Origin: Alphaproteobacteria bacterium
Lineage (GTDB): Bacteria > Pseudomonadota > Alphaproteobacteria > Sphingomonadales > Emcibacteraceae
Direction: 5' to 3'
DNA: 50,206 bases
Assembly: GCA_013152755.1 (NCBI GenBank)
Contig: JAADFR010000148.1
Coordinates: forward strand, 1-50,206
The notes beneath the pieces are model-generated. The model was not told where the DNA came from. It made no database searches and saw only the letters and a list, made by a program, of their open reading frames with translations. Shown here in pieces: positions 1-50,206 of the stretch (positions are counted from its first letter, which is position 1; every line of letters starts with the position of its first letter). Made by a program: the position numbers and the translations under genes.

Positions 1-972
1 CACATGAGAAGGCTTGACCTTGCCCGATGAGCAGGCCGAACCGGCACTGACACATATGCCCGCTAAATCAAAGGCCATGACCTGCGTTTCACTGGACACG
101 CCCGGCATAAGAATCGTTGATGTATTGGGCAGCCTGTTTGCCCCGGCCCCGTAAAAGATAACGTTCGGCGCGTGATCCTTTATACGCTGTTCCATTTGGC
201 CGCGCAATTCTTTGATCCGGGGCATGTGGTTCAGGCTTTCCGGCACCAGTTCAGCGGCCTTGGCAAATCCGGCAATACCGGCGAGATTTTCTGTTCCTGC
301 TCGCCGTCCGGCCTCCTGACCACCGCCTGTTGCTATGGACGGCATATCAATCTTCTCAAGGGCTATTAAGGCCCCAACGCCTTGCGGCCCCCCCATCTTG
401 TGCGCAGACAGAGACAGCATATCAACCCCGAGGGCTCTGAAATCCACGGGGATTTTACCAAAGGCCTGAATGGCGTCCGTGTGAAACATTGTCCCACTTT
501 TGTGGGCGATGGAACTCAGGGCGGCAATATCCTGAATAACCCCTGTCTCATTATTGGCCAGCATAATGGAAACAAGTGTTTTCTCCGGTGCCTGTTTTAC
601 GGCAGTTTCCAGAATATCCGGGGTGATAAGACCGTTTTGATCAACAGGGAGCCAATCTATAGTGCCGGTGAAATTCTTTTCTATGCCGCTTATGGAATCA
701 TGTTCGGTGATGGAAAGAATAAGATGGTCAAATCCGGCGGCTTTCAGGGCAATATTATTGGCTTCGGTTCCGCCGCCGGTAAATATGATTTTCTGGGGGC
801 GGCAGTTTATTTGCTCTGCAATGGTCTGACGGGCATTTTCCAGTATGGTTTTTGCCGCCCTGCCCTTGCCATGAACAGAGGACGGATTGCCGCCAATTTT
901 CATGACCCGGGTCATTTCATCTATGACAGGGGGCTTTATGGGGGTGGTAGCATTATGATCCAGATAAATCAT
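1..972 (-). CDS. Cysteine desulfurase (IscS/NifS class), C-terminus cut by window edge
   Basis: This is a PLP-dependent class V aminotransferase that removes sulfur from cysteine for Fe-S cluster assembly. The minus-strand frame is open from an ATG at 972 to the window edge, giving 324 codons; the family is usually about 380 residues. It starts MIYLDHNATTP. It carries the PLP-lysine motif SLSAHKMGGPQG and the flexible catalytic-cysteine loop SAGSACSSGK near the edge. The start lies 4 nt after the cysE stop, so the two genes are cotranscribed. In alphaproteobacteria this COG1104-type desulfurase usually precedes sufBCDS, so a suf cluster probably continues to the left; that is inference. Confidence 0.95.
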   Translation of the reverse strand, partial: MIYLDHNATTPIKPPVIDEMTRVMKIGGNPSSVHGKGRAAKTILENARQTIAEQINCRPQKIIFTGGGTEANNIALKAAGFDHLILSITEHDSISGIEKNFTGTIDWLPVDQNGLITPDILETAVKQAPEKTLVSIMLANNETGVIQDIAALSSIAHKSGTMFHTDAIQAFGKIPVDFRALGVDMLSLSAHKMGGPQGVGALIALEKIDMPSIATGGGQEAGRRAGTENLAGIAGFAKAAELVPESLNHMPRIKELRGQMEQRIKDHAPNVIFYGAGANRLPNTSTILMPGVSSETQVMAFDLAGICVSAGSACSSGKVKPSHV

Positions 973-976
973 TTCA

Positions 977-1717
977 TCAGGCGACTGTGTCGGACTTTGA
1001 CGCTTTGGTGGTGGATTTGCGGGGTTTTGGGGTTTTGGCTATTTCCTGAGCTTCCCGCTCAGCCAATTCGGTTTCAAGCTCCTCAACCCGGCTTTTCAGG
1101 CCGCATACCATGTCAAACATCCCCTCCAGCGATCGGGCGATGGGATCGGGCAGGTCATCGGTGGTCATACCATAAGCACAAAAATCTTTTTGCCCTTTCT
1201 GTTTTGCCGGTTGAACGGCCTTTGCCGGAATACCAATAACGGTAGAATTTTCTGCTACAGGCTTGACGACCACGGCGTTTGAGCCCACACGGGCATTCCG
1301 GCCCACCAGAATAGGCCCCAGAATTTTAGCACCTGCGCCAACGATTACGCCGTCTTCCAATGTGGGGTGCCTTTTGCCGCCTTCCAGAGAGGTTCCACCA
1401 AGGGTAACTCCTTGATAGAGCGTTACATTATCGCCAACTTCTGCGGTTTCGCCAATGACGATGCCCATGCCATGATCAAAGAATACGCCTTTGCCCAGTT
1501 TAGCTCCGGGATGAATTTCAATACCGCTGAGAAAGCGCCCCATATGGGAGATAAAGCGGCCAAGGGTATGAAAGCCATTTTCCCATGCCCAATGCCCAAT
1601 GCGGTAATAGATCAGCGCATGTACGCCGGGATAGGAAATAAGGGCATCCAGTTTTGATTTAGCAGCCGGATCACGCGCCAGAACTACTGAAATATCGTGG
1701 CGTATATTGTCGAACAT
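977..1717 (-). CDS. cysE: Serine O-acetyltransferase
   Basis: This enzyme acetylates L-serine with acetyl-CoA to O-acetylserine, the committed step of cysteine synthesis in the cytoplasm. The 246-residue protein has the left-handed beta-helix hexapeptide repeats in its middle, with the catalytic-histidine segment HPGAKLGKG, the loop [12 protein letters not shown] and the following [15 protein letters not shown]. The tail from about residue 215 is a charged, probably coiled extension ending rich in Lys and Thr. It has the length of short CysE or EpsC-type enzymes rather than the longer enteric form. Its stop is 4 nt from the cysteine desulfurase start, coupling cysteine supply to sulfur mobilisation. 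No clear promoter was found in the 210-nt divergent region on this strand. Confidence 0.95.
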
Positions 1718-1841
1718 ATATAATACCTAATTCTATACTTGCATTTGATAGGTGCTTTTATGTTATAAAACACAGATTCGGCAAGTTTTGGTCAAGCGTT
1801 ACAAACTATTATACTTCATATAGGTTTAACGGACAAAAACG

Positions 1842-1882
1842 TCAAGGTGTGACCTTGATAACAGGATATTTGATATTATATC
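1842..1882 (+). promoter_or_regulatory. Putative hydrolase promoter with a 17-bp operator-like palindrome
   Basis: A perfect inverted repeat, TCAAGGTGTGACCTTGA (7-bp arms, 3-nt centre), lies at 1842-1858. It overlaps a candidate -35 box TTGATA (1855-1860), which is followed after 16 nt by TATATC (1877-1882). The element sits in the 210-nt region between divergent cysE and the hydrolase. A regulator bound here could control the hydrolase and perhaps the cysE/desulfurase side. The palindrome is seen directly; the promoter and regulator are inferred. Confidence 0.45.
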
Positions 1883-1927
1883 ACGTATATGCTGGCCCAA
1901 ATATTTATTTAAGGAATAAATACTAAT

Positions 1928-2569
1928 ATGCCTGAGGTTATTTTCGGCGGTCCTGATGGTCGTCTAGAGGGTCGTTATCAAGCAGGAAAAGGCGATAATC
2001 CGCCCATAGCTCTGATACTTCATTCCGACCCTCAGTTCGGTAGCAACATGAACCATAAGGTCTGTTACTATCTTTATCATTCATTCAAGCGGCGTGGCTT
2101 TGCGGTTTTACGGTTTAATTTCCGTGGTGTGGGCCGCAGTCAGGGCAACTTTGATGACGGTATCGGCGAACTGAGTGATGCTGCGGCGGCACTGGACTGG
2201 ATTCAATCCCATAACCGGGATGCGTCAAGCTGCTGGATTGCCGGCTATTCTTTTGGGGCGTGGATCGGGATGCAGCTTTTGATGCGCCGTCCTGAAATTC
2301 AGGGCTTCTTGTCCGTATCCCCACCGGCGAATCTCTATGATTTCAGTTTCCTTGCTCCCTGCCCTGCTTCGGGTCAAGTCATTCAGGGTACGTCGGATAC
2401 TGTTGTCTCAGAGGCCGCAGTTCAGAAACTAGTGGATAAATTACAGGCCCAGAAAAGCATTGACGTTCAATATGACAAGATAGAAGGTGCCGACCATCTG
2501 TATCTTGATCATCATGCGCCTTTGGTTCAGCGGGTTGATAAATATCTAACCGCGCGTCTGGGCTATTAG
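1928..2569 (+). CDS. Alpha/beta hydrolase (COG2945 type)
   Basis: This is a small cytoplasmic alpha/beta-fold hydrolase of 213 residues whose substrate is unknown. The nucleophile elbow GYSFGAW places Ser near residue 108. The Asp in QGTSDTVV (about 157) and the His in GADHLYLDHH (about 190) complete a plausible triad. The segment HSDPQFGSNMNHKV is typical of the COG2945 family, whose members often sit beside suf or cysteine desulfurase genes in alphaproteobacteria, as here. The AAGGAA upstream lies rather far from the ATG. The 3' end overlaps anmK convergently by 4 nt (2566-2569). Confidence 0.85.
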   Translation: MPEVIFGGPDGRLEGRYQAGKGDNPPIALILHSDPQFGSNMNHKVCYYLYHSFKRRGFAVLRFNFRGVGRSQGNFDDGIGELSDAAAALDWIQSHNRDASSCWIAGYSFGAWIGMQLLMRRPEIQGFLSVSPPANLYDFSFLAPCPASGQVIQGTSDTVVSEAAVQKLVDKLQAQKSIDVQYDKIEGADHLYLDHHAPLVQRVDKYLTARLGY

Positions 2570-3687
2570 GGTTTGTGTAAAGTGCCGCCGGGAACAGGAT
2601 GGGTAACGCCCGTTGTTCCCGGGAAGGTTATGGGCAGCCCTTTCAGGTGACGACAGGCCAGAAAGGCAAAGGCTTCCGCCTCCATAAAATCGCCCTGCCA
2701 GCCAAGAATTTCCACAGGATCAACCGGAATATCCATCTCGCCCAACTTAATCATGAGCGTTTTGTTATGGCGCCCACCGCCGCAAACATAGATATGTTCA
2801 GGCCGCTCAGGACAATGGCTTAGGGCTATTTCAATTGATTTCATCGTAAAGTCCAGCAATGTGGCGGCCCCATCTGCCAAATTTAATGTGTTCAGCCCGG
2901 GTGTTTTGAAGGCCTGACGGTCTAGGGATTTTGGCGGTGTCTTATAAAAATAGGAATTTTCCATCCATTCTGTGACCATAGAATGACGAACGCTGCCCTG
3001 CGCAGAAATTACGCCATCCCGGTCCATAGGCTCCCCCCTGTGCCGCATGATCCAGTCATCCAGCAAGGCATTGCCCGGCCCCGTGTCAAAGGCCAGCATA
3101 CTGCCCTCATGGTCACTGTTGATCCAGGTGATATTACCCACCCCGCCAATATTCAGAACAGCCACCGGATAGTCTGTATCATTATGGTTCTTTAACAGAG
3201 CCTGATGATATATGGGGACAAGCGGTGCGCCCTGCCCGCCATGTTTTACGTCATTACGTCTGAAATCATTTACCACCGGGATATTACTTTCAGTGGCCAA
3301 AAGTTGTCCGTCCCCGATCTGCCAGGTCCAGCCATCATCCGGCCTGTGGAGCAGGGTCTGACCATGGAAACCGATAACATCAACATCCCTGTCACTCAGA
3401 TCATTGGCTTTGAGGACTTGGGATATGGCCGTGGCATGTATCATGGTCAGGCCGCGTTCCAGTTGATCAATGGTTGTATCCTGATGTTTGGGATGGCCCA
3501 GTTTCTCCGCCGTCATCATGGCCTGTGCGATTTGGTGACGAAAATCCGGTGCATAGGGAATATGCACGGCTTTCAATACCGCCTTGACATGATGGCCATC
3601 GCTCTCAATCAAAGCACAATCGACCCCGTCCATAGAGGTGCCGCTCATCAATCCTATGGCTAAAAAATGATTTTCCGCTAGAGTCAA
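2566..3687 (-). CDS. anmK: Anhydro-N-acetylmuramic acid kinase
   Basis: AnmK phosphorylates and opens 1,6-anhydro-MurNAc released during cell-wall turnover, feeding the recycling pathway in the cytoplasm. The family signatures are clear: [15 protein letters not shown] at the N-terminus, [23 protein letters not shown] and [13 protein letters not shown]. The open frame runs much further upstream (to 4218), but that part lies over tyrS and has no family similarity. I chose TTG at 3687, giving 373 residues, the normal family size, and a start 13 codons before the MSGTS motif. A GGA triplet stands about 10 nt upstream. The start codon is therefore not certain. It is divergent from tyrS. Confidence 0.92.
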
Positions 3688-3759
3688 TTCAAGTTTCCGT
3701 TTCTTATTTTGCTCAAGATATGGTACATGATGCGCCAGTTTATGGGAAAAGAAAAAGTA

Positions 3760-5031
3760 ATGACCAACGATATAGATAATTTTACCCCCAAGTCCGATTT
3801 TCTGCGGACCATGAAAGAGCGGGGCTTCATTCACCAATGTACGGACCTGTCCACGTTGGACGGAAAATTGTTGCAGGGCGGCCTGCCCGCTTATATCGGG
3901 TTTGACTGTACTGCAACCAGCCTGCATGTGGGTAATATGGTACAGATCATGATGTTGCGCCATTTGCAGAAATGCGGCCATAAACCCATTGTCCTGATGG
4001 GCGGCGGCACGACCCGTATTGGCGATCCCACGGGCCGGGATGAAAGCCGTAAAATGCTCAGCGATGAAGGCATTATGGCCAATATGGCGGGCATTCGGTC
4101 CGTATTTGAAAAATACCTGATCTTTGGTGACGGGCCGACCGATGCCATTATGGTCAATAATGCCGACTGGCTGGACAAGCTGAATTATATTGAATTTCTG
4201 CGGGATATGGGCACCCATTTCACCATCAACCGGATGCTTACCTTTGACAGTGTGAAGTTACGGCTGGAACGTGAACAGCCCATGACTTTTCTGGAATTCA
4301 ATTATATGATTCTTCAGGCCTATGACTATCTGGAATTGGGTCGTCTGAATGAGTGCCTGTTGCAGATGGGCGGCTCTGATCAATGGGGCAATATCATTAA
4401 CGGTGTTGAGTTGAACCGGCGGGTTGACGGGCGGGAAGTTTTTGGCCTGACCACACCGCTTGTGACCCTTGCCAGCGGTCAGAAGATGGGCAAAAGCCTC
4501 AGCGGTGCCGTATGGCTCAATGATGATATGCTGTCGTCCTATGATTTCTGGCAGTTCTGGCGTAATACGGCGGATGCGGATGTGGGTAAATTCCTGCGCC
4601 TGTTCACCGAATTGCCCATGGCGGAAATCGAACGGCTGGAAAAGCTGGAAGGCGCGGATATTAATGAGGCCAAGAAAATTTTGGCCAATGAAGCGACCAC
4701 GCTCTGTCACGGTGCAAAAGCCGCACGGACAGCAGAAGAAACAGCCCGGCAGGCTTTTGAACAGAAATCACTGTCCGCTGATTTGCCGACAGTATCCGTA
4801 GCAAAAACTGATCTGGAAAAGGGCATTTCCATTGGTGACCTCTATGTGACGGCTGGGCTGACAAAGTCAAAGGGTGAAGCGCGGCGTTTGATTAAACAGG
4901 GCGGGGCCAGATTGAATGATGACAGGATTTCTGATGGTGAAACGGTCATAACGCTGAAACAGCTTAACAGCGAAGGCACGATAAAATTATCTGCCGGCAA
5001 GAAAAAACATATTCTGATTAAACCGGAATAA
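3760..5031 (+). CDS. tyrS: Tyrosyl-tRNA synthetase
   Basis: This class I aminoacyl-tRNA synthetase charges tRNA-Tyr. It has the HIGH-like motif LHVGN, the tyrosine-binding region [26 protein letters not shown], and the KMSKS-like loop KMGKS. A C-terminal S4 RNA-binding domain ([25 protein letters not shown]) follows. Starting at the ATG at 3760 gives 423 residues, close to the E. coli enzyme. Upstream in-frame ATGs at 3709 and 3742 would add residues without family likeness. The GGGAAAAG stretch before 3760 is a weak ribosome site. It ends 3 nt before the convergent AsmA-like gene. Confidence 0.95.
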
Positions 5032-5034
5032 TAT

Positions 5035-8000
5035 TTATTTTTTCGGTTTTTTATTTTTTTGCGCGGGCTGCGTATTGGGAATTATTTTTTGCATTTCTTC
5101 GGCCTGTTCACGCAGGGTTTTCTTTTTGGATCCACCAATGGCACTGAACAGACTGCGAAATATGCCGGGGGCCAATGCCGCCAGCGGATTGATTTTGATT
5201 GTCGGATCGTCCAAAGGACCGCTGATACTGTAGGTCGCCGCAAAAATACCCTGCCCTTTTCCGCCGGTCAATAATGTGCCGATAAGAGGGATATTGCCCA
5301 GAAATGAATTCAGGCCGTAAGCCGGTATCAGGGTGCCGGAAATACTCATTTCATCATAAGCCTGATCAACAGCGCCTTCCATCGTAATGCCAAGGCTCGA
5401 CCCCCTTGCGCGTCCTTTGGTTATTTCCATTACCCCGTTATAGGTCCGAAATTCCATGGAAAAAGTATTAAAAACCAGGCCGCCTCTTTTCAGTTCCTCC
5501 TGTGCTTTTTTAAATTTTTTCTCGGCCAGAAGCTTGGAAAATTCCGGTGTATCAATCACTTTGAATTTTTTGGCTTCCGCATGACCGCCAAGGGAAATTC
5601 CCCGTTCATGCTTGACCATATCGGCGACAACCTTCATATCGCCGCCAATACCAATGTTGAACATGCCAAGCCCCCTGAGTGCCTGCCCGGCATCATTGCT
5701 GGTAAATTCTAGTTTACGGTTGTCCCCCTCTGGCTTGACGGTAACTTTAATAAATTTATCCTCTGCCAATTTGCCATCGAAGGTAATATGGGTAAAGTCC
5801 TGGGCCCGGTATATGGCCGCCATATTTGTTTCTTTAATATGAACATTGTTATTGGTCAGTAGGTCATCGACCTCGGCCTCAAGATTAAAATCAGGCAGGC
5901 TTATTTTTTCTTCGTCACCGCCATTACTGAGCATAATTTCGATAAGGGGGGCCGCGTCAAAGGATTTTCCAGTCAGGGACGACAAATAATATTTCTTCTG
6001 TGCATTCCATTCCATGAGCATGACAATGTCCGTGTCTTTCATGACAAGTTTTGGAATGAAGAAGCGGGTTACCCATTCATCAACCATATCAATTTCAAGG
6101 TCCGCGCGCAGTGTTTCGCTATACAGGGCAATATTCCGGATATTTATCCTGCCCGGACCGTCGAAAAGCAAATCAAAATCAACAAGTCCCGCTTTGCCTT
6201 TCTCTTTTTGCCAGCCAATGGGCGCAAAAATGCTTTTGCTGTTCATAAGGTCGAATTGGCCGGACCCTTTCACTATGGTGCCTCCTTTACCAAAAAGAGA
6301 CAGATCAATCTCGACTGGTCCTTCAATATAGGGGTCAAAAGGAAGATGCAATTGTTCCCATTCCGCGCCTTCTATGAGACCATTTATGACATATTTGGTT
6401 GGCAGCTTTTCTTCTTTGTTAAAATTCTCAAGCCATTTTGTTTTCAGTTTAACGCCGTTAAGAATAATCTCTCCCTCTGACATAATGCCCTTGCCGTCCA
6501 CAAACATATGCATCCGGCCATCATTAATGGCCAGACTTTCCGTGAGTTTTGGAATAGAAAGGGTATCAATATCTGCGGAAACTTTAAAGGTTACATCCCG
6601 CAAAGATATTTTCTTGAGCAATGGAAACTGTAAGGACAGGGTAGCCTTGGCCTGCCCGGTAATGCTCCCCTGTTTGATGCCGTATTTGGTTGGATAACCA
6701 AGGGGCTTATAGTCAATAACGCGGAGAATTTCTTCCACAGTCCCTTCCATATCCAACGTAATTTGTGCAATTCCCTTGCCTTTAATATGGATGTCAGAAA
6801 ATAAAAGGTCAGCCTTTTTAACGGTCAATTGATCAATTTTGCCATTGGATGCAATAAGATGAAACGTATGCAGGTTTAAGACCGCCCGCCCCCCTATACC
6901 AGTTAACATGGGCATAGGGCGTAAGTAATGGGCGTTGATATTGTTAAAATCAAACTTGAAGACCATAACATCAGGCGGCAAAACAAGTTTGGCTGGGATA
7001 TTCTCATCTGGAACGGCAGGCCACATTTCAGGTTCAATATAAATGTCCAGTTGCCCCTCCTGAACAATGCCGCCGTCAATATTTTTGGCAATCCATTTAT
7101 AGGCCCCCTTGCCAAACTGGCCTGGCCAATATGTTTTAAGATCCAAAAAGGGTAAATCTCGAATATCGGCCTTAATCGCGATGCCCGGACGGTCTGTAGA
7201 GCCATATAATAATCCGGACCCACTCACATATGTTTGCCCCAGTTGCAGGGATATTTCATCCAGAACAATGGAGCTTTCTTTTTTGACTATATGCCCGTTC
7301 AAGGCCGCAGATGTTATTTTTAGTGGTTCCGGGTATATTTTTCCGGGGTTAATTAACCCCTCCCCCAAAGATAAATTAAAGGCCACTACGGGAATGTTAA
7401 AATTCTGGTCAATTTTAAATTCGATATTCCCCTTTGAGGGAACATCCATATCAGCCAGCCCGGACAAGGCTGCCACGCTTCCCGCCAGCGCCGATGGTCT
7501 TAAATCGGAAAATTCCAATGTAGTGATGGCTTCTTTTTTATCATTGTCAAACAGAAGGTAAAAATCTATGGGCATAATACGGCTGGTCGCCATATTTATG
7601 TCACCGGAAAGATTAACACTTAATCCGCTATCGGTCCGTTGTAGATTAAGCTGGGCAGAGGGTATCTGCCATTGTTGGCCTGACAATTGATCATTAAGGG
7701 TTATTTTGGTGTCCAGGAGTGAAACCTGTCGCAAATAGCCCGCCATACGGGACGATTGCGGCGGCGAAAGCAATTGCTGCGCCATTTTAAAAGGCAAACT
7801 GTTTGAATTCTGTATATTCCTCAGGAAAGCCTCAAGCTTTTCCATGAAAGGCCGGTCGTCTTTGGATTCCCAGACGTCAGGGCCAAGGGTATAATCTATG
7901 GACAGGCCGGTTATGGAAACATTGGTCGGGGCAAGCAAACCCCGCAACATAGCCAACCCGCTGAAACGGGCGCTTACTTCGGGCACATTCAGGGTAAAAT

Positions 8001-8301
8001 TCGTCGTCCTGTTTTTTATTTCAACTTCATAGAAAATTATTTCAAGGCCGCTGGCCCCGGCATAGGATGAGCGTTCTTCCTTTTGCCAGATTAAGACCGC
8101 ATCGCGGAAATCTACATTGACGTCCTCCTGATAGGAGGCCAATGCCTGTTTCAAATATTCCCCGGCCCAATCCAGAGCTATAGGTCCAATACTTAGCCGC
8201 CACCCCAGCAGAATGATCATCAATGCGCTGGCTGAAAAAAAGCCCAGAAGTATTTTTAATGTTAAGGCGTATCGTTTCAAATTATAATTCTCTATAATCA
8301 C
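5035..8301 (-). CDS. AsmA-like/DUF3971 envelope protein (YhdP-related)
   Basis: This 1088-residue protein has one N-terminal membrane segment (about residues 13-33) followed by a very long periplasmic region made of repeating beta-rich segments. The C-terminal part, from about residue 950 (AEAKKFKVIDTPEFSKLL through ISGPLDDPTIKINPLAALAPG), is the AsmA-like C-terminal domain. The family includes YhdP and TamB, bridge-like proteins implicated in moving phospholipid from inner to outer membrane. The tail is short and basic (KKTLREQAEE, KNKKPKK). The start is GTG at 8301, since no in-frame ATG precedes the membrane segment, and the ribosome site is weak. The gene is divergent from glnE. Family assignment is firm; the exact role is inferred from the family. 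Confidence 0.85.
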   Translation of the reverse strand: MIIENYNLKRYALTLKILLGFFSASALMIILLGWRLSIGPIALDWAGEYLKQALASYQEDVNVDFRDAVLIWQKEERSSYAGASGLEIIFYEVEIKNRTTNFTLNVPEVSARFSGLAMLRGLLAPTNVSITGLSIDYTLGPDVWESKDDRPFMEKLEAFLRNIQNSNSLPFKMAQQLLSPPQSSRMAGYLRQVSLLDTKITLNDQLSGQQWQIPSAQLNLQRTDSGLSVNLSGDINMATSRIMPIDFYLLFDNDKKEAITTLEFSDLRPSALAGSVAALSGLADMDVPSKGNIEFKIDQNFNIPVVAFNLSLGEGLINPGKIYPEPLKITSAALNGHIVKKESSIVLDEISLQLGQTYVSGSGLLYGSTDRPGIAIKADIRDLPFLDLKTYWPGQFGKGAYKWIAKNIDGGIVQEGQLDIYIEPEMWPAVPDENIPAKLVLPPDVMVFKFDFNNINAHYLRPMPMLTGIGGRAVLNLHTFHLIASNGKIDQLTVKKADLLFSDIHIKGKGIAQITLDMEGTVEEILRVIDYKPLGYPTKYGIKQGSITGQAKATLSLQFPLLKKISLRDVTFKVSADIDTLSIPKLTESLAINDGRMHMFVDGKGIMSEGEIILNGVKLKTKWLENFNKEEKLPTKYVINGLIEGAEWEQLHLPFDPYIEGPVEIDLSLFGKGGTIVKGSGQFDLMNSKSIFAPIGWQKEKGKAGLVDFDLLFDGPGRINIRNIALYSETLRADLEIDMVDEWVTRFFIPKLVMKDTDIVMLMEWNAQKKYYLSSLTGKSFDAAPLIEIMLSNGGDEEKISLPDFNLEAEVDDLLTNNNVHIKETNMAAIYRAQDFTHITFDGKLAEDKFIKVTVKPEGDNRKLEFTSNDAGQALRGLGMFNIGIGGDMKVVADMVKHERGISLGGHAEAKKFKVIDTPEFSKLLAEKKFKKAQEELKRGGLVFNTFSMEFRTYNGVMEITKGRARGSSLGITMEGAVDQAYDEMSISGTLIPAYGLNSFLGNIPLIGTLLTGGKGQGIFAATYSISGPLDDPTIKINPLAALAPGIFRSLFSAIGGSKKKTLREQAEEMQKIIPNTQPAQKNKKPKK

Positions 8302-8304
8302 ATT

Positions 8305-8326
8305 TTGCAGATATTATAGCCTGCAA
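8305..8326. promoter_or_regulatory. Divergent promoter region with dyad TTGCAG-N10-CTGCAA
   Basis: The 70-nt gap between the AsmA-like gene and glnE holds an inverted repeat, TTGCAG and CTGCAA separated by 10 nt. A TATAAT-like box for each direction lies in or beside it: TATAAT on the minus strand inside the spacer, and TATATAAT near 8333-8340 on the plus strand. The dyad is well placed to affect both genes. The repeat is seen; a regulatory role is inferred. Confidence 0.35.
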
Positions 8327-8371
8327 CACTCTATATAATAAAAACTTGACCTAATTAAGGTGCTGAACTTT

Positions 8372-11341
8372 ATGGCGGAACAATCTACCTTTTTTCCACT
8401 GGCGACAAATCAAACAGACGCAGAAGGTAAATTCGCGGATTTCATAAAGCTCTGTCAAGACCAACAAGTAACAGATATTGCTACATTAATTAATCAAAAT
8501 AATTATTTATATCTCTTATACGCAATTTTCACTGACAGCCCCTATTTATCACGTCTGTTGTTTCGGGATGTGCATTTTGCCAAAGAAATTTTTTCGCAGC
8601 CACTGGATGTTCTTTTTGAGAAAACCATAAAAAATCTGTTGGCAACATTGCCTGATGAAAAAGACACAGCTCAGGTTATGAGAATTTTACGTCAAAGCAA
8701 ATCACAAGTTGCCCTGATTATTTCCTTTGCCGACCTTTCGGGGAAATGGTCCTTGGATAAAATAACGGGAAGTCTGACTGAATTTGCCGAAACATCCGTA
8801 TCTCTGGTCGTCAGTCATCTTTTACGTATTGAAATGATCAAAGGTAATCTGGCCATTCCGGCCCATATCGGGGACCGGGATGCAGATAAACTTCGGGCAA
8901 CGCCGGATATGTCAAAAGGCACCGGCTATGTGGTGCTGGCTATGGGGAAAATGGGTGGGTATGAGCTTAATTATTCCAGTGATATTGATCTGATCGTTCT
9001 CTATGACAAGGATATAGTCCGCTATACTGGCCGTAAAACGGCACAGGATATGTTTATCAAACTCACCCGGACTCTGGTCAAAATAATGCAGGAAAGAACG
9101 GCGGAGGGCTATGTTTTTCGCACGGACCTGCGGCTCAGGCCTGATCCCGGGGCAACGGCTGTAGCCCTGTCTATGGAGGGGGCGGAAATATACTATCAGT
9201 CCATGGGCCTGAATTGGGAACGTGCGGCCATGATCAAAGCCCGGCCCGTTGCGGGAGACATCGCTGCCGGATATGAATTTTTATCCCGTATCAAGAGTTT
9301 TGTCTGGCGCAAACATCTGGATTATGTGGCGCTGGAGGATATTTATGCCATCAAGAAACTTATTCACCAGCATCACGGCCACAGGGAAATATGTTTTGCC
9401 GGACAGGATATAAAGCTGGGTCATGGCGGTATTCGCGAGATCGAGTTCTATGCCCAGATTTTCCAGCTTATCGCCGGTGGACGGGAGCCGGAATTACAGG
9501 TAGCCCCAACCTGTGATGCCTTGAATGCCTTGGAAAAAGCCGGAAAACTATCCGAAACAGATAATCAAATTCTGCAAATGGCCTATGGCTATTACAGGCG
9601 GTTGGAACATCGGCTTCAGATGATCAATGATGACCAGACCCATGTGATGCCGGACAGCGCGGTGGACCTGAGCAGAATAACAAGTTTTATGGGTTATAAA
9701 GACCAGCGTACCTTTGAACGGGAGCTTGATCATCATTTGCGGAATGTTCACCGGTTATTCACGGATTTGCTGAAAGAATCCCATCAGGATGATGAGGTGG
9801 ATGATCGACTACTCGCCTTTCCGCCCGATGATTATAATGAAGCAAGTTTGCAGGTTATCTCCGAGGCAGGATATGAAGACCCCAAAGCCATTTATAATAT
9901 TATCCAGACATGGTTACTTGGGCGATACCGGGCCTGTCGTACGGAACGGGCGCGAAAGCTGCTTCATGGTTTTGTCCCGGAAATTTTACGTAATTTCAGC
10001 AGGTTTGGCGATCCGGACAGCAGTTTTAAAAGGTTTGATAAATTTCTGTCCCGCCTGCCTTCGGGCGTTCAGTTATTTTCCTTTATCAAAGCCCAACCGT
10101 GGTTGCTGGAATTACTGTCGGAAATTATCGGTATCGCGCCGAATTTGGCCGACCAACTAGCCAAGCGGCCTCTCTTGCTTGATGCGGTGGTGAATAATAA
10201 TTTCTTTGAGGCGTCTTTCAATATGGAGGGCTTGAGGGCGCATCTCAAGGACCAGCTTGCCTTGGCACAGGATTTTCAGGATATTCTGGATATAAGCCGC
10301 AAATGGGCCAGCGAGCATAAATTTCAGGTCGGGGTTCAAATTCTGCGCAATAATATTGATGCCAGAACGGCGGGCAAGAATCTGTCTATGGTAGCAGACA
10401 TCATTCTTGAGGTCATGCTGGCGGAAGTGAAACGGGAATTTGCCAGAAAACACGGCGTGATAGAGGGGGCCCAATTCGCGATCTTTGCTCTGGGCAAACT
10501 GGGTGGCCGGGAATTGACGCCCACATCTGATCTTGATCTTGTGTTTATTTATGACCCCCGGCAAGCCCCGCCTTTTTCAAACGGTGCGAAAGCTCTTTCC
10601 ATAAATCACTATTTTGCCCGCCTGAGTCAGCAGTTTATCAATGCCCTAACCGCCATGACCGGTGAAGGAAAACTATATGAGATTGATATGCGTTTGCGTC
10701 CGTCGGGCAATGCCGGTCCCATTGCCGTAACCTTGCAAGGCTTTGAAAATTATCAAATGAATGATGCCTGGACATGGGAACATCTGGCGCTGACCCGGGG
10801 CAGGACCATTGTGGCAGATGCAGAAATCGGGGATAAAATATCTCAGATTGTTCAAACTGCCCTGAAAGACAGCAACCGGCAGAATTTATTGCGTGATACG
10901 GCTGACATGCGGGAAAAGCTGTTCAATGAGTTTGGGACAAAGGATATATGGGCCGTGAAACATATCCGGGGCGGGTTGGTGGATATAGAGTTTATCTGTC
11001 AGTATTTTCTCCTGAAATATGGATCGCAATATCCGGAAATCTTTGTCACCAATACGCTTGACCAGATTTCAACATTGAAAAAAAATAATATCCTATCCGA
11101 CTATAACGGCAATATGCTCTATCATGGCTGTGATTTTATGCAAAATCTTCAGGCCGTGTTGCGGCTTTGCCTTGGTGATGAGATAAAGCTTTCAGAAAAC
11201 CAGCAGGGTTTGATAGATACGCTTTGTGAAAGGTTCGATGTGGATACGCTCGAACAGCTGGCTCAGAAAGTCACAGAAATTCAGAAAAATATTTATGATA
11301 TTTACCGGGAAATAATTGAATGTCCCGCTGAAAAATCATAA
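8372..11341 (+). CDS. glnE: Bifunctional glutamine synthetase adenylyltransferase/adenylyl-removing enzyme
   Basis: GlnE adds AMP to, and removes it from, glutamine synthetase in answer to PII signalling, tuning nitrogen assimilation. The 989-residue protein has the two expected nucleotidyltransferase domains. The N-terminal adenylyl-removing half carries GKMGGYELNYSSDIDLIVLYD-like residues (key G-G-E-L and S-D-x-D). The C-terminal adenylyltransferase half carries GKLGGRELTPTSDLDLVFI. Full length is normal for the family. I chose ATG 8372 over the in-frame GTG at 8360, because AAGG at 8357-8360 then lies 11 nt upstream. The bcp start follows after 32 nt on the same strand. Confidence 0.96.
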   Translation: MAEQSTFFPLATNQTDAEGKFADFIKLCQDQQVTDIATLINQNNYLYLLYAIFTDSPYLSRLLFRDVHFAKEIFSQPLDVLFEKTIKNLLATLPDEKDTAQVMRILRQSKSQVALIISFADLSGKWSLDKITGSLTEFAETSVSLVVSHLLRIEMIKGNLAIPAHIGDRDADKLRATPDMSKGTGYVVLAMGKMGGYELNYSSDIDLIVLYDKDIVRYTGRKTAQDMFIKLTRTLVKIMQERTAEGYVFRTDLRLRPDPGATAVALSMEGAEIYYQSMGLNWERAAMIKARPVAGDIAAGYEFLSRIKSFVWRKHLDYVALEDIYAIKKLIHQHHGHREICFAGQDIKLGHGGIREIEFYAQIFQLIAGGREPELQVAPTCDALNALEKAGKLSETDNQILQMAYGYYRRLEHRLQMINDDQTHVMPDSAVDLSRITSFMGYKDQRTFERELDHHLRNVHRLFTDLLKESHQDDEVDDRLLAFPPDDYNEASLQVISEAGYEDPKAIYNIIQTWLLGRYRACRTERARKLLHGFVPEILRNFSRFGDPDSSFKRFDKFLSRLPSGVQLFSFIKAQPWLLELLSEIIGIAPNLADQLAKRPLLLDAVVNNNFFEASFNMEGLRAHLKDQLALAQDFQDILDISRKWASEHKFQVGVQILRNNIDARTAGKNLSMVADIILEVMLAEVKREFARKHGVIEGAQFAIFALGKLGGRELTPTSDLDLVFIYDPRQAPPFSNGAKALSINHYFARLSQQFINALTAMTGEGKLYEIDMRLRPSGNAGPIAVTLQGFENYQMNDAWTWEHLALTRGRTIVADAEIGDKISQIVQTALKDSNRQNLLRDTADMREKLFNEFGTKDIWAVKHIRGGLVDIEFICQYFLLKYGSQYPEIFVTNTLDQISTLKKNNILSDYNGNMLYHGCDFMQNLQAVLRLCLGDEIKLSENQQGLIDTLCERFDVDTLEQLAQKVTEIQKNIYDIYREIIECPAEKS

Positions 11342-11373
11342 TGTCAGTGTGATTGATAAATAAGGATTTTACT

Positions 11374-11835
11374 ATGTTGGACGTTGGCCAAAAAGCCCCT
11401 GATTTTTCCCTGCCAAATGAAAATGGCGATATTGTAAGTTTGAGTGATTTCAAGGGCAAAAAACTGGTTTTATACTTCTACCCCAAGGACAGCACGCCGG
11501 GCTGTACCACGGAAGCCAGAGATTTTACCGCTAAAAAGGCAGAATTTGAGGCCGCCGGGGCCGTCATTCTCGGTGCGTCTAAGGACAGCATAAAGCGTCA
11601 TCAGAATTTCATTGCCAAGCAGGACCTTAAAATCAACCTTATATCCGATGAAGACGGCATATTATGTGAGGCTTACGGCGTCTGGATTCTGAAAAAACTT
11701 TATGGCCGGGAATATATGGGCATTGAACGGGCTACCTTCCTCATAGATCAGAATGGCGTAATCCAGAAAATCTGGCACAAAGTAAAAGTCAAAGGCCACG
11801 TTGATGCGGTGCTGGAGGCTGTAAAAGAACTTTAA
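11374..11835 (+). CDS. bcp: Thioredoxin-dependent thiol peroxidase (BCP/PrxQ family)
   Basis: This peroxiredoxin reduces hydrogen peroxide and organic peroxides in the cytoplasm using thioredoxin. The 153-residue protein contains the peroxidatic-cysteine motif DSTPGCTTEARDF (Cys44). The E. coli-type resolving cysteine five residues later is absent (Arg there). The only other cysteine is Cys98 in DEDGILCEAYG, a candidate alternative resolving residue. AGGA 8 nt upstream supports the ATG at 11374 over a TTG at 11353. The stop TAA shares one base with the next ATG (TAATG), so translation is probably coupled to the DUF455 gene. Confidence 0.93.
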   Translation: MLDVGQKAPDFSLPNENGDIVSLSDFKGKKLVLYFYPKDSTPGCTTEARDFTAKKAEFEAAGAVILGASKDSIKRHQNFIAKQDLKINLISDEDGILCEAYGVWILKKLYGREYMGIERATFLIDQNGVIQKIWHKVKVKGHVDAVLEAVKEL

Positions 11836-12629
11836 TGACGGCTCCTCCGCTCACTATTGGCGATGCGGCCATTGAAATCCTGAATTCAGCCCCTCCGGAA
11901 GATAAAATCCGGCTTAGTCACAGCTATGCCAAAGACTGGCAGGACGGAAAATTGTCTCACGCTTTTTTGATCAGTCCGCCGAATCGCCCTGCCCGGCCTG
12001 CGGCCCCCGAACTTCTCATGCCCCGATATATGCCCAAGCGACGTAATGTTATCGCTCTGCTTCACGCGATTGCCCATATTGAATTTAACGCCATTGATCT
12101 GGCCTGGGATATGGTGGCCCGCTTTGGCGGGGATATGCCAAGGGAATTTACCGATGACTGGACACAGGTTGCCGATGATGAGGCGCGGCATTTTCAGATG
12201 ATAACAGATAGGCTTCAATCTTACGGGGCAACTTACGGTGATCTGCCGGCCCATGACGGCCTCTGGCAATCTGCTATGGATACGGCCCATGATTTGCTGG
12301 CGCGGCTTGCCGTTGTCCCCTTGGTATTGGAAGCGCGTGGGCTTGATGTAACGCCCGCCATGATCACGCGGTTGGAAAAAGCCAATGACCTTAAAAGTGC
12401 TGATGTCTTATCCACGATATATGAAGAGGAAATTTCCCACGTTCATGCGGGACAGAAATGGTTTAACTATTTATGTCAGAAGCAAAATCTGGATTCTGCG
12501 AAAGCATATAAAAAACTTGTGCAGCAATATTTCAAAGGCCAGATAAAACCGCCTTTTAATAAAGCGGCCAGAACACGCGCTGGTTTTGAAGAAAAGCTTT
12601 ATCTGCCCCTTGCACAGGAAAAGGATTAA
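11835..12629 (+). CDS. DUF455 family ferritin-like protein
   Basis: This 264-residue protein belongs to the DUF455/COG2833 group of ferritin-like four-helix proteins; the function is not established. Candidate metal ligands are visible in two helices: E, D and H residues in HIEFNAIDLAWD with DDEARHFQM (DEARHF), and in IYEEEISHVHAG (EE-x2-H). A long N-terminal segment, LLMPRYMPKRRN, matches the family. The start overlaps the bcp stop by one base. Being coupled to a peroxiredoxin suggests a link with oxidative stress or iron handling, but that is only inference from context. Confidence 0.85.
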   Translation: MTAPPLTIGDAAIEILNSAPPEDKIRLSHSYAKDWQDGKLSHAFLISPPNRPARPAAPELLMPRYMPKRRNVIALLHAIAHIEFNAIDLAWDMVARFGGDMPREFTDDWTQVADDEARHFQMITDRLQSYGATYGDLPAHDGLWQSAMDTAHDLLARLAVVPLVLEARGLDVTPAMITRLEKANDLKSADVLSTIYEEEISHVHAGQKWFNYLCQKQNLDSAKAYKKLVQQYFKGQIKPPFNKAARTRAGFEEKLYLPLAQEKD

Positions 12630-12746
12630 AGTTATGCTTAACTTAGGGTAAATATTTGCTATTCAATGAAAATTATTGCATTTATTTACGCTTTAGTATC
12701 AAATGCAGCCTATAAAAATATAAAGGCGGGTTTTGTTAACAAGAGG

Positions 12747-13988
12747 ATGAGGACAATTTCAAATTTTTTTATGAAATTGAGAGAAACGATCATACAGCGT
12801 TTCCCTGAAAGACAGCTGTATTTCAGGACCAACGGCGTTGTTCGGTTTATTTCCATTTCCCATCGTACCCAACTCATTGCCATTTCTGCTTTATTCGGTG
12901 TTTTCGTCTGGTCTGCCCTCACCTCTTACAGTTATGTTTTTCGTGCCGAAATACTGGCGGCAAAAGATGTGGAACTGGCAAAAGCAGAAAAGAATTATAC
13001 TAAGGCAAATGAACAGTTCGACAATCTGAAGAAAGATATTCAGAAATCGACTATGGCCTTGGAACAGCGTCAGATTTACCTGCAACAGCTGTTGGAGGCC
13101 GATAAGTCCCTTTCCTCAACCATACTGCCAGACCAAAAGCAGTCACAGGTAAAAAATACACTGTCACAAAAAAACAATCCTGAACCCGATGTGATCAGTT
13201 ATAATGCTGAATCTTCCGATGTGATTGGTGTTTATCAGAACCATAAGGCGCAGTTGGCCAACTTTGAATTCAGTATTGCCCGTATTGAGCAACAGCAACA
13301 GGCCCTTGCCGAAAAAATGATTAGCCGCATATCCCGCAAAATTGAATATGTGGAAAACACATTGAAGAAATCCGGTATTAAAAGCAGTAAATTAATTCAA
13401 CTGTCCCGGAACAGACCGTCCTTGTCTATGGCCATGGGCGGGCCATTCATTCTCTATTCTGAAAATAATGATATTGACCTGTCGTCCAACGAACCTTTTG
13501 CCAAATTATATGCCCATCACAATCGACTGATTGATTTGGAAAGTGCTATGCAGCATATTCCGGTCGGGAAACCAGCGAAAAAATATTATATTTCTAGTTC
13601 CTTTGGTATCCGCAAAGATCCTTTCAAGAAGAAATGGGCCCGTCATCACGGTATTGATATGGCCGGATGGTGGAAAACGCCCATCTATGCCTCAGCAAAT
13701 GGCACCATTATCAAGGCTGGCCGCAACGGGGCATATGGCAATTTTATTGAAATTAATCACGGAAATGGATTTCGGTCACGATATGGTCATCTTTCCAAGA
13801 TATTGGTGAAAAAAGGTGACAAGGTCACGCTGGAACAGAAGATCGGCCTGATGGGATCAACAGGCCGTAGTACCAGCCCTCACCTGCATTACGAAATCTG
13901 GTTTAATGGCAAGCCTATTAACCCGCAGAAAATATTTAAGGCATCGAATAATGTTCTCAAAATCCAACGACAAGAGTATGACAGCTAG
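12747..13988 (+). CDS. M23 family metallopeptidase (LytM-type endopeptidase)
   Basis: This is an inner-membrane anchored peptidoglycan endopeptidase. It has an N-terminal membrane segment (about residues 38-58, LIAISALFGVFVWSAL), then a coiled-coil region rich in Lys, Glu and Gln. A C-terminal M23 domain carries the zinc motif HHGIDMAG, SRYGHLSK, and the HxH motif in TSPHLHYEIW. The active-site residues are all present, so it should be catalytic. The start is uncertain: the frame opens at ATG 12666, but the first 27 codons look non-coding. I chose ATG 12747; no start has a good ribosome site. It overlaps the bactofilin gene, a pairing common in cell-shape modules. Confidence 0.88.
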   Translation: MRTISNFFMKLRETIIQRFPERQLYFRTNGVVRFISISHRTQLIAISALFGVFVWSALTSYSYVFRAEILAAKDVELAKAEKNYTKANEQFDNLKKDIQKSTMALEQRQIYLQQLLEADKSLSSTILPDQKQSQVKNTLSQKNNPEPDVISYNAESSDVIGVYQNHKAQLANFEFSIARIEQQQQALAEKMISRISRKIEYVENTLKKSGIKSSKLIQLSRNRPSLSMAMGGPFILYSENNDIDLSSNEPFAKLYAHHNRLIDLESAMQHIPVGKPAKKYYISSSFGIRKDPFKKKWARHHGIDMAGWWKTPIYASANGTIIKAGRNGAYGNFIEINHGNGFRSRYGHLSKILVKKGDKVTLEQKIGLMGSTGRSTSPHLHYEIWFNGKPINPQKIFKASNNVLKIQRQEYDS

Positions 13989-14397
13989 CACCATGAATAA
14001 ATCAACACGCCCCACAAATTCCGTCCCTTCCATCATCAGTTCCGATGTCACTATCACAGGCAATATCACCACCCTTGGTGAGATGCAGCTTGATGGCACC
14101 ATAGAGGGCGATGTACGTTGTGCCTCCCTCACCATTGGTGAACAGGGCGCTGTAGAGGGCGTTGTGACCGCCGATAAAGTCACCGTAAAAGGAACCGTAA
14201 AAGGCCAAATAAATGGCCGTAATATTCGCCTTGAAAAATCGGCTAAAGTAACTGGCGATCTGTTCCACGAAACTTTGAGCGTAGAGGCCGGAGCCTTCAT
14301 CGAAGGCAAACTGACCCATAAAACCAATGCGGGTCAGGATAGTGCCGGCATAGCAAAAGTTACGGGCGCAAAACCCCCGGAACAAAAAACCGCCTGA
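13951..14397 (+). CDS. Bactofilin family cytoskeletal protein
   Basis: Bactofilins polymerise into membrane-associated filaments and recruit cell-wall enzymes. The central part shows the right-handed beta-helix repeat pattern: SSDVTITGNITTLGEMQLDG, IEGDVRCASLTIGE, VEGVVTADKVTVKGTVKGQI, LEKSAKVTGDLFHETLSVEAGAFIEGKL. Disordered ends flank it, as is usual. The start lies inside the M23 gene: ATG 13951 gives 148 residues with a 38-nt overlap, while ATG 13978 or 13993 are alternatives. The shared operon with an M23 peptidase agrees with known bactofilin-peptidase pairs that control shape or stalk growth. A hairpin at 14503 may end the transcript. Confidence 0.9.
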   Translation: MFSKSNDKSMTASTMNKSTRPTNSVPSIISSDVTITGNITTLGEMQLDGTIEGDVRCASLTIGEQGAVEGVVTADKVTVKGTVKGQINGRNIRLEKSAKVTGDLFHETLSVEAGAFIEGKLTHKTNAGQDSAGIAKVTGAKPPEQKTA

Positions 14398-14502
14398 TTA
14401 ATGGCCAGTGACGGGTGTTAACGCCTTGTTCTAAAAGGGTTCAAGTTTACTCAAACTCTTTCAAGCAATAATCAAGCAATGAATCTTACCTTCCGTATGC
14501 TG

Positions 14503-14532
14503 TAATCTCTGAAAATCAGGGATTATTAATTT
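14503..14532 (+). terminator. Weak hairpin terminator after the bactofilin gene
   Basis: The stem TAATCTCTG (14503-14511) pairs with CAGGGATTA (14517-14525) through nine pairs including one G-U, around a 5-nt loop. The T-rich run TTAATTT follows. It lies between the bactofilin gene and the orphan secreted gene. The T-tract is poor, so it may instead be a leader hairpin of the next gene, whose start is only 18 nt away. Confidence 0.4.
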
Positions 14533-14549
14533 AGCTCGCGGAGAAGATT

Positions 14550-15671
14550 ATGAAACTATCAATAATTACATATAGTTTATGTTTGAGTGTGTTTATGGCA
14601 ATCAGCCTGCCCTCGGTTGGGTCCACACAGATTACGGCAAAGCCCAGAGTAAAATCTAAACTGCCGTCCCGCCGCATTAATACTGGTGTGGTTGTCCGGC
14701 AATTGGCATGGGCAAATTCAACCAGAAGCTCATATTCTAAGCCAGCCTGTTCATCTGTTAAAATTGAACTTAAAGCCTCTGGTGGTGCTGCGCCAGTTGC
14801 GATTGATTTCAATGGCATTGGAAGAGTCCTTAGTATGGGCGGTTATTGGACAATTTCCAGGCAAGGAAGCCGTACCTATTTAAATCACCCCGGGGGGGAA
14901 ATACAGAACAGGACATTTACTGTAAGAGCAACAGATGGCAAAGGAACTGTAATTACAAAAAATATTACAGTAAACATAACGCCCTATATAAAACCTGTTA
15001 ATTTATCTTCGGTTACTTTTGACAGTAGAATGATAATAGCTAATAGCACTAAATGGGCTATTAAGGTCAAGGCTAATTACGAAGGGGGTAAGGGTCAACC
15101 ATATTATTTTAAATGTGGCCCCAGAGATAAAGTAAATTATGAGAATTTTGAATTTATAGCAGAATATCAGGGTGGTTATAAATATAAAGCCCACGAAAAA
15201 TCTATTTATGATATAAACAAAGGCAGTTCTGTCAAACTTTATGCAAAATATGATGGTGGTGAAAGCAATAAGGTCACTATAAATTTACCCAAGCGTATTG
15301 GTGAATATAGAGAACGTTTCAAACATGATGAAGCTGCCGTAATTGTACTGGGTCGTAAACCAACATTCAAAGGAACTGACATAATAAGATTACCCAATGA
15401 TGGCAATCTGGCCAGAGGTCAAACAGGGTGTCAAAAAGATTATTTAACCTACGAAAAGGCTTATGTTTCCAGAAAAACTTTTATGTTTCCCGGTGCCCCA
15501 ATGGGGAGTTACAACGCAAAAGTTTCTTCACAACCACGAAAGGGGCAAATCATTAACTTGAACAATCATAGGGTAAAATTTGATTGGCATCATTTGGGCT
15601 GGGGCATAGACTATACTGCGGTTATTGAAGCCCAGCGTCGTACGGGCATCTGCTCCTACTTCGCGAGATAA
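14550..15671 (+). CDS. Unrecognised secreted protein with possible Ig-like repeats
   Basis: I do not recognise this 373-residue protein. It starts with a signal-peptide-like segment (residues 1-25, hydrophobic core ITYSLCLSVFMAISL, cut near VGS-TQ). GGAG lies 8 nt before the ATG. The mature part is rich in Lys, Tyr, Gly and Asn, and has four cysteines (in PACSS, FKCGP, GCQKD and ICSYF), enough for two disulfides. Segments such as ASGGAAPVAIDFNG, ANYEGGKGQPYYFKC and AKYDGGESNKVTINL look like strands of tandem Ig-like domains. Its codon use looks more AT-rich than the flanking genes, hinting at different ancestry. It is flanked by core genes and convergent with prfB. Confidence 0.75.
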   Translation: MKLSIITYSLCLSVFMAISLPSVGSTQITAKPRVKSKLPSRRINTGVVVRQLAWANSTRSSYSKPACSSVKIELKASGGAAPVAIDFNGIGRVLSMGGYWTISRQGSRTYLNHPGGEIQNRTFTVRATDGKGTVITKNITVNITPYIKPVNLSSVTFDSRMIIANSTKWAIKVKANYEGGKGQPYYFKCGPRDKVNYENFEFIAEYQGGYKYKAHEKSIYDINKGSSVKLYAKYDGGESNKVTINLPKRIGEYRERFKHDEAAVIVLGRKPTFKGTDIIRLPNDGNLARGQTGCQKDYLTYEKAYVSRKTFMFPGAPMGSYNAKVSSQPRKGQIINLNNHRVKFDWHHLGWGIDYTAVIEAQRRTGICSYFAR

Positions 15672-15686
15672 AAGCACATCCCATGA

Positions 15687-16815
15687 CTATTCTATATCCT
15701 CAACGCTTTCCGTGCTGCCATGAACACGGGCGGCAAGGGCGGCGTTGAGGAAAATATCTATTTCCCCGTCCAGAACTTTGTCCGGCTGGCCTGATTCAAC
15801 GCCCGTGCGCAGGTCTTTGACCATTTGATAGGGTTGTAAGACGTAAGAACGTATCTGATGTCCCCAACCGATGTCAGACTTGCTGTTATGGGTGGCATTG
15901 GCTTCATCCTCCCGGCGTTGTAATTCAGCCTCATACAGCCGCGCCTTCAGCATATTCATGGCCGCTGCCCGGTTCTTATGTTGAGAACGGTCATTCTGGC
16001 ACTGGACAACAATATTGGTGGGGATATGGGTAATCCGTACCGCGCTGTCGGTGGTATTCACATGCTGCCCTCCGGCCCCGGATGCCCGGTAGGTATCAAT
16101 GCGCAGGTCACTTTCGTTGATTTCCACCTCAAAATTATCATCAATTACCGGATAAACCCAGACACTGGCGAAACTGGTATGGCGGCGGGCGTTGGAATCA
16201 TAGGGGGAAATGCGGACCAGCCGATGAACCCCGCTTTCGGTCTTCAGCCAACCATAGGCATTCTCCCCCTTGATCTGAATAGTGGCTGATTTAATACCGG
16301 CTTCCTCACCGTTATGCAGTTCCATCAGTTCGACTTTACAGCCATGGGCAGCGCCCCAACGGCTATACATCCTGAGCAGCATATTAGCCCAGTCCTGACT
16401 TTCGGTGCCCCCGGCCCCGGAATGGATTTCAAGGTAAGTATGATTGCTGTCGGCCTCGCCGGACAGCAGGGTCTGAAATTCCAGTTCTCCAGCCTTTTCG
16501 GTCAGGGCTTCGATGGCATTCTCTGCCTCCTGGATAATGTCCTCATCGCCCTCCATTTCGCCCATTTCGATAAGTTCTATATTATCGGAAAGCTCCTGAT
16601 CAACGGATTTACACAGGTTTATGGATTGCTCCAGCCTGTTCTTTTCCTGCATCAGTTTCTGGGCATTTGTCGGGTTGGACCAAAGGTCCGGATCTTCGGA
16701 AAGGGCGGTTAATTCTTCCAGTCTGTCAAGGGCAACATCCCAGTCAAAGATGCCTCCTCAGCAGTTCGAGCGACTGCTTGATTTTATCGATTGATGTCTG
16801 TATTTCGGCTTTCAT
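15687..16815 (-). CDS. prfB: Peptide chain release factor 2, with programmed +1 frameshift
   Basis: RF2 ends translation at UGA and UAA codons. The main frame (15687-16745) holds the GGQ motif ([10 protein letters not shown]) and the stop-recognition loop region [16 protein letters not shown], where the family's SPF tripeptide reads SPY. The true start is the ATG at 16815: 23 codons are read, then an in-frame TGA at 16744-16746. The slip site CTTTGAC, with the Shine-Dalgarno-like AGGAGG (16753-16758) three bases before CTT, is the classic autoregulatory frameshift. Reading CTT then GAC TGG GAT restores the frame and gives 375 residues, normal size. Low RF2 favours slippage, so the gene senses its own product. 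It lies 20 nt downstream of mrcA on the same strand. Confidence 0.96.
16743..16758 (-). other. RF2 programmed frameshift signal
   Basis: Read on the minus strand, the site is AGGAGG-CAT-CTT-TGA-C. The internal anti-SD-binding hexamer is three bases from the slippery CTT, the same spacing as in E. coli prfB, and the stop is codon 24. The fused protein matches the family on both sides of the site, so this is not an assembly error or a pseudogene. Confidence 0.95.
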
Positions 16816-16835
16816 TCTGTATTACTCAACAAAAA

Positions 16836-19322
16836 TTAATAGATCCCGCCCGTTCCAGTGCGGAGCTTGGTCTTTGTTTGCACCAGAGAATTAAATCCGT
16901 CAAGTACTTCGCCTTTTTTTGTGGGAAAAGTCCCCTGTCGGAAAGCTTCCAAAATGGTGTTTTTCTCACCCACAGCGGCGATTTGACCTGTTTTCGGGTT
17001 GACCCGGACCAGACGCACCCCCTGAGGGATACGAAAAGGTATCACCGGCGCGTTTTTGGTTGCCGCCCGCATAAAGTCCCGGAAAATAGGCACCGCGACC
17101 GAGGCCCCCTCCTCGCGCTTGCCCAGCGAACGGGGCTTGTCAAAGCCGACAAAAACCCCAACAACCAAATCTGGTGAAAAGCCGATAAACCAGGTATCAA
17201 AGCTGTCATTGGATGTTCCGGTCTTGCCGGCAAAAGGTTTCTTGAGAGCGCGGATTCTGATTCCGGTTCCTCGTTGCACAACACCCTCCAGCATGGAAAC
17301 CATCTGATAGGCCGTCACCGGGTCAAGAACCTGTGCGCGGTCGTCCGGAATTTCAGGCTCCGGCTGATTGTGCCACTCTGGGACAAGACAGTCCGGGCAT
17401 TGACGCTGATCATGTTTGAATATGGTTTTGCCGTGACGGTCCTGTATGCGGTCAATGAAGGTCGGTGTGACCTTGTAGCCGCCATTAACAATCATACCGT
17501 AAGCCGTGGTCAGTTTAAGCAAAGTGGTCTCCCCGGCCCCAAGGGCCATGGAGAGGACGGGCGGCATATTATCCATGATATTCATCCGTTCGGCAATTTC
17601 CACGATGCCGTCCATCTTGAGATATTGGGCAAGCCGTACTGTCATCAGGTTACGGGATTTTTCAAGGCCAAGGCGCAATGTGCTGGCCCCGTAGAATTTA
17701 TTGCTGGAGTTTTGCGGTTTCCATTTGCCAAGGCCGTAGCCCTGTTCAATCACAAAGGGCGCATCAAGGATCAAACTTGACGGGGTAAAGCCATGTTCCA
17801 GCGCCACCGTATAGACAAAGGGCTTGAACGCCGAACCGGGTTGGCGTTTGGCCTGTGTGGCCCGGTTAAACTCACTGCGTTTGAAATCATAGCCGCCCAC
17901 CATGGCCAGAACCCGTCCGGTATAGGGATCCATGGCGATCAAAGAGCCGTTAATTTCGGGTATTTGCCGAAGCCCAAAAGTACGAACAACATCAATTTCC
18001 TGAAGCGTGTCTTCCGGCGGCGCTTTTTTGAAAACTTCCTCTACGGCAATAATATCACCGGGAAAAAGAACCTCTGTTGCCTTGGTGATTTTGGGCCCGA
18101 GATATTCTTTTCTCTTCCACTGCCGCGCCCATTTAAGCTCATCAAAATCAATACGGCCCCGGCTACCATCGGATAACAGGATATAGGCCTTCTCATCATT
18201 CACTGCCGTCACCAGTACCAGTTGCCAGCTTTTAATGCCAAGAGGAATATCCAGCTTGACGATCTCGCCTAGTTTTTCCAGTTGCTGAGACAAGGCGGGC
18301 ATGTCTTCCAGAGATATATGCCTTATAGGTCCGCGCCAGCCATGACGGCGGTCATAAGCAACAAGGCCGCGTTTCAGTTCCCGTTCGGCAATAACCTGAT
18401 AATCCGGAGACAGGGATGTTCGCACGAACAGGCCACCCTCATAAAGCTCCTGATTGCCATACATGCTTTTCAGCTCGCGCCGCACTTCCTCGGCAAAATA
18501 TTCGGCCTTGAAGATGCGGGTTTTATCACGGCTAGCGGTAACAAGTGGTTTGCTTTGGGCAATGTTCTTTTCTTCTTCGGAAATATAGCCTTCCACATAC
18601 ATGCGTTTTAACACCCAGTTACGGCGCGCTACGGCCCGATCATATTTTCGGATGGGGTGATAGTTGCTCGGCGCTTTGGGTAGCGCCGCAAGATAGGCCA
18701 TTTCCTCAAGTTCAAGTTGGTCTATGGATTTGTTAAAATAACTGAGGGCTGCCGCCGCAATACCATATGATCCATAGCCCAGATAATTTTCATTAAGGTA
18801 TAACTCCAATATCTGATCTTTAGTGAAGGCCTTTTCAATGCGGTAGGCCAGTATGGCTTCCTTAATCTTACGCTCATAGGTCTGAATACCACTGAGCAGG
18901 AAGTTTTTGGCTACCTGCTGGGTTATGGTAGAGGCTCCAACCTTGCCGCCGCCGGTGAAAACATTCTTTATATTCGTAACCACGGCCCGCATTAGTCCCA
19001 GATAATCAAGGCCACCGTGGGTATAGAAATTCTTGTCTTCTGCCGACAGATAGGCCTGTATCAATCGTGGTGGCACAGCAGATATGGGGATATAGAGTCG
19101 TTTTTGCTTGGCAAATTCCGAAAGTAGGCTGCCATCCCCCGCATAAATGCGGCTGACGATGGGCGGTTCATACTGGGCCAATTGGGAATAGTCCGGCAGG
19201 TCTTTGCCGTAATGATTAAGGATATAGAGGATGCCGACCACTATTGCCACAGCGCCGAGCAAGAGAGCTACTATCGTACCACCTAGTATATTAATCAGAG
19301 ATTTACGCCGGTTTTTTGTCAT
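16836..19322 (-). CDS. mrcA: Penicillin-binding protein 1A
   Basis: This is a bifunctional class A PBP that polymerises and crosslinks peptidoglycan. It has an N-terminal membrane anchor (residues about 10-33). The glycosyltransferase domain carries the catalytic EDKNFYTHGG (Glu95) and GASTITQQVAKN (129-140). An OB-like insert fills about 320-440. The transpeptidase domain carries SAFK (Ser497-Lys500), SRN (556-558) and KTG (700-702). All catalytic residues are present at 828 residues. It lies upstream of prfB on the same strand, a common alphaproteobacterial order, with amiC further upstream; here a GNAT gene of opposite strand separates mrcA from amiC. A good promoter lies at 19367-19395. 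Confidence 0.96.
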   Translation of the reverse strand: MTKNRRKSLINILGGTIVALLLGAVAIVVGILYILNHYGKDLPDYSQLAQYEPPIVSRIYAGDGSLLSEFAKQKRLYIPISAVPPRLIQAYLSAEDKNFYTHGGLDYLGLMRAVVTNIKNVFTGGGKVGASTITQQVAKNFLLSGIQTYERKIKEAILAYRIEKAFTKDQILELYLNENYLGYGSYGIAAAALSYFNKSIDQLELEEMAYLAALPKAPSNYHPIRKYDRAVARRNWVLKRMYVEGYISEEEKNIAQSKPLVTASRDKTRIFKAEYFAEEVRRELKSMYGNQELYEGGLFVRTSLSPDYQVIAERELKRGLVAYDRRHGWRGPIRHISLEDMPALSQQLEKLGEIVKLDIPLGIKSWQLVLVTAVNDEKAYILLSDGSRGRIDFDELKWARQWKRKEYLGPKITKATEVLFPGDIIAVEEVFKKAPPEDTLQEIDVVRTFGLRQIPEINGSLIAMDPYTGRVLAMVGGYDFKRSEFNRATQAKRQPGSAFKPFVYTVALEHGFTPSSLILDAPFVIEQGYGLGKWKPQNSSNKFYGASTLRLGLEKSRNLMTVRLAQYLKMDGIVEIAERMNIMDNMPPVLSMALGAGETTLLKLTTAYGMIVNGGYKVTPTFIDRIQDRHGKTIFKHDQRQCPDCLVPEWHNQPEPEIPDDRAQVLDPVTAYQMVSMLEGVVQRGTGIRIRALKKPFAGKTGTSNDSFDTWFIGFSPDLVVGVFVGFDKPRSLGKREEGASVAVPIFRDFMRAATKNAPVIPFRIPQGVRLVRVNPKTGQIAAVGEKNTILEAFRQGTFPTKKGEVLDGFNSLVQTKTKLRTGTGGIY

Positions 19323-19349
19323 AATATATAGAGTGTTATCCTAAACTGC

Positions 19350-19395
19350 GTCTTATTCATAAGACTTAAATATGTCAGCACGATGACTTGTTCAA
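19350..19395 (-). promoter_or_regulatory. mrcA promoter with palindrome at the predicted transcription start
   Basis: On the minus strand, TTGAAC (19390-19395) is followed after 17 nt by TATTTA (19367-19372). The expected start near 19360 falls in a 16-bp palindrome, GTCTTAT-TC-ATAAGAC (19350-19365). This arrangement would let a bound protein, or a 5' hairpin, modulate mrcA-prfB expression. The sequence elements are seen; their use is inferred. Confidence 0.5.
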
Positions 19396-19465
19396 GGGAA
19401 AAGCGGTTCTCATTCGTAATAAACTTATAGTTACATAAATGCATAACTACTCTATAGATAAAGTC

Positions 19466-19493
19466 TTGACATTATCTGGGTTGAGAATAATTG
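19466..19493 (+). promoter_or_regulatory. Putative promoter of the GNAT gene
   Basis: TTGACA (19466-19471), 16 nt, then TAATTG (19488-19493), about 50 nt before the ATG at 19542. The -35 box is a perfect match and the -10 box is weak. Confidence 0.4.
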
Positions 19494-19541
19494 TAGATAT
19501 GTTTCAAATGATTGTATTGAATGCTTATGAACCGGTAATAT

Positions 19542-20345
19542 ATGATAATACAAAAAACATCAGATCTTAAAAAAATAAATTTGATTCCTCTAGGTGACCT
19601 TAGTACGGAATTGCAATTGAATGTCCGTAACGTTCGAAATGAAAAAGAAATTCGCCGGTGGATGTATACAGATCATATCATTGGTCTAAACGAGCATTTG
19701 GACTGGATTAACCAAATTCGAAACGACAAACAGAAAATGGTTTTCGTTATTATGAATGAGGGTGTGGAAATATTGGGGATTGTCAGCCTTAATAGAGTTG
19801 ATACTCTCCATAAGAGTACAGACTGGGCCTATTATTTGACGAAAAGCGCAAGAGGTGGCCTCGGCTCTGCCATAGAATATTCCTTCATTAATTTTATTTT
19901 TGACAAGCTGGATATTCAAAAATTAAATTGTGAAGTGGTCGCGGGTAACGATGCCGTTATTAAGCTGCATAAAAAATTTCTGTTTGAAGAAGAAGGTTTC
20001 AGAAGGTCGAATATAATTAAAGAAGGCAAACGTATTGGTGTTCATTTTCTTGGGTTGACCAAAGAGGACTGGGATGCGGGTAAGGAGGATTTGTTTGAAA
20101 AATACAAAAATATCTTTGATAAATTTTCCATAGCTATCCAATGGAATGAGGCAAATTTAGCCGACAAAAAACACCCCATTGACGAGATAGAGGCCGCAAG
20201 AGCCAGAAACAATCTTAACTGGATGAATATTCTGAGGCTGGTGCTTGAATTATCACCTGAGCATGGCAAGGCATTGGTTAAAGATATTAGAGACATCGAT
20301 AAAGAAGTTTCGGATTTAACTGATAAGTTAATTTCCCTAGAATAA
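19542..20345 (+). CDS. GNAT acetyltransferase (PseH/RimJ-like) with extra C-terminal helical segment
   Basis: Residues about 1-180 form a GNAT fold like that of PseH and RimJ/RimL N-acetyltransferases: LNVRNVRNEKEIRRWMYTD, the strand WAYYLTKSARGGLGSAIEY with an acetyl-CoA loop, and LNCEVVAGNDAVIKLHKKFLF. PseH acetylates a nucleotide-linked amino sugar in pseudaminic acid synthesis, but no other sugar gene is nearby, so the substrate is open. After residue about 185 comes a charged, apparently helical extension of some 80 residues (LNWMNILRLVLELSPEHGKA, VKDIRDIDKEVSDLTDKL) not expected in the family. The gene is AT-rich, on the opposite strand to mrcA and amiC, and ends 2 nt from amiC. It may be an acquired gene. 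Confidence 0.8.
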   Translation: MIIQKTSDLKKINLIPLGDLSTELQLNVRNVRNEKEIRRWMYTDHIIGLNEHLDWINQIRNDKQKMVFVIMNEGVEILGIVSLNRVDTLHKSTDWAYYLTKSARGGLGSAIEYSFINFIFDKLDIQKLNCEVVAGNDAVIKLHKKFLFEEEGFRRSNIIKEGKRIGVHFLGLTKEDWDAGKEDLFEKYKNIFDKFSIAIQWNEANLADKKHPIDEIEAARARNNLNWMNILRLVLELSPEHGKALVKDIRDIDKEVSDLTDKLISLE

Positions 20346-20347
20346 AT

Positions 20348-21580
20348 TCAATTGGCCACATAGGTTTTGTTGAAGAAGTTGTCGGCGGCTTTGACGATTG
20401 ATTTTCCGATTTTCTTCTGGGTTTCCTTCTGCATCATAAGCTTGGCATCTTTGCTGTTGGTCAGATAGCCCAGTTCTACCAGCACAGATGGCACATCAAG
20501 GCCTTTCAGGACAATCAATCCCGCTGTTCGATGAGGTCTGGTTCTGAGGACCACGGCTTTTTTCAATTGGGGGATTAGTTCATTGGCGAAACTGCTGGAT
20601 AAATTCATGGTTTCCCGTTTGACAAGGTCAATTAAAATCGATTGAACAATATCAATTTCCTCATCCAGATCCATGCCGGCAATGATGTCAGATTTATTTT
20701 CCCGGGCGGCCATGGCGGCGGCCTCTTTATCCGATGCCTTTTCGGACAGGGTATAGACCGTGGCGCCGCGCACTTTCGGGCTTTTGAAGCTATCCGCATG
20801 GATGGAGATAAACAGATCGGCCTGTTTGTTATGGGCGATGCGGCTACGATTGCGCAGCTTGACAAAAACATCATGACTGCGGGTCATGACCACGTGATAA
20901 CGTCCGGTCTTTTCCAATTCCCGCTGAATGGTTTTTGCCGCACTCAAGACAACAGTCTTTTCCGGAAAGCCTCGGTAGCCTTTGCCGCCTAAATTCCCGG
21001 GGTCATGGCCGCCGTGGCCGGGGTCGATAACAATCAGTTTCTTCTTGCGCGCACTTCTCAGGTCTTTTTTCGGGCTGGTCACAGCTCTTTTTGCTACTGA
21101 CCGGACGCTTGGCTTTTTAATACTTTTGATAAAGGTCTGATTGCTGGTTTTTTTCAAATCAATGACGAAACGATAGGGTTTGTTTCTTTTTGGTTTAATC
21201 ATAAAGGCTTTTTGAACCTTAACCGGCCCTTTGACGTCAAGGACAATGCGGGATGTGCCCGGTTTAAACAAACCATAACGATAACGATCTATATAGCCCT
21301 TGCCCTTCGCTCCGCCAAAGTTGCTTTTCCAGGCGACTTCTGAAATGTCGATGACCACACGATTGGGATTGGCGAGGGTGAAGATGTTAAATTTAATATT
21401 CTGGTTTATGTCCAGCACAAAACGGGTCTTGCCGCCGCTATGGCCGATGCGGATGGCGGAAACCTCCGGCGTTTTGGCCCATGAGGCCGTCGCGGAAAAT
21501 TGGCTGGCAAAGCCGCTGATCATAATCATCAGGGACAGCTTTATTATTTTCCGTATCATTTGTTTCATATTTACGCGCAT
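20348..21580 (-). CDS. amiC: N-acetylmuramoyl-L-alanine amidase (AmiC type)
   Basis: This periplasmic zinc amidase cuts the bond between MurNAc and the stem peptide, mainly to separate daughter cells. It has a signal peptide (residues 1-35, cut near SWA-KT) and an AMIN domain (about 38-145, including NPNRVVIDISEV and RYGLFKPGTSRIVLDV) that targets septal wall. A basic linker leads to the Amidase_3 domain from about 180. Metal and catalytic residues are visible: the His of DPGHGGHDPG, Glu of RGFPEKTVV, His of SIHADSF, and Glu of VLVELGYLTN. The first ATG at 21580 has AGGTGG almost touching it, so the in-frame ATG four codons later is a possible start. It is next to rne in the usual alphaproteobacterial order. 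Confidence 0.94.
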   Translation of the reverse strand: MRVNMKQMIRKIIKLSLMIMISGFASQFSATASWAKTPEVSAIRIGHSGGKTRFVLDINQNIKFNIFTLANPNRVVIDISEVAWKSNFGGAKGKGYIDRYRYGLFKPGTSRIVLDVKGPVKVQKAFMIKPKRNKPYRFVIDLKKTSNQTFIKSIKKPSVRSVAKRAVTSPKKDLRSARKKKLIVIDPGHGGHDPGNLGGKGYRGFPEKTVVLSAAKTIQRELEKTGRYHVVMTRSHDVFVKLRNRSRIAHNKQADLFISIHADSFKSPKVRGATVYTLSEKASDKEAAAMAARENKSDIIAGMDLDEEIDIVQSILIDLVKRETMNLSSSFANELIPQLKKAVVLRTRPHRTAGLIVLKGLDVPSVLVELGYLTNSKDAKLMMQKETQKKIGKSIVKAADNFFNKTYVAN

Positions 21581-22028
21581 ACCACCTGAATTATGATTTT
21601 ATCCTGAAAACATATGCTATAATATAACCGATATTTAATTAACTCTCATTAATTATTTATAAAAATAAATGCTTTAGCTATTGTAGAGTAGCCATTGTAT
21701 GGTTATGTTAAGCATGTTGACATATTTAAACGCAATCACATGATTGCAAGAATATATGTGCAACCATTAAGAAAGTAGACCGGAAATATCGGTCTGAAGA
21801 ACTAAAGACGTAAATATATGAATTCCAGCATTCACAGCACCTTGGCTATTGGTCAGTTCTCGCAAACGGGCGTTATGTACCGTTTGTCTGCATTGATATT
21901 CGCCTTGGTTGAGTCTGTGGTTGCCACCTTTTTAAACCCTAAGATAAACAACAATTATAAGCCAGCACGCCTGTTTAATGCCAATAGCATGACGGGTTTG
22001 AGCGGATATGATTGTGGAGAAAATTTAA
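21581..22028. promoter_or_regulatory. amiC-rne intergenic region and long rne leader
   Basis: These 448 nt separate divergent amiC and rne. Visible elements are a perfect TTGACA (21717-21722) with a weak -10 after 17 nt; a palindrome GCAATCA-CA-TGATTGC (21732-21747) overlapping that -10; and a small hairpin AGACCG/CGGTCT (21777-21795). About 270 nt of leader then precede the rne ATG. A long leader fits RNase E autoregulation, known in E. coli. A 95-codon reading frame (21818-22105) has no recognisable product and overlaps rne; I do not call it a gene. Confidence 0.45.
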
Positions 22029-24626
22029 ATGACCATAAAAATGTTAATCGATGCCTCGCACGAAGAAGAAACGCGGGTTGCAATCGTTCATGGAAGCCGA
22101 GTTGAAGAATTTGATTATGAATCTTCTGCCAAGAAGCAAATCAAAGGCAATATCTATCTTGCAAAAATAACCCGGGTTGAGCCCTCATTACAGGCGGCCT
22201 TTGTTGAATATGGCGGTAATCGCCATGGGTTTCTGGCTTTCAGCGAAATACATCCTGATTATTACCAGATTCCGGTTTCCGACCGGGAAGCCCTGATCGC
22301 AGAAGAAGCCGCGGCTTATGCCAAGCTTCTTGCAGAAGATGAGGAAATCCCTGAGAAGAAACCAAAAAGAAAACCTCGGAAAAAACCAAAACCCCGTTCT
22401 GCCAAGGCAGAAAAAAAGACGGACGACGCCAGCGAAAATTCAGAAGAAAATGTTTCTGAAGAAACCGCCGATGTTGCTGCCAATGAGGTGGAAGCAGTTG
22501 AAACTGTTGAAACTGTTGATATAGAGGCCATTGAACCGGAAGAGAAACAAGATAGTCCTGCGGAAGAAGAGCCGGAATCTGACGGCCCTTCCATCACAAA
22601 GGCTGAAAATGTTGCAGAGCCGGATACGATTTCCGAGGATATTAACCCGGAAGATAGTGACGACGGCGATGACGAAATTGATGCCGATGTTGAAAAAGAA
22701 GCCGCCAATGCTCTGGACGATGAAGAGGCCGCAGAAAGACTGCGGGTAAAAATCGCCAAGGGCCTTCGCCGGAAATATAAAATTCAGGAAGTCATCAAGA
22801 AAAATCAGGTCATGCTGATACAGGTGGTCAAGGAAGAACGCGGCAACAAGGGCGCGGCGCTGACTACTTATCTGTCCCTGCCCGGCCGTTATTGTGTCCT
22901 GATGCCCAATACCTTGCACGGCGGCGGTGTCAGCCGCAAAATTGCCAGTGTGAGCGAGCGCAAGTCCCTGAAAAAAATTCTCGCTGATTTGAATATGCCC
23001 AGCGGCATTGCCTGTATCATCCGCACCGCCGGACAAAGCCGGACGAAAACGGAAATCAAACGGGATTTTGATTACCTGATACGCACATGGGAAGGTATTC
23101 GGGAACGGACGCTTAAATCTGTGGCCCCGGTGCTGATCAACGAAGAAGGTGATTTGATCAAGCGCAGTATTCGCGATCTCTATACCCGGGAAATTGATGA
23201 AATCCTTGTGGAGGGAGAGGATGGCTATAAAACGGCCCGTTCTTTCATGCGCCTGCTCATGCCGAGCCATGCCCGCAAGATCAAACATTATACAGACTCC
23301 ATCCCCCTGCTCCATAAATATCAGGTGGAAAGCCAGCTGGATTCCATGTATTCGCCGACGGTGCAATTGAAATCAGGCGGTTATATCGTCATTAATCCGA
23401 CCGAGGCTCTGGTGTCCATTGATGTGAACTCTGGCAAAGCAACCAAGGGCCACAATATTGAGGAAACCGCCCGCAAGACCAATCTGGAAGCCGCAGAGGA
23501 AGTTGCCCGGCAACTGCGCCTGCGGGATATGGCCGGGCTGATTGTTATCGACTTCATTGATATGGAGGTTCGCAGCAACAACCGCGCCGTTGAGCAGAAA
23601 ATGAAAGAATGCCTCAAATCTGATCGCGCGCGCATACAGGTTGGCAAAATCAGTTCATTCGGTTTGCTGGAAATGTCGCGCCAGCGTCTTCGGGCCGGGG
23701 TTCTGGAATCCAGCACCCGCACCTGCCCTCATTGTGAAGGTTCCGGCGTGATCCGTTCCGTGGAAACACAGGTATTACATATTCTGCGCGCTCTGGAAGA
23801 AGAAGGTATCCGGGGCCGTAATGACAAGGTAACGGTGTATCTGCCGGAACAAACGGCCATCTATATGCTCAATAACAAACGGGCAAAACTGGTCAGTCTG
23901 GAAGAACAGTATAATTTCACCATTGAAGTGGCCATTGATACCAGCCTGACCGAAGCATCCTACAGACTTGAAATGAAGAATGCCGATAGCAAGAAGTCTG
24001 ACAAACCAAATCAGGCAAGGCAAAATAGTGGTCAAAATCAACAGTCCGGACAGAATAAAGATCGGTCGGGGAATTCGCGCCGCAATCGGCAACGCAATCA
24101 GAATCGTAAGAACAAGGACCATACAGACGACAATAATCCTGAAAATGATAATGATCAGGAAGTGGCGGTTGATTCTGATAATCAGGACGGCAAGCCCCGT
24201 CGTCGTCGTCGGCGTCCCCGGCGTGGTAACAGGAATCCTTCTGAACAAAATACTGCTGAGAATGTTGAAAATGCAACATCTTCACCTGTTGAATCAGAGG
24301 TAAAAGAAACACCGGATAACAGCAATTCAGAAGATAAGCCAAAACCGCGCAGACGCACGCGGAGCAACAAAAAAACGTCTGATGAGGCTGTTTCTGAGGA
24401 AAAAACGACCGAAACTGCGGATGTGAAAACGGATCAAAAACCCGCAAGACGCCCCTATCCACCGCAAGCCAGAAGCAGAAGAAAAGCATCTGACAGCAAG
24501 AAAACGGATGATAAGCCAGCAAAGACTGAAACGGCAAAGACTGAAACGGTAAAGATTGAAACACCTGCGGCGCCAAAAGATAATGGTCCTAAGAAAACCG
24601 GTTGGTGGCAACGTACTTTCGGGTGA
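22029..24626 (+). CDS. rne: Ribonuclease E
   Basis: RNase E is the main endonuclease for mRNA decay and rRNA/tRNA maturation, and scaffolds the degradosome. The 865-residue protein opens with an S1 domain (IYLAKITRVEPSLQAAFVEYG, GNRHGFLAFSEIHPDYY). This is interrupted by an acidic insertion of roughly 140 residues (about 95-240, rich in Glu, Asp and Lys), as in alphaproteobacterial enzymes. The catalytic core follows, with the metal-binding Asp in LVSIDVNSGKAT and IVIDFIDME, and the zinc-link TCPHCEGSG. From about residue 655 the tail is disordered and basic, with Arg runs such as KPRRRRRRPRRG and a threefold 15-bp repeat near its end. GGAGA stands 9 nt before the ATG. A strong terminator follows. 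Confidence 0.96.
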   Translation: MTIKMLIDASHEEETRVAIVHGSRVEEFDYESSAKKQIKGNIYLAKITRVEPSLQAAFVEYGGNRHGFLAFSEIHPDYYQIPVSDREALIAEEAAAYAKLLAEDEEIPEKKPKRKPRKKPKPRSAKAEKKTDDASENSEENVSEETADVAANEVEAVETVETVDIEAIEPEEKQDSPAEEEPESDGPSITKAENVAEPDTISEDINPEDSDDGDDEIDADVEKEAANALDDEEAAERLRVKIAKGLRRKYKIQEVIKKNQVMLIQVVKEERGNKGAALTTYLSLPGRYCVLMPNTLHGGGVSRKIASVSERKSLKKILADLNMPSGIACIIRTAGQSRTKTEIKRDFDYLIRTWEGIRERTLKSVAPVLINEEGDLIKRSIRDLYTREIDEILVEGEDGYKTARSFMRLLMPSHARKIKHYTDSIPLLHKYQVESQLDSMYSPTVQLKSGGYIVINPTEALVSIDVNSGKATKGHNIEETARKTNLEAAEEVARQLRLRDMAGLIVIDFIDMEVRSNNRAVEQKMKECLKSDRARIQVGKISSFGLLEMSRQRLRAGVLESSTRTCPHCEGSGVIRSVETQVLHILRALEEEGIRGRNDKVTVYLPEQTAIYMLNNKRAKLVSLEEQYNFTIEVAIDTSLTEASYRLEMKNADSKKSDKPNQARQNSGQNQQSGQNKDRSGNSRRNRQRNQNRKNKDHTDDNNPENDNDQEVAVDSDNQDGKPRRRRRRPRRGNRNPSEQNTAENVENATSSPVESEVKETPDNSNSEDKPKPRRRTRSNKKTSDEAVSEEKTTETADVKTDQKPARRPYPPQARSRRKASDSKKTDDKPAKTETAKTETVKIETPAAPKDNGPKKTGWWQRTFG
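24521..24565 (+). repeat. Three imperfect 15-bp tandem repeats in the rne tail
   Basis: AAAGACTGAAACGGC, AAAGACTGAAACGGT and AAAGATTGAAACACC follow one another in frame and encode KTETAKTETVKIETP in the disordered tail. In-frame slippage here would only change tail length. Confidence 0.7.
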
Positions 24627-24647
24627 TTAATTAGAGTTTCCCCCTTT

Positions 24648-24677
24648 AAGGCCTGGCATTTGCCGGGCCTTATTTTT
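24648..24677 (+). terminator. Strong intrinsic terminator of rne
   Basis: AAGGCCTGGC (24648-24657) pairs with GCCGGGCCTT (24662-24671) through ten pairs including one G-U, around a 4-nt loop. ATTTTT follows directly. It lies 22 nt after the rne stop. Confidence 0.9.
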
Positions 24678-24703
24678 ACCAAAAAGAAAGTGTAGCTTCG
24701 TTC

Positions 24704-24732
24704 ATGTCAGGTTTATGTTGGGACCGTATAAT
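24704..24732 (+). promoter_or_regulatory. Putative promoter of the M48 peptidase-DsbA operon
   Basis: A perfect TATAAT (24727-24732) is preceded after 17 nt by ATGTCA (24704-24709, four of six matches to TTGACA). It lies 70 nt before the M48 start and after the rne terminator, as expected for a new transcription unit. Confidence 0.5.
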
Positions 24733-24801
24733 CACCCAATTGTGACAACAAAAATACCTATTCCATTTGACGGATTAAAATTCAATAACTAACGTGATGC
24801 C

Positions 24802-26226
24802 ATGATATTCAAGTTCAGACTTCCTTATCCGACTATTCTTGCCTGCCAGCTTATTTGTGTGGCAACAATCTTGGCTCTTGGCCTGACTGACTACAGTTAT
24901 GCCAGAAAAGGCGGTGGGCTTTCCATTTTGCGGGACGCGGAAATTGAACGTACCATCCGTCATATGTCTGAACCCATCTTTAAAGTGGCTGATCTGGATA
25001 AAAATTCTGTCAGTACCTACCTGATCAATGACAATACCCTGAATGCTTTTGTGGCGGGGGGGCAAAATATATTCCTTCATTCCGGTTTGCTGCTACAGGC
25101 CAGAGATGCCAATGAGGTCATCGGGGTCATTGCCCATGAAACCGGACATATTACCGGGGGGCATTTGTCACGGTTTTCCGATGGAATCAAGAGCGCGACG
25201 GCTATGACATTGATTGGGGCTATTCTGGGGGCGGCGGCCATTGCGGCGGGGTCAGGGGATGCGGGAATGGCTTTGATTCTTGGTGGGCAACAGATCGGCT
25301 CCCGGACTTTTTTGAAATATAGCCGGACGCAGGAATCAGCGGCGGATCAGGCGGCCCTGACTTTTCTGGAACGGTCCGGGCAATCCGGTATGGGCTTGAT
25401 TAACTTTCTGGATTATCTGGGGGATCAGGAACTTATGACGGCCCGTTACCGTGACCCCTATGCTGGTACGCACCCGGTGAGTGGCCAACGTATTTCCAAA
25501 TTGCGCCTGCGGGTGGAAAGCTCCGCTTTTTACAAGGCAAAGACCCCGCCTACTCTGGAGCATGAATTTGAACGGTTACAGGCAAAGCTCTATGGTTATT
25601 TAAAACCTCCCTATGCGACGCTCAACAAATACCCGATTTCAGATCAAAGCCTTTATGCCAAATATGCCCGCGCTTTTGCCTATAACAAGGAACATGAGAT
25701 AGTTAAGGCATTGAGTGAATTAGATGATTTGTTGAAAAGCCATCCTGATGATCCTTTTTTCTGGGAAACCAAGGGCCAGATATTATTTGAAAATGGACAG
25801 GTGGTTGATTCAATCATACCCTACCGTAATGCGGTGAAATACCTTCCTGATGAAACATTGCTTCGGGTTTCTCTGGCCCAGTCCCTCATTGGGTCAGAAG
25901 ATGATCAATATCTGGATGAGGCCCTGAGCCATCTTGAATATGCCTTGGCTCGAGATCCCAATAATTCTTTCGCATGGCGTCAGGCGTCGGTGGCGTATCA
26001 CCGTAAAAAAAATGACTCCATGACCTATTATTCAACGGCGGAGCGTTTCCTGTTGGTGGGGAATTTGCGCGGTGCCATGATTAATGCCAAACATGCGGTT
26101 GATACCCTCCCTAAAAATACGCCTCAGTGGATGCGTGCGCAGGATATACTGGTCATTACAGAATCAAATATGTCTGATAAAGACCGCAAGAAACAAAATA
26201 AACAGCACAAAAAAGATAAACATTAG
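24802..26226 (+). CDS. M48 family metalloprotease with TPR repeats (BepA-like)
   Basis: This is a periplasmic zinc protease of 474 residues resembling BepA, which helps assemble and clear outer-membrane proteins. A signal segment spans residues about 10-35. The M48 domain has HETGH (112-116) with the third-ligand region SRTQESAADQAA (Glu about 182) and the sequence GTHPVSGQRISKLRLR. The C-terminal half is helical and TPR-like (SLYAKYARAFAYNKEHE, LDEALSHLEYALARDPNN). No strong ribosome site stands before the ATG at 24802. The DsbA-like gene follows 16 nt later, so the two envelope-quality genes form an operon. The protein ends with a very basic stretch (KDRKKQNKQHKKDKH). Confidence 0.9.
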   Translation: MIFKFRLPYPTILACQLICVATILALGLTDYSYARKGGGLSILRDAEIERTIRHMSEPIFKVADLDKNSVSTYLINDNTLNAFVAGGQNIFLHSGLLLQARDANEVIGVIAHETGHITGGHLSRFSDGIKSATAMTLIGAILGAAAIAAGSGDAGMALILGGQQIGSRTFLKYSRTQESAADQAALTFLERSGQSGMGLINFLDYLGDQELMTARYRDPYAGTHPVSGQRISKLRLRVESSAFYKAKTPPTLEHEFERLQAKLYGYLKPPYATLNKYPISDQSLYAKYARAFAYNKEHEIVKALSELDDLLKSHPDDPFFWETKGQILFENGQVVDSIIPYRNAVKYLPDETLLRVSLAQSLIGSEDDQYLDEALSHLEYALARDPNNSFAWRQASVAYHRKKNDSMTYYSTAERFLLVGNLRGAMINAKHAVDTLPKNTPQWMRAQDILVITESNMSDKDRKKQNKQHKKDKH

Positions 26227-26242
26227 AAAGTGAATAAAATTT

Positions 26243-26983
26243 ATGTCTCAAATCATAAAAAAAACGGGGTTCTTTTTTATTGGAATGATTTTTCTGATGA
26301 TGAGTTTTACGGTCCAAGCACAAGAAAATGACTTTTCAACCAGTCAAAAAGAAAAAATCAATCAGATGATCCGAACCTATATCCTTGAGCATCCCGAGAT
26401 TCTACCGGAAGCCATACAAATTCTTCAAAACCGTAGCAAGAAGGCAAAACTGGCACAGAATTACACTGCTCTTTATGAAGATGGTTTCAGCTATGTTGGC
26501 GGTAATAAAAACGGCGATGTAACCATGATAGAGTTTTTTGATTATAATTGTGGTTATTGCAAGCGCGCTCTTAAGGCCGTTGAAAGGCTGAAAAAAGAAG
26601 ATAAGAATCTAAGGATAGTTTACAAGGAATTTCCCATTCTGTCAGAATCCTCCTATACCGCTGCCAAAGCCGCCATGGCAGCCATTAAACAGGGGAAATA
26701 TGAAGAATTTCACGTTGCCATGCTCAGCAACAGCGGAAAATTAACCGAAGACCGGATATTTGAAATAGCCAAAGAAACTGGCCTTGATGTTAAACAACTG
26801 GCCAAGGATATGACCAGTCCTATTATGGAAAGAAATATCAAAATAAATCACAATTTGGCTCAGGCACTGGACATTACCGGTACACCGGGCTTTATCATAG
26901 GGGACACAATTGTTCCCGGTGCATTGCCTTATGAGGAATTGGTCAAGCTGATTAAAAAAGCCCGGCAGCAGAAATCCCCGTAA
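26243..26983 (+). CDS. DsbA family thiol-disulfide oxidoreductase
   Basis: This exported thioredoxin-fold protein of 246 residues probably makes or rearranges disulfides in the periplasm. The signal peptide spans residues 1-26, cut near VQA-QE. An N-terminal helical extension (INQMIRTYILEHPEILPEAI) is typical of the ScsC/Com1-like DsbA branch and may mediate oligomerisation. The active site is FDYNCGYCKRAL (Cys103 and Cys106), and the cis-proline loop is ITGTPGFIIGD. It lies 16 nt after the M48 gene and is convergent with thiG at its end (4-nt gap). Oxidase versus isomerase activity cannot be decided from sequence alone. Confidence 0.92.
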   Translation: MSQIIKKTGFFFIGMIFLMMSFTVQAQENDFSTSQKEKINQMIRTYILEHPEILPEAIQILQNRSKKAKLAQNYTALYEDGFSYVGGNKNGDVTMIEFFDYNCGYCKRALKAVERLKKEDKNLRIVYKEFPILSESSYTAAKAAMAAIKQGKYEEFHVAMLSNSGKLTEDRIFEIAKETGLDVKQLAKDMTSPIMERNIKINHNLAQALDITGTPGFIIGDTIVPGALPYEELVKLIKKARQQKSP

Positions 26984-26987
26984 ATAC

Positions 26988-27770
26988 TTATATAAGGCCA
27001 GCCAAGGGTGATGAGGGGTCGGCATACAGCTTTTTCGGCATTCTTCCGGCGAAATAAGCCGCTCTCCCCGCTTCTACGGCAAGGCGCATGGCATAGGCCA
27101 TGGCGATGGGGTCTTGTGCTTCGGCAATGGCCGTATTCATAAGTACCCCGTCACAGCCAAGCTCCATGGCCTCTGCGGCATCGGACGCCGTTCCAACGCC
27201 TGCATCCACCAAAACCGGTACATTGGCCTGTTCTATGATCAACCTGATCTGGACCGGGTTTTGGATACCAAGGCCGGAGCCTATGGGCGCCCCCAGCGGC
27301 ATAATCGCGCAACAGCCTAGGTCTTCCAGACGTTTCGCCATTATGGGGTCGTCACTGCAATATACCATCACGTCAAAGCCTTCTTTGATCAGGACTTCCG
27401 CCGCATGGAGGGTCTCAATCATGTTAGGGTACAGGGTTTTCTGGTCCCCCAGAACTTCGAGCTTGACCAGATTCCAACCTCCACCCTCCCGGGCAAGGCG
27501 CAGCGTACGGATGGCATCATCGGCGGTGAAACAGCCCGCAGTATTGGGCAGATAGGTGTATTTTTTTGGATCAAGGTAATCAACCAGCATGGGCTGGTCT
27601 GGATTCATGATATTTACCCGGCGGGTGGCGACCGTGACAATTTCAGCGCCAGAAGCTTCAACAGCGCGGGCGGTTTCCTCAAAATCTTTGTATTTCCCGG
27701 TGCCCACGATCAGGCGCGAGGTAAAATCTTTGCCGGCAATGTTGAATTTTTCTTGTTTTTGCTCTGTCAT
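26988..27770 (-). CDS. thiG: Thiazole synthase
   Basis: ThiG makes the thiazole phosphate moiety of thiamine from deoxyxylulose phosphate, a glycine-derived imine and the ThiS thiocarboxylate. The 260-residue TIM-barrel protein has the Schiff-base lysine in [10 protein letters not shown], the phosphate-binding [13 protein letters not shown], and [20 protein letters not shown] with GVLMNTAIA. The ATG at 27770 lies one base after the thiS stop, with GGCGGA as ribosome site inside thiS. A longer in-frame start at TTG 27788 overlaps thiS and is less likely. No thiC, thiO or thiE is in the window. Confidence 0.95.
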
Positions 27771-27771
27771 A

Positions 27772-27987
27772 TTATTTTCCGCCACCAATAAAATGTACTA
27801 TTTCCAGCCTGTCATCAGCCATGATTATTACATCCTGATATGTTGTTTTGGACACAATTTCAAGATTTCTTTCGACCGCAACCTTGGCCGGGTCAAGGTT
27901 TAAATCCTGTAACAACATATCAAGGTTCTGTCCTTTTGCTATTTTATGAGGATCGCCGTTAATGGTAATTTCAATCACGATGTTCAT
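27772..27987 (-). CDS. thiS: Thiamine sulfur carrier protein ThiS
   Basis: ThiS is a 71-residue ubiquitin-like protein whose C-terminal glycine is adenylated and converted to a thiocarboxylate that donates sulfur to ThiG. The beta-grasp pattern is clear ([48 protein letters not shown]). Unusually the reading frame ends GGGK, one lysine past the expected C-terminal Gly-Gly. The stop is directly before thiG. It is transcribed divergently from aroQ; the promoter at 28031-28058 leaves a short leader with no room for a thiamine riboswitch. Confidence 0.9.
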
Positions 27988-28030
27988 TTCCGCTTTTTAA
28001 CAGTATGGCTATGCAGATTTAATTCAATCC

Positions 28031-28058
28031 TTTATAGTTTACTATTAATCCACGTCAA
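28031..28058 (-). promoter_or_regulatory. Putative thiSG promoter
   Basis: On the minus strand, TTGACG (28053-28058), 16 nt, TATAAA (28031-28036). The predicted leader is only about 40 nt. Confidence 0.5.
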
Positions 28059-28069
28059 ATGTATATTCG

Positions 28070-28102
28070 TTGTTTTCAAAGCGGGTGTAAGATATTATAC
28101 AC
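28070..28102 (+). promoter_or_regulatory. Putative aroQ promoter with dyad over the -10
   Basis: TTGTTT (28070-28075), 17 nt, TATTAT (28093-28098). A dyad GTGTA-N8-TACAC (28085-28102) is centred close to the -10 box. Confidence 0.4.
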
Positions 28103-28131
28103 GGTGGGGATAAATAATTATACGGGTTGGC

Positions 28132-28581
28132 ATGACTAACGTCAGTGAAAAAAATATACTGGTTCTGAATGGGCCGAATCTGAATATGCTGGGTACGCGC
28201 GAGCCGGAAATATATGGTTCTGAAACCCTATTCGATATAGAAAAGAATATGGCAGCCCATGCCGGGACATTGGGATACAGCATTGATTTTCGCCAAAGCA
28301 ATAGCGAAAGCGAACTGATTGGTTGGATTCAAGAGGCCGGAAATAATGCGCAGGCCATCCTGTTAAATGCCGGAGCCTTTACCCATACGTCTGTGGCCAT
28401 ATTGGATGCCTTGCAGACAGTAGATATTCCTGTCATTGAGGTTCATCTGTCAAATATCTTCAGGCGGGAGGAATTTCGCCATCATTCCTATATATCACCG
28501 GCGGCAAATGGTGTAATCTGTGGCTTTGGTGGCAACAGTTATATTCTGGCGCTTGATGCCGCGCATGCTATTTTGAGTTAA
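28132..28581 (+). CDS. aroQ: Type II 3-dehydroquinate dehydratase
   Basis: AroQ dehydrates 3-dehydroquinate in the shikimate pathway to aromatic amino acids. The 149-residue protein has the family signature VLNGPNLNMLGTREPEIYG with the active-site Arg and Tyr, then LLNAGAFTHTSVAI, the catalytic-His region EVHLSNIFRREEFRHHSYIS, and a GFGGNSYILAL tail. Size is normal. No strong Shine-Dalgarno sequence precedes the ATG. It lies 19 nt upstream of accB, an order very common in proteobacteria (aroQ-accB-accC). Confidence 0.96.
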   Translation: MTNVSEKNILVLNGPNLNMLGTREPEIYGSETLFDIEKNMAAHAGTLGYSIDFRQSNSESELIGWIQEAGNNAQAILLNAGAFTHTSVAILDALQTVDIPVIEVHLSNIFRREEFRHHSYISPAANGVICGFGGNSYILALDAAHAILS

Positions 28582-28600
28582 GTAATAAAAGGACGATTAT

Positions 28601-29044
28601 ATGTCGAAAATGTTTGTAGATCAGGATGTTATTCGTGACCTGGCAACATTGCTGAATGAGACTGACCTTAGTGAGATCGAGGTTCAGGACGGGGAAAGAA
28701 AAATCAGGGTGGTTCGGAATATCAGCGTTACAGCGGCCCCGGTTGCTGTTGCTGCGGCTCCGGCCATATCAGCACCCGCTGCCCCAGAAACTGTGGCTGA
28801 CAAGGATCACCCCGGTACGGTGGCCTCCCCCATGGTCGGCACACTTTATATGGCGGCAGACCCGGAAAGTGATGACTTTATCAAGATCGGTGACGAGGTT
28901 GCCGTAGGGCAAACCCTGATGATTATTGAAGCCATGAAGGTCATGAATCAGATTCCGGCACCCAAAAGCGGTACGGTTACTAAAATTCTGGTAGAAAACG
29001 CCCAGCCGGTTGAGTTCGGCGACCCTCTTGTGATTATTGAATAG
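28601..29044 (+). CDS. accB: Biotin carboxyl carrier protein of acetyl-CoA carboxylase
   Basis: AccB carries biotin between the carboxylase and transferase parts of acetyl-CoA carboxylase, the first committed step of fatty acid synthesis. The 147-residue protein has an N-terminal helix region, an Ala/Pro-rich linker (about residues 44-66), and a biotinyl domain with the attachment lysine in EAMKVMN (Lys113). AAGGA stands 8 nt before the ATG. It precedes accC, whose ATG lies 10 nt after the accB stop. Confidence 0.96.
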
Positions 29045-29054
29045 CGGACAATAT

Positions 29055-30398
29055 ATGTTTGACAAAGTTTTAATTGCCAATCGCGGTGAAATTGCCCTTC
29101 GTATTCATCGGGCCTGTCAGGAAATGGGCATTGCTACCGTTGCGGTTCATTCCACGGCGGATGAGGATGCCATGCATGTACGTCTGGCCAATGAAAGCGT
29201 CTGTATCGGGCCACCAGCCTCTAAAGACAGCTATCTTAACATTCCGTCTATTATTGCGGCGGCGGAAATTACCGGGGCGGATGCCATTCATCCGGGGTAT
29301 GGTTTTCTATCCGAAAGCGATAAATTCGCCGAAATCGTTGCCGAACATAAGTTTGAATTTATTGGCCCTACGGCAGACCATATTCGGCTGATGGGCGATA
29401 AGATTTCGGCAAAGAAAGTTGTCAAAAAATTGGGCATTCCAGTTGTTCCCGGTTCAGACGGTGAAGTAACCGGCATTATGGACGCCAAGAAAATTGCCAA
29501 GGACATTGGCTATCCGGTCATCGTAAAGGCCGCATCCGGCGGCGGCGGGCGCGGCATGAAAGTGGTTCATAGCGAGAATGAACTGGATAGCGCCATCAAG
29601 GCCTGTAAAAAAGAGGCCGGAGCTTCTTTTGGTGATGATGCGGTATATCTGGAAAAATATCTCACCCTGCCCCGTCATATTGAATTTCAGATCATTGCCG
29701 ACAAGCATGGGAATGTTTGCCACCTTGGGGAACGGGATTGTTCCTTGCAGCGCCGCCATCAGAAGGTTCTGGAAGAAGCCCCCTCCCCGGCATTGAACAG
29801 CGCCGAGCGCACCCGTATGGGTGACGTGGTAAGTAAAGCCATAGAGGGACTAGGTTATATCGGGGTTGGCACCATCGAGTTTCTCTATGAAAACGGTGAA
29901 TTTTACTTCATTGAGATGAATACCAGGCTTCAGGTTGAGCATCCGATTACGGAAATGATTACTGGTATTGATCTGGTGCGGGAGCAAATTCGCGTTGCCT
30001 CTGGCCTGCCGCTTTCCTTTAGCCAGGAAGACATTAAATTTTCCGGCCATGCCATTGAATGCCGGATTAATGCAGAAGACCCCTTCACCTTTGTGCCCAG
30101 CCCCGGAAAAATCGGTGATTATCATACGCCGGGTGGTTTGGGTGTCCGGGTAGATTCCGGCATCTATTGCGGCTATACTATCCCGCCCTATTATGACAGC
30201 ATGATTGCCAAGTTGATTGTCCACGGAAAGACCCGCAATGAATGTCTGATGCGGCTCCGGCGCGCCCTTGGGGAATATGTCATTGATGGTATTAAAACCA
30301 CCATCCCCCTCCATCAAAGTCTGATCAGGGAGACAGATTTTATCAACGGAGCCTATGACATTCACTGGTTGGAAAATTATTTGAATAATATGGACTGA
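29055..30398 (+). CDS. accC: Biotin carboxylase subunit of acetyl-CoA carboxylase
   Basis: AccC uses ATP and bicarbonate to carboxylate biotin on AccB. The 447-residue protein has the N-terminal [16 protein letters not shown], the ATP-grasp glycine loop [29 protein letters not shown], the catalytic region [22 protein letters not shown], and a C-terminal carboxylase domain ending at normal length. The ATG at 29055 is chosen over the in-frame ATG at 29037, which lies inside accB. The stop TGA overlaps the aat start by one base (TGATG), so aat is coupled. Confidence 0.97.
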
Positions 30399-31054
30399 TG
30401 GGCGAAATAACGGCAGATTTAATCATTCATGCCTATGCTCAGGGTATATTTCCCATGGCGGAAACGGCCACATCCACCGATGTTTATTGGGTGGATCCGG
30501 AGATGCGCGGCATCATTCCGCTTGATCAATTCCACCTGCCCCGAAAACTCGCCCGGACTATCCGTAAAGCCCCCTTTGAGGTTAAGACCGATACGGCCTT
30601 TATAAAGGTGATAGAGGGCTGTGCCGCCGTTATGACGGACAAGGGACGGCAGGAAACCTGGATCAATGATCAGATCATAGGACTCTATGCGCAGCTTTTT
30701 GATCAGGGTTTTGTCCATACCGTGGAATGTTGGCAGGACGGTGAGCTTGTGGGGGGGCTCTATGGTGTTTCAATTGGCGGCGCTTTTTGTGGTGAAAGTA
30801 TGTTTCATCGGGTGACAGATGCCAGCAAGGTTGCCTTGGCTTATCTGGTGGCACGTTTGAAAGTTGGGGGCTATTGCCTGCTGGATACCCAGTTTATCAC
30901 CCCTCACCTATCCCAATTCGGGGCATTGGAAATCCCGCGCTATGACTATAAAATGCGTCTGGCGCAAGCACTCGAAATAGACGGGGATTTCTACTCTCTG
31001 GGCAGGGATGCGGGGCCGGAAACCATCTTGCAGTCTTTAACCCATACATCATAA
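30398..31054 (+). CDS. aat: Leucyl/phenylalanyl-tRNA-protein transferase
   Basis: Aat adds Leu or Phe from tRNA to N-terminal Lys or Arg of proteins, creating degradation signals for ClpS-ClpAP. The 218-residue protein shows the family start YAQGIFPMAE, the WVDPEMRGIIPLDQFH segment, CAAVMTDKGRQETWIND, the core GGLYGVSIGGAFCGESMFHR, and LLDTQFITPHLSQFGALEIPR. It is last in the aroQ-accB-accC-aat operon. Its last 64 nt lie over the end of the convergent DUF2155 gene. No terminator is visible between them. Confidence 0.96.
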   Translation: MGEITADLIIHAYAQGIFPMAETATSTDVYWVDPEMRGIIPLDQFHLPRKLARTIRKAPFEVKTDTAFIKVIEGCAAVMTDKGRQETWINDQIIGLYAQLFDQGFVHTVECWQDGELVGGLYGVSIGGAFCGESMFHRVTDASKVALAYLVARLKVGGYCLLDTQFITPHLSQFGALEIPRYDYKMRLAQALEIDGDFYSLGRDAGPETILQSLTHTS

Positions 31055-31404
31055 ACCGGATGTTCAAGGGGCGATAAAGCCGGGCTAGAGGCAAACATCC
31101 AGCCGGAAAAAACTTTTTTACTCTGATTATTATGGCCCACATCTGTAATTTCAAGAAATGCACTGGTTTCAGGCTTTTCTTCCGGCGGATTGGTTCGGCA
31201 ATAGCGCAGGGTAATTTCCAGCGTACCAAAATGCACGGTTTCATCCTGCCGGATTTCAATGGTGGAGAGCTGGGTGGTTATCTTGTCCAGCGCGGCCAAT
31301 GTGACAACATCAACCTTATCCAATATGGGGGCGGTCTCTGTTTGCCCGAAAGCGGGTGAGATAAACAGGCTTAACAGGGCAAATATTATGGCCCGAAAAG
31401 CCAT
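30991..31404 (-). CDS. DUF2155 exported protein
   Basis: This exported protein of 137 residues has an unproven function. It has a signal peptide (1-20, cut near AFG-QT) and the conserved DUF2155 core: Thr/Glu-rich LEITLRYCRTNPPEEKPETSAF, VFSGWMFASSPALSPLEHPVYDVWVKDCK. Two cysteines may pair. The family is largely alphaproteobacterial and lies next to mlaD, NDUFA12 and aat, exactly as here. Its start touches the mlaD stop (overlap at 31404), and its end overlaps aat by 64 nt on the other strand. Confidence 0.9.
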   Translation of the reverse strand: MAFRAIIFALLSLFISPAFGQTETAPILDKVDVVTLAALDKITTQLSTIEIRQDETVHFGTLEITLRYCRTNPPEEKPETSAFLEITDVGHNNQSKKVFSGWMFASSPALSPLEHPVYDVWVKDCKMVSGPASLPRE

Positions 31405-31853
31405 TATTTGTTATCACCCTTACCGGCGAATTTATCCAGTAGGCCAAGAAAATCCACGGCGCCTTGAGTGTTGGTGATCTCATCACCATCTTCCAGAATT
31501 TCATCGGCATCATCGCCGGGATCAAGCACAAGGTAATTCCCGCCCAGTAAGCCCTCTGACGTTATCTTGGCAAAGGTGCTGTCACTCAGGACAATAGAAG
31601 GGTCAATGTTGATTTTTACGACGGCAAAAAAGGTGTTCTTATCCAGATATTGATCCGTAATAGACCCGACCTTAATGCCGCTTATTTTAACATCACCGCC
31701 CACGGAAAGCCCGTCAACCTTGTCGAATTTCACAATATAGGTCTTACCGCCATTGGGGGAGACATTGGCATGGCTAAAGGCAAAATATAAAAAACTTCCG
31801 GCAACCACCAGAATGATAGCCCCCATCAATGTCTCGACGATGTTATTTTTCAT
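31404..31853 (-). CDS. mlaD: MlaD-like MCE domain protein
   Basis: MlaD is the membrane-anchored substrate-binding subunit of the Mla system, which keeps phospholipids out of the outer leaflet. The 149-residue protein has one N-terminal membrane segment (about residues 8-27) and one MCE domain (KTYIVKFDKVDGLSVGGDVKISGIKVG, TSEGLLGGNYLVLDPG). The acidic, helical C-terminus (about 118-149) is shorter than in E. coli. mlaE and mlaF are not here; in many alphaproteobacteria they lie elsewhere. It sits between NDUFA12 and DUF2155 genes. Confidence 0.92.
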   Translation of the reverse strand: MKNNIVETLMGAIILVVAGSFLYFAFSHANVSPNGGKTYIVKFDKVDGLSVGGDVKISGIKVGSITDQYLDKNTFFAVVKINIDPSIVLSDSTFAKITSEGLLGGNYLVLDPGDDADEILEDGDEITNTQGAVDFLGLLDKFAGKGDNK

Positions 31854-31886
31854 ATTATTATTGCCCTGTTATTTTGTGGAATATCA

Positions 31887-32273
31887 TTACGCTCCGGGGG
31901 TCCATGCTTCATAATCGCCTGTGGTTTTCGGACGCTTGCCGCCCTCATTCAGGCTCCCGGTGGGGTAATAGGCATGGACAGTGCCGGTCATATTAGGCTC
32001 CAGATCTTTTTCCCATGCCTTACGGTCCGGTTTGCGTTCCAGCGGCGTATAGTCAACCGTATGATGAAGCCACATATGCCATTCCGGCGGAATTTTAGAG
32101 GCCTCAATATCAGTTTTATAGATTACCCAGCGTTTGGGGCCCTTCTTTTCCTTATAATAGACATTACCCTGAACATCCTCGCCAACCTTTTCACCATTGA
32201 AAAAAGTATGAACAAGGGTCCCGATTGTGGCGCCGTACCACCATCCACACATCCGTCTGATAAAAGCAACCAT
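31887..32273 (-). CDS. NADH:ubiquinone oxidoreductase subunit NDUFA12 family
   Basis: This 128-residue protein is a supernumerary subunit of complex I found in alphaproteobacteria and mitochondria (B17.2/NDUFA12). The family pattern is clear: GEKVGEDVQGNVYYKEKKGPKRWVIYK, then PPEWHMWLHHTVDYTPLE, and a proline/glycine-rich tail. AGGAAC upstream of the ATG serves as ribosome site. It is the first gene of a three-gene operon with mlaD and DUF2155, read from a promoter at 32314-32342. Confidence 0.93.
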   Translation of the reverse strand: MVAFIRRMCGWWYGATIGTLVHTFFNGEKVGEDVQGNVYYKEKKGPKRWVIYKTDIEASKIPPEWHMWLHHTVDYTPLERKPDRKAWEKDLEPNMTGTVHAYYPTGSLNEGGKRPKTTGDYEAWTPGA

Positions 32274-32313
32274 CTTAAAGTTCCTACATAAAATTAACCA
32301 GTTTCACCTGTTT

Positions 32314-32342
32314 TCTATACCCCGTGGCCCAAACCATAACAA
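32314..32342 (-). promoter_or_regulatory. Putative promoter of the NDUFA12-mlaD-DUF2155 operon
   Basis: On the minus strand, TTGTTA (32337-32342), 17 nt, TATAGA (32314-32319). It lies about 40 nt before the NDUFA12 ATG. Confidence 0.5.
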
Positions 32343-32402
32343 CCATAAAAACAATTCAGGCTATATTATGGCGCACAAAAGGATAATTTTCCCTGAACAG
32401 TT

Positions 32403-32418
32403 AATTTGTTAACAAATT
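32403..32418. promoter_or_regulatory. Perfect 16-bp palindrome upstream of nrdJ
   Basis: AATTTGTTAACAAATT reads the same on both strands. It lies 27 nt upstream of the first NrdR box in the divergent region between the NDUFA12 operon and nrdJ. It could be an operator; the AT-rich composition makes chance possible. Confidence 0.3.
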
Positions 32419-32444
32419 TCGTTCGTCTGCCCGACTCATTGAGA

Positions 32445-32524
32445 ACACCATATATAGCAAAGTCAAGACTACGTACCCACAATATATATGAAAAAAAAGC
32501 TATTCCTCTGTCTTTTCTTATAAT
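32445..32524 (+). promoter_or_regulatory. Tandem NrdR boxes and -10 element of nrdJ
   Basis: Two sequences match the NrdR consensus ACACWATATATWGTGT. ACACCATATATAGCAA (32445-32460) matches 12 of 16 positions. CCACAATATATATGAA (32477-32492) matches 11 of 16. They start 32 bp apart, three helical turns, the spacing seen for known NrdR box pairs. A TATAAT (32519-32524) lies downstream, so bound NrdR would cover the -35 side of the promoter. NrdR represses ribonucleotide reductase genes when dATP/ATP is high. No cobalamin riboswitch (B12 box) is visible in this leader. Confidence 0.75.
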
Positions 32525-32579
32525 AGACTTCGCGTCTGTCAGTTAACCATAACAAAAAAATATAGTTTGAGGATATTTG

Positions 32580-35500
32580 ATGAGGATAAACCGCCGTTTT
32601 ACGTCAGCAGACACGTCACCCTACGATGGAATCACATTCAGAGAAGCAGATAGCGAAATCAGGAATCCTGATGGCACCACTGTCTTTGAATTAAAGGGAT
32701 TCGAAGTCCCGGCAAGTTGGAGCCAGGTGGCGGCGGATATTCTCGCCCAGAAATATTTTCGCAAAGACGGCATCCCGGCCTGTCTGAAATCCGTTGAGGA
32801 AAATAGTATCCCCAGTTGGTTGTGGCGCAAGAAAAGTGACGAAGCGGCCCTCAAAAAACTGCCCAAAGAAAAACGTTATGGCCCGGAAAGCAGCGCGAAA
32901 CAGATTTTTGACCGCCTGGCGGGGACATGGACCTATTGGGGCTGGAAAGGTGGTTATTTCACCGCCGAAGAAGATGCCCGCACCTTTTTTGATGAATTAC
33001 GTTATATGCTGGCCAGCCAGATGTGCGCCCCCAACTCACCGCAGTGGTTCAACACTGGTCTGAACTGGGCATATGGCATTGATGGCCCGGCGCAAGGGCA
33101 TTATTATGTGGACCATGAAAATGGCAAATTGACCAAATCCAAAACCGCCTATGAGCATCCCCAGCCCCATGCCTGCTTTATTCAGAGCGTATCTGATGAT
33201 TTGGTCAATGAAGGTGGAATCATGGATCTCTGGACCCGGGAAGCCCGGTTGTTTAAATATGGTTCCGGCACGGGCAGTAATTTCTCCCATATTCGCGGCG
33301 GCGGCGAGCCCTTGTCCGGCGGCGGCAGTTCTTCCGGGCTGATGAGCTTCCTGAAAATTGGCGACCGGGCAGCTGGCGCCATTAAATCCGGCGGCACGAC
33401 GCGCCGGGCGGCCAAGATGGTCATTGTTGATGTGGATCATCCGGATGTGGTGGATTTTATTAAATGGAAAGTAACCGAGGAACAAAAGGTTGCGGCCCTT
33501 GTGGTTGGCTCGCAGATCACCAAGAAGCACATGAAAGAGGTCATGAAGGCCTGCTTTGAAAAAGACATGGGTGATGATGAACGTTTTGATCCTAAAACCA
33601 ACAAACAGCTTAAATTGGCTTTGCTGGCGGCCCGCAATTCACTGGTTCCGGAAGCCATCAGTCAACGCGTGATACAGTTCGCCCGGCAGGGATATAATCA
33701 GATTGAATTTGAAACCTATGATACGGATTGGGATTCAGAAGCCTATGTCACTGTATCCGGGCAAAATTCCAACAATACTGTGCGCCTGACCGATGATTTT
33801 ATGGAAGCGGTTCTGGATGACAGTGACTGGCAGTTAAAAAGCCGCACGGACGGCAGTGTCACCCAAACGCTGCCTGCCCGGGAAATATGGGATGATATTG
33901 GCCTTGCCGCATGGCAGTGCGCTGATCCCGGCCTACAATATCATACCACTATCAATGACTGGCATACCTGTCCGGAATCCGGAGAGATACGGGCGTCCAA
34001 TCCCTGCTCGGAATATATGTTCCTTGACGATACGGCCTGCAATCTTGCCTCGCTTAATCTGATGAAATTCCGCAGCAAGGACGGTACGTTTGAAATTGAT
34101 GATTTTGAACATGGGGTCCGGCTCTGGACCGTCGTCTTGGAAATTTCCGTATTGATGGCACAGTTCCCGTCCAAGGAAATTGCCCGCCTGAGCTATGAAT
34201 ATCGTACGCTTGGCCTTGGGTTTGCCAATATCGGCAGCTTTATCATGTCCACCAGCCTGTCTTATGATAGCGATGAAGGCCGGGCATTATGCGGCGCGAT
34301 TTCCGCCCTGATGAGCGGGGTCAGCTATGCCACCTCTGCCGAGATGGCCGCCGAACATGGGGCCTTTGCGGGCTATGCCAAGAACAAAGACCATATGTTG
34401 CGGGTGATCCGCAATCACCGTAATGCCGCCCTTGGTGAAGCAGACGGGTATGAGGGGCTTGCCACCTTGCCCGTTCCCCTTGATCTGGTCAACTGCCCCT
34501 TCCCCAAGCTTGCCGTTGCGGCAGGCATGGCGTGGGACAAAGCGCTTGAACTAGGCAAGCAGCATGGTTACCGCAATGCCCAGACCACGGTTATTGCGCC
34601 GACCGGGACAATTGGGTTGGTCATGGATTGCGATACAACGGGGATCGAACCTGACTTCGCCTTGGTGAAGTTTAAGAAGCTGGCCGGCGGTGGTTATTTC
34701 AAAATCATCAACCGTATGGTGCCGGAAGCCCTTAAAAACATCGGCTATACCCCGAAACAAATCGATAATATGGCCAAATATGCTGTGGGTCACGGCACCC
34801 TGAAAGATGCGCCGAGCATCAATCATGAAAGCCTGAAAGCCAAGGGCTTTGCACGGGTGCAACTTGATGCATTGGAACAGACTTTGGCCAGTTCCTATGA
34901 CATTACCTTCACGTTTAATCAATGGACGTTGGGCAAAGAATTCTGCATGGATGTGTTGGGATTTAGTGCGGAACAGCTTTCTGATATGACCTTTAACATG
35001 CTGGAGGCTATGGGCTTCAGCAAAACGGAAATTGACGATGCCAACCTCTATTGCACCGGGGCCATGACCCTGGAAGGGGCACCGCATCTGAAAGAAGAGC
35101 ATCTGCCCATATTTGACTGTGCCAACCCTTGCGGTAAAAAAGGCAAGCGGTTCCTGTCTGTGGACAGCCATATCCTGATGATGGCTGCCGCCCAGCCGTT
35201 TATATCCGGCGCTATTTCAAAGACCGTCAATATGCCGGCATCCGCCACGATGGAAGACTGCAAGGAAGCCTATATGAAGTCATGGAAGCTTGGTCTGAAA
35301 GCCAATGCGCTCTATCGTGACGGCTCCAAACTCAGCCAGCCTTTAAGTGCCGCTTTACTTAATATGGATGACCTTGAAGAAGAAATCACTCTGCCGGAAA
35401 AAACCAAGGTGGTTGCCGAACGGATTGTTGAAAAAATCATCATGCAATCCGAACGCCACAAACTACCGGGACGCCGCAAGGGCTATACACAGAAGGCCTC

Positions 35501-36215
35501 TGTTGGCGGTCATAAAATCTACCTGCGGACCGGGGAGTATGATGACGGCACGCTGGGCGAGATATTCCTTGATATGCATAAGGAAGGTGCGGCCTTTCGC
35601 AGTCTGATGAATAATTTCGCCATTGCCCTGTCTATCGGCTTGCAATACGGCGTACCATTAGAAGAATTTGTTGAAGCCTTTACCTTCACCCGTTTTGAAC
35701 CTTCCGGGCAGGTTACCGGCAATGATGCCATCAAAATGGCCACCTCGGTTCTGGATTATATTTTCCGGGAGCTGGCCGTGTCCTATCTTGGCCGCAAGGA
35801 TCTGGCTCATGTTAATACGGACGATCTGGCCCCGGATACCATTGGCCGGGGCGCGGGTGATTTCATAGCAGGTGAAGTTACCAATGAAGCTCTTGACCGG
35901 GTTATTTCCTATGCCAGCACGGGATACGTACGCAAAAACAACCTCTATGTTCTGAATGCCGCCGATAAGTCGGATACGGCTGTCGAGGCCCGGGATGTTA
36001 ATCAGGAAGCGGTTTATACAAGCAAAACCGCCATGGCCACCGGGAGCACGTCGGGTTCGGCCAACAAAAGGGATGTAAGAGCTTCCCGCGCCATGGAAGC
36101 CCGGATTAAGGGCTATGAGGGTGATGCCTGTAGCGAATGTGGGAACTTTACCATGGTGCGCAACGGCACCTGTATGAAATGCGATACCTGTGGCACCACA
36201 AGCGGCTGCTCATAA
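32580..36215 (+). CDS. nrdJ: Vitamin B12-dependent (class II) ribonucleoside-diphosphate reductase
   Basis: This enzyme makes deoxyribonucleotides using adenosylcobalamin in place of the oxygen-requiring diiron subunit. The 1211-residue protein has the large alphaproteobacterial layout. It includes [15 protein letters not shown], the nucleotide and effector region [19 protein letters not shown], the catalytic-loop cysteines in [21 protein letters not shown], and [24 protein letters not shown]-terminal domain ends in a zinc-ribbon-like [27 protein letters not shown] lies 6 nt before the ATG at 32580. Upstream NrdR boxes give the expected control. The cell must make or import B12; no cobalamin genes are in view. 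Confidence 0.97.
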
Positions 36216-36297
36216 CAGACAGGGCTGAATATCCTTGTATAGGTATTAAATAATATGATATAGTCCTATTGTAAGATAAATGACCATTTGGACGACA

Positions 36298-36993
36298 ATG
36301 GACTATAACAAATATTATTTCAGGCTGCGGCAGAAGCTGGACCATCTTATCCGGACCAGTGCCCGGGATGATTATGCTTCTATATCGGCATTGATTGGCA
36401 AAAATCATGCCTATATGCAACAATTCATCAAGCGTGGTGTGCCAAAATGCTTGAAAGAGGATGATCTGGAAAAGATCATTGCTCATTTTAATATTTCTCT
36501 GGATTATTTCGGCTCGCCGGATGATTTTCTCTTTCCCGGTGAAGGTGCTTCTGATGCAGAGGATGCAGATTTTGACGCGGATTATATCCGGGTTAATGTC
36601 TATGACATAGAAGCCGCCGCCGGTGCCGGTGCCATCGTTGAAAATAATGACGTTGCCAATAAGCTGGCCTTTAAGCGAAGCTGGATCAGGAGCAGTTCCA
36701 ATGCGGCCGCCGAGGATTTGGCGGTGATTACGGTTTTCGGGGATTCCATGAATCCGACCCTCTGTGACGGGGACCGTATTCTGGTGGATATGACCCAAAA
36801 GGCGCTCAGGAATGATGGTATTTATGTCTTGCGCAATGATGATATGATTCTGGTGAAGCGTATTTCCCTCAATCCGATCACCAAATTATGCACCATCAAA
36901 AGTGATAATAGTTTCTATGAAAGCTGGGAAGGCTGTACGCCGGCCGACCTTGATATTCTGGGGCGTGTCATCTGGATGGGCCGGAATATATAA
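36298..36993 (+). CDS. S24-family (LexA/CI-like) helix-turn-helix regulator
   Basis: This 231-residue DNA-binding regulator has an N-terminal helical, XRE-like domain (ISALIGKNHAYMQQFIKRGVP, IIAHFNISLDYFG) and a C-terminal S24 peptidase-type fold. The catalytic Ser motif is FGDSMNPTLCDGDRILVD, and Lys lies in NDDMILVKRIS. A linker AAAGAGAIVEN could be a cleavage site, but many such host regulators do not self-cleave. ATG 36298 has GGA 5-7 nt upstream and is preferred to ATG 36280. The target genes are unknown; the thioesterase gene follows 15 nt later and may be cotranscribed. No prophage genes are nearby. Confidence 0.85.
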   Translation: MDYNKYYFRLRQKLDHLIRTSARDDYASISALIGKNHAYMQQFIKRGVPKCLKEDDLEKIIAHFNISLDYFGSPDDFLFPGEGASDAEDADFDADYIRVNVYDIEAAAGAGAIVENNDVANKLAFKRSWIRSSSNAAAEDLAVITVFGDSMNPTLCDGDRILVDMTQKALRNDGIYVLRNDDMILVKRISLNPITKLCTIKSDNSFYESWEGCTPADLDILGRVIWMGRNI

Positions 36994-37008
36994 CAATCGG
37001 AATATCAT

Positions 37009-37419
37009 ATGTATAAAAGTAAGAATTACAAAGACCGCCAACCCTCTGTCAGGACGGTGCCCATGCAAGCCGACCTTAACGCAAACGGCCATATTTTTGG
37101 CGGCTGGATATTATCCCAAATGGATATTGCCGGTGGCGGTGAGGCTATTCGCTATTGCAAAGGCCCCGTGGCAACGGTTGCCATTGAAGGGTTAAATTTC
37201 CACGAACCGGTCCTGCCCGGTGACTGGCTCAGTGTCTATACGGATATTATCAAGGTCGGCACCACCTCTATCACCCTGCATATCGAAGTGACGGTATTGC
37301 GGCGCGGCGCAGATAAAGAGCTCATGGTGACAGAGGGTGAATTTGTATTTGTTGCGTTGGATGAGGACCACCGGCCTAAAAAGATAGACTGTGATATATC
37401 AATCACTGGGAACGGATAG
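37009..37419 (+). CDS. Acyl-CoA thioesterase (YciA/hotdog fold)
   Basis: This hotdog-fold enzyme of 136 residues hydrolyses acyl-CoA esters. The YciA-type motif ADLNANGHIFGGWILSQMDIAGG carries the catalytic Asn and Asp. TVAIEGLNFHEPVLPGDWLSVY follows, with a central ITLHIEVTVLRRG strand. Substrate chain length cannot be read from sequence. It follows the S24 regulator by 15 nt and overlaps the end of the next, convergent gene by 21 nt. Confidence 0.92.
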   Translation: MYKSKNYKDRQPSVRTVPMQADLNANGHIFGGWILSQMDIAGGGEAIRYCKGPVATVAIEGLNFHEPVLPGDWLSVYTDIIKVGTTSITLHIEVTVLRRGADKELMVTEGEFVFVALDEDHRPKKIDCDISITGNG

Positions 37420-37875
37420 CAACAGGACACCCAGTCCCACACCGGCCAGAATAATAATCCCGCCTGCCCCGAATAAAATACCTTTGGTAACGTCATTAAT
37501 GTTAGCCTGATGGCCTGACAATAATTTGCCGTCTTTAAAAATAATTTGATCCTGCCCGACGAAGGACAGACTTTTAAAACCACTTTCCGAAAAATTCAGC
37601 GACATAATATCTGCATTATATACTTTTAAGCCCGCCATATGGCCATCGGTGCGAAAACCATTGCCGTCGTTAAATTCCCTGCGAAAACTCAACTGAAGAC
37701 CGTATTTTACCTTGTCTTCATTTCGTTTGGTTGGCCCAAAGGGAATGCTCAGGCGAAAACCGGCATTAATGCTGTTTTTTATACCATAACGCTCTTCATA
37801 AGCATGCGCGGGCAAGCTAAGAAAAGAGGCTGTAAGTGCAGATAAAAGAATTTTTTGAATGACAGGATTTTTCAT
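37399..37875 (-). CDS. Small exported protein with C-terminal hydrophobic segment, function unknown
   Basis: I do not recognise this 158-residue protein. It starts with a signal peptide (MKNPVIQKILLSALTASFLSLPAHA, cut before YEERYG). A region of about 100 residues with alternating polar/hydrophobic strands follows (INAGFRLSIPFGPTKR, YGLQLSFRREF). It ends with a glycine-rich membrane-like segment (GILFGAGGIIILAGVGLGVLLL). GGAG stands 6 nt before the ATG; the longer open frame to 37986 runs through the promoter and is not used. The strand pattern could suit a small outer-membrane or periplasmic protein. Twin operators lie upstream. Confidence 0.75.
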   Translation of the reverse strand: MKNPVIQKILLSALTASFLSLPAHAYEERYGIKNSINAGFRLSIPFGPTKRNEDKVKYGLQLSFRREFNDGNGFRTDGHMAGLKVYNADIMSLNFSESGFKSLSFVGQDQIIFKDGKLLSGHQANINDVTKGILFGAGGIIILAGVGLGVLLLSVPSD

Positions 37876-37926
37876 TTTAGTCTCCATTTGTGTCATAAGT
37901 TGTAATTTCTTATATCTGCCGAAAAA

Positions 37927-37976
37927 CATATATGAAATGATGTAACGGTTACAAAAGCGGCATGTAACGGTTACAT
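37927..37976 (-). promoter_or_regulatory. Twin 13-bp palindromic operators over a minus-strand promoter
   Basis: TGTAACGGTTACA occurs at 37941-37953 and again at 37963-37975; the second copy extends to 15 bp (ATGTAACGGTTACAT). The copies start 22 bp apart, two helical turns, so two dimers would bind one DNA face. On the minus strand, TTGTAA (37949-37954), 16 nt, TATATG (37927-37932) forms a promoter whose -35 overlaps the first copy. This suggests repression of the small exported protein. The regulator family is not identifiable. Confidence 0.6.
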
Positions 37977-38223
37977 AATGGGTCACTTTATAAACATGTA
38001 AAAGAAACTCATCTTTAATGATCTACCCTCTGTTTCTTTGTTATTTCAATTATATTTATGTGACTGTCAGGTGCAAAATACGACATTTAATTCAATATAA
38101 TAAGATTTTTTTTTAGTTTTAATAGCTATTAGGACTAACTATTTTGGCCTAATCTTTTGGTTGTAATAGATAATTTTTAAATTTCTGTCCCGAATGTTTG
38201 TATCGGGAAGAATTAAGACTTTT

Positions 38224-38239
38224 TTAATTGGATATTAAC
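38224..38239 (+). promoter_or_regulatory. CtrA-type binding site upstream of the chemoreceptor gene
   Basis: TTAATTGGATATTAAC matches the full CtrA consensus TTAA-N7-TTAAC, 83 nt before the chemoreceptor ATG. CtrA controls motility and chemotaxis genes in many alphaproteobacteria. The AT-rich surroundings raise the chance of a random match. Confidence 0.45.
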
Positions 38240-38321
38240 GAATATTACATAATTTAAAACATGAAATATCGATGTTAAATTAGTTAAAGTAGGAAAAATA
38301 ATTTTCATATAAGGTGATAAA

Positions 38322-40523
38322 ATGGGCAATAAATTTAATATATTAAGTTTTGTCAGTAACTTAAAGATTAAAACCCGCCTCATACTTGGTTTTGGTTCTG
38401 TTTGCGGAATATTGGCCATATCCATCGGTATAACACTTGTGCAATTAAAAACTATTGATCAACATACCTTGCTCATTGACCACTTACGCGTGCCCAGTAC
38501 AACGGCCAGTACATCACTAGCTAAAAATATATATGCCTCACTGGCTTCTTTACGGGGATATATGCTTACGGGGAAAGAGAAATTCAAAAAACAACGGGCG
38601 AACGTATGGACGGATATTGAGGCGTTGGAAAAAACCATGGATGGCTTATCCAAAAAATGGACCAATCCTGGCAATGTGACGGCTTGGGAAAAATTTAAAA
38701 AAACCATGGGAGAATTTAAGACGGCACAGGCAACAGTTGAAAATATTTCTCATACGCCTGAACAATATCCTGCAAACGTAGTTTTAACGACAGGTGCCAT
38801 ACCAAAGGCCTCTATCATGTTTGCTAAAATTACAGAATTAATAGACATGGAAGGACAGATGCCTGCCACGGTTGAGCGGAAACAATTACTGGGTATTATG
38901 GCTGATGTTCGAGGAACCCTTGGTCTTGGTCTTGCTAATATCCGGGCATTTTTATTGACGGGAGATAGCAACTACAAAGACAAATTTAACAAATTATGGG
39001 TAAAAAATGAACGTCGTTTCAGAGATTTGAAAAAAGCAGCGACGCTTCTTGGGCCAAAACAATCTATGGCCTTCAAGGTTTTCGCCAAACAGCGCGCTGA
39101 ATTTAATTCTCTACCTTCAAAAATGTTTGATTTACGAGGGTCGGAACAGTGGAATATGGCCAATTATCTATTGGTCAAAGAGGCGGCACCCCGGGCGAGC
39201 ACCCTTCTTAAGATTCTTGTTGGTATAGATGGCAAAGGTGGCATTGTTGCCGATCAACAAAAATTATTGTCGAACGATGTGGCAGTAGCTATAGAAAATT
39301 CTAATGATTTAATAGTGCTTTTATGGATATTATTGGCGGTTGGTCTCGTTTTGTCTTTGGCCATCGTCATTATAATAGCTGGCTCCATTACGAAACCTAT
39401 AAGTGCCATGACCAAAAGTATGGCAGGCTTGGCAGAAGGGGATACTTCCGCCGAAATACCTGGCTTAGGCCGACAGGATGAGGTGGGGGAAATGGCAAAA
39501 TCCGTCGATGTATTCAAGCAGAATGCTCTTAAAAGATTACGGCTAGAGGAAGAAGTAGAATCTAGCCGGATTACGCAGGAAAAGGCTGAGAAACAACGTG
39601 CCGCAGAGAAAAAATCTACTGATGAAAGAAAACTGATAGAAGACAGAAGAATAGAAAAGGAAGCAGAAGAAAAACGCATGGCGGACCGTCTTAAAATGGC
39701 CAGAAGGTTTGAAGAAAGTGTTGGCGGCGTACTTGATACAGTCTCCAGTGCCGCGACCGAATTAAACGCTACATCCGAATCTATGAGCAGTTCTGCAAAC
39801 AGTATGAAGCAAGAATCTTTATCCGCCTCAACGGCCACCACACAAGCCGGTGAGAATGTGCAGCTCGTGGCCAGTGCCTCTGAAGAGATGACTGCATCTG
39901 TTCGGGAAATTTCTGCTCAGATAGGCAATGCCTCCAATGCGTCGAAAAATGCGTTAAACTCCGTGAATAATGCTTCTACGCGGGTAACCGAAATGGCCAA
40001 TAGCTCTGAAAAAATTAACGAAGTCATATTGCTGATCAATGATATAGCCGAACAGACAAATTTGCTTGCCTTGAATGCCACCATTGAGGCAGCACGTGCA
40101 GGCGAGGCTGGCAAGGGGTTTGCAGTAGTTGCGTCGGAAGTAAAAAGCCTTGCCAGCCAAACCGCATCAGCAACAGAAGAAATCAGAAAACAAATTAATG
40201 ATATGCAGGAAACCACAAGCGATACGGTGTCCGCTGTTCAAGAGATTTCTGCAACAATCAGCGAATTGGATGAAATATCCTCTTCTATTGCGTCTGCTGT
40301 AGAACAACAGGCGTCCGCCATGCAGGAAATAAGCCGAAATTCCATGCAGGCTGCTACGGGGACAGAGGCCGCCGCCGAGAATGTCAATAATGTCAGTCAA
40401 TTAGCAGAAGAAACAGGCAATGCCGCCTCTGATGTTCTCACAGCATCCAATGAGTTGTCCGGGCAGGCCTCTACGTTGAAATTAGCTGTGGATGAGTTTT
40501 TGACAGAAATTCGTAATGGATAA
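38322..40523 (+). CDS. Methyl-accepting chemotaxis protein
   Basis: This 733-residue transmembrane chemoreceptor passes ligand signals to CheA/CheW. It has a first membrane segment (about residues 20-42) and a helical periplasmic sensor of some 290 residues with two similar parts: [15 protein letters not shown] and [17 protein letters not shown] suggest a helical-bundle (HBM/TarH-like) sensor. A second membrane segment (about 327-352) and a HAMP domain (to about 410) follow, then a charged coiled-coil linker ([12 protein letters not shown]). The signalling domain holds the invariant tip [37 protein letters not shown] stands 6 nt before the ATG. No C-terminal CheR pentapeptide is seen. Its stop is 2 nt from a tRNA on the other strand. 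Confidence 0.95.
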
Positions 40524-40525
40524 TT

Positions 40526-40601
<76 letters not shown>

Positions 40602-40618
40602 CCAAAAGAGACAAGCGC

Positions 40619-40647
40619 AACATATCGCCCCGCGCCCCTTTGGTCAA
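40619..40647 (-). promoter_or_regulatory. Promoter of tRNA-Lys(CUU)
   Basis: On the minus strand, TTGACC (40642-40647), 17 nt, TATGTT (40619-40624). The tRNA 5' end is 18 nt beyond the -10. The boxes are identical to those of the second tRNA-Lys. Confidence 0.75.
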
Positions 40648-40666
40648 TATGAATATACAGAAACAG

Positions 40667-40702
40667 AAAAACCGTTCAGCCACGATAGCAGAACGGTTTT
40701 TT
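40667..40702 (-). terminator. Intrinsic terminator of tRNA-Lys(UUU)
   Basis: AACCGTTC (40670-40677) and GAACGGTT (40691-40698) form a perfect 8-bp stem around a 13-nt loop, with A-runs on the left and T-runs on the right. It would terminate on either strand. On the minus strand it begins 12 nt after the tRNA CCA end and lies just upstream of the next tRNA promoter. Confidence 0.8.
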
Positions 40703-40714
40703 CCAACATCTTAA

Positions 40715-40790
40715 TGGTGAGCCCGACGGGGTTCGAACCTGTGACCTACTGATTAAAAGTCAGTTGCTCTACCAGCTGAGCTACGGGCCC
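40715..40790 (-). tRNA. tRNA-Lys(UUU)
   Basis: The 76-nt gene starts GGGCCCGTAGCTCAGCTGG and ends with encoded CCA. The anticodon loop CTTTTAA gives UUU, reading AAA and AAG. The acceptor stem is the same as in the neighbouring tRNA-Lys(CUU), and the rest is very similar, so the pair arose by duplication. Its promoter is at 40808-40836 and its terminator at 40667-40702. Confidence 0.97.
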
Positions 40791-40807
40791 TCCGAAAAGA
40801 TGAGCGG

Positions 40808-40836
40808 AACATAATGTCCTATTGCCTTCCGGTCAA
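40808..40836 (-). promoter_or_regulatory. Promoter of tRNA-Lys(UUU)
   Basis: On the minus strand, TTGACC (40831-40836), 17 nt, TATGTT (40808-40813), the same boxes and spacing as the neighbouring tRNA promoter. The spacer sequences differ, so the boxes appear conserved by selection. Confidence 0.75.
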
Positions 40837-40857
40837 CAGCTATTTCACCCAAGAGCT

Positions 40858-40890
40858 AAAAAAAATAATCACAAGGGGGCTATGTCCCCC
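40858..40890 (-). terminator. Possible terminator overlapping the tgt stop
   Basis: On the minus strand a GGGGG/CCCCC stem (40875-40890) with a 6-nt loop lies within the last tgt codons, and a run of eight T follows about 9 nt later (40858-40865). The gap before the T-run is longer than ideal. Confidence 0.4.
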
Positions 40891-42011
40891 ATTACTCTTT
40901 TTTCATGGAAGTTTTTGGTAAATTCTTTTAGTTTTTTGGTAGCTATAGATTCTCTAATATCCGACATAAGTCTTTGATAATAGGTTAAATTATGCTCCGT
41001 CAGCAACATCAGCCCCAAAAGCTCATTACCGCGAAACAGATGAGAAAGATAAGCCCGGCTATAATGACTACAGGCGGAACAGGGACAGCCCTCTTCCAAT
41101 GGCCTCATATCATCCACATGGCGGGCATTTTTCAGGTTAACGGTTCCGCGCGCGGTAAAGGCCTGTCCTGTGCGGCCGGATCGAGAGGGCAACACGCAAT
41201 CGAACATATCAATGCCCCGCTCCACCGCCCCGACGATATCATCCGGCTTACCAACCCCCATGAGGTAACGCGGTTTGGTCTTTGGCATTAAGGGCATGGT
41301 ATAGTCCAGAACCTCAAACATAACTTCCTGCCCCTCACCGACCGCAAGGCCGCCAACCGCATAGCCCTGACAGTCTATTTCCCGCAGGGCATCCACAGAA
41401 TGGCGGCGAAATTTCTCAAAAACGCCGCCCTGAACAATACCAAACAGGGCATTTTTTTCGGCATGCTCCGAGCCATTATGAAAAGCATCATAAGATCGTT
41501 TGGCCCAGCGCATGGACATGAGCATGGACTGTTCGGTTTCCTGCTCTGTTGCCGGATAGGGCGTACATTCATCAAAGGCCATGACAATATTGGACCCGAG
41601 GAGCCGCTGAATTTCCATGCTTCTTTCCGGGGTAAGCATATGCTTTGAGCCATCAATATGAGACTGGAAGGCTACCCCCTCCTCTGTAATTTTACGGAGT
41701 TTCGCAAGTGACATCACCTGAAAACCGCCGGAGTCTGTCAATATGGGCCGGTCCCAGTTCATAAATTTATGAAGGCCGCCCAGACGGGAAATACGTTCTG
41801 CCGTGGGCCGCAGCATCAAATGATAGGTATTTCCCAGCAAAATATCAGCACCAGTTTCGCGCACTGTTTCCGGCTTCATAGCCTTGACCGTGGCCGCCGT
41901 GCCAACGGGCATAAAGGCCGGGGTTCTGATCTCACCGCGAGGGGTTTTGATAACGCCCGTACGGGCATTGCCGTCCGTGCCAGTGATGTCATAGGAAAAA
42001 TATTCAGTCAT
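40869..42011 (-). CDS. tgt: tRNA-guanine transglycosylase (queuine/preQ1)
   Basis: Tgt swaps guanine 34 of tRNAs with GUN anticodons for preQ1, the first tRNA-level step of queuosine synthesis. The 380-residue TIM-barrel enzyme has [12 protein letters not shown], the nucleophile region [14 protein letters not shown], the second catalytic Asp in [15 protein letters not shown], and the zinc site [18 protein letters not shown]. Its start overlaps the queA stop by four bases (ATGA), giving coupling. It is last in the gyrA-coaD-ppi-ppi-queA-tgt operon. Two tRNA-Lys genes follow; these are not Tgt substrates, so no functional link is implied. Confidence 0.97.
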
Positions 42012-43048
42012 GATAAATCTTCTCGAAAAAGCAGGCTGCTGTCGCCGTAGGAATAAAAGCGGTAACCTTGATCAATGGCATGAGCATAGGCAGTTTTCAT
42101 ATTATCCTGTCCGGCAAAGGCACTGACCAGCATGAACAGGGTGGAGCGCGGCAAATGGAAGTTTGTCATCAAAACATCCACAGCGCGAAATTTATAGCCC
42201 GGCGTGATGAATATATCGGTGGCCTGTGCAAAGGCATGAACCCTGCCCGCCTCATCTGCCGCAGATTCCAGCAGGCGCAAAGACGTTGTGCCAACCGCGA
42301 CAACCCGCTGTCCCTTGTCATGGGCCTGATTTATGGTTTCCGCTGCCTGCGCGGTGATCTCCCCCCATTCTGAATGCATTTTATGATCAGCTGTATCATC
42401 CACTTTAACCGGAAGAAAAGTCCCGGCCCCCACATGCAACGTCACATGAACGAATTTTACGCCCTTGTCTGACAGGTCAGCCAACAAACGGTTCGTAAAA
42501 TGTAGCCCCGCCGTGGGGGCTGCAACCGCCCCGTCTTTTTTGCTGTAAACCGTCTGGTAATCGGTTAAATCCCGCTCATCTATCGGGCGCTGTGAGGCAA
42601 TATAGGGCGGTAGAGGCATGACACCTGCCCCGTCAAGAGCTTTGCGAAGGTTATCGCCTGAACAATTGAAGTGCAGGGAAACTTCGCCGCCCTCACCCTT
42701 GCCGGTCACACGAGCCGAAAGGCCGTTTGAGAATTCAATGACATCATCAATTTTCAGCTTTTTGGCCGGGCGGGCAAAGGCCTTCCACTGGCCATCCCCG
42801 TCATTCATATGCAGGGTAACTTCTATTTTGGCTTGCCTGCGCTTACCGGTCAGGCGGGCCGGGATAACCCGCGTGTCGTTAAAGACAAGAATATCCCCTG
42901 CTTCAAAAAAGTCAGGCAAGTCTGTGACCTGCCTGTCCTGAAGTTCCGCACCCTTCACCCATAGCAACCGCGCCCCGTCACGATGAGGTGCGGGGCGCAG
43001 GGCAATAAGCTCTCTGGGGAGCTCAAAATCAAATAAATCTACTTTCAT
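42008..43048 (-). CDS. queA: S-adenosylmethionine:tRNA ribosyltransferase-isomerase
   Basis: QueA transfers and isomerises the ribosyl part of SAM onto preQ1-tRNA, giving epoxyqueuosine. The 346-residue protein has the family features [62 protein letters not shown], and the C-terminal [19 protein letters not shown]. It overlaps both neighbours by four bases: the cyclophilin gene before it and tgt after it. Length is normal. Confidence 0.97.
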
Positions 43049-43500
43049 TCAGTATCAGCAGCAATCTGCATCTTGACTATTTCATCCGGCGTACCGCTAT
43101 CGGTGCTGATGTTATCCACATGTTCCATACCGTCCACGACCTGTCCCCAGACGGAATATTGACCGTCCAGATGGGGGGCATCGTCAAAGCAGATGAAAAA
43201 CTGGCTGTCAGCGCTATCGGGCATGGCGGAGCGGGCCATGGAGGCCGTGCCGCGCACATGGGATTTATCAGAAAATTCTGCCGGGATATTCTGGCCACTG
43301 CCGCCGGTGCCATTGCCGGACGGGTCACCGCCCTGTGCCATAAAGCCGGGGATAACCCGGTGAAATTTCAGCCCGTCATAAAATCCGTCCCGGGCAAGTT
43401 CCTTGATGCGTGCCACATGTTTTGGTGCTGCATCGGGGTATAATTCCAATGTCACCCGGCCATCTTTCAGGTCGAGGTAAAGAGTATTTTCAAGATCCAT
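43045..43500 (-). CDS. Cytoplasmic peptidyl-prolyl isomerase (cyclophilin)
   Basis: This cyclophilin of 151 residues speeds proline isomerisation during folding. The core is [25 protein letters not shown], with FHR as active-site Arg, then [26 protein letters not shown]. It has no signal peptide. ATG 43500 has GAGGAA 7 nt upstream; the longer open frame extends into the paralogous gene and is not used. It lies 4 nt after the exported cyclophilin and is clearly its duplicate: both proteins share long identical stretches. Confidence 0.94.
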
Positions 43501-43504
43501 AATA

Positions 43505-44056
43505 TTATTCCTCTGGTGTAACGTCAGCAGCAACCTGCATTTTAATAATTTTATCAGGGTCCAGTAATTCCGGAACAACCCCCTCTTTGATGTGATCAAC
43601 ATATTTCATGCCACCAACCACCCGGCCCCATATGGTATATTGACCATCCAGAAACGAGCTGACGCCAAGGACGATGAAGAATTGACTGTCGGCACTATCC
43701 TCATCTTCTGCACGCGCCATGGATACGGTGCCTTTAAGGTGGGGCAGATTAGAAAATTCTGCCGGAATATGTTGGCCTGACCCGCCGGTACCATCCCCTT
43801 TGGGGTCACCGCCCTGAGCCATAAAGCCGGGGATAACCCGGTGAAAGGTCAAACCGTCATAAAAACCCTGCCGGACTAATTCCTTTATCCGTGCGACGGT
43901 TTTCGGGGCGACATCCGGATACATTTCGATGGTTACCCGGCCATTTTTCAGGTCAAGATAGAGGGTATTTTCAAGGTCAGCGGCAATGGCCGGACTATGG
44001 GAAAATCCACCCAATAGAAACAAGGCAAGAAATGCCTTAAAGAATATTCTCATCAT
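43505..44056 (-). CDS. Exported peptidyl-prolyl isomerase (cyclophilin)
   Basis: This is the exported paralogue of the next gene, 183 residues with a signal peptide (1-25, core FKAFLALFLLGGF, cut near AIA-AD). Mature protein begins [21 protein letters not shown], matching the cytoplasmic copy. It has [20 protein letters not shown] and ADSQFFIVLGVSSFLDGQY. It probably folds periplasmic proteins. Two ATGs stand together at the start; the first is used here. coaD ends 8 nt upstream. Confidence 0.94.
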   Translation of the reverse strand: MMRIFFKAFLALFLLGGFSHSPAIAADLENTLYLDLKNGRVTIEMYPDVAPKTVARIKELVRQGFYDGLTFHRVIPGFMAQGGDPKGDGTGGSGQHIPAEFSNLPHLKGTVSMARAEDEDSADSQFFIVLGVSSFLDGQYTIWGRVVGGMKYVDHIKEGVVPELLDPDKIIKMQVAADVTPEE

Positions 44057-44064
44057 TTATCTCG

Positions 44065-44577
44065 CTATTTATTTAATTTTGCCAAAACGTCCCTTTTGAC
44101 ACTTTCTGATACAAAAGGGGAAATATCACCGTCAAAGCGGGCTATTTCCTTGACCAGCCGTGAGGCGATGGCTTGCAGAGAGGGTTCCGCCATTAGAAAC
44201 ACGGTTTCAATGTCAGAATTCATCTTGTAGTTCATGGCTGTCATCTGAAACTCATATTCAAAGTCTGATACGGCTCTCAATCCTCTGATGATACTTGTTG
44301 CACCAATTTCTTCGGCAAAACTCATCAACAGGGTGCTGAAAGGGCGCACCTCAATTCTTACCCCAGTATTATCTTCAATAAAGGCCGTTTCACGGCGCAC
44401 CATCTCAACCCTTTCGTCAAGGCTAAATAACGCGGTTTTTGACGGGTTGGTTGAAATGCCAAGGATAAGATGATCGACCAGCTTGGCACTGCGGGCAATA
44501 ATATCGATATGGCCAAGGGTAATGGGATCAAAAGTTCCGGGATACAGCCCAATTCTCTTTTTCGGTGTCATATTCAT
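44065..44577 (-). CDS. coaD: Phosphopantetheine adenylyltransferase
   Basis: CoaD makes dephospho-CoA from phosphopantetheine and ATP, the penultimate step of coenzyme A synthesis. The 170-residue protein has the nucleotidyltransferase motif [18 protein letters not shown], the STNPSK loop, [19 protein letters not shown] and a C-terminal [15 protein letters not shown]. The start ATG overlaps the gyrA stop (ATGA); an in-frame ATG two codons later is an alternative. Linkage to gyrA is usual in alphaproteobacteria. Confidence 0.96.
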
Positions 44578-47276
44578 TCCTCCGCCGTATCATCCTCAGT
44601 TTCTTCTTCTTCTTCTTCTTCTGGTTCAGGTTCCTGAACCCGCTCAACAGAAACGATTTTTTCTGCATCTCCTACTTTAAACAGGGTTACGCCCTGCGTG
44701 TTCCGTCCGGCAACCCGAACATCTCCCACCGGAACCCGGATTAGACGTCCCTGATCCGTTACCATCATCAATTGATCCATATCGTTTATGGGGAAGGCCG
44801 CGATAACATCGCCATTTCGCTCTGAAGTTTCTATATTTATGATCCCCTGCCCGCCGCGACCACTGACACGATATTCATAGGCCGAGGTGCGTTTGCCATA
44901 GCCGTTCACGGTAATGCTGAGGATAAACTGTTCGTTTTCCGCCATATAGGCAATGCGCTCTTCGGTCAGGATTTCCGGTATTTCCGGTGTATCCCCCCGA
45001 CGTTTTGCGGCGACATATTTAAGATAGGCACTGCGTTCTTCCGTATCTGCGGCGACATTATGCAATATAGACATGGATACAACCTCATCCCCATCTGCAA
45101 GACGGATGCCCCGCACGCCGTCAGAATTTCGCCCTTTGAACAGGCGTACGGCCGTGGCGGCAAAACGAATGCATTTTCCGCCTCTGGCCGCCATCAGTAC
45201 ATCATCTTCCTCAGAACAGGCCGCCACACCGATCAGGCTGTCACCTTCGGACAGCTTGATGGCAATCTTGCCGTTGGCCCGCACATTTGAGAAATCAGAC
45301 AACAGATTACGGCGGATATTGCCTTTTTGGGTGGCAAATATGGCATGCAATTCGCTCCAGCTATCCTCATCTTCCGGCAAGGGCAGGATCGTGGAAATAT
45401 TCTCACCCTGCTGAAGGGGCAGGATATTTATCAGGGCCTTGCCTTTGGATTGAGGTGTGCCAACAGGCAATTTCCATACTTTCAGTTTATAGACCTGGCC
45501 AAAGTTGCTGAAAAACAGGATCGGCGTATGGGTGCTGGCGACAAAGACATTACGCAGGAAGTCCTCTTCCTTGGTGCTCATGCCGGATCGCCCTTTGCCG
45601 CCGCGTCGCTGTGCGCGGTAGGTGACCAGAGGCACTCTTTTGATATAGCCTGTGTTGGTTACGGTCACGACCATATCTTCCCGCTGAATCAGGTCTTCAT
45701 CCTCAAACCCGAAGGCATCAAGGGCAAATTCAGAGCGGCGTGGGGTGGCAAAGGCCTCCCGATAGTCCACAAACTCGGTACGCATGATACTATACAGCCG
45801 TTCCCGACTGCGCAGAATATCAATATAATCCTCAATTTCCTCGGCCAGAGCTTTCAGCTCATTGCCGATGTCATCGCGGCCAAGAGCCGTCAGACGGTGC
45901 AGTCTCAATTCAAGAATGGCCCGGACCTGTTTCTCGGACAGCTTGTATTTTCCGTCTACGACCCCACGGCCCGGCTCATTGATCAGTTCGATATAACCTT
46001 GCACATCTACCGCATCCCAATTTTCGGCCATCAGCCTTTCGCGGGCCTCGGCAGGGTTTGGCGCACTGCGGATCATGGCGACAATCTTGTCCAGATTATT
46101 GACCGCAATCACAAGGCCAACCAATATATGCGCCCGGTCCCGGGCCTTGGTCAGTTTGTATTTGGTCCGGCGCGTAATGACTTCTTCACGGAATTTAATG
46201 AAGCATTCAATGATCCGGCGCAAATTCAATACCTCTGGACGCCCCCCGTTAAGGGCCAGAATATTGGCGCCAAAACTGGTCTGTAAAGAGGAATAGCGGA
46301 ACAGCTGGTTCAGAACCACATCACCGACCGCATCGCGCTTTAATTCCACCACGACCCGCACCCCGGTACGGTCAGATTCGTCGCGGATGTCGGAAATCCC
46401 CTCAATCCTCTTGCTGCGCACCAGATCAGCTATCTGTTCAATCATGCGGGCTTTGTTAACCTGAAAGGGAATTTCCGAGACAATGATTGCTTCACGGTTT
46501 TGACGGATTTCCTCGAAATGGGTTTTGCTACGCATGATGACGGAACCACGCCCGGTGGTCAGGGCTGACCGTGCGCCCGCAGACCCCATAATCAAACCGC
46601 CTGTGGGAAAGTCCGGTCCGGGGACAATCTCCACCAGTTCCTCCAGCGTGATTTCCGGATTATCCACATAGGCACAGCAGGCATCCAATACCTCACCCAG
46701 ATTATGAGGTGGAATATTAGTGGCCATACCAACCGCAATCCCCCCGGCCCCATTTACCAAAAGGTTGGGGAAACGGGCAGGCAAGACGGTGGGTTCAAAT
46801 TCTGATTCATCATAGTTGGCCTGAAAATTGACGGTATCTTTGTCAATATCCTCAAGCAATCCGCTGGCCGCTTTGTCCATACGGGCCTCGGTATAGCGCA
46901 TGGCAGCCGCCCTATCGCCGTCCATAGAACCAAAGTTCCCCTGCCCGTCAATAAGCGGCAGGCGCAGGGAAAAACTCTGCGACATACGGACCATGGCTTC
47001 ATAAATGGCACTATCACCGTGGGGGTGATATTTACCCATGACATCACCGACGATGCGGGCGGATTTACGGTATGACTTGGTCCAGTCATAACCGTTCTCA
47101 TACATGGAATAGAGAATACGCCGATGGACCGGTTTCAGGCCATCCCGCACATCGGGAAGCGCGCGGGAGACAATCACGCTCATGGCGTAATCAAGGTAAG
47201 AGGTTTTCATTTCCTCTTCGATGGTGATGGTGGAAATGCCTGTATCGGGGAGATCAGGAAGACTGTTTTCGGTCAA
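44574..47276 (-). CDS. gyrA: DNA gyrase subunit A
   Basis: GyrA is the DNA-cutting subunit of gyrase, which adds negative supercoils. The 900-residue protein has the winged-helix core with [17 protein letters not shown]. The catalytic Tyr128 is in [12 protein letters not shown] coiled-coil gate follows, then the C-terminal wrapping domain with the GyrA box [10 protein letters not shown]. In the quinolone-determining region Ser89 is kept (E. coli Ser83), while Glu93 stands where E. coli has Asp87. The tail is a run of seven Glu from a TTC-repeat tract (44600-44621 on the plus strand), ending TEDDTAEE. It heads the operon with coaD, two cyclophilins, queA and tgt. Confidence 0.97.
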
Positions 47277-47310
47277 AGAATTGGCCCTTTATAATATACT
47301 TAAATCAATT

Positions 47311-47427
47311 ATTGTACCGGCATCCCGTCACTTGGCATACCATTGTAAAATATATCGTATTTTTATACTAAATCCCGCGCGCTATGGCAAGGAATACGAC
47401 ATATATTTATCCATGTGCCGGTACAAT
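47311..47427 (-). promoter_or_regulatory. gyrA promoter between long-range inverted repeats
   Basis: On the minus strand, TTGCCA (47385-47390), 17 nt, TATAAA (47362-47367) predicts a start near 47355 and an 80-nt leader. Two 12-bp perfect inverted repeats flank it: ATTGTACCGGCA (47311-47322), inside the leader, and TGCCGGTACAAT (47416-47427), upstream of the -35. They are 93 bp apart. Paired binding with DNA looping, or a supercoiling-sensitive cruciform, are possible readings. Confidence 0.5.
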
Positions 47428-47462
47428 TTTACAAGGCCATTTAATTCCCTTTGAATCCTGAA

Positions 47463-47777
47463 TTATTCAAAGCGTACTGCGGTGCCGAATGCCAGTATTT
47501 CAGAGGCATTGGTCGCGATGGTAGAGGTCGTAAAGCGCACGTTGACCACCGCATCTGCCCCAAGATTTTTTGCATTTTCTTCAAGGCGGAGCAAAGCCTG
47601 TTCGCGGGCGTCTTCCAGCAATTCCGTATAACCCCTGAGTTCCCCGCCAACAATAGTTTTTAACCCCGCCATGATGTCACGGCCAATATGTTTGGATTGC
47701 ACAGTGCTGCCGCGCACAAGCCCAAGGGTTTCAGTGATATTTTTTCCGGCAATATTCTCTGTTGTTGTAAAAAGCAT
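47463..47777 (-). CDS. YbjQ/UPF0145 family protein
   Basis: This small cytoplasmic protein of 104 residues belongs to the UPF0145 (YbjQ) family, sometimes labelled heavy-metal-binding, whose role is not established. Typical features are LFTTTENIAGKNITETLGLVRGSTVQSKHIGRD, GGELRGYTELLEDAREQALLRL, and LGADAVVNVRFTTS. Family members assemble as a pentamer-like shell. AAGGA stands 8 nt before the ATG. It lies upstream of gyrA on the same strand but with a separate gyrA promoter between. Confidence 0.92.
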   Translation of the reverse strand: MLFTTTENIAGKNITETLGLVRGSTVQSKHIGRDIMAGLKTIVGGELRGYTELLEDAREQALLRLEENAKNLGADAVVNVRFTTSTIATNASEILAFGTAVRFE

Positions 47778-48198
47778 TGTATTATCCTTTGTTGTTTATT
47801 TTTAGCTCATAAACAGTTTATCAATTTTTGGGAGGATGTCACCCGGACTTTAACACTGCCAATCCACTGTCATTATCGCCTATATTAAAGGTGTCAGTTT
47901 TCTTTACACTTTCAAAAAAGGCAAAAAAATATTTAACCATTTGATACGTATGCATAAAATTGATTTCAGAAATATTTTTGTTCATTTCATACACATAAAC
48001 TGTCAGAAAACTTTACATTTAAGTAAATCATGAAAAGCTGATAATAGTCCTAAGTCATTGAAATATGTAAAGTCATGTATTGTGGCGTGATTCTTGCTTG
48101 TAAAATATATACTTGGGCAATCTGGCACCGCCATGGCAATTAAAGTGTGCTTAGTATTAGCAGCAAACTAATAATTAGCTGCATATTGGGAAAGAAAA
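47778..48198. promoter_or_regulatory. Intergenic region upstream of the PEP-CTERM gene with repeated motif
   Basis: This 421-nt region holds two copies of a 17-bp motif in the same orientation: TGTCAGTTTTCTTTACA (47892-47908) and TGTCAGAAAACTTTACA (48001-48017). Both halves are identical and only the A/T centre differs. They start 109 bp apart. A further half-copy TGTAAA (48066-48071) lies just before the sigma-54 promoter. These look like upstream activator sites for an enhancer-binding protein. No open frame of weight lies here. Confidence 0.6.
48083..48097 (+). promoter_or_regulatory. Sigma-54 (-24/-12) promoter of the PEP-CTERM gene
   Basis: TGGCGTGATTCTTGC fits the RpoN consensus TGGCRYR-N4-TTGC, with exactly 10 nt between the invariant GG and GC. 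It lies about 100 nt before the ATG. Known PEP-CTERM gene sets with the PrsK/PrsR two-component pair often use sigma-54 promoters, which supports the call. Confidence 0.7.
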
Positions 48199-48984
48199 AT
48201 GGTTAAAATATCAAAAATTAAAGGCATATGCATTGGAATGGCAGGGGCCTTAAGCCTGTTCATCACGCCGGCATTATCATCACCACTCATAAATGATGCT
48301 AATGTTATCCCGGATGTAATATTCGGGAGTGGAAACAGCAATGGTTCGTTTACTATAGATCGTGACAGCGGAGTAGAGCTTGGCCTGCGGGCAAAAATAC
48401 CATTCATCGGCACCACCAACAGCAATGGTGATGGAACTTATAGCTATACCCTGGCAGAGGCTAATCCCAAATGGAATTTTGATTGGACTGTCAATACGAA
48501 TTACGATGGTACGTCCGGTTTGGTTATCAGTGATTTATTCTATATTCTCGGCATTGATTTTGATCCGGGCATTGGAACAGACTTTTTTGCCTTTGACCCG
48601 ATTACCCCTAGCACGGCAGTTCCTTTTTACGACCATAGCATTGGTACAAATTCCACAGGCAATGGCGGTGGAGCGGAAGTCCCTTTTTCCAATGCTACAG
48701 AATTAGCTGCTGCTCCAGGCCTGTATCAAACTTTAATTGATAATAATAATGTCCTGCAGCAGTCATGGCGGCATGCGTTTTTTACAACGGCGTCGGGTAA
48801 ATCATATGATCCTACCATCAGTGGTACTTACGATATCTATCTGGCGGCCTTTAATGCCAATGGTAGTCAGGTGGCCCGTACGGATATTAAGGTCATCATC
48901 GGGACTGTACCGGAACCGGCTCCCTTTGCCCTGATGGCCCTGTCACTTCTGGGCATGGGTTTGTATCGCCGGAAAAGACGTTAA
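48199..48984 (+). CDS. PEP-CTERM sorting domain protein, extracellular or surface
   Basis: This 261-residue exported protein has a signal peptide (residues 1-28, cut near ALS-SP). Its mature region is rich in Asn, Gly, Thr, Ser and Asp, with no cysteine (NSNGDGTYSYTLAEANPKW, DYDGTSG-like stretches, GTYDIYLAAFNANGSQ). It ends with a textbook PEP-CTERM signal: VPEPAPFALMALSLLGMGLYRRKRR-type residues 237-261, with the Pro-Glu-Pro motif, hydrophobic helix and Arg-rich tail. An exosortase (EpsH family) would cut at PEP; no exosortase is in this window. Such proteins go with exopolysaccharide and biofilm or floc formation. It stands alone with its own sigma-54 promoter and terminator. Confidence 0.9.
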   Translation: MVKISKIKGICIGMAGALSLFITPALSSPLINDANVIPDVIFGSGNSNGSFTIDRDSGVELGLRAKIPFIGTTNSNGDGTYSYTLAEANPKWNFDWTVNTNYDGTSGLVISDLFYILGIDFDPGIGTDFFAFDPITPSTAVPFYDHSIGTNSTGNGGGAEVPFSNATELAAAPGLYQTLIDNNNVLQQSWRHAFFTTASGKSYDPTISGTYDIYLAAFNANGSQVARTDIKVIIGTVPEPAPFALMALSLLGMGLYRRKRR

Positions 48985-49012
48985 GTTAAGCTAAAAAACA
49001 TAAATCTTTATC

Positions 49013-49040
49013 AAGGCGGTCGTTATGGGCCGCCTTTTTT
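49013..49040 (+). terminator. Intrinsic terminator after the PEP-CTERM gene
   Basis: AAGGCGG (49013-49019) pairs with CCGCCTT (49030-49036) around a 10-nt loop, followed at once by TTTTTT. It lies 28 nt after the stop codon. Confidence 0.85.
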
Positions 49041-49066
49041 ATTTCCACATATCTCTCTTTTTCAGT

Positions 49067-49082
49067 ACAAGATATATCTTGT
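49067..49082. promoter_or_regulatory. Perfect 16-bp palindrome upstream of mazG
   Basis: ACAAGATATATCTTGT is self-complementary and ends 19 nt before the mazG ATG. It could be an operator over the promoter or a small leader hairpin. Confidence 0.35.
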
Positions 49083-49101
49083 CTTAAATCAGGGAAAATA
49101 A

Positions 49102-49920
49102 ATGACTAAAACTGATATTTCAGATTTGCTGACCATCATGAAACGCCTGCGCAATCCGGATGGGGGATGCCCGTGGGATATTGAGCAGGATTTTTCAACC
49201 ATTGCCCCCTATACCATTGAAGAAGCCTATGAGGTGGCCGAGGCCATCGAAATGGATGATATGCTCCACCTGAAAGACGAGTTGGGGGATCTGTTGTTTC
49301 AGGTGGTGTTCCATGCCCAAATGGCACAGAAAAAAGGCCATTTTACCTTTGATGACGTTGTGACGGCAATTTGTGACAAGATGACCCGCCGCCACCCCCA
49401 TGTTTTTGGCAATGCGGACTATCGTGACGCTGAACAGCAAACCGTCGCCTGGGAAGCGCAGAAGGCAGAGGAGCGCAAGGATAAAAACCAGAACACGAGT
49501 GTTCTTGACGGCGTGACACCCGCCCTGCCCGCCCTAACCCGGGCCATAAAACTGCAAAACCGGGCCGCAAGGGTCGGCTTTGACTGGCCCGATACAGCGC
49601 AGGTTCTGGATAAATTAAATGAGGAAATGGCTGAATTATCCCACGAATTTGTCGAGGCCGGTAAAGGCAGCGACAATGAAGACACGATCGTCGAGGAATT
49701 TGGTGATATGATGTTTGTCTATGCCAATCTGGCCCGTCATTTGAATATAGACGCCGAAACCGCCCTGCGGTCTGCCAATCACAAATTTGAACGGCGTTTC
49801 CGACAAGTCGAAATGCTGGCCAAGGCGCAAGGGAAATCTCTGGATGAAATGTCTCTGGACCAGATGGATGCGCTCTGGGATCAGGTAAAAGAACAGGAAA
49901 AGAAAAATTCTATTCCGTAA
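49102..49920 (+). CDS. mazG: Nucleoside triphosphate pyrophosphohydrolase
   Basis: MazG hydrolyses NTPs and dNTPs to monophosphates, acting as a housecleaning enzyme and modulating ppGpp effects in E. coli. The 272-residue protein has two MazG domains. The first has [28 protein letters not shown] and [17 protein letters not shown]. The second has [22 protein letters not shown] and [18 protein letters not shown]. The EExxE-x-D metal-binding patterns are present in both. GGGA stands 8 nt before the ATG. Its end overlaps the convergent oligopeptidase gene by 11 nt. Confidence 0.96.
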
Positions 49921-50206
49921 TGCCCAACAGATCAAAAAAGAAGCTATATTCCAGGGCTAAATCTTTAAAGCGTTTATAGCGCCCCGATGCGCCGCCGTGT
50001 CCGGCCTCCATATTCACATCAAAAACCAGCAGATTATCATCTGTTTTATAGTCCCGTAGCTTGGCGACCCATTTGGCCGGTTCAAAATACTGTACCTGTG
50101 AATCATGCAGTCCGGTGGTCACCAGAATATTGGGATACTCCTGATGCTTTACATTGTCATAGGGGGAATAGGACTTCATATAGTCATAATAGCCCTTTTC
50201 ATTGGG
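49910..50206 (-). CDS. Oligopeptidase B-like S9 peptidase, C-terminal fragment
   Basis: This is the last 98 residues of a prolyl oligopeptidase-family serine peptidase whose rest lies beyond the right edge. The frame is open to the edge ([19 protein letters not shown]). It has the catalytic Asp region [24 protein letters not shown] and the catalytic His in [25 protein letters not shown]. That ending is typical of oligopeptidase B (PtrB), which cuts peptides after basic residues. The catalytic Ser would be outside the window. It overlaps mazG by 11 nt. Confidence 0.92.

Follow-up and report, generated by a model that had tools for sequence, protein, structure and literature searches.

The gene at the centre of this analysis very probably constitutes a one-gene unit of the XrtA/PEP-CTERM regulon, activated by PrsK-PrsR together with IHF and sigma-54, whose product would be processed by XrtA and bound to the matrix. 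It lies in a stretch of 50,206 nucleotides of alphaproteobacterial DNA, referred to here as the window. The system itself is already known; the unit described by Haft et al. in 2006, together with the genetics of Aquincola and Zoogloea, places the gene in the published PrsK/PrsR/sigma-54 type of PEP-CTERM gene. In the mechanism that we propose, the kinase PrsK would phosphorylate the NtrC-type activator PrsR, and phospho-PrsR would bind 17-bp dyads (TGTCRG-N5-TTTACA) upstream of the gene. IHF, bound between enhancer and promoter, would bend the DNA and so bring PrsR, on the correct face of the helix, to the sigma-54 RNA polymerase at TGGCGTGATTCTTGC, switching the gene on; the distal dyad, which has an IHF-like site to itself, would serve as a second enhancer. 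The product would be exported by means of its signal peptide and then cleaved by XrtA at VPEP, and the mature Ig-like domain would join the surface or exopolysaccharide layer. Judged by family context alone, the mature protein is probably adhesive or matrix-binding.

The gene and its upstream elements

The protein ends in VPEPAPFALMALSLLGMGLYRRKRR, which scores above the cut-offs of both Pfam PF07589 (21.4 bits against 20.7) and TIGR02595 (19.5 bits against 16), in agreement with the sorting signal that had been read from the sequence. By eye, the N-terminus has a basic n-region, a hydrophobic stretch and small residues near positions 25-28. Upstream of the gene lie ybjQ and, beyond it, a long ORF that we take by eye to be gyrA, and downstream the gene for MazG; ybjQ is divergent, on the opposite strand, and starts 115 bp from the distal enhancer (UAS) copy. 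Since these neighbours have other functions, we regard the gene as a one-gene unit. The original prediction called it stand-alone, which is true of its position only, since the genome holds 26 more PEP-CTERM genes.

Two copies of TGTCAG-N5-TTTACA, 109 bp apart from start to start, precede the gene exactly as had been claimed (Table 1). When one mismatch is allowed these are the only two places in the window where the motif occurs, and none of 100 dinucleotide shuffles yielded two matches at the same stringency; a chance origin of the pair is unlikely. The sigma-54 site was likewise present with the GG-N10-GC spacing that had been described. By itself this site is not significant, TGG-N8-TTGC occurring 16 times in the window against 12.2 expected, and its credibility therefore comes only from its distance to the motif and from its conservation: both the proximal UAS and the sigma-54 site are conserved in orthologues, the latter in all six. 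About 101 nt separate it from the ATG. Matches to the IHF consensus are no commoner in the window overall than chance would give. A TGTAAA half-site at about 48066, which had been counted among the regulatory elements, is kept in two orthologues (L107 and L111) and absent from two others (L108 and L110); since it is not conserved we rejected it as a functional element, and it probably has no function. No Rfam match was obtained when the leader was scanned for structural RNA, and a phage origin was rejected, there being no PHROGs match.

Table 1. Positions in the window of the PEP-CTERM gene and its predicted control elements
Feature	Position	Strand	Basis or remark
Distal UAS copy (TGTCAG-N5-TTTACA), predicted PrsR site	47892-47908	+	Exact match, TGTCAGTTTTCTTTACA
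Distal IHF-like site, TAACCATTTGATA	47934-47946	+	9/9 of YAANNNNTTGATW
Proximal UAS copy, predicted PrsR site	48001-48017	+	Exact match, TGTCAGAAAACTTTACA; 65 bp 5′ of the sigma-54 site
Proximal IHF-like site, TAAGTCATTGAAA	48051-48063	+	8/9; 19 bp 5′ of the sigma-54 TGG
Predicted sigma-54 promoter, TGGCGTGATTCTTGC (-24 GG, -12 GC, GG-N10-GC)	48083-48097	+	Sequence and conservation in orthologues
Expected transcription start	48108-48110	+	From general sigma-54 geometry, ~12 nt past the -12 GC
PEP-CTERM protein, 261 aa (CDS including stop)	48199-48984	+	
Putative N-terminal signal peptide, residues about 1-28	48199-48282	+	Read from the sequence
Mature domain, residues about 30-235	48286-48903	+	Modelled by AlphaFold as an Ig-like beta-sandwich
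PEP-CTERM sorting signal (VPEP, hydrophobic helix, RRKRR)	48904-48978	+	PF07589, residues 236-260; located here by the genome search
Stem-loop with a T run behind it, resembling an intrinsic terminator and ending the one-gene unit	49013-49036	+	

Regulatory machinery and regulon in the genome

The original prediction had named an exosortase, PrsK, PrsR and RpoN as partners that should accompany the gene, and all were found in the genome (2.9 Mb in 191 contigs, 95.5% complete). Its one exosortase, with a TIGR03109 score of 309 bits (cut-off 208), is XrtA; it is flanked by XrtA-associated ATPase, FemAB and TIGR03016 proteins. PrsK (655 bits against 300), PrsR (700 against 502.6) and PrsT are encoded consecutively on contig C57, behind an EpsB_2 glycosyltransferase, and score above the curated cut-offs. 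RpoN and both IHF subunits (ihfA and ihfB, above cut-offs) are encoded as well.

There are 27 PF07589 matches in the genome, two of them doubtful (C76 and C186), and the UAS motif occurs at 21 places exactly and at 27 more with one mismatch. The regulon was counted from a pattern search and from individual stretches. Upstream sequence was sufficient for 25 PEP-CTERM genes; 20 of these have the motif with at most one mismatch within 450 bp, a strong enrichment, and one further gene (on C157) has a fully symmetric form, TGTAAAGATTCTTTACA. Of those remaining sites that were inspected, several precede PEP-CTERM-like genes missed by the Pfam search, are situated at the end of a contig or have a small ORF behind them. 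One, on C5, falls inside a coding region and looks like a chance match. Two of the missed proteins (L093, G000:C151:14989-15083, and L099, G000:C186:14952-15035) stand behind a UAS and sigma-54 unit and end in SAPETAALFLFGLMGMVFARRRRS and VPEPGGLALILIGLFASFGLRRR, respectively; the figure of 27 is therefore an undercount. About 27 surface-protein genes seem to be switched on by one known regulator, and a large regulon can be read from a single motif. The original prediction was overstated here in that both motif and regulon had already been published in 2006 (PMC1569441). Taken together, the reading as an enhancer-dependent PEP-CTERM unit is supported, and none of the grounds for refutation that were tested computationally spoke against it. 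The PrsK/PrsR/sigma-54 PEP-CTERM regulon is thereby confirmed to reach the Emcibacter lineage of marine alphaproteobacteria.

Several other loci carry the same promoter elements. On contig G000:C102 (L089, 14880-18025), a UAS with IHF-like and sigma-54 sites, at a gap of 52, precedes an operon encoding a 195-aa protein whose leader is Tat-like, together with an HPr-rel-A PqqD-like chaperone (TIGR04353) and an HprK-related kinase A (TIGR04352). This operon is a predicted target of the PEP-CTERM regulon whose products are not PEP-CTERM proteins, and its gene order and promoter recur in another genome (G010, L167). Two short ORFs, each preceded by a UAS with IHF-like and sigma-54-like sites, may be small regulon members that lack an annotation: one encodes a small protein of membrane type close to the XrtA locus (L089, UAS at 7213-7229, minus strand), and the other is 53 aa long (L101, UAS at 8717-8733, plus strand). 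Two contig ends (G000:C87:62-178 and G000:C174:13759-13875) carry almost the same promoter, probably because a PEP-CTERM gene is duplicated and the assembly broke there.

Promoter geometry

A set of 100 genomes was searched for a UAS followed, after 46-76 bp, by TGG-N10-GC. Units of this kind were present in 40 of the 100, and a reversed control pattern gave almost none. After removal of two double counts, 60 sites from relatives and those of the genome itself made up a set of 76 promoters; the spacer of the window gene was set by hand to the conserved site at 65 bp, the script having picked a site at 105 bp. The spacers fall into three groups, of 51-55 bp (13 promoters), 61-66 bp (56) and 72-76 bp (7), one helical turn apart, and not one of the 76 measures 56-60 or 67-71 bp. 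With a period of 11 bp the resultant is 0.80, whereas none of 10,000 uniform draws went above 0.37, a result that the 46-76 bp search range confines to three turns. Across the phylum, the exact unit occurred in only 6 others of 249 genomes, too few for a spacing test outside the order. The likely meaning of the spacing is that PrsR and the polymerase need to be turned towards each other on the helix.

A further element lies within the spacers. A pattern like TAAnCCnTTGAAT emerged, without any prior model, in the columns that lie 31 to 19 bp ahead of the TGG. It fits the IHF consensus, read as YAANNNNTTGATW, and its position is fixed, 17-20 bp before the sigma-54 site. Of the 74 non-redundant spacers, 30 contain the site with at most one mismatch (at least 8/9), and in 22 of these it falls in one 4-bp interval. 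By comparison, 300 dinucleotide shuffles gave at most 15 matches with 5 in the interval, permuted consensuses (up to 300) at most 15 with 10 in one interval, and the IHF consensus in the opposite orientation 11 with 5. The element might instead be bound by a different bending protein, or be a tract that is curved in itself or melts readily, as many promoters match just 6-7 of the 9 consensus positions and the information per column is modest. However, it occurs in one orientation only and at a fixed place, its 30 and 22 matches stand against 15 and 10 for the best permuted consensus, the genome encodes both IHF subunits, and IHF is the usual bending protein at sigma-54 promoters; we therefore consider such an alternative unlikely, and predict from the sequence that IHF binds the proximal site of the window gene. 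NtrC-type enhancers with IHF-assisted looping at sigma-54 promoters are known, for example, from the nif and gln systems. The present unit resembles these in its 17-bp dyad with an N5 centre, its upstream position, the IHF-like site in between and the -24/-12 promoter, but differs in two ways: its enhancer lies at fixed distances that are unusually short (51-76 bp between the dyad's end and the -24 element), and its dyad is asymmetric (TGTCRG / TTTACA).

The distal UAS has its own IHF-like site downstream, TAACCATTTGATA, but no sigma-54 site. Both UAS copies are kept in six orthologues (L106-L111, the window gene included), the other five of which encode proteins 84 to 66% identical to that of the window. 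The copies are 109, 109, 88, 88, 88 and 110 bp apart, which corresponds to some ten turns in one class and some eight in the other, a difference of about two helical turns. In all six, the sigma-54 site follows 64-65 bp behind the proximal UAS; it reads AGGCACGGTTTTTGC in L109/L211. A distal 9/9 IHF-like site is also present in L107, L108 and L110, and L111 has none at 9/9. We doubt that the distal copy is without a role for the PEP-CTERM gene, whether as a relic or as an element of the divergent ybjQ. Most regulon genes in the genome do without a second copy at such a distance, and the start of ybjQ is only 115 bp away on the other strand; yet there is no sigma-54-like site facing ybjQ in between, the copy is retained in orthologues with as little as 66% protein identity, and the classes of distance (88 against 109-110 bp) lie some two helical turns apart. 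The commoner layout in the genome is a second UAS in inverted orientation, starting 19-20 bp away. Such opposed 17-mer pairs, forming a near-palindrome of ~37 bp, are found on G000 contigs C2, C4, C31, C87, C114, C122, C151 and C184, and a fully symmetric single dyad on C157 and C184.

Use of a second GG-N10-GC, TGGCACCGCCATGGC at 48123-48137, as the promoter is extremely improbable: it has an equal consensus score by simple counting and a canonical -24 TGGCAC, but its -12 element is TGGC, not TTGC, it lies 105 bp from the UAS and thus beyond the 51-76 range (the promoter search covering up to 76 bp), and it was rejected because it is not conserved in the orthologues, even in the 84% identical L107 (TGGCACCGCCTTTGT).

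We lean towards the view that PrsR promoters are built as a rigid three-part complex of PrsR dyad, IHF bend and sigma-54 polymerase on one helical face (~52, 63-65 or 75 bp), with a second, in-register enhancer module at the window gene. If this is true, distance and phase, beyond the motif, would define the regulon, which would take in targets other than PEP-CTERM genes, such as the conserved HPr-rel-A (PqqD/HprK-like) operon.

Relation to described systems and the mature domain

In Proteobacteria, Haft et al. (PMC1569441) described a 17-nt motif 1 that ends in TTTACA and is sometimes repeated, followed after a spacer of mean 62.8 nt (32-92) by a 17-nt sigma-54 motif 2 (-24/-12), at a mean of 71 nt from the start, and named PrsK, PrsR and PrsT through a phylogenetic profile. 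The window gene shares with this unit motif 1, the -24/-12 motif 2, the one-gene organization, the long upstream region and PrsK/PrsR/PrsT; its spacer is 65 against a mean of 62.8, and the distance to the start about 101 nt against a mean of 71. It differs in that two copies of the motif lie 109 bp apart, each followed by an IHF-like site. A search of the text of that paper found no mention of IHF, of inverted or palindromic sites or of helical phasing, and in the searchable literature, outside which most subscription journals lie, we found no description of quantised spacing, a fixed IHF-like site or a tandem enhancer. The spacing and IHF-like data turn the 2006 motif into a testable geometry and should allow regulon calling with fewer false hits.

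The Aquincola PEP-CTERM gene pepA is RpoN-dependent, with its start mapped behind a -24/-12 promoter (PMC9850573), and a Zoogloea PEP-CTERM gene is under RpoN and PrsK-PrsR, as reported in PMC9012009. The likeness to these flocculation-associated PepA proteins (NF033554) is that of a PEP-CTERM protein under RpoN and, in Zoogloea, also PrsK-PrsR. Membership in NF033554 is not supported: the full protein matches weakly (35.8 bits against a cut-off of 80, E 7.4e-9), as do 39 of 55 family members, and the mature domain alone gives no match.

Scanned by itself, the mature domain had no Pfam or NCBIfam match. The earlier statement that it matches no family is thus correct for these collections, but the domain is nevertheless widespread, and it represents a family without a Pfam or NCBIfam name. 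Relatives were found in 108 stretches from Alpha-, Beta- and Gammaproteobacteria, Planctomycetes and others, mostly ending in PEP-CTERM or VPLPA-like signals; the close named relatives are Emcibacter MAGs, which puts the lineage in or near the Emcibacterales. AlphaFold gave a poor model from 9 sequences (pLDDT 58) and a good one from 55 (pLDDT 87), the best model being an Ig-like sandwich. With this model Foldseek returned no match at E 0.001 or better, and a sequence search against solved structures found nothing. VIA-align gave Z of up to 7.0 at most, for diverse Ig-like sandwiches; among the top matches are RbmA, a biofilm scaffold, and the carbohydrate-binding domain of Wzt (Z 6-7). The match to RbmA (Z 6.7, rmsd 2.9, 107 aligned) may reflect only the common beta-sandwich. 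Given the negative Foldseek search and Z values of up to 7.0 for such diverse sandwiches, we rejected an assignment of the domain by fold and draw no function from it.

Planctomycetes and Proteobacteria carry the domain with PEP-CTERM or VPLPA-like ends. In Maribacter (L229, L230, L232, L238 and L241) it lies inside large proteins of secreted type, of 800-900 aa, and likewise within 800-900-aa proteins in Gammaproteobacteria (L216, L219 and L220; Marinicella is among the carriers), in both cases without a PEP-CTERM end. Since the domain occurs in PEP-CTERM proteins of several phyla and also inside the large Maribacter proteins, it is a candidate for a family whose mode of anchoring can be exchanged.
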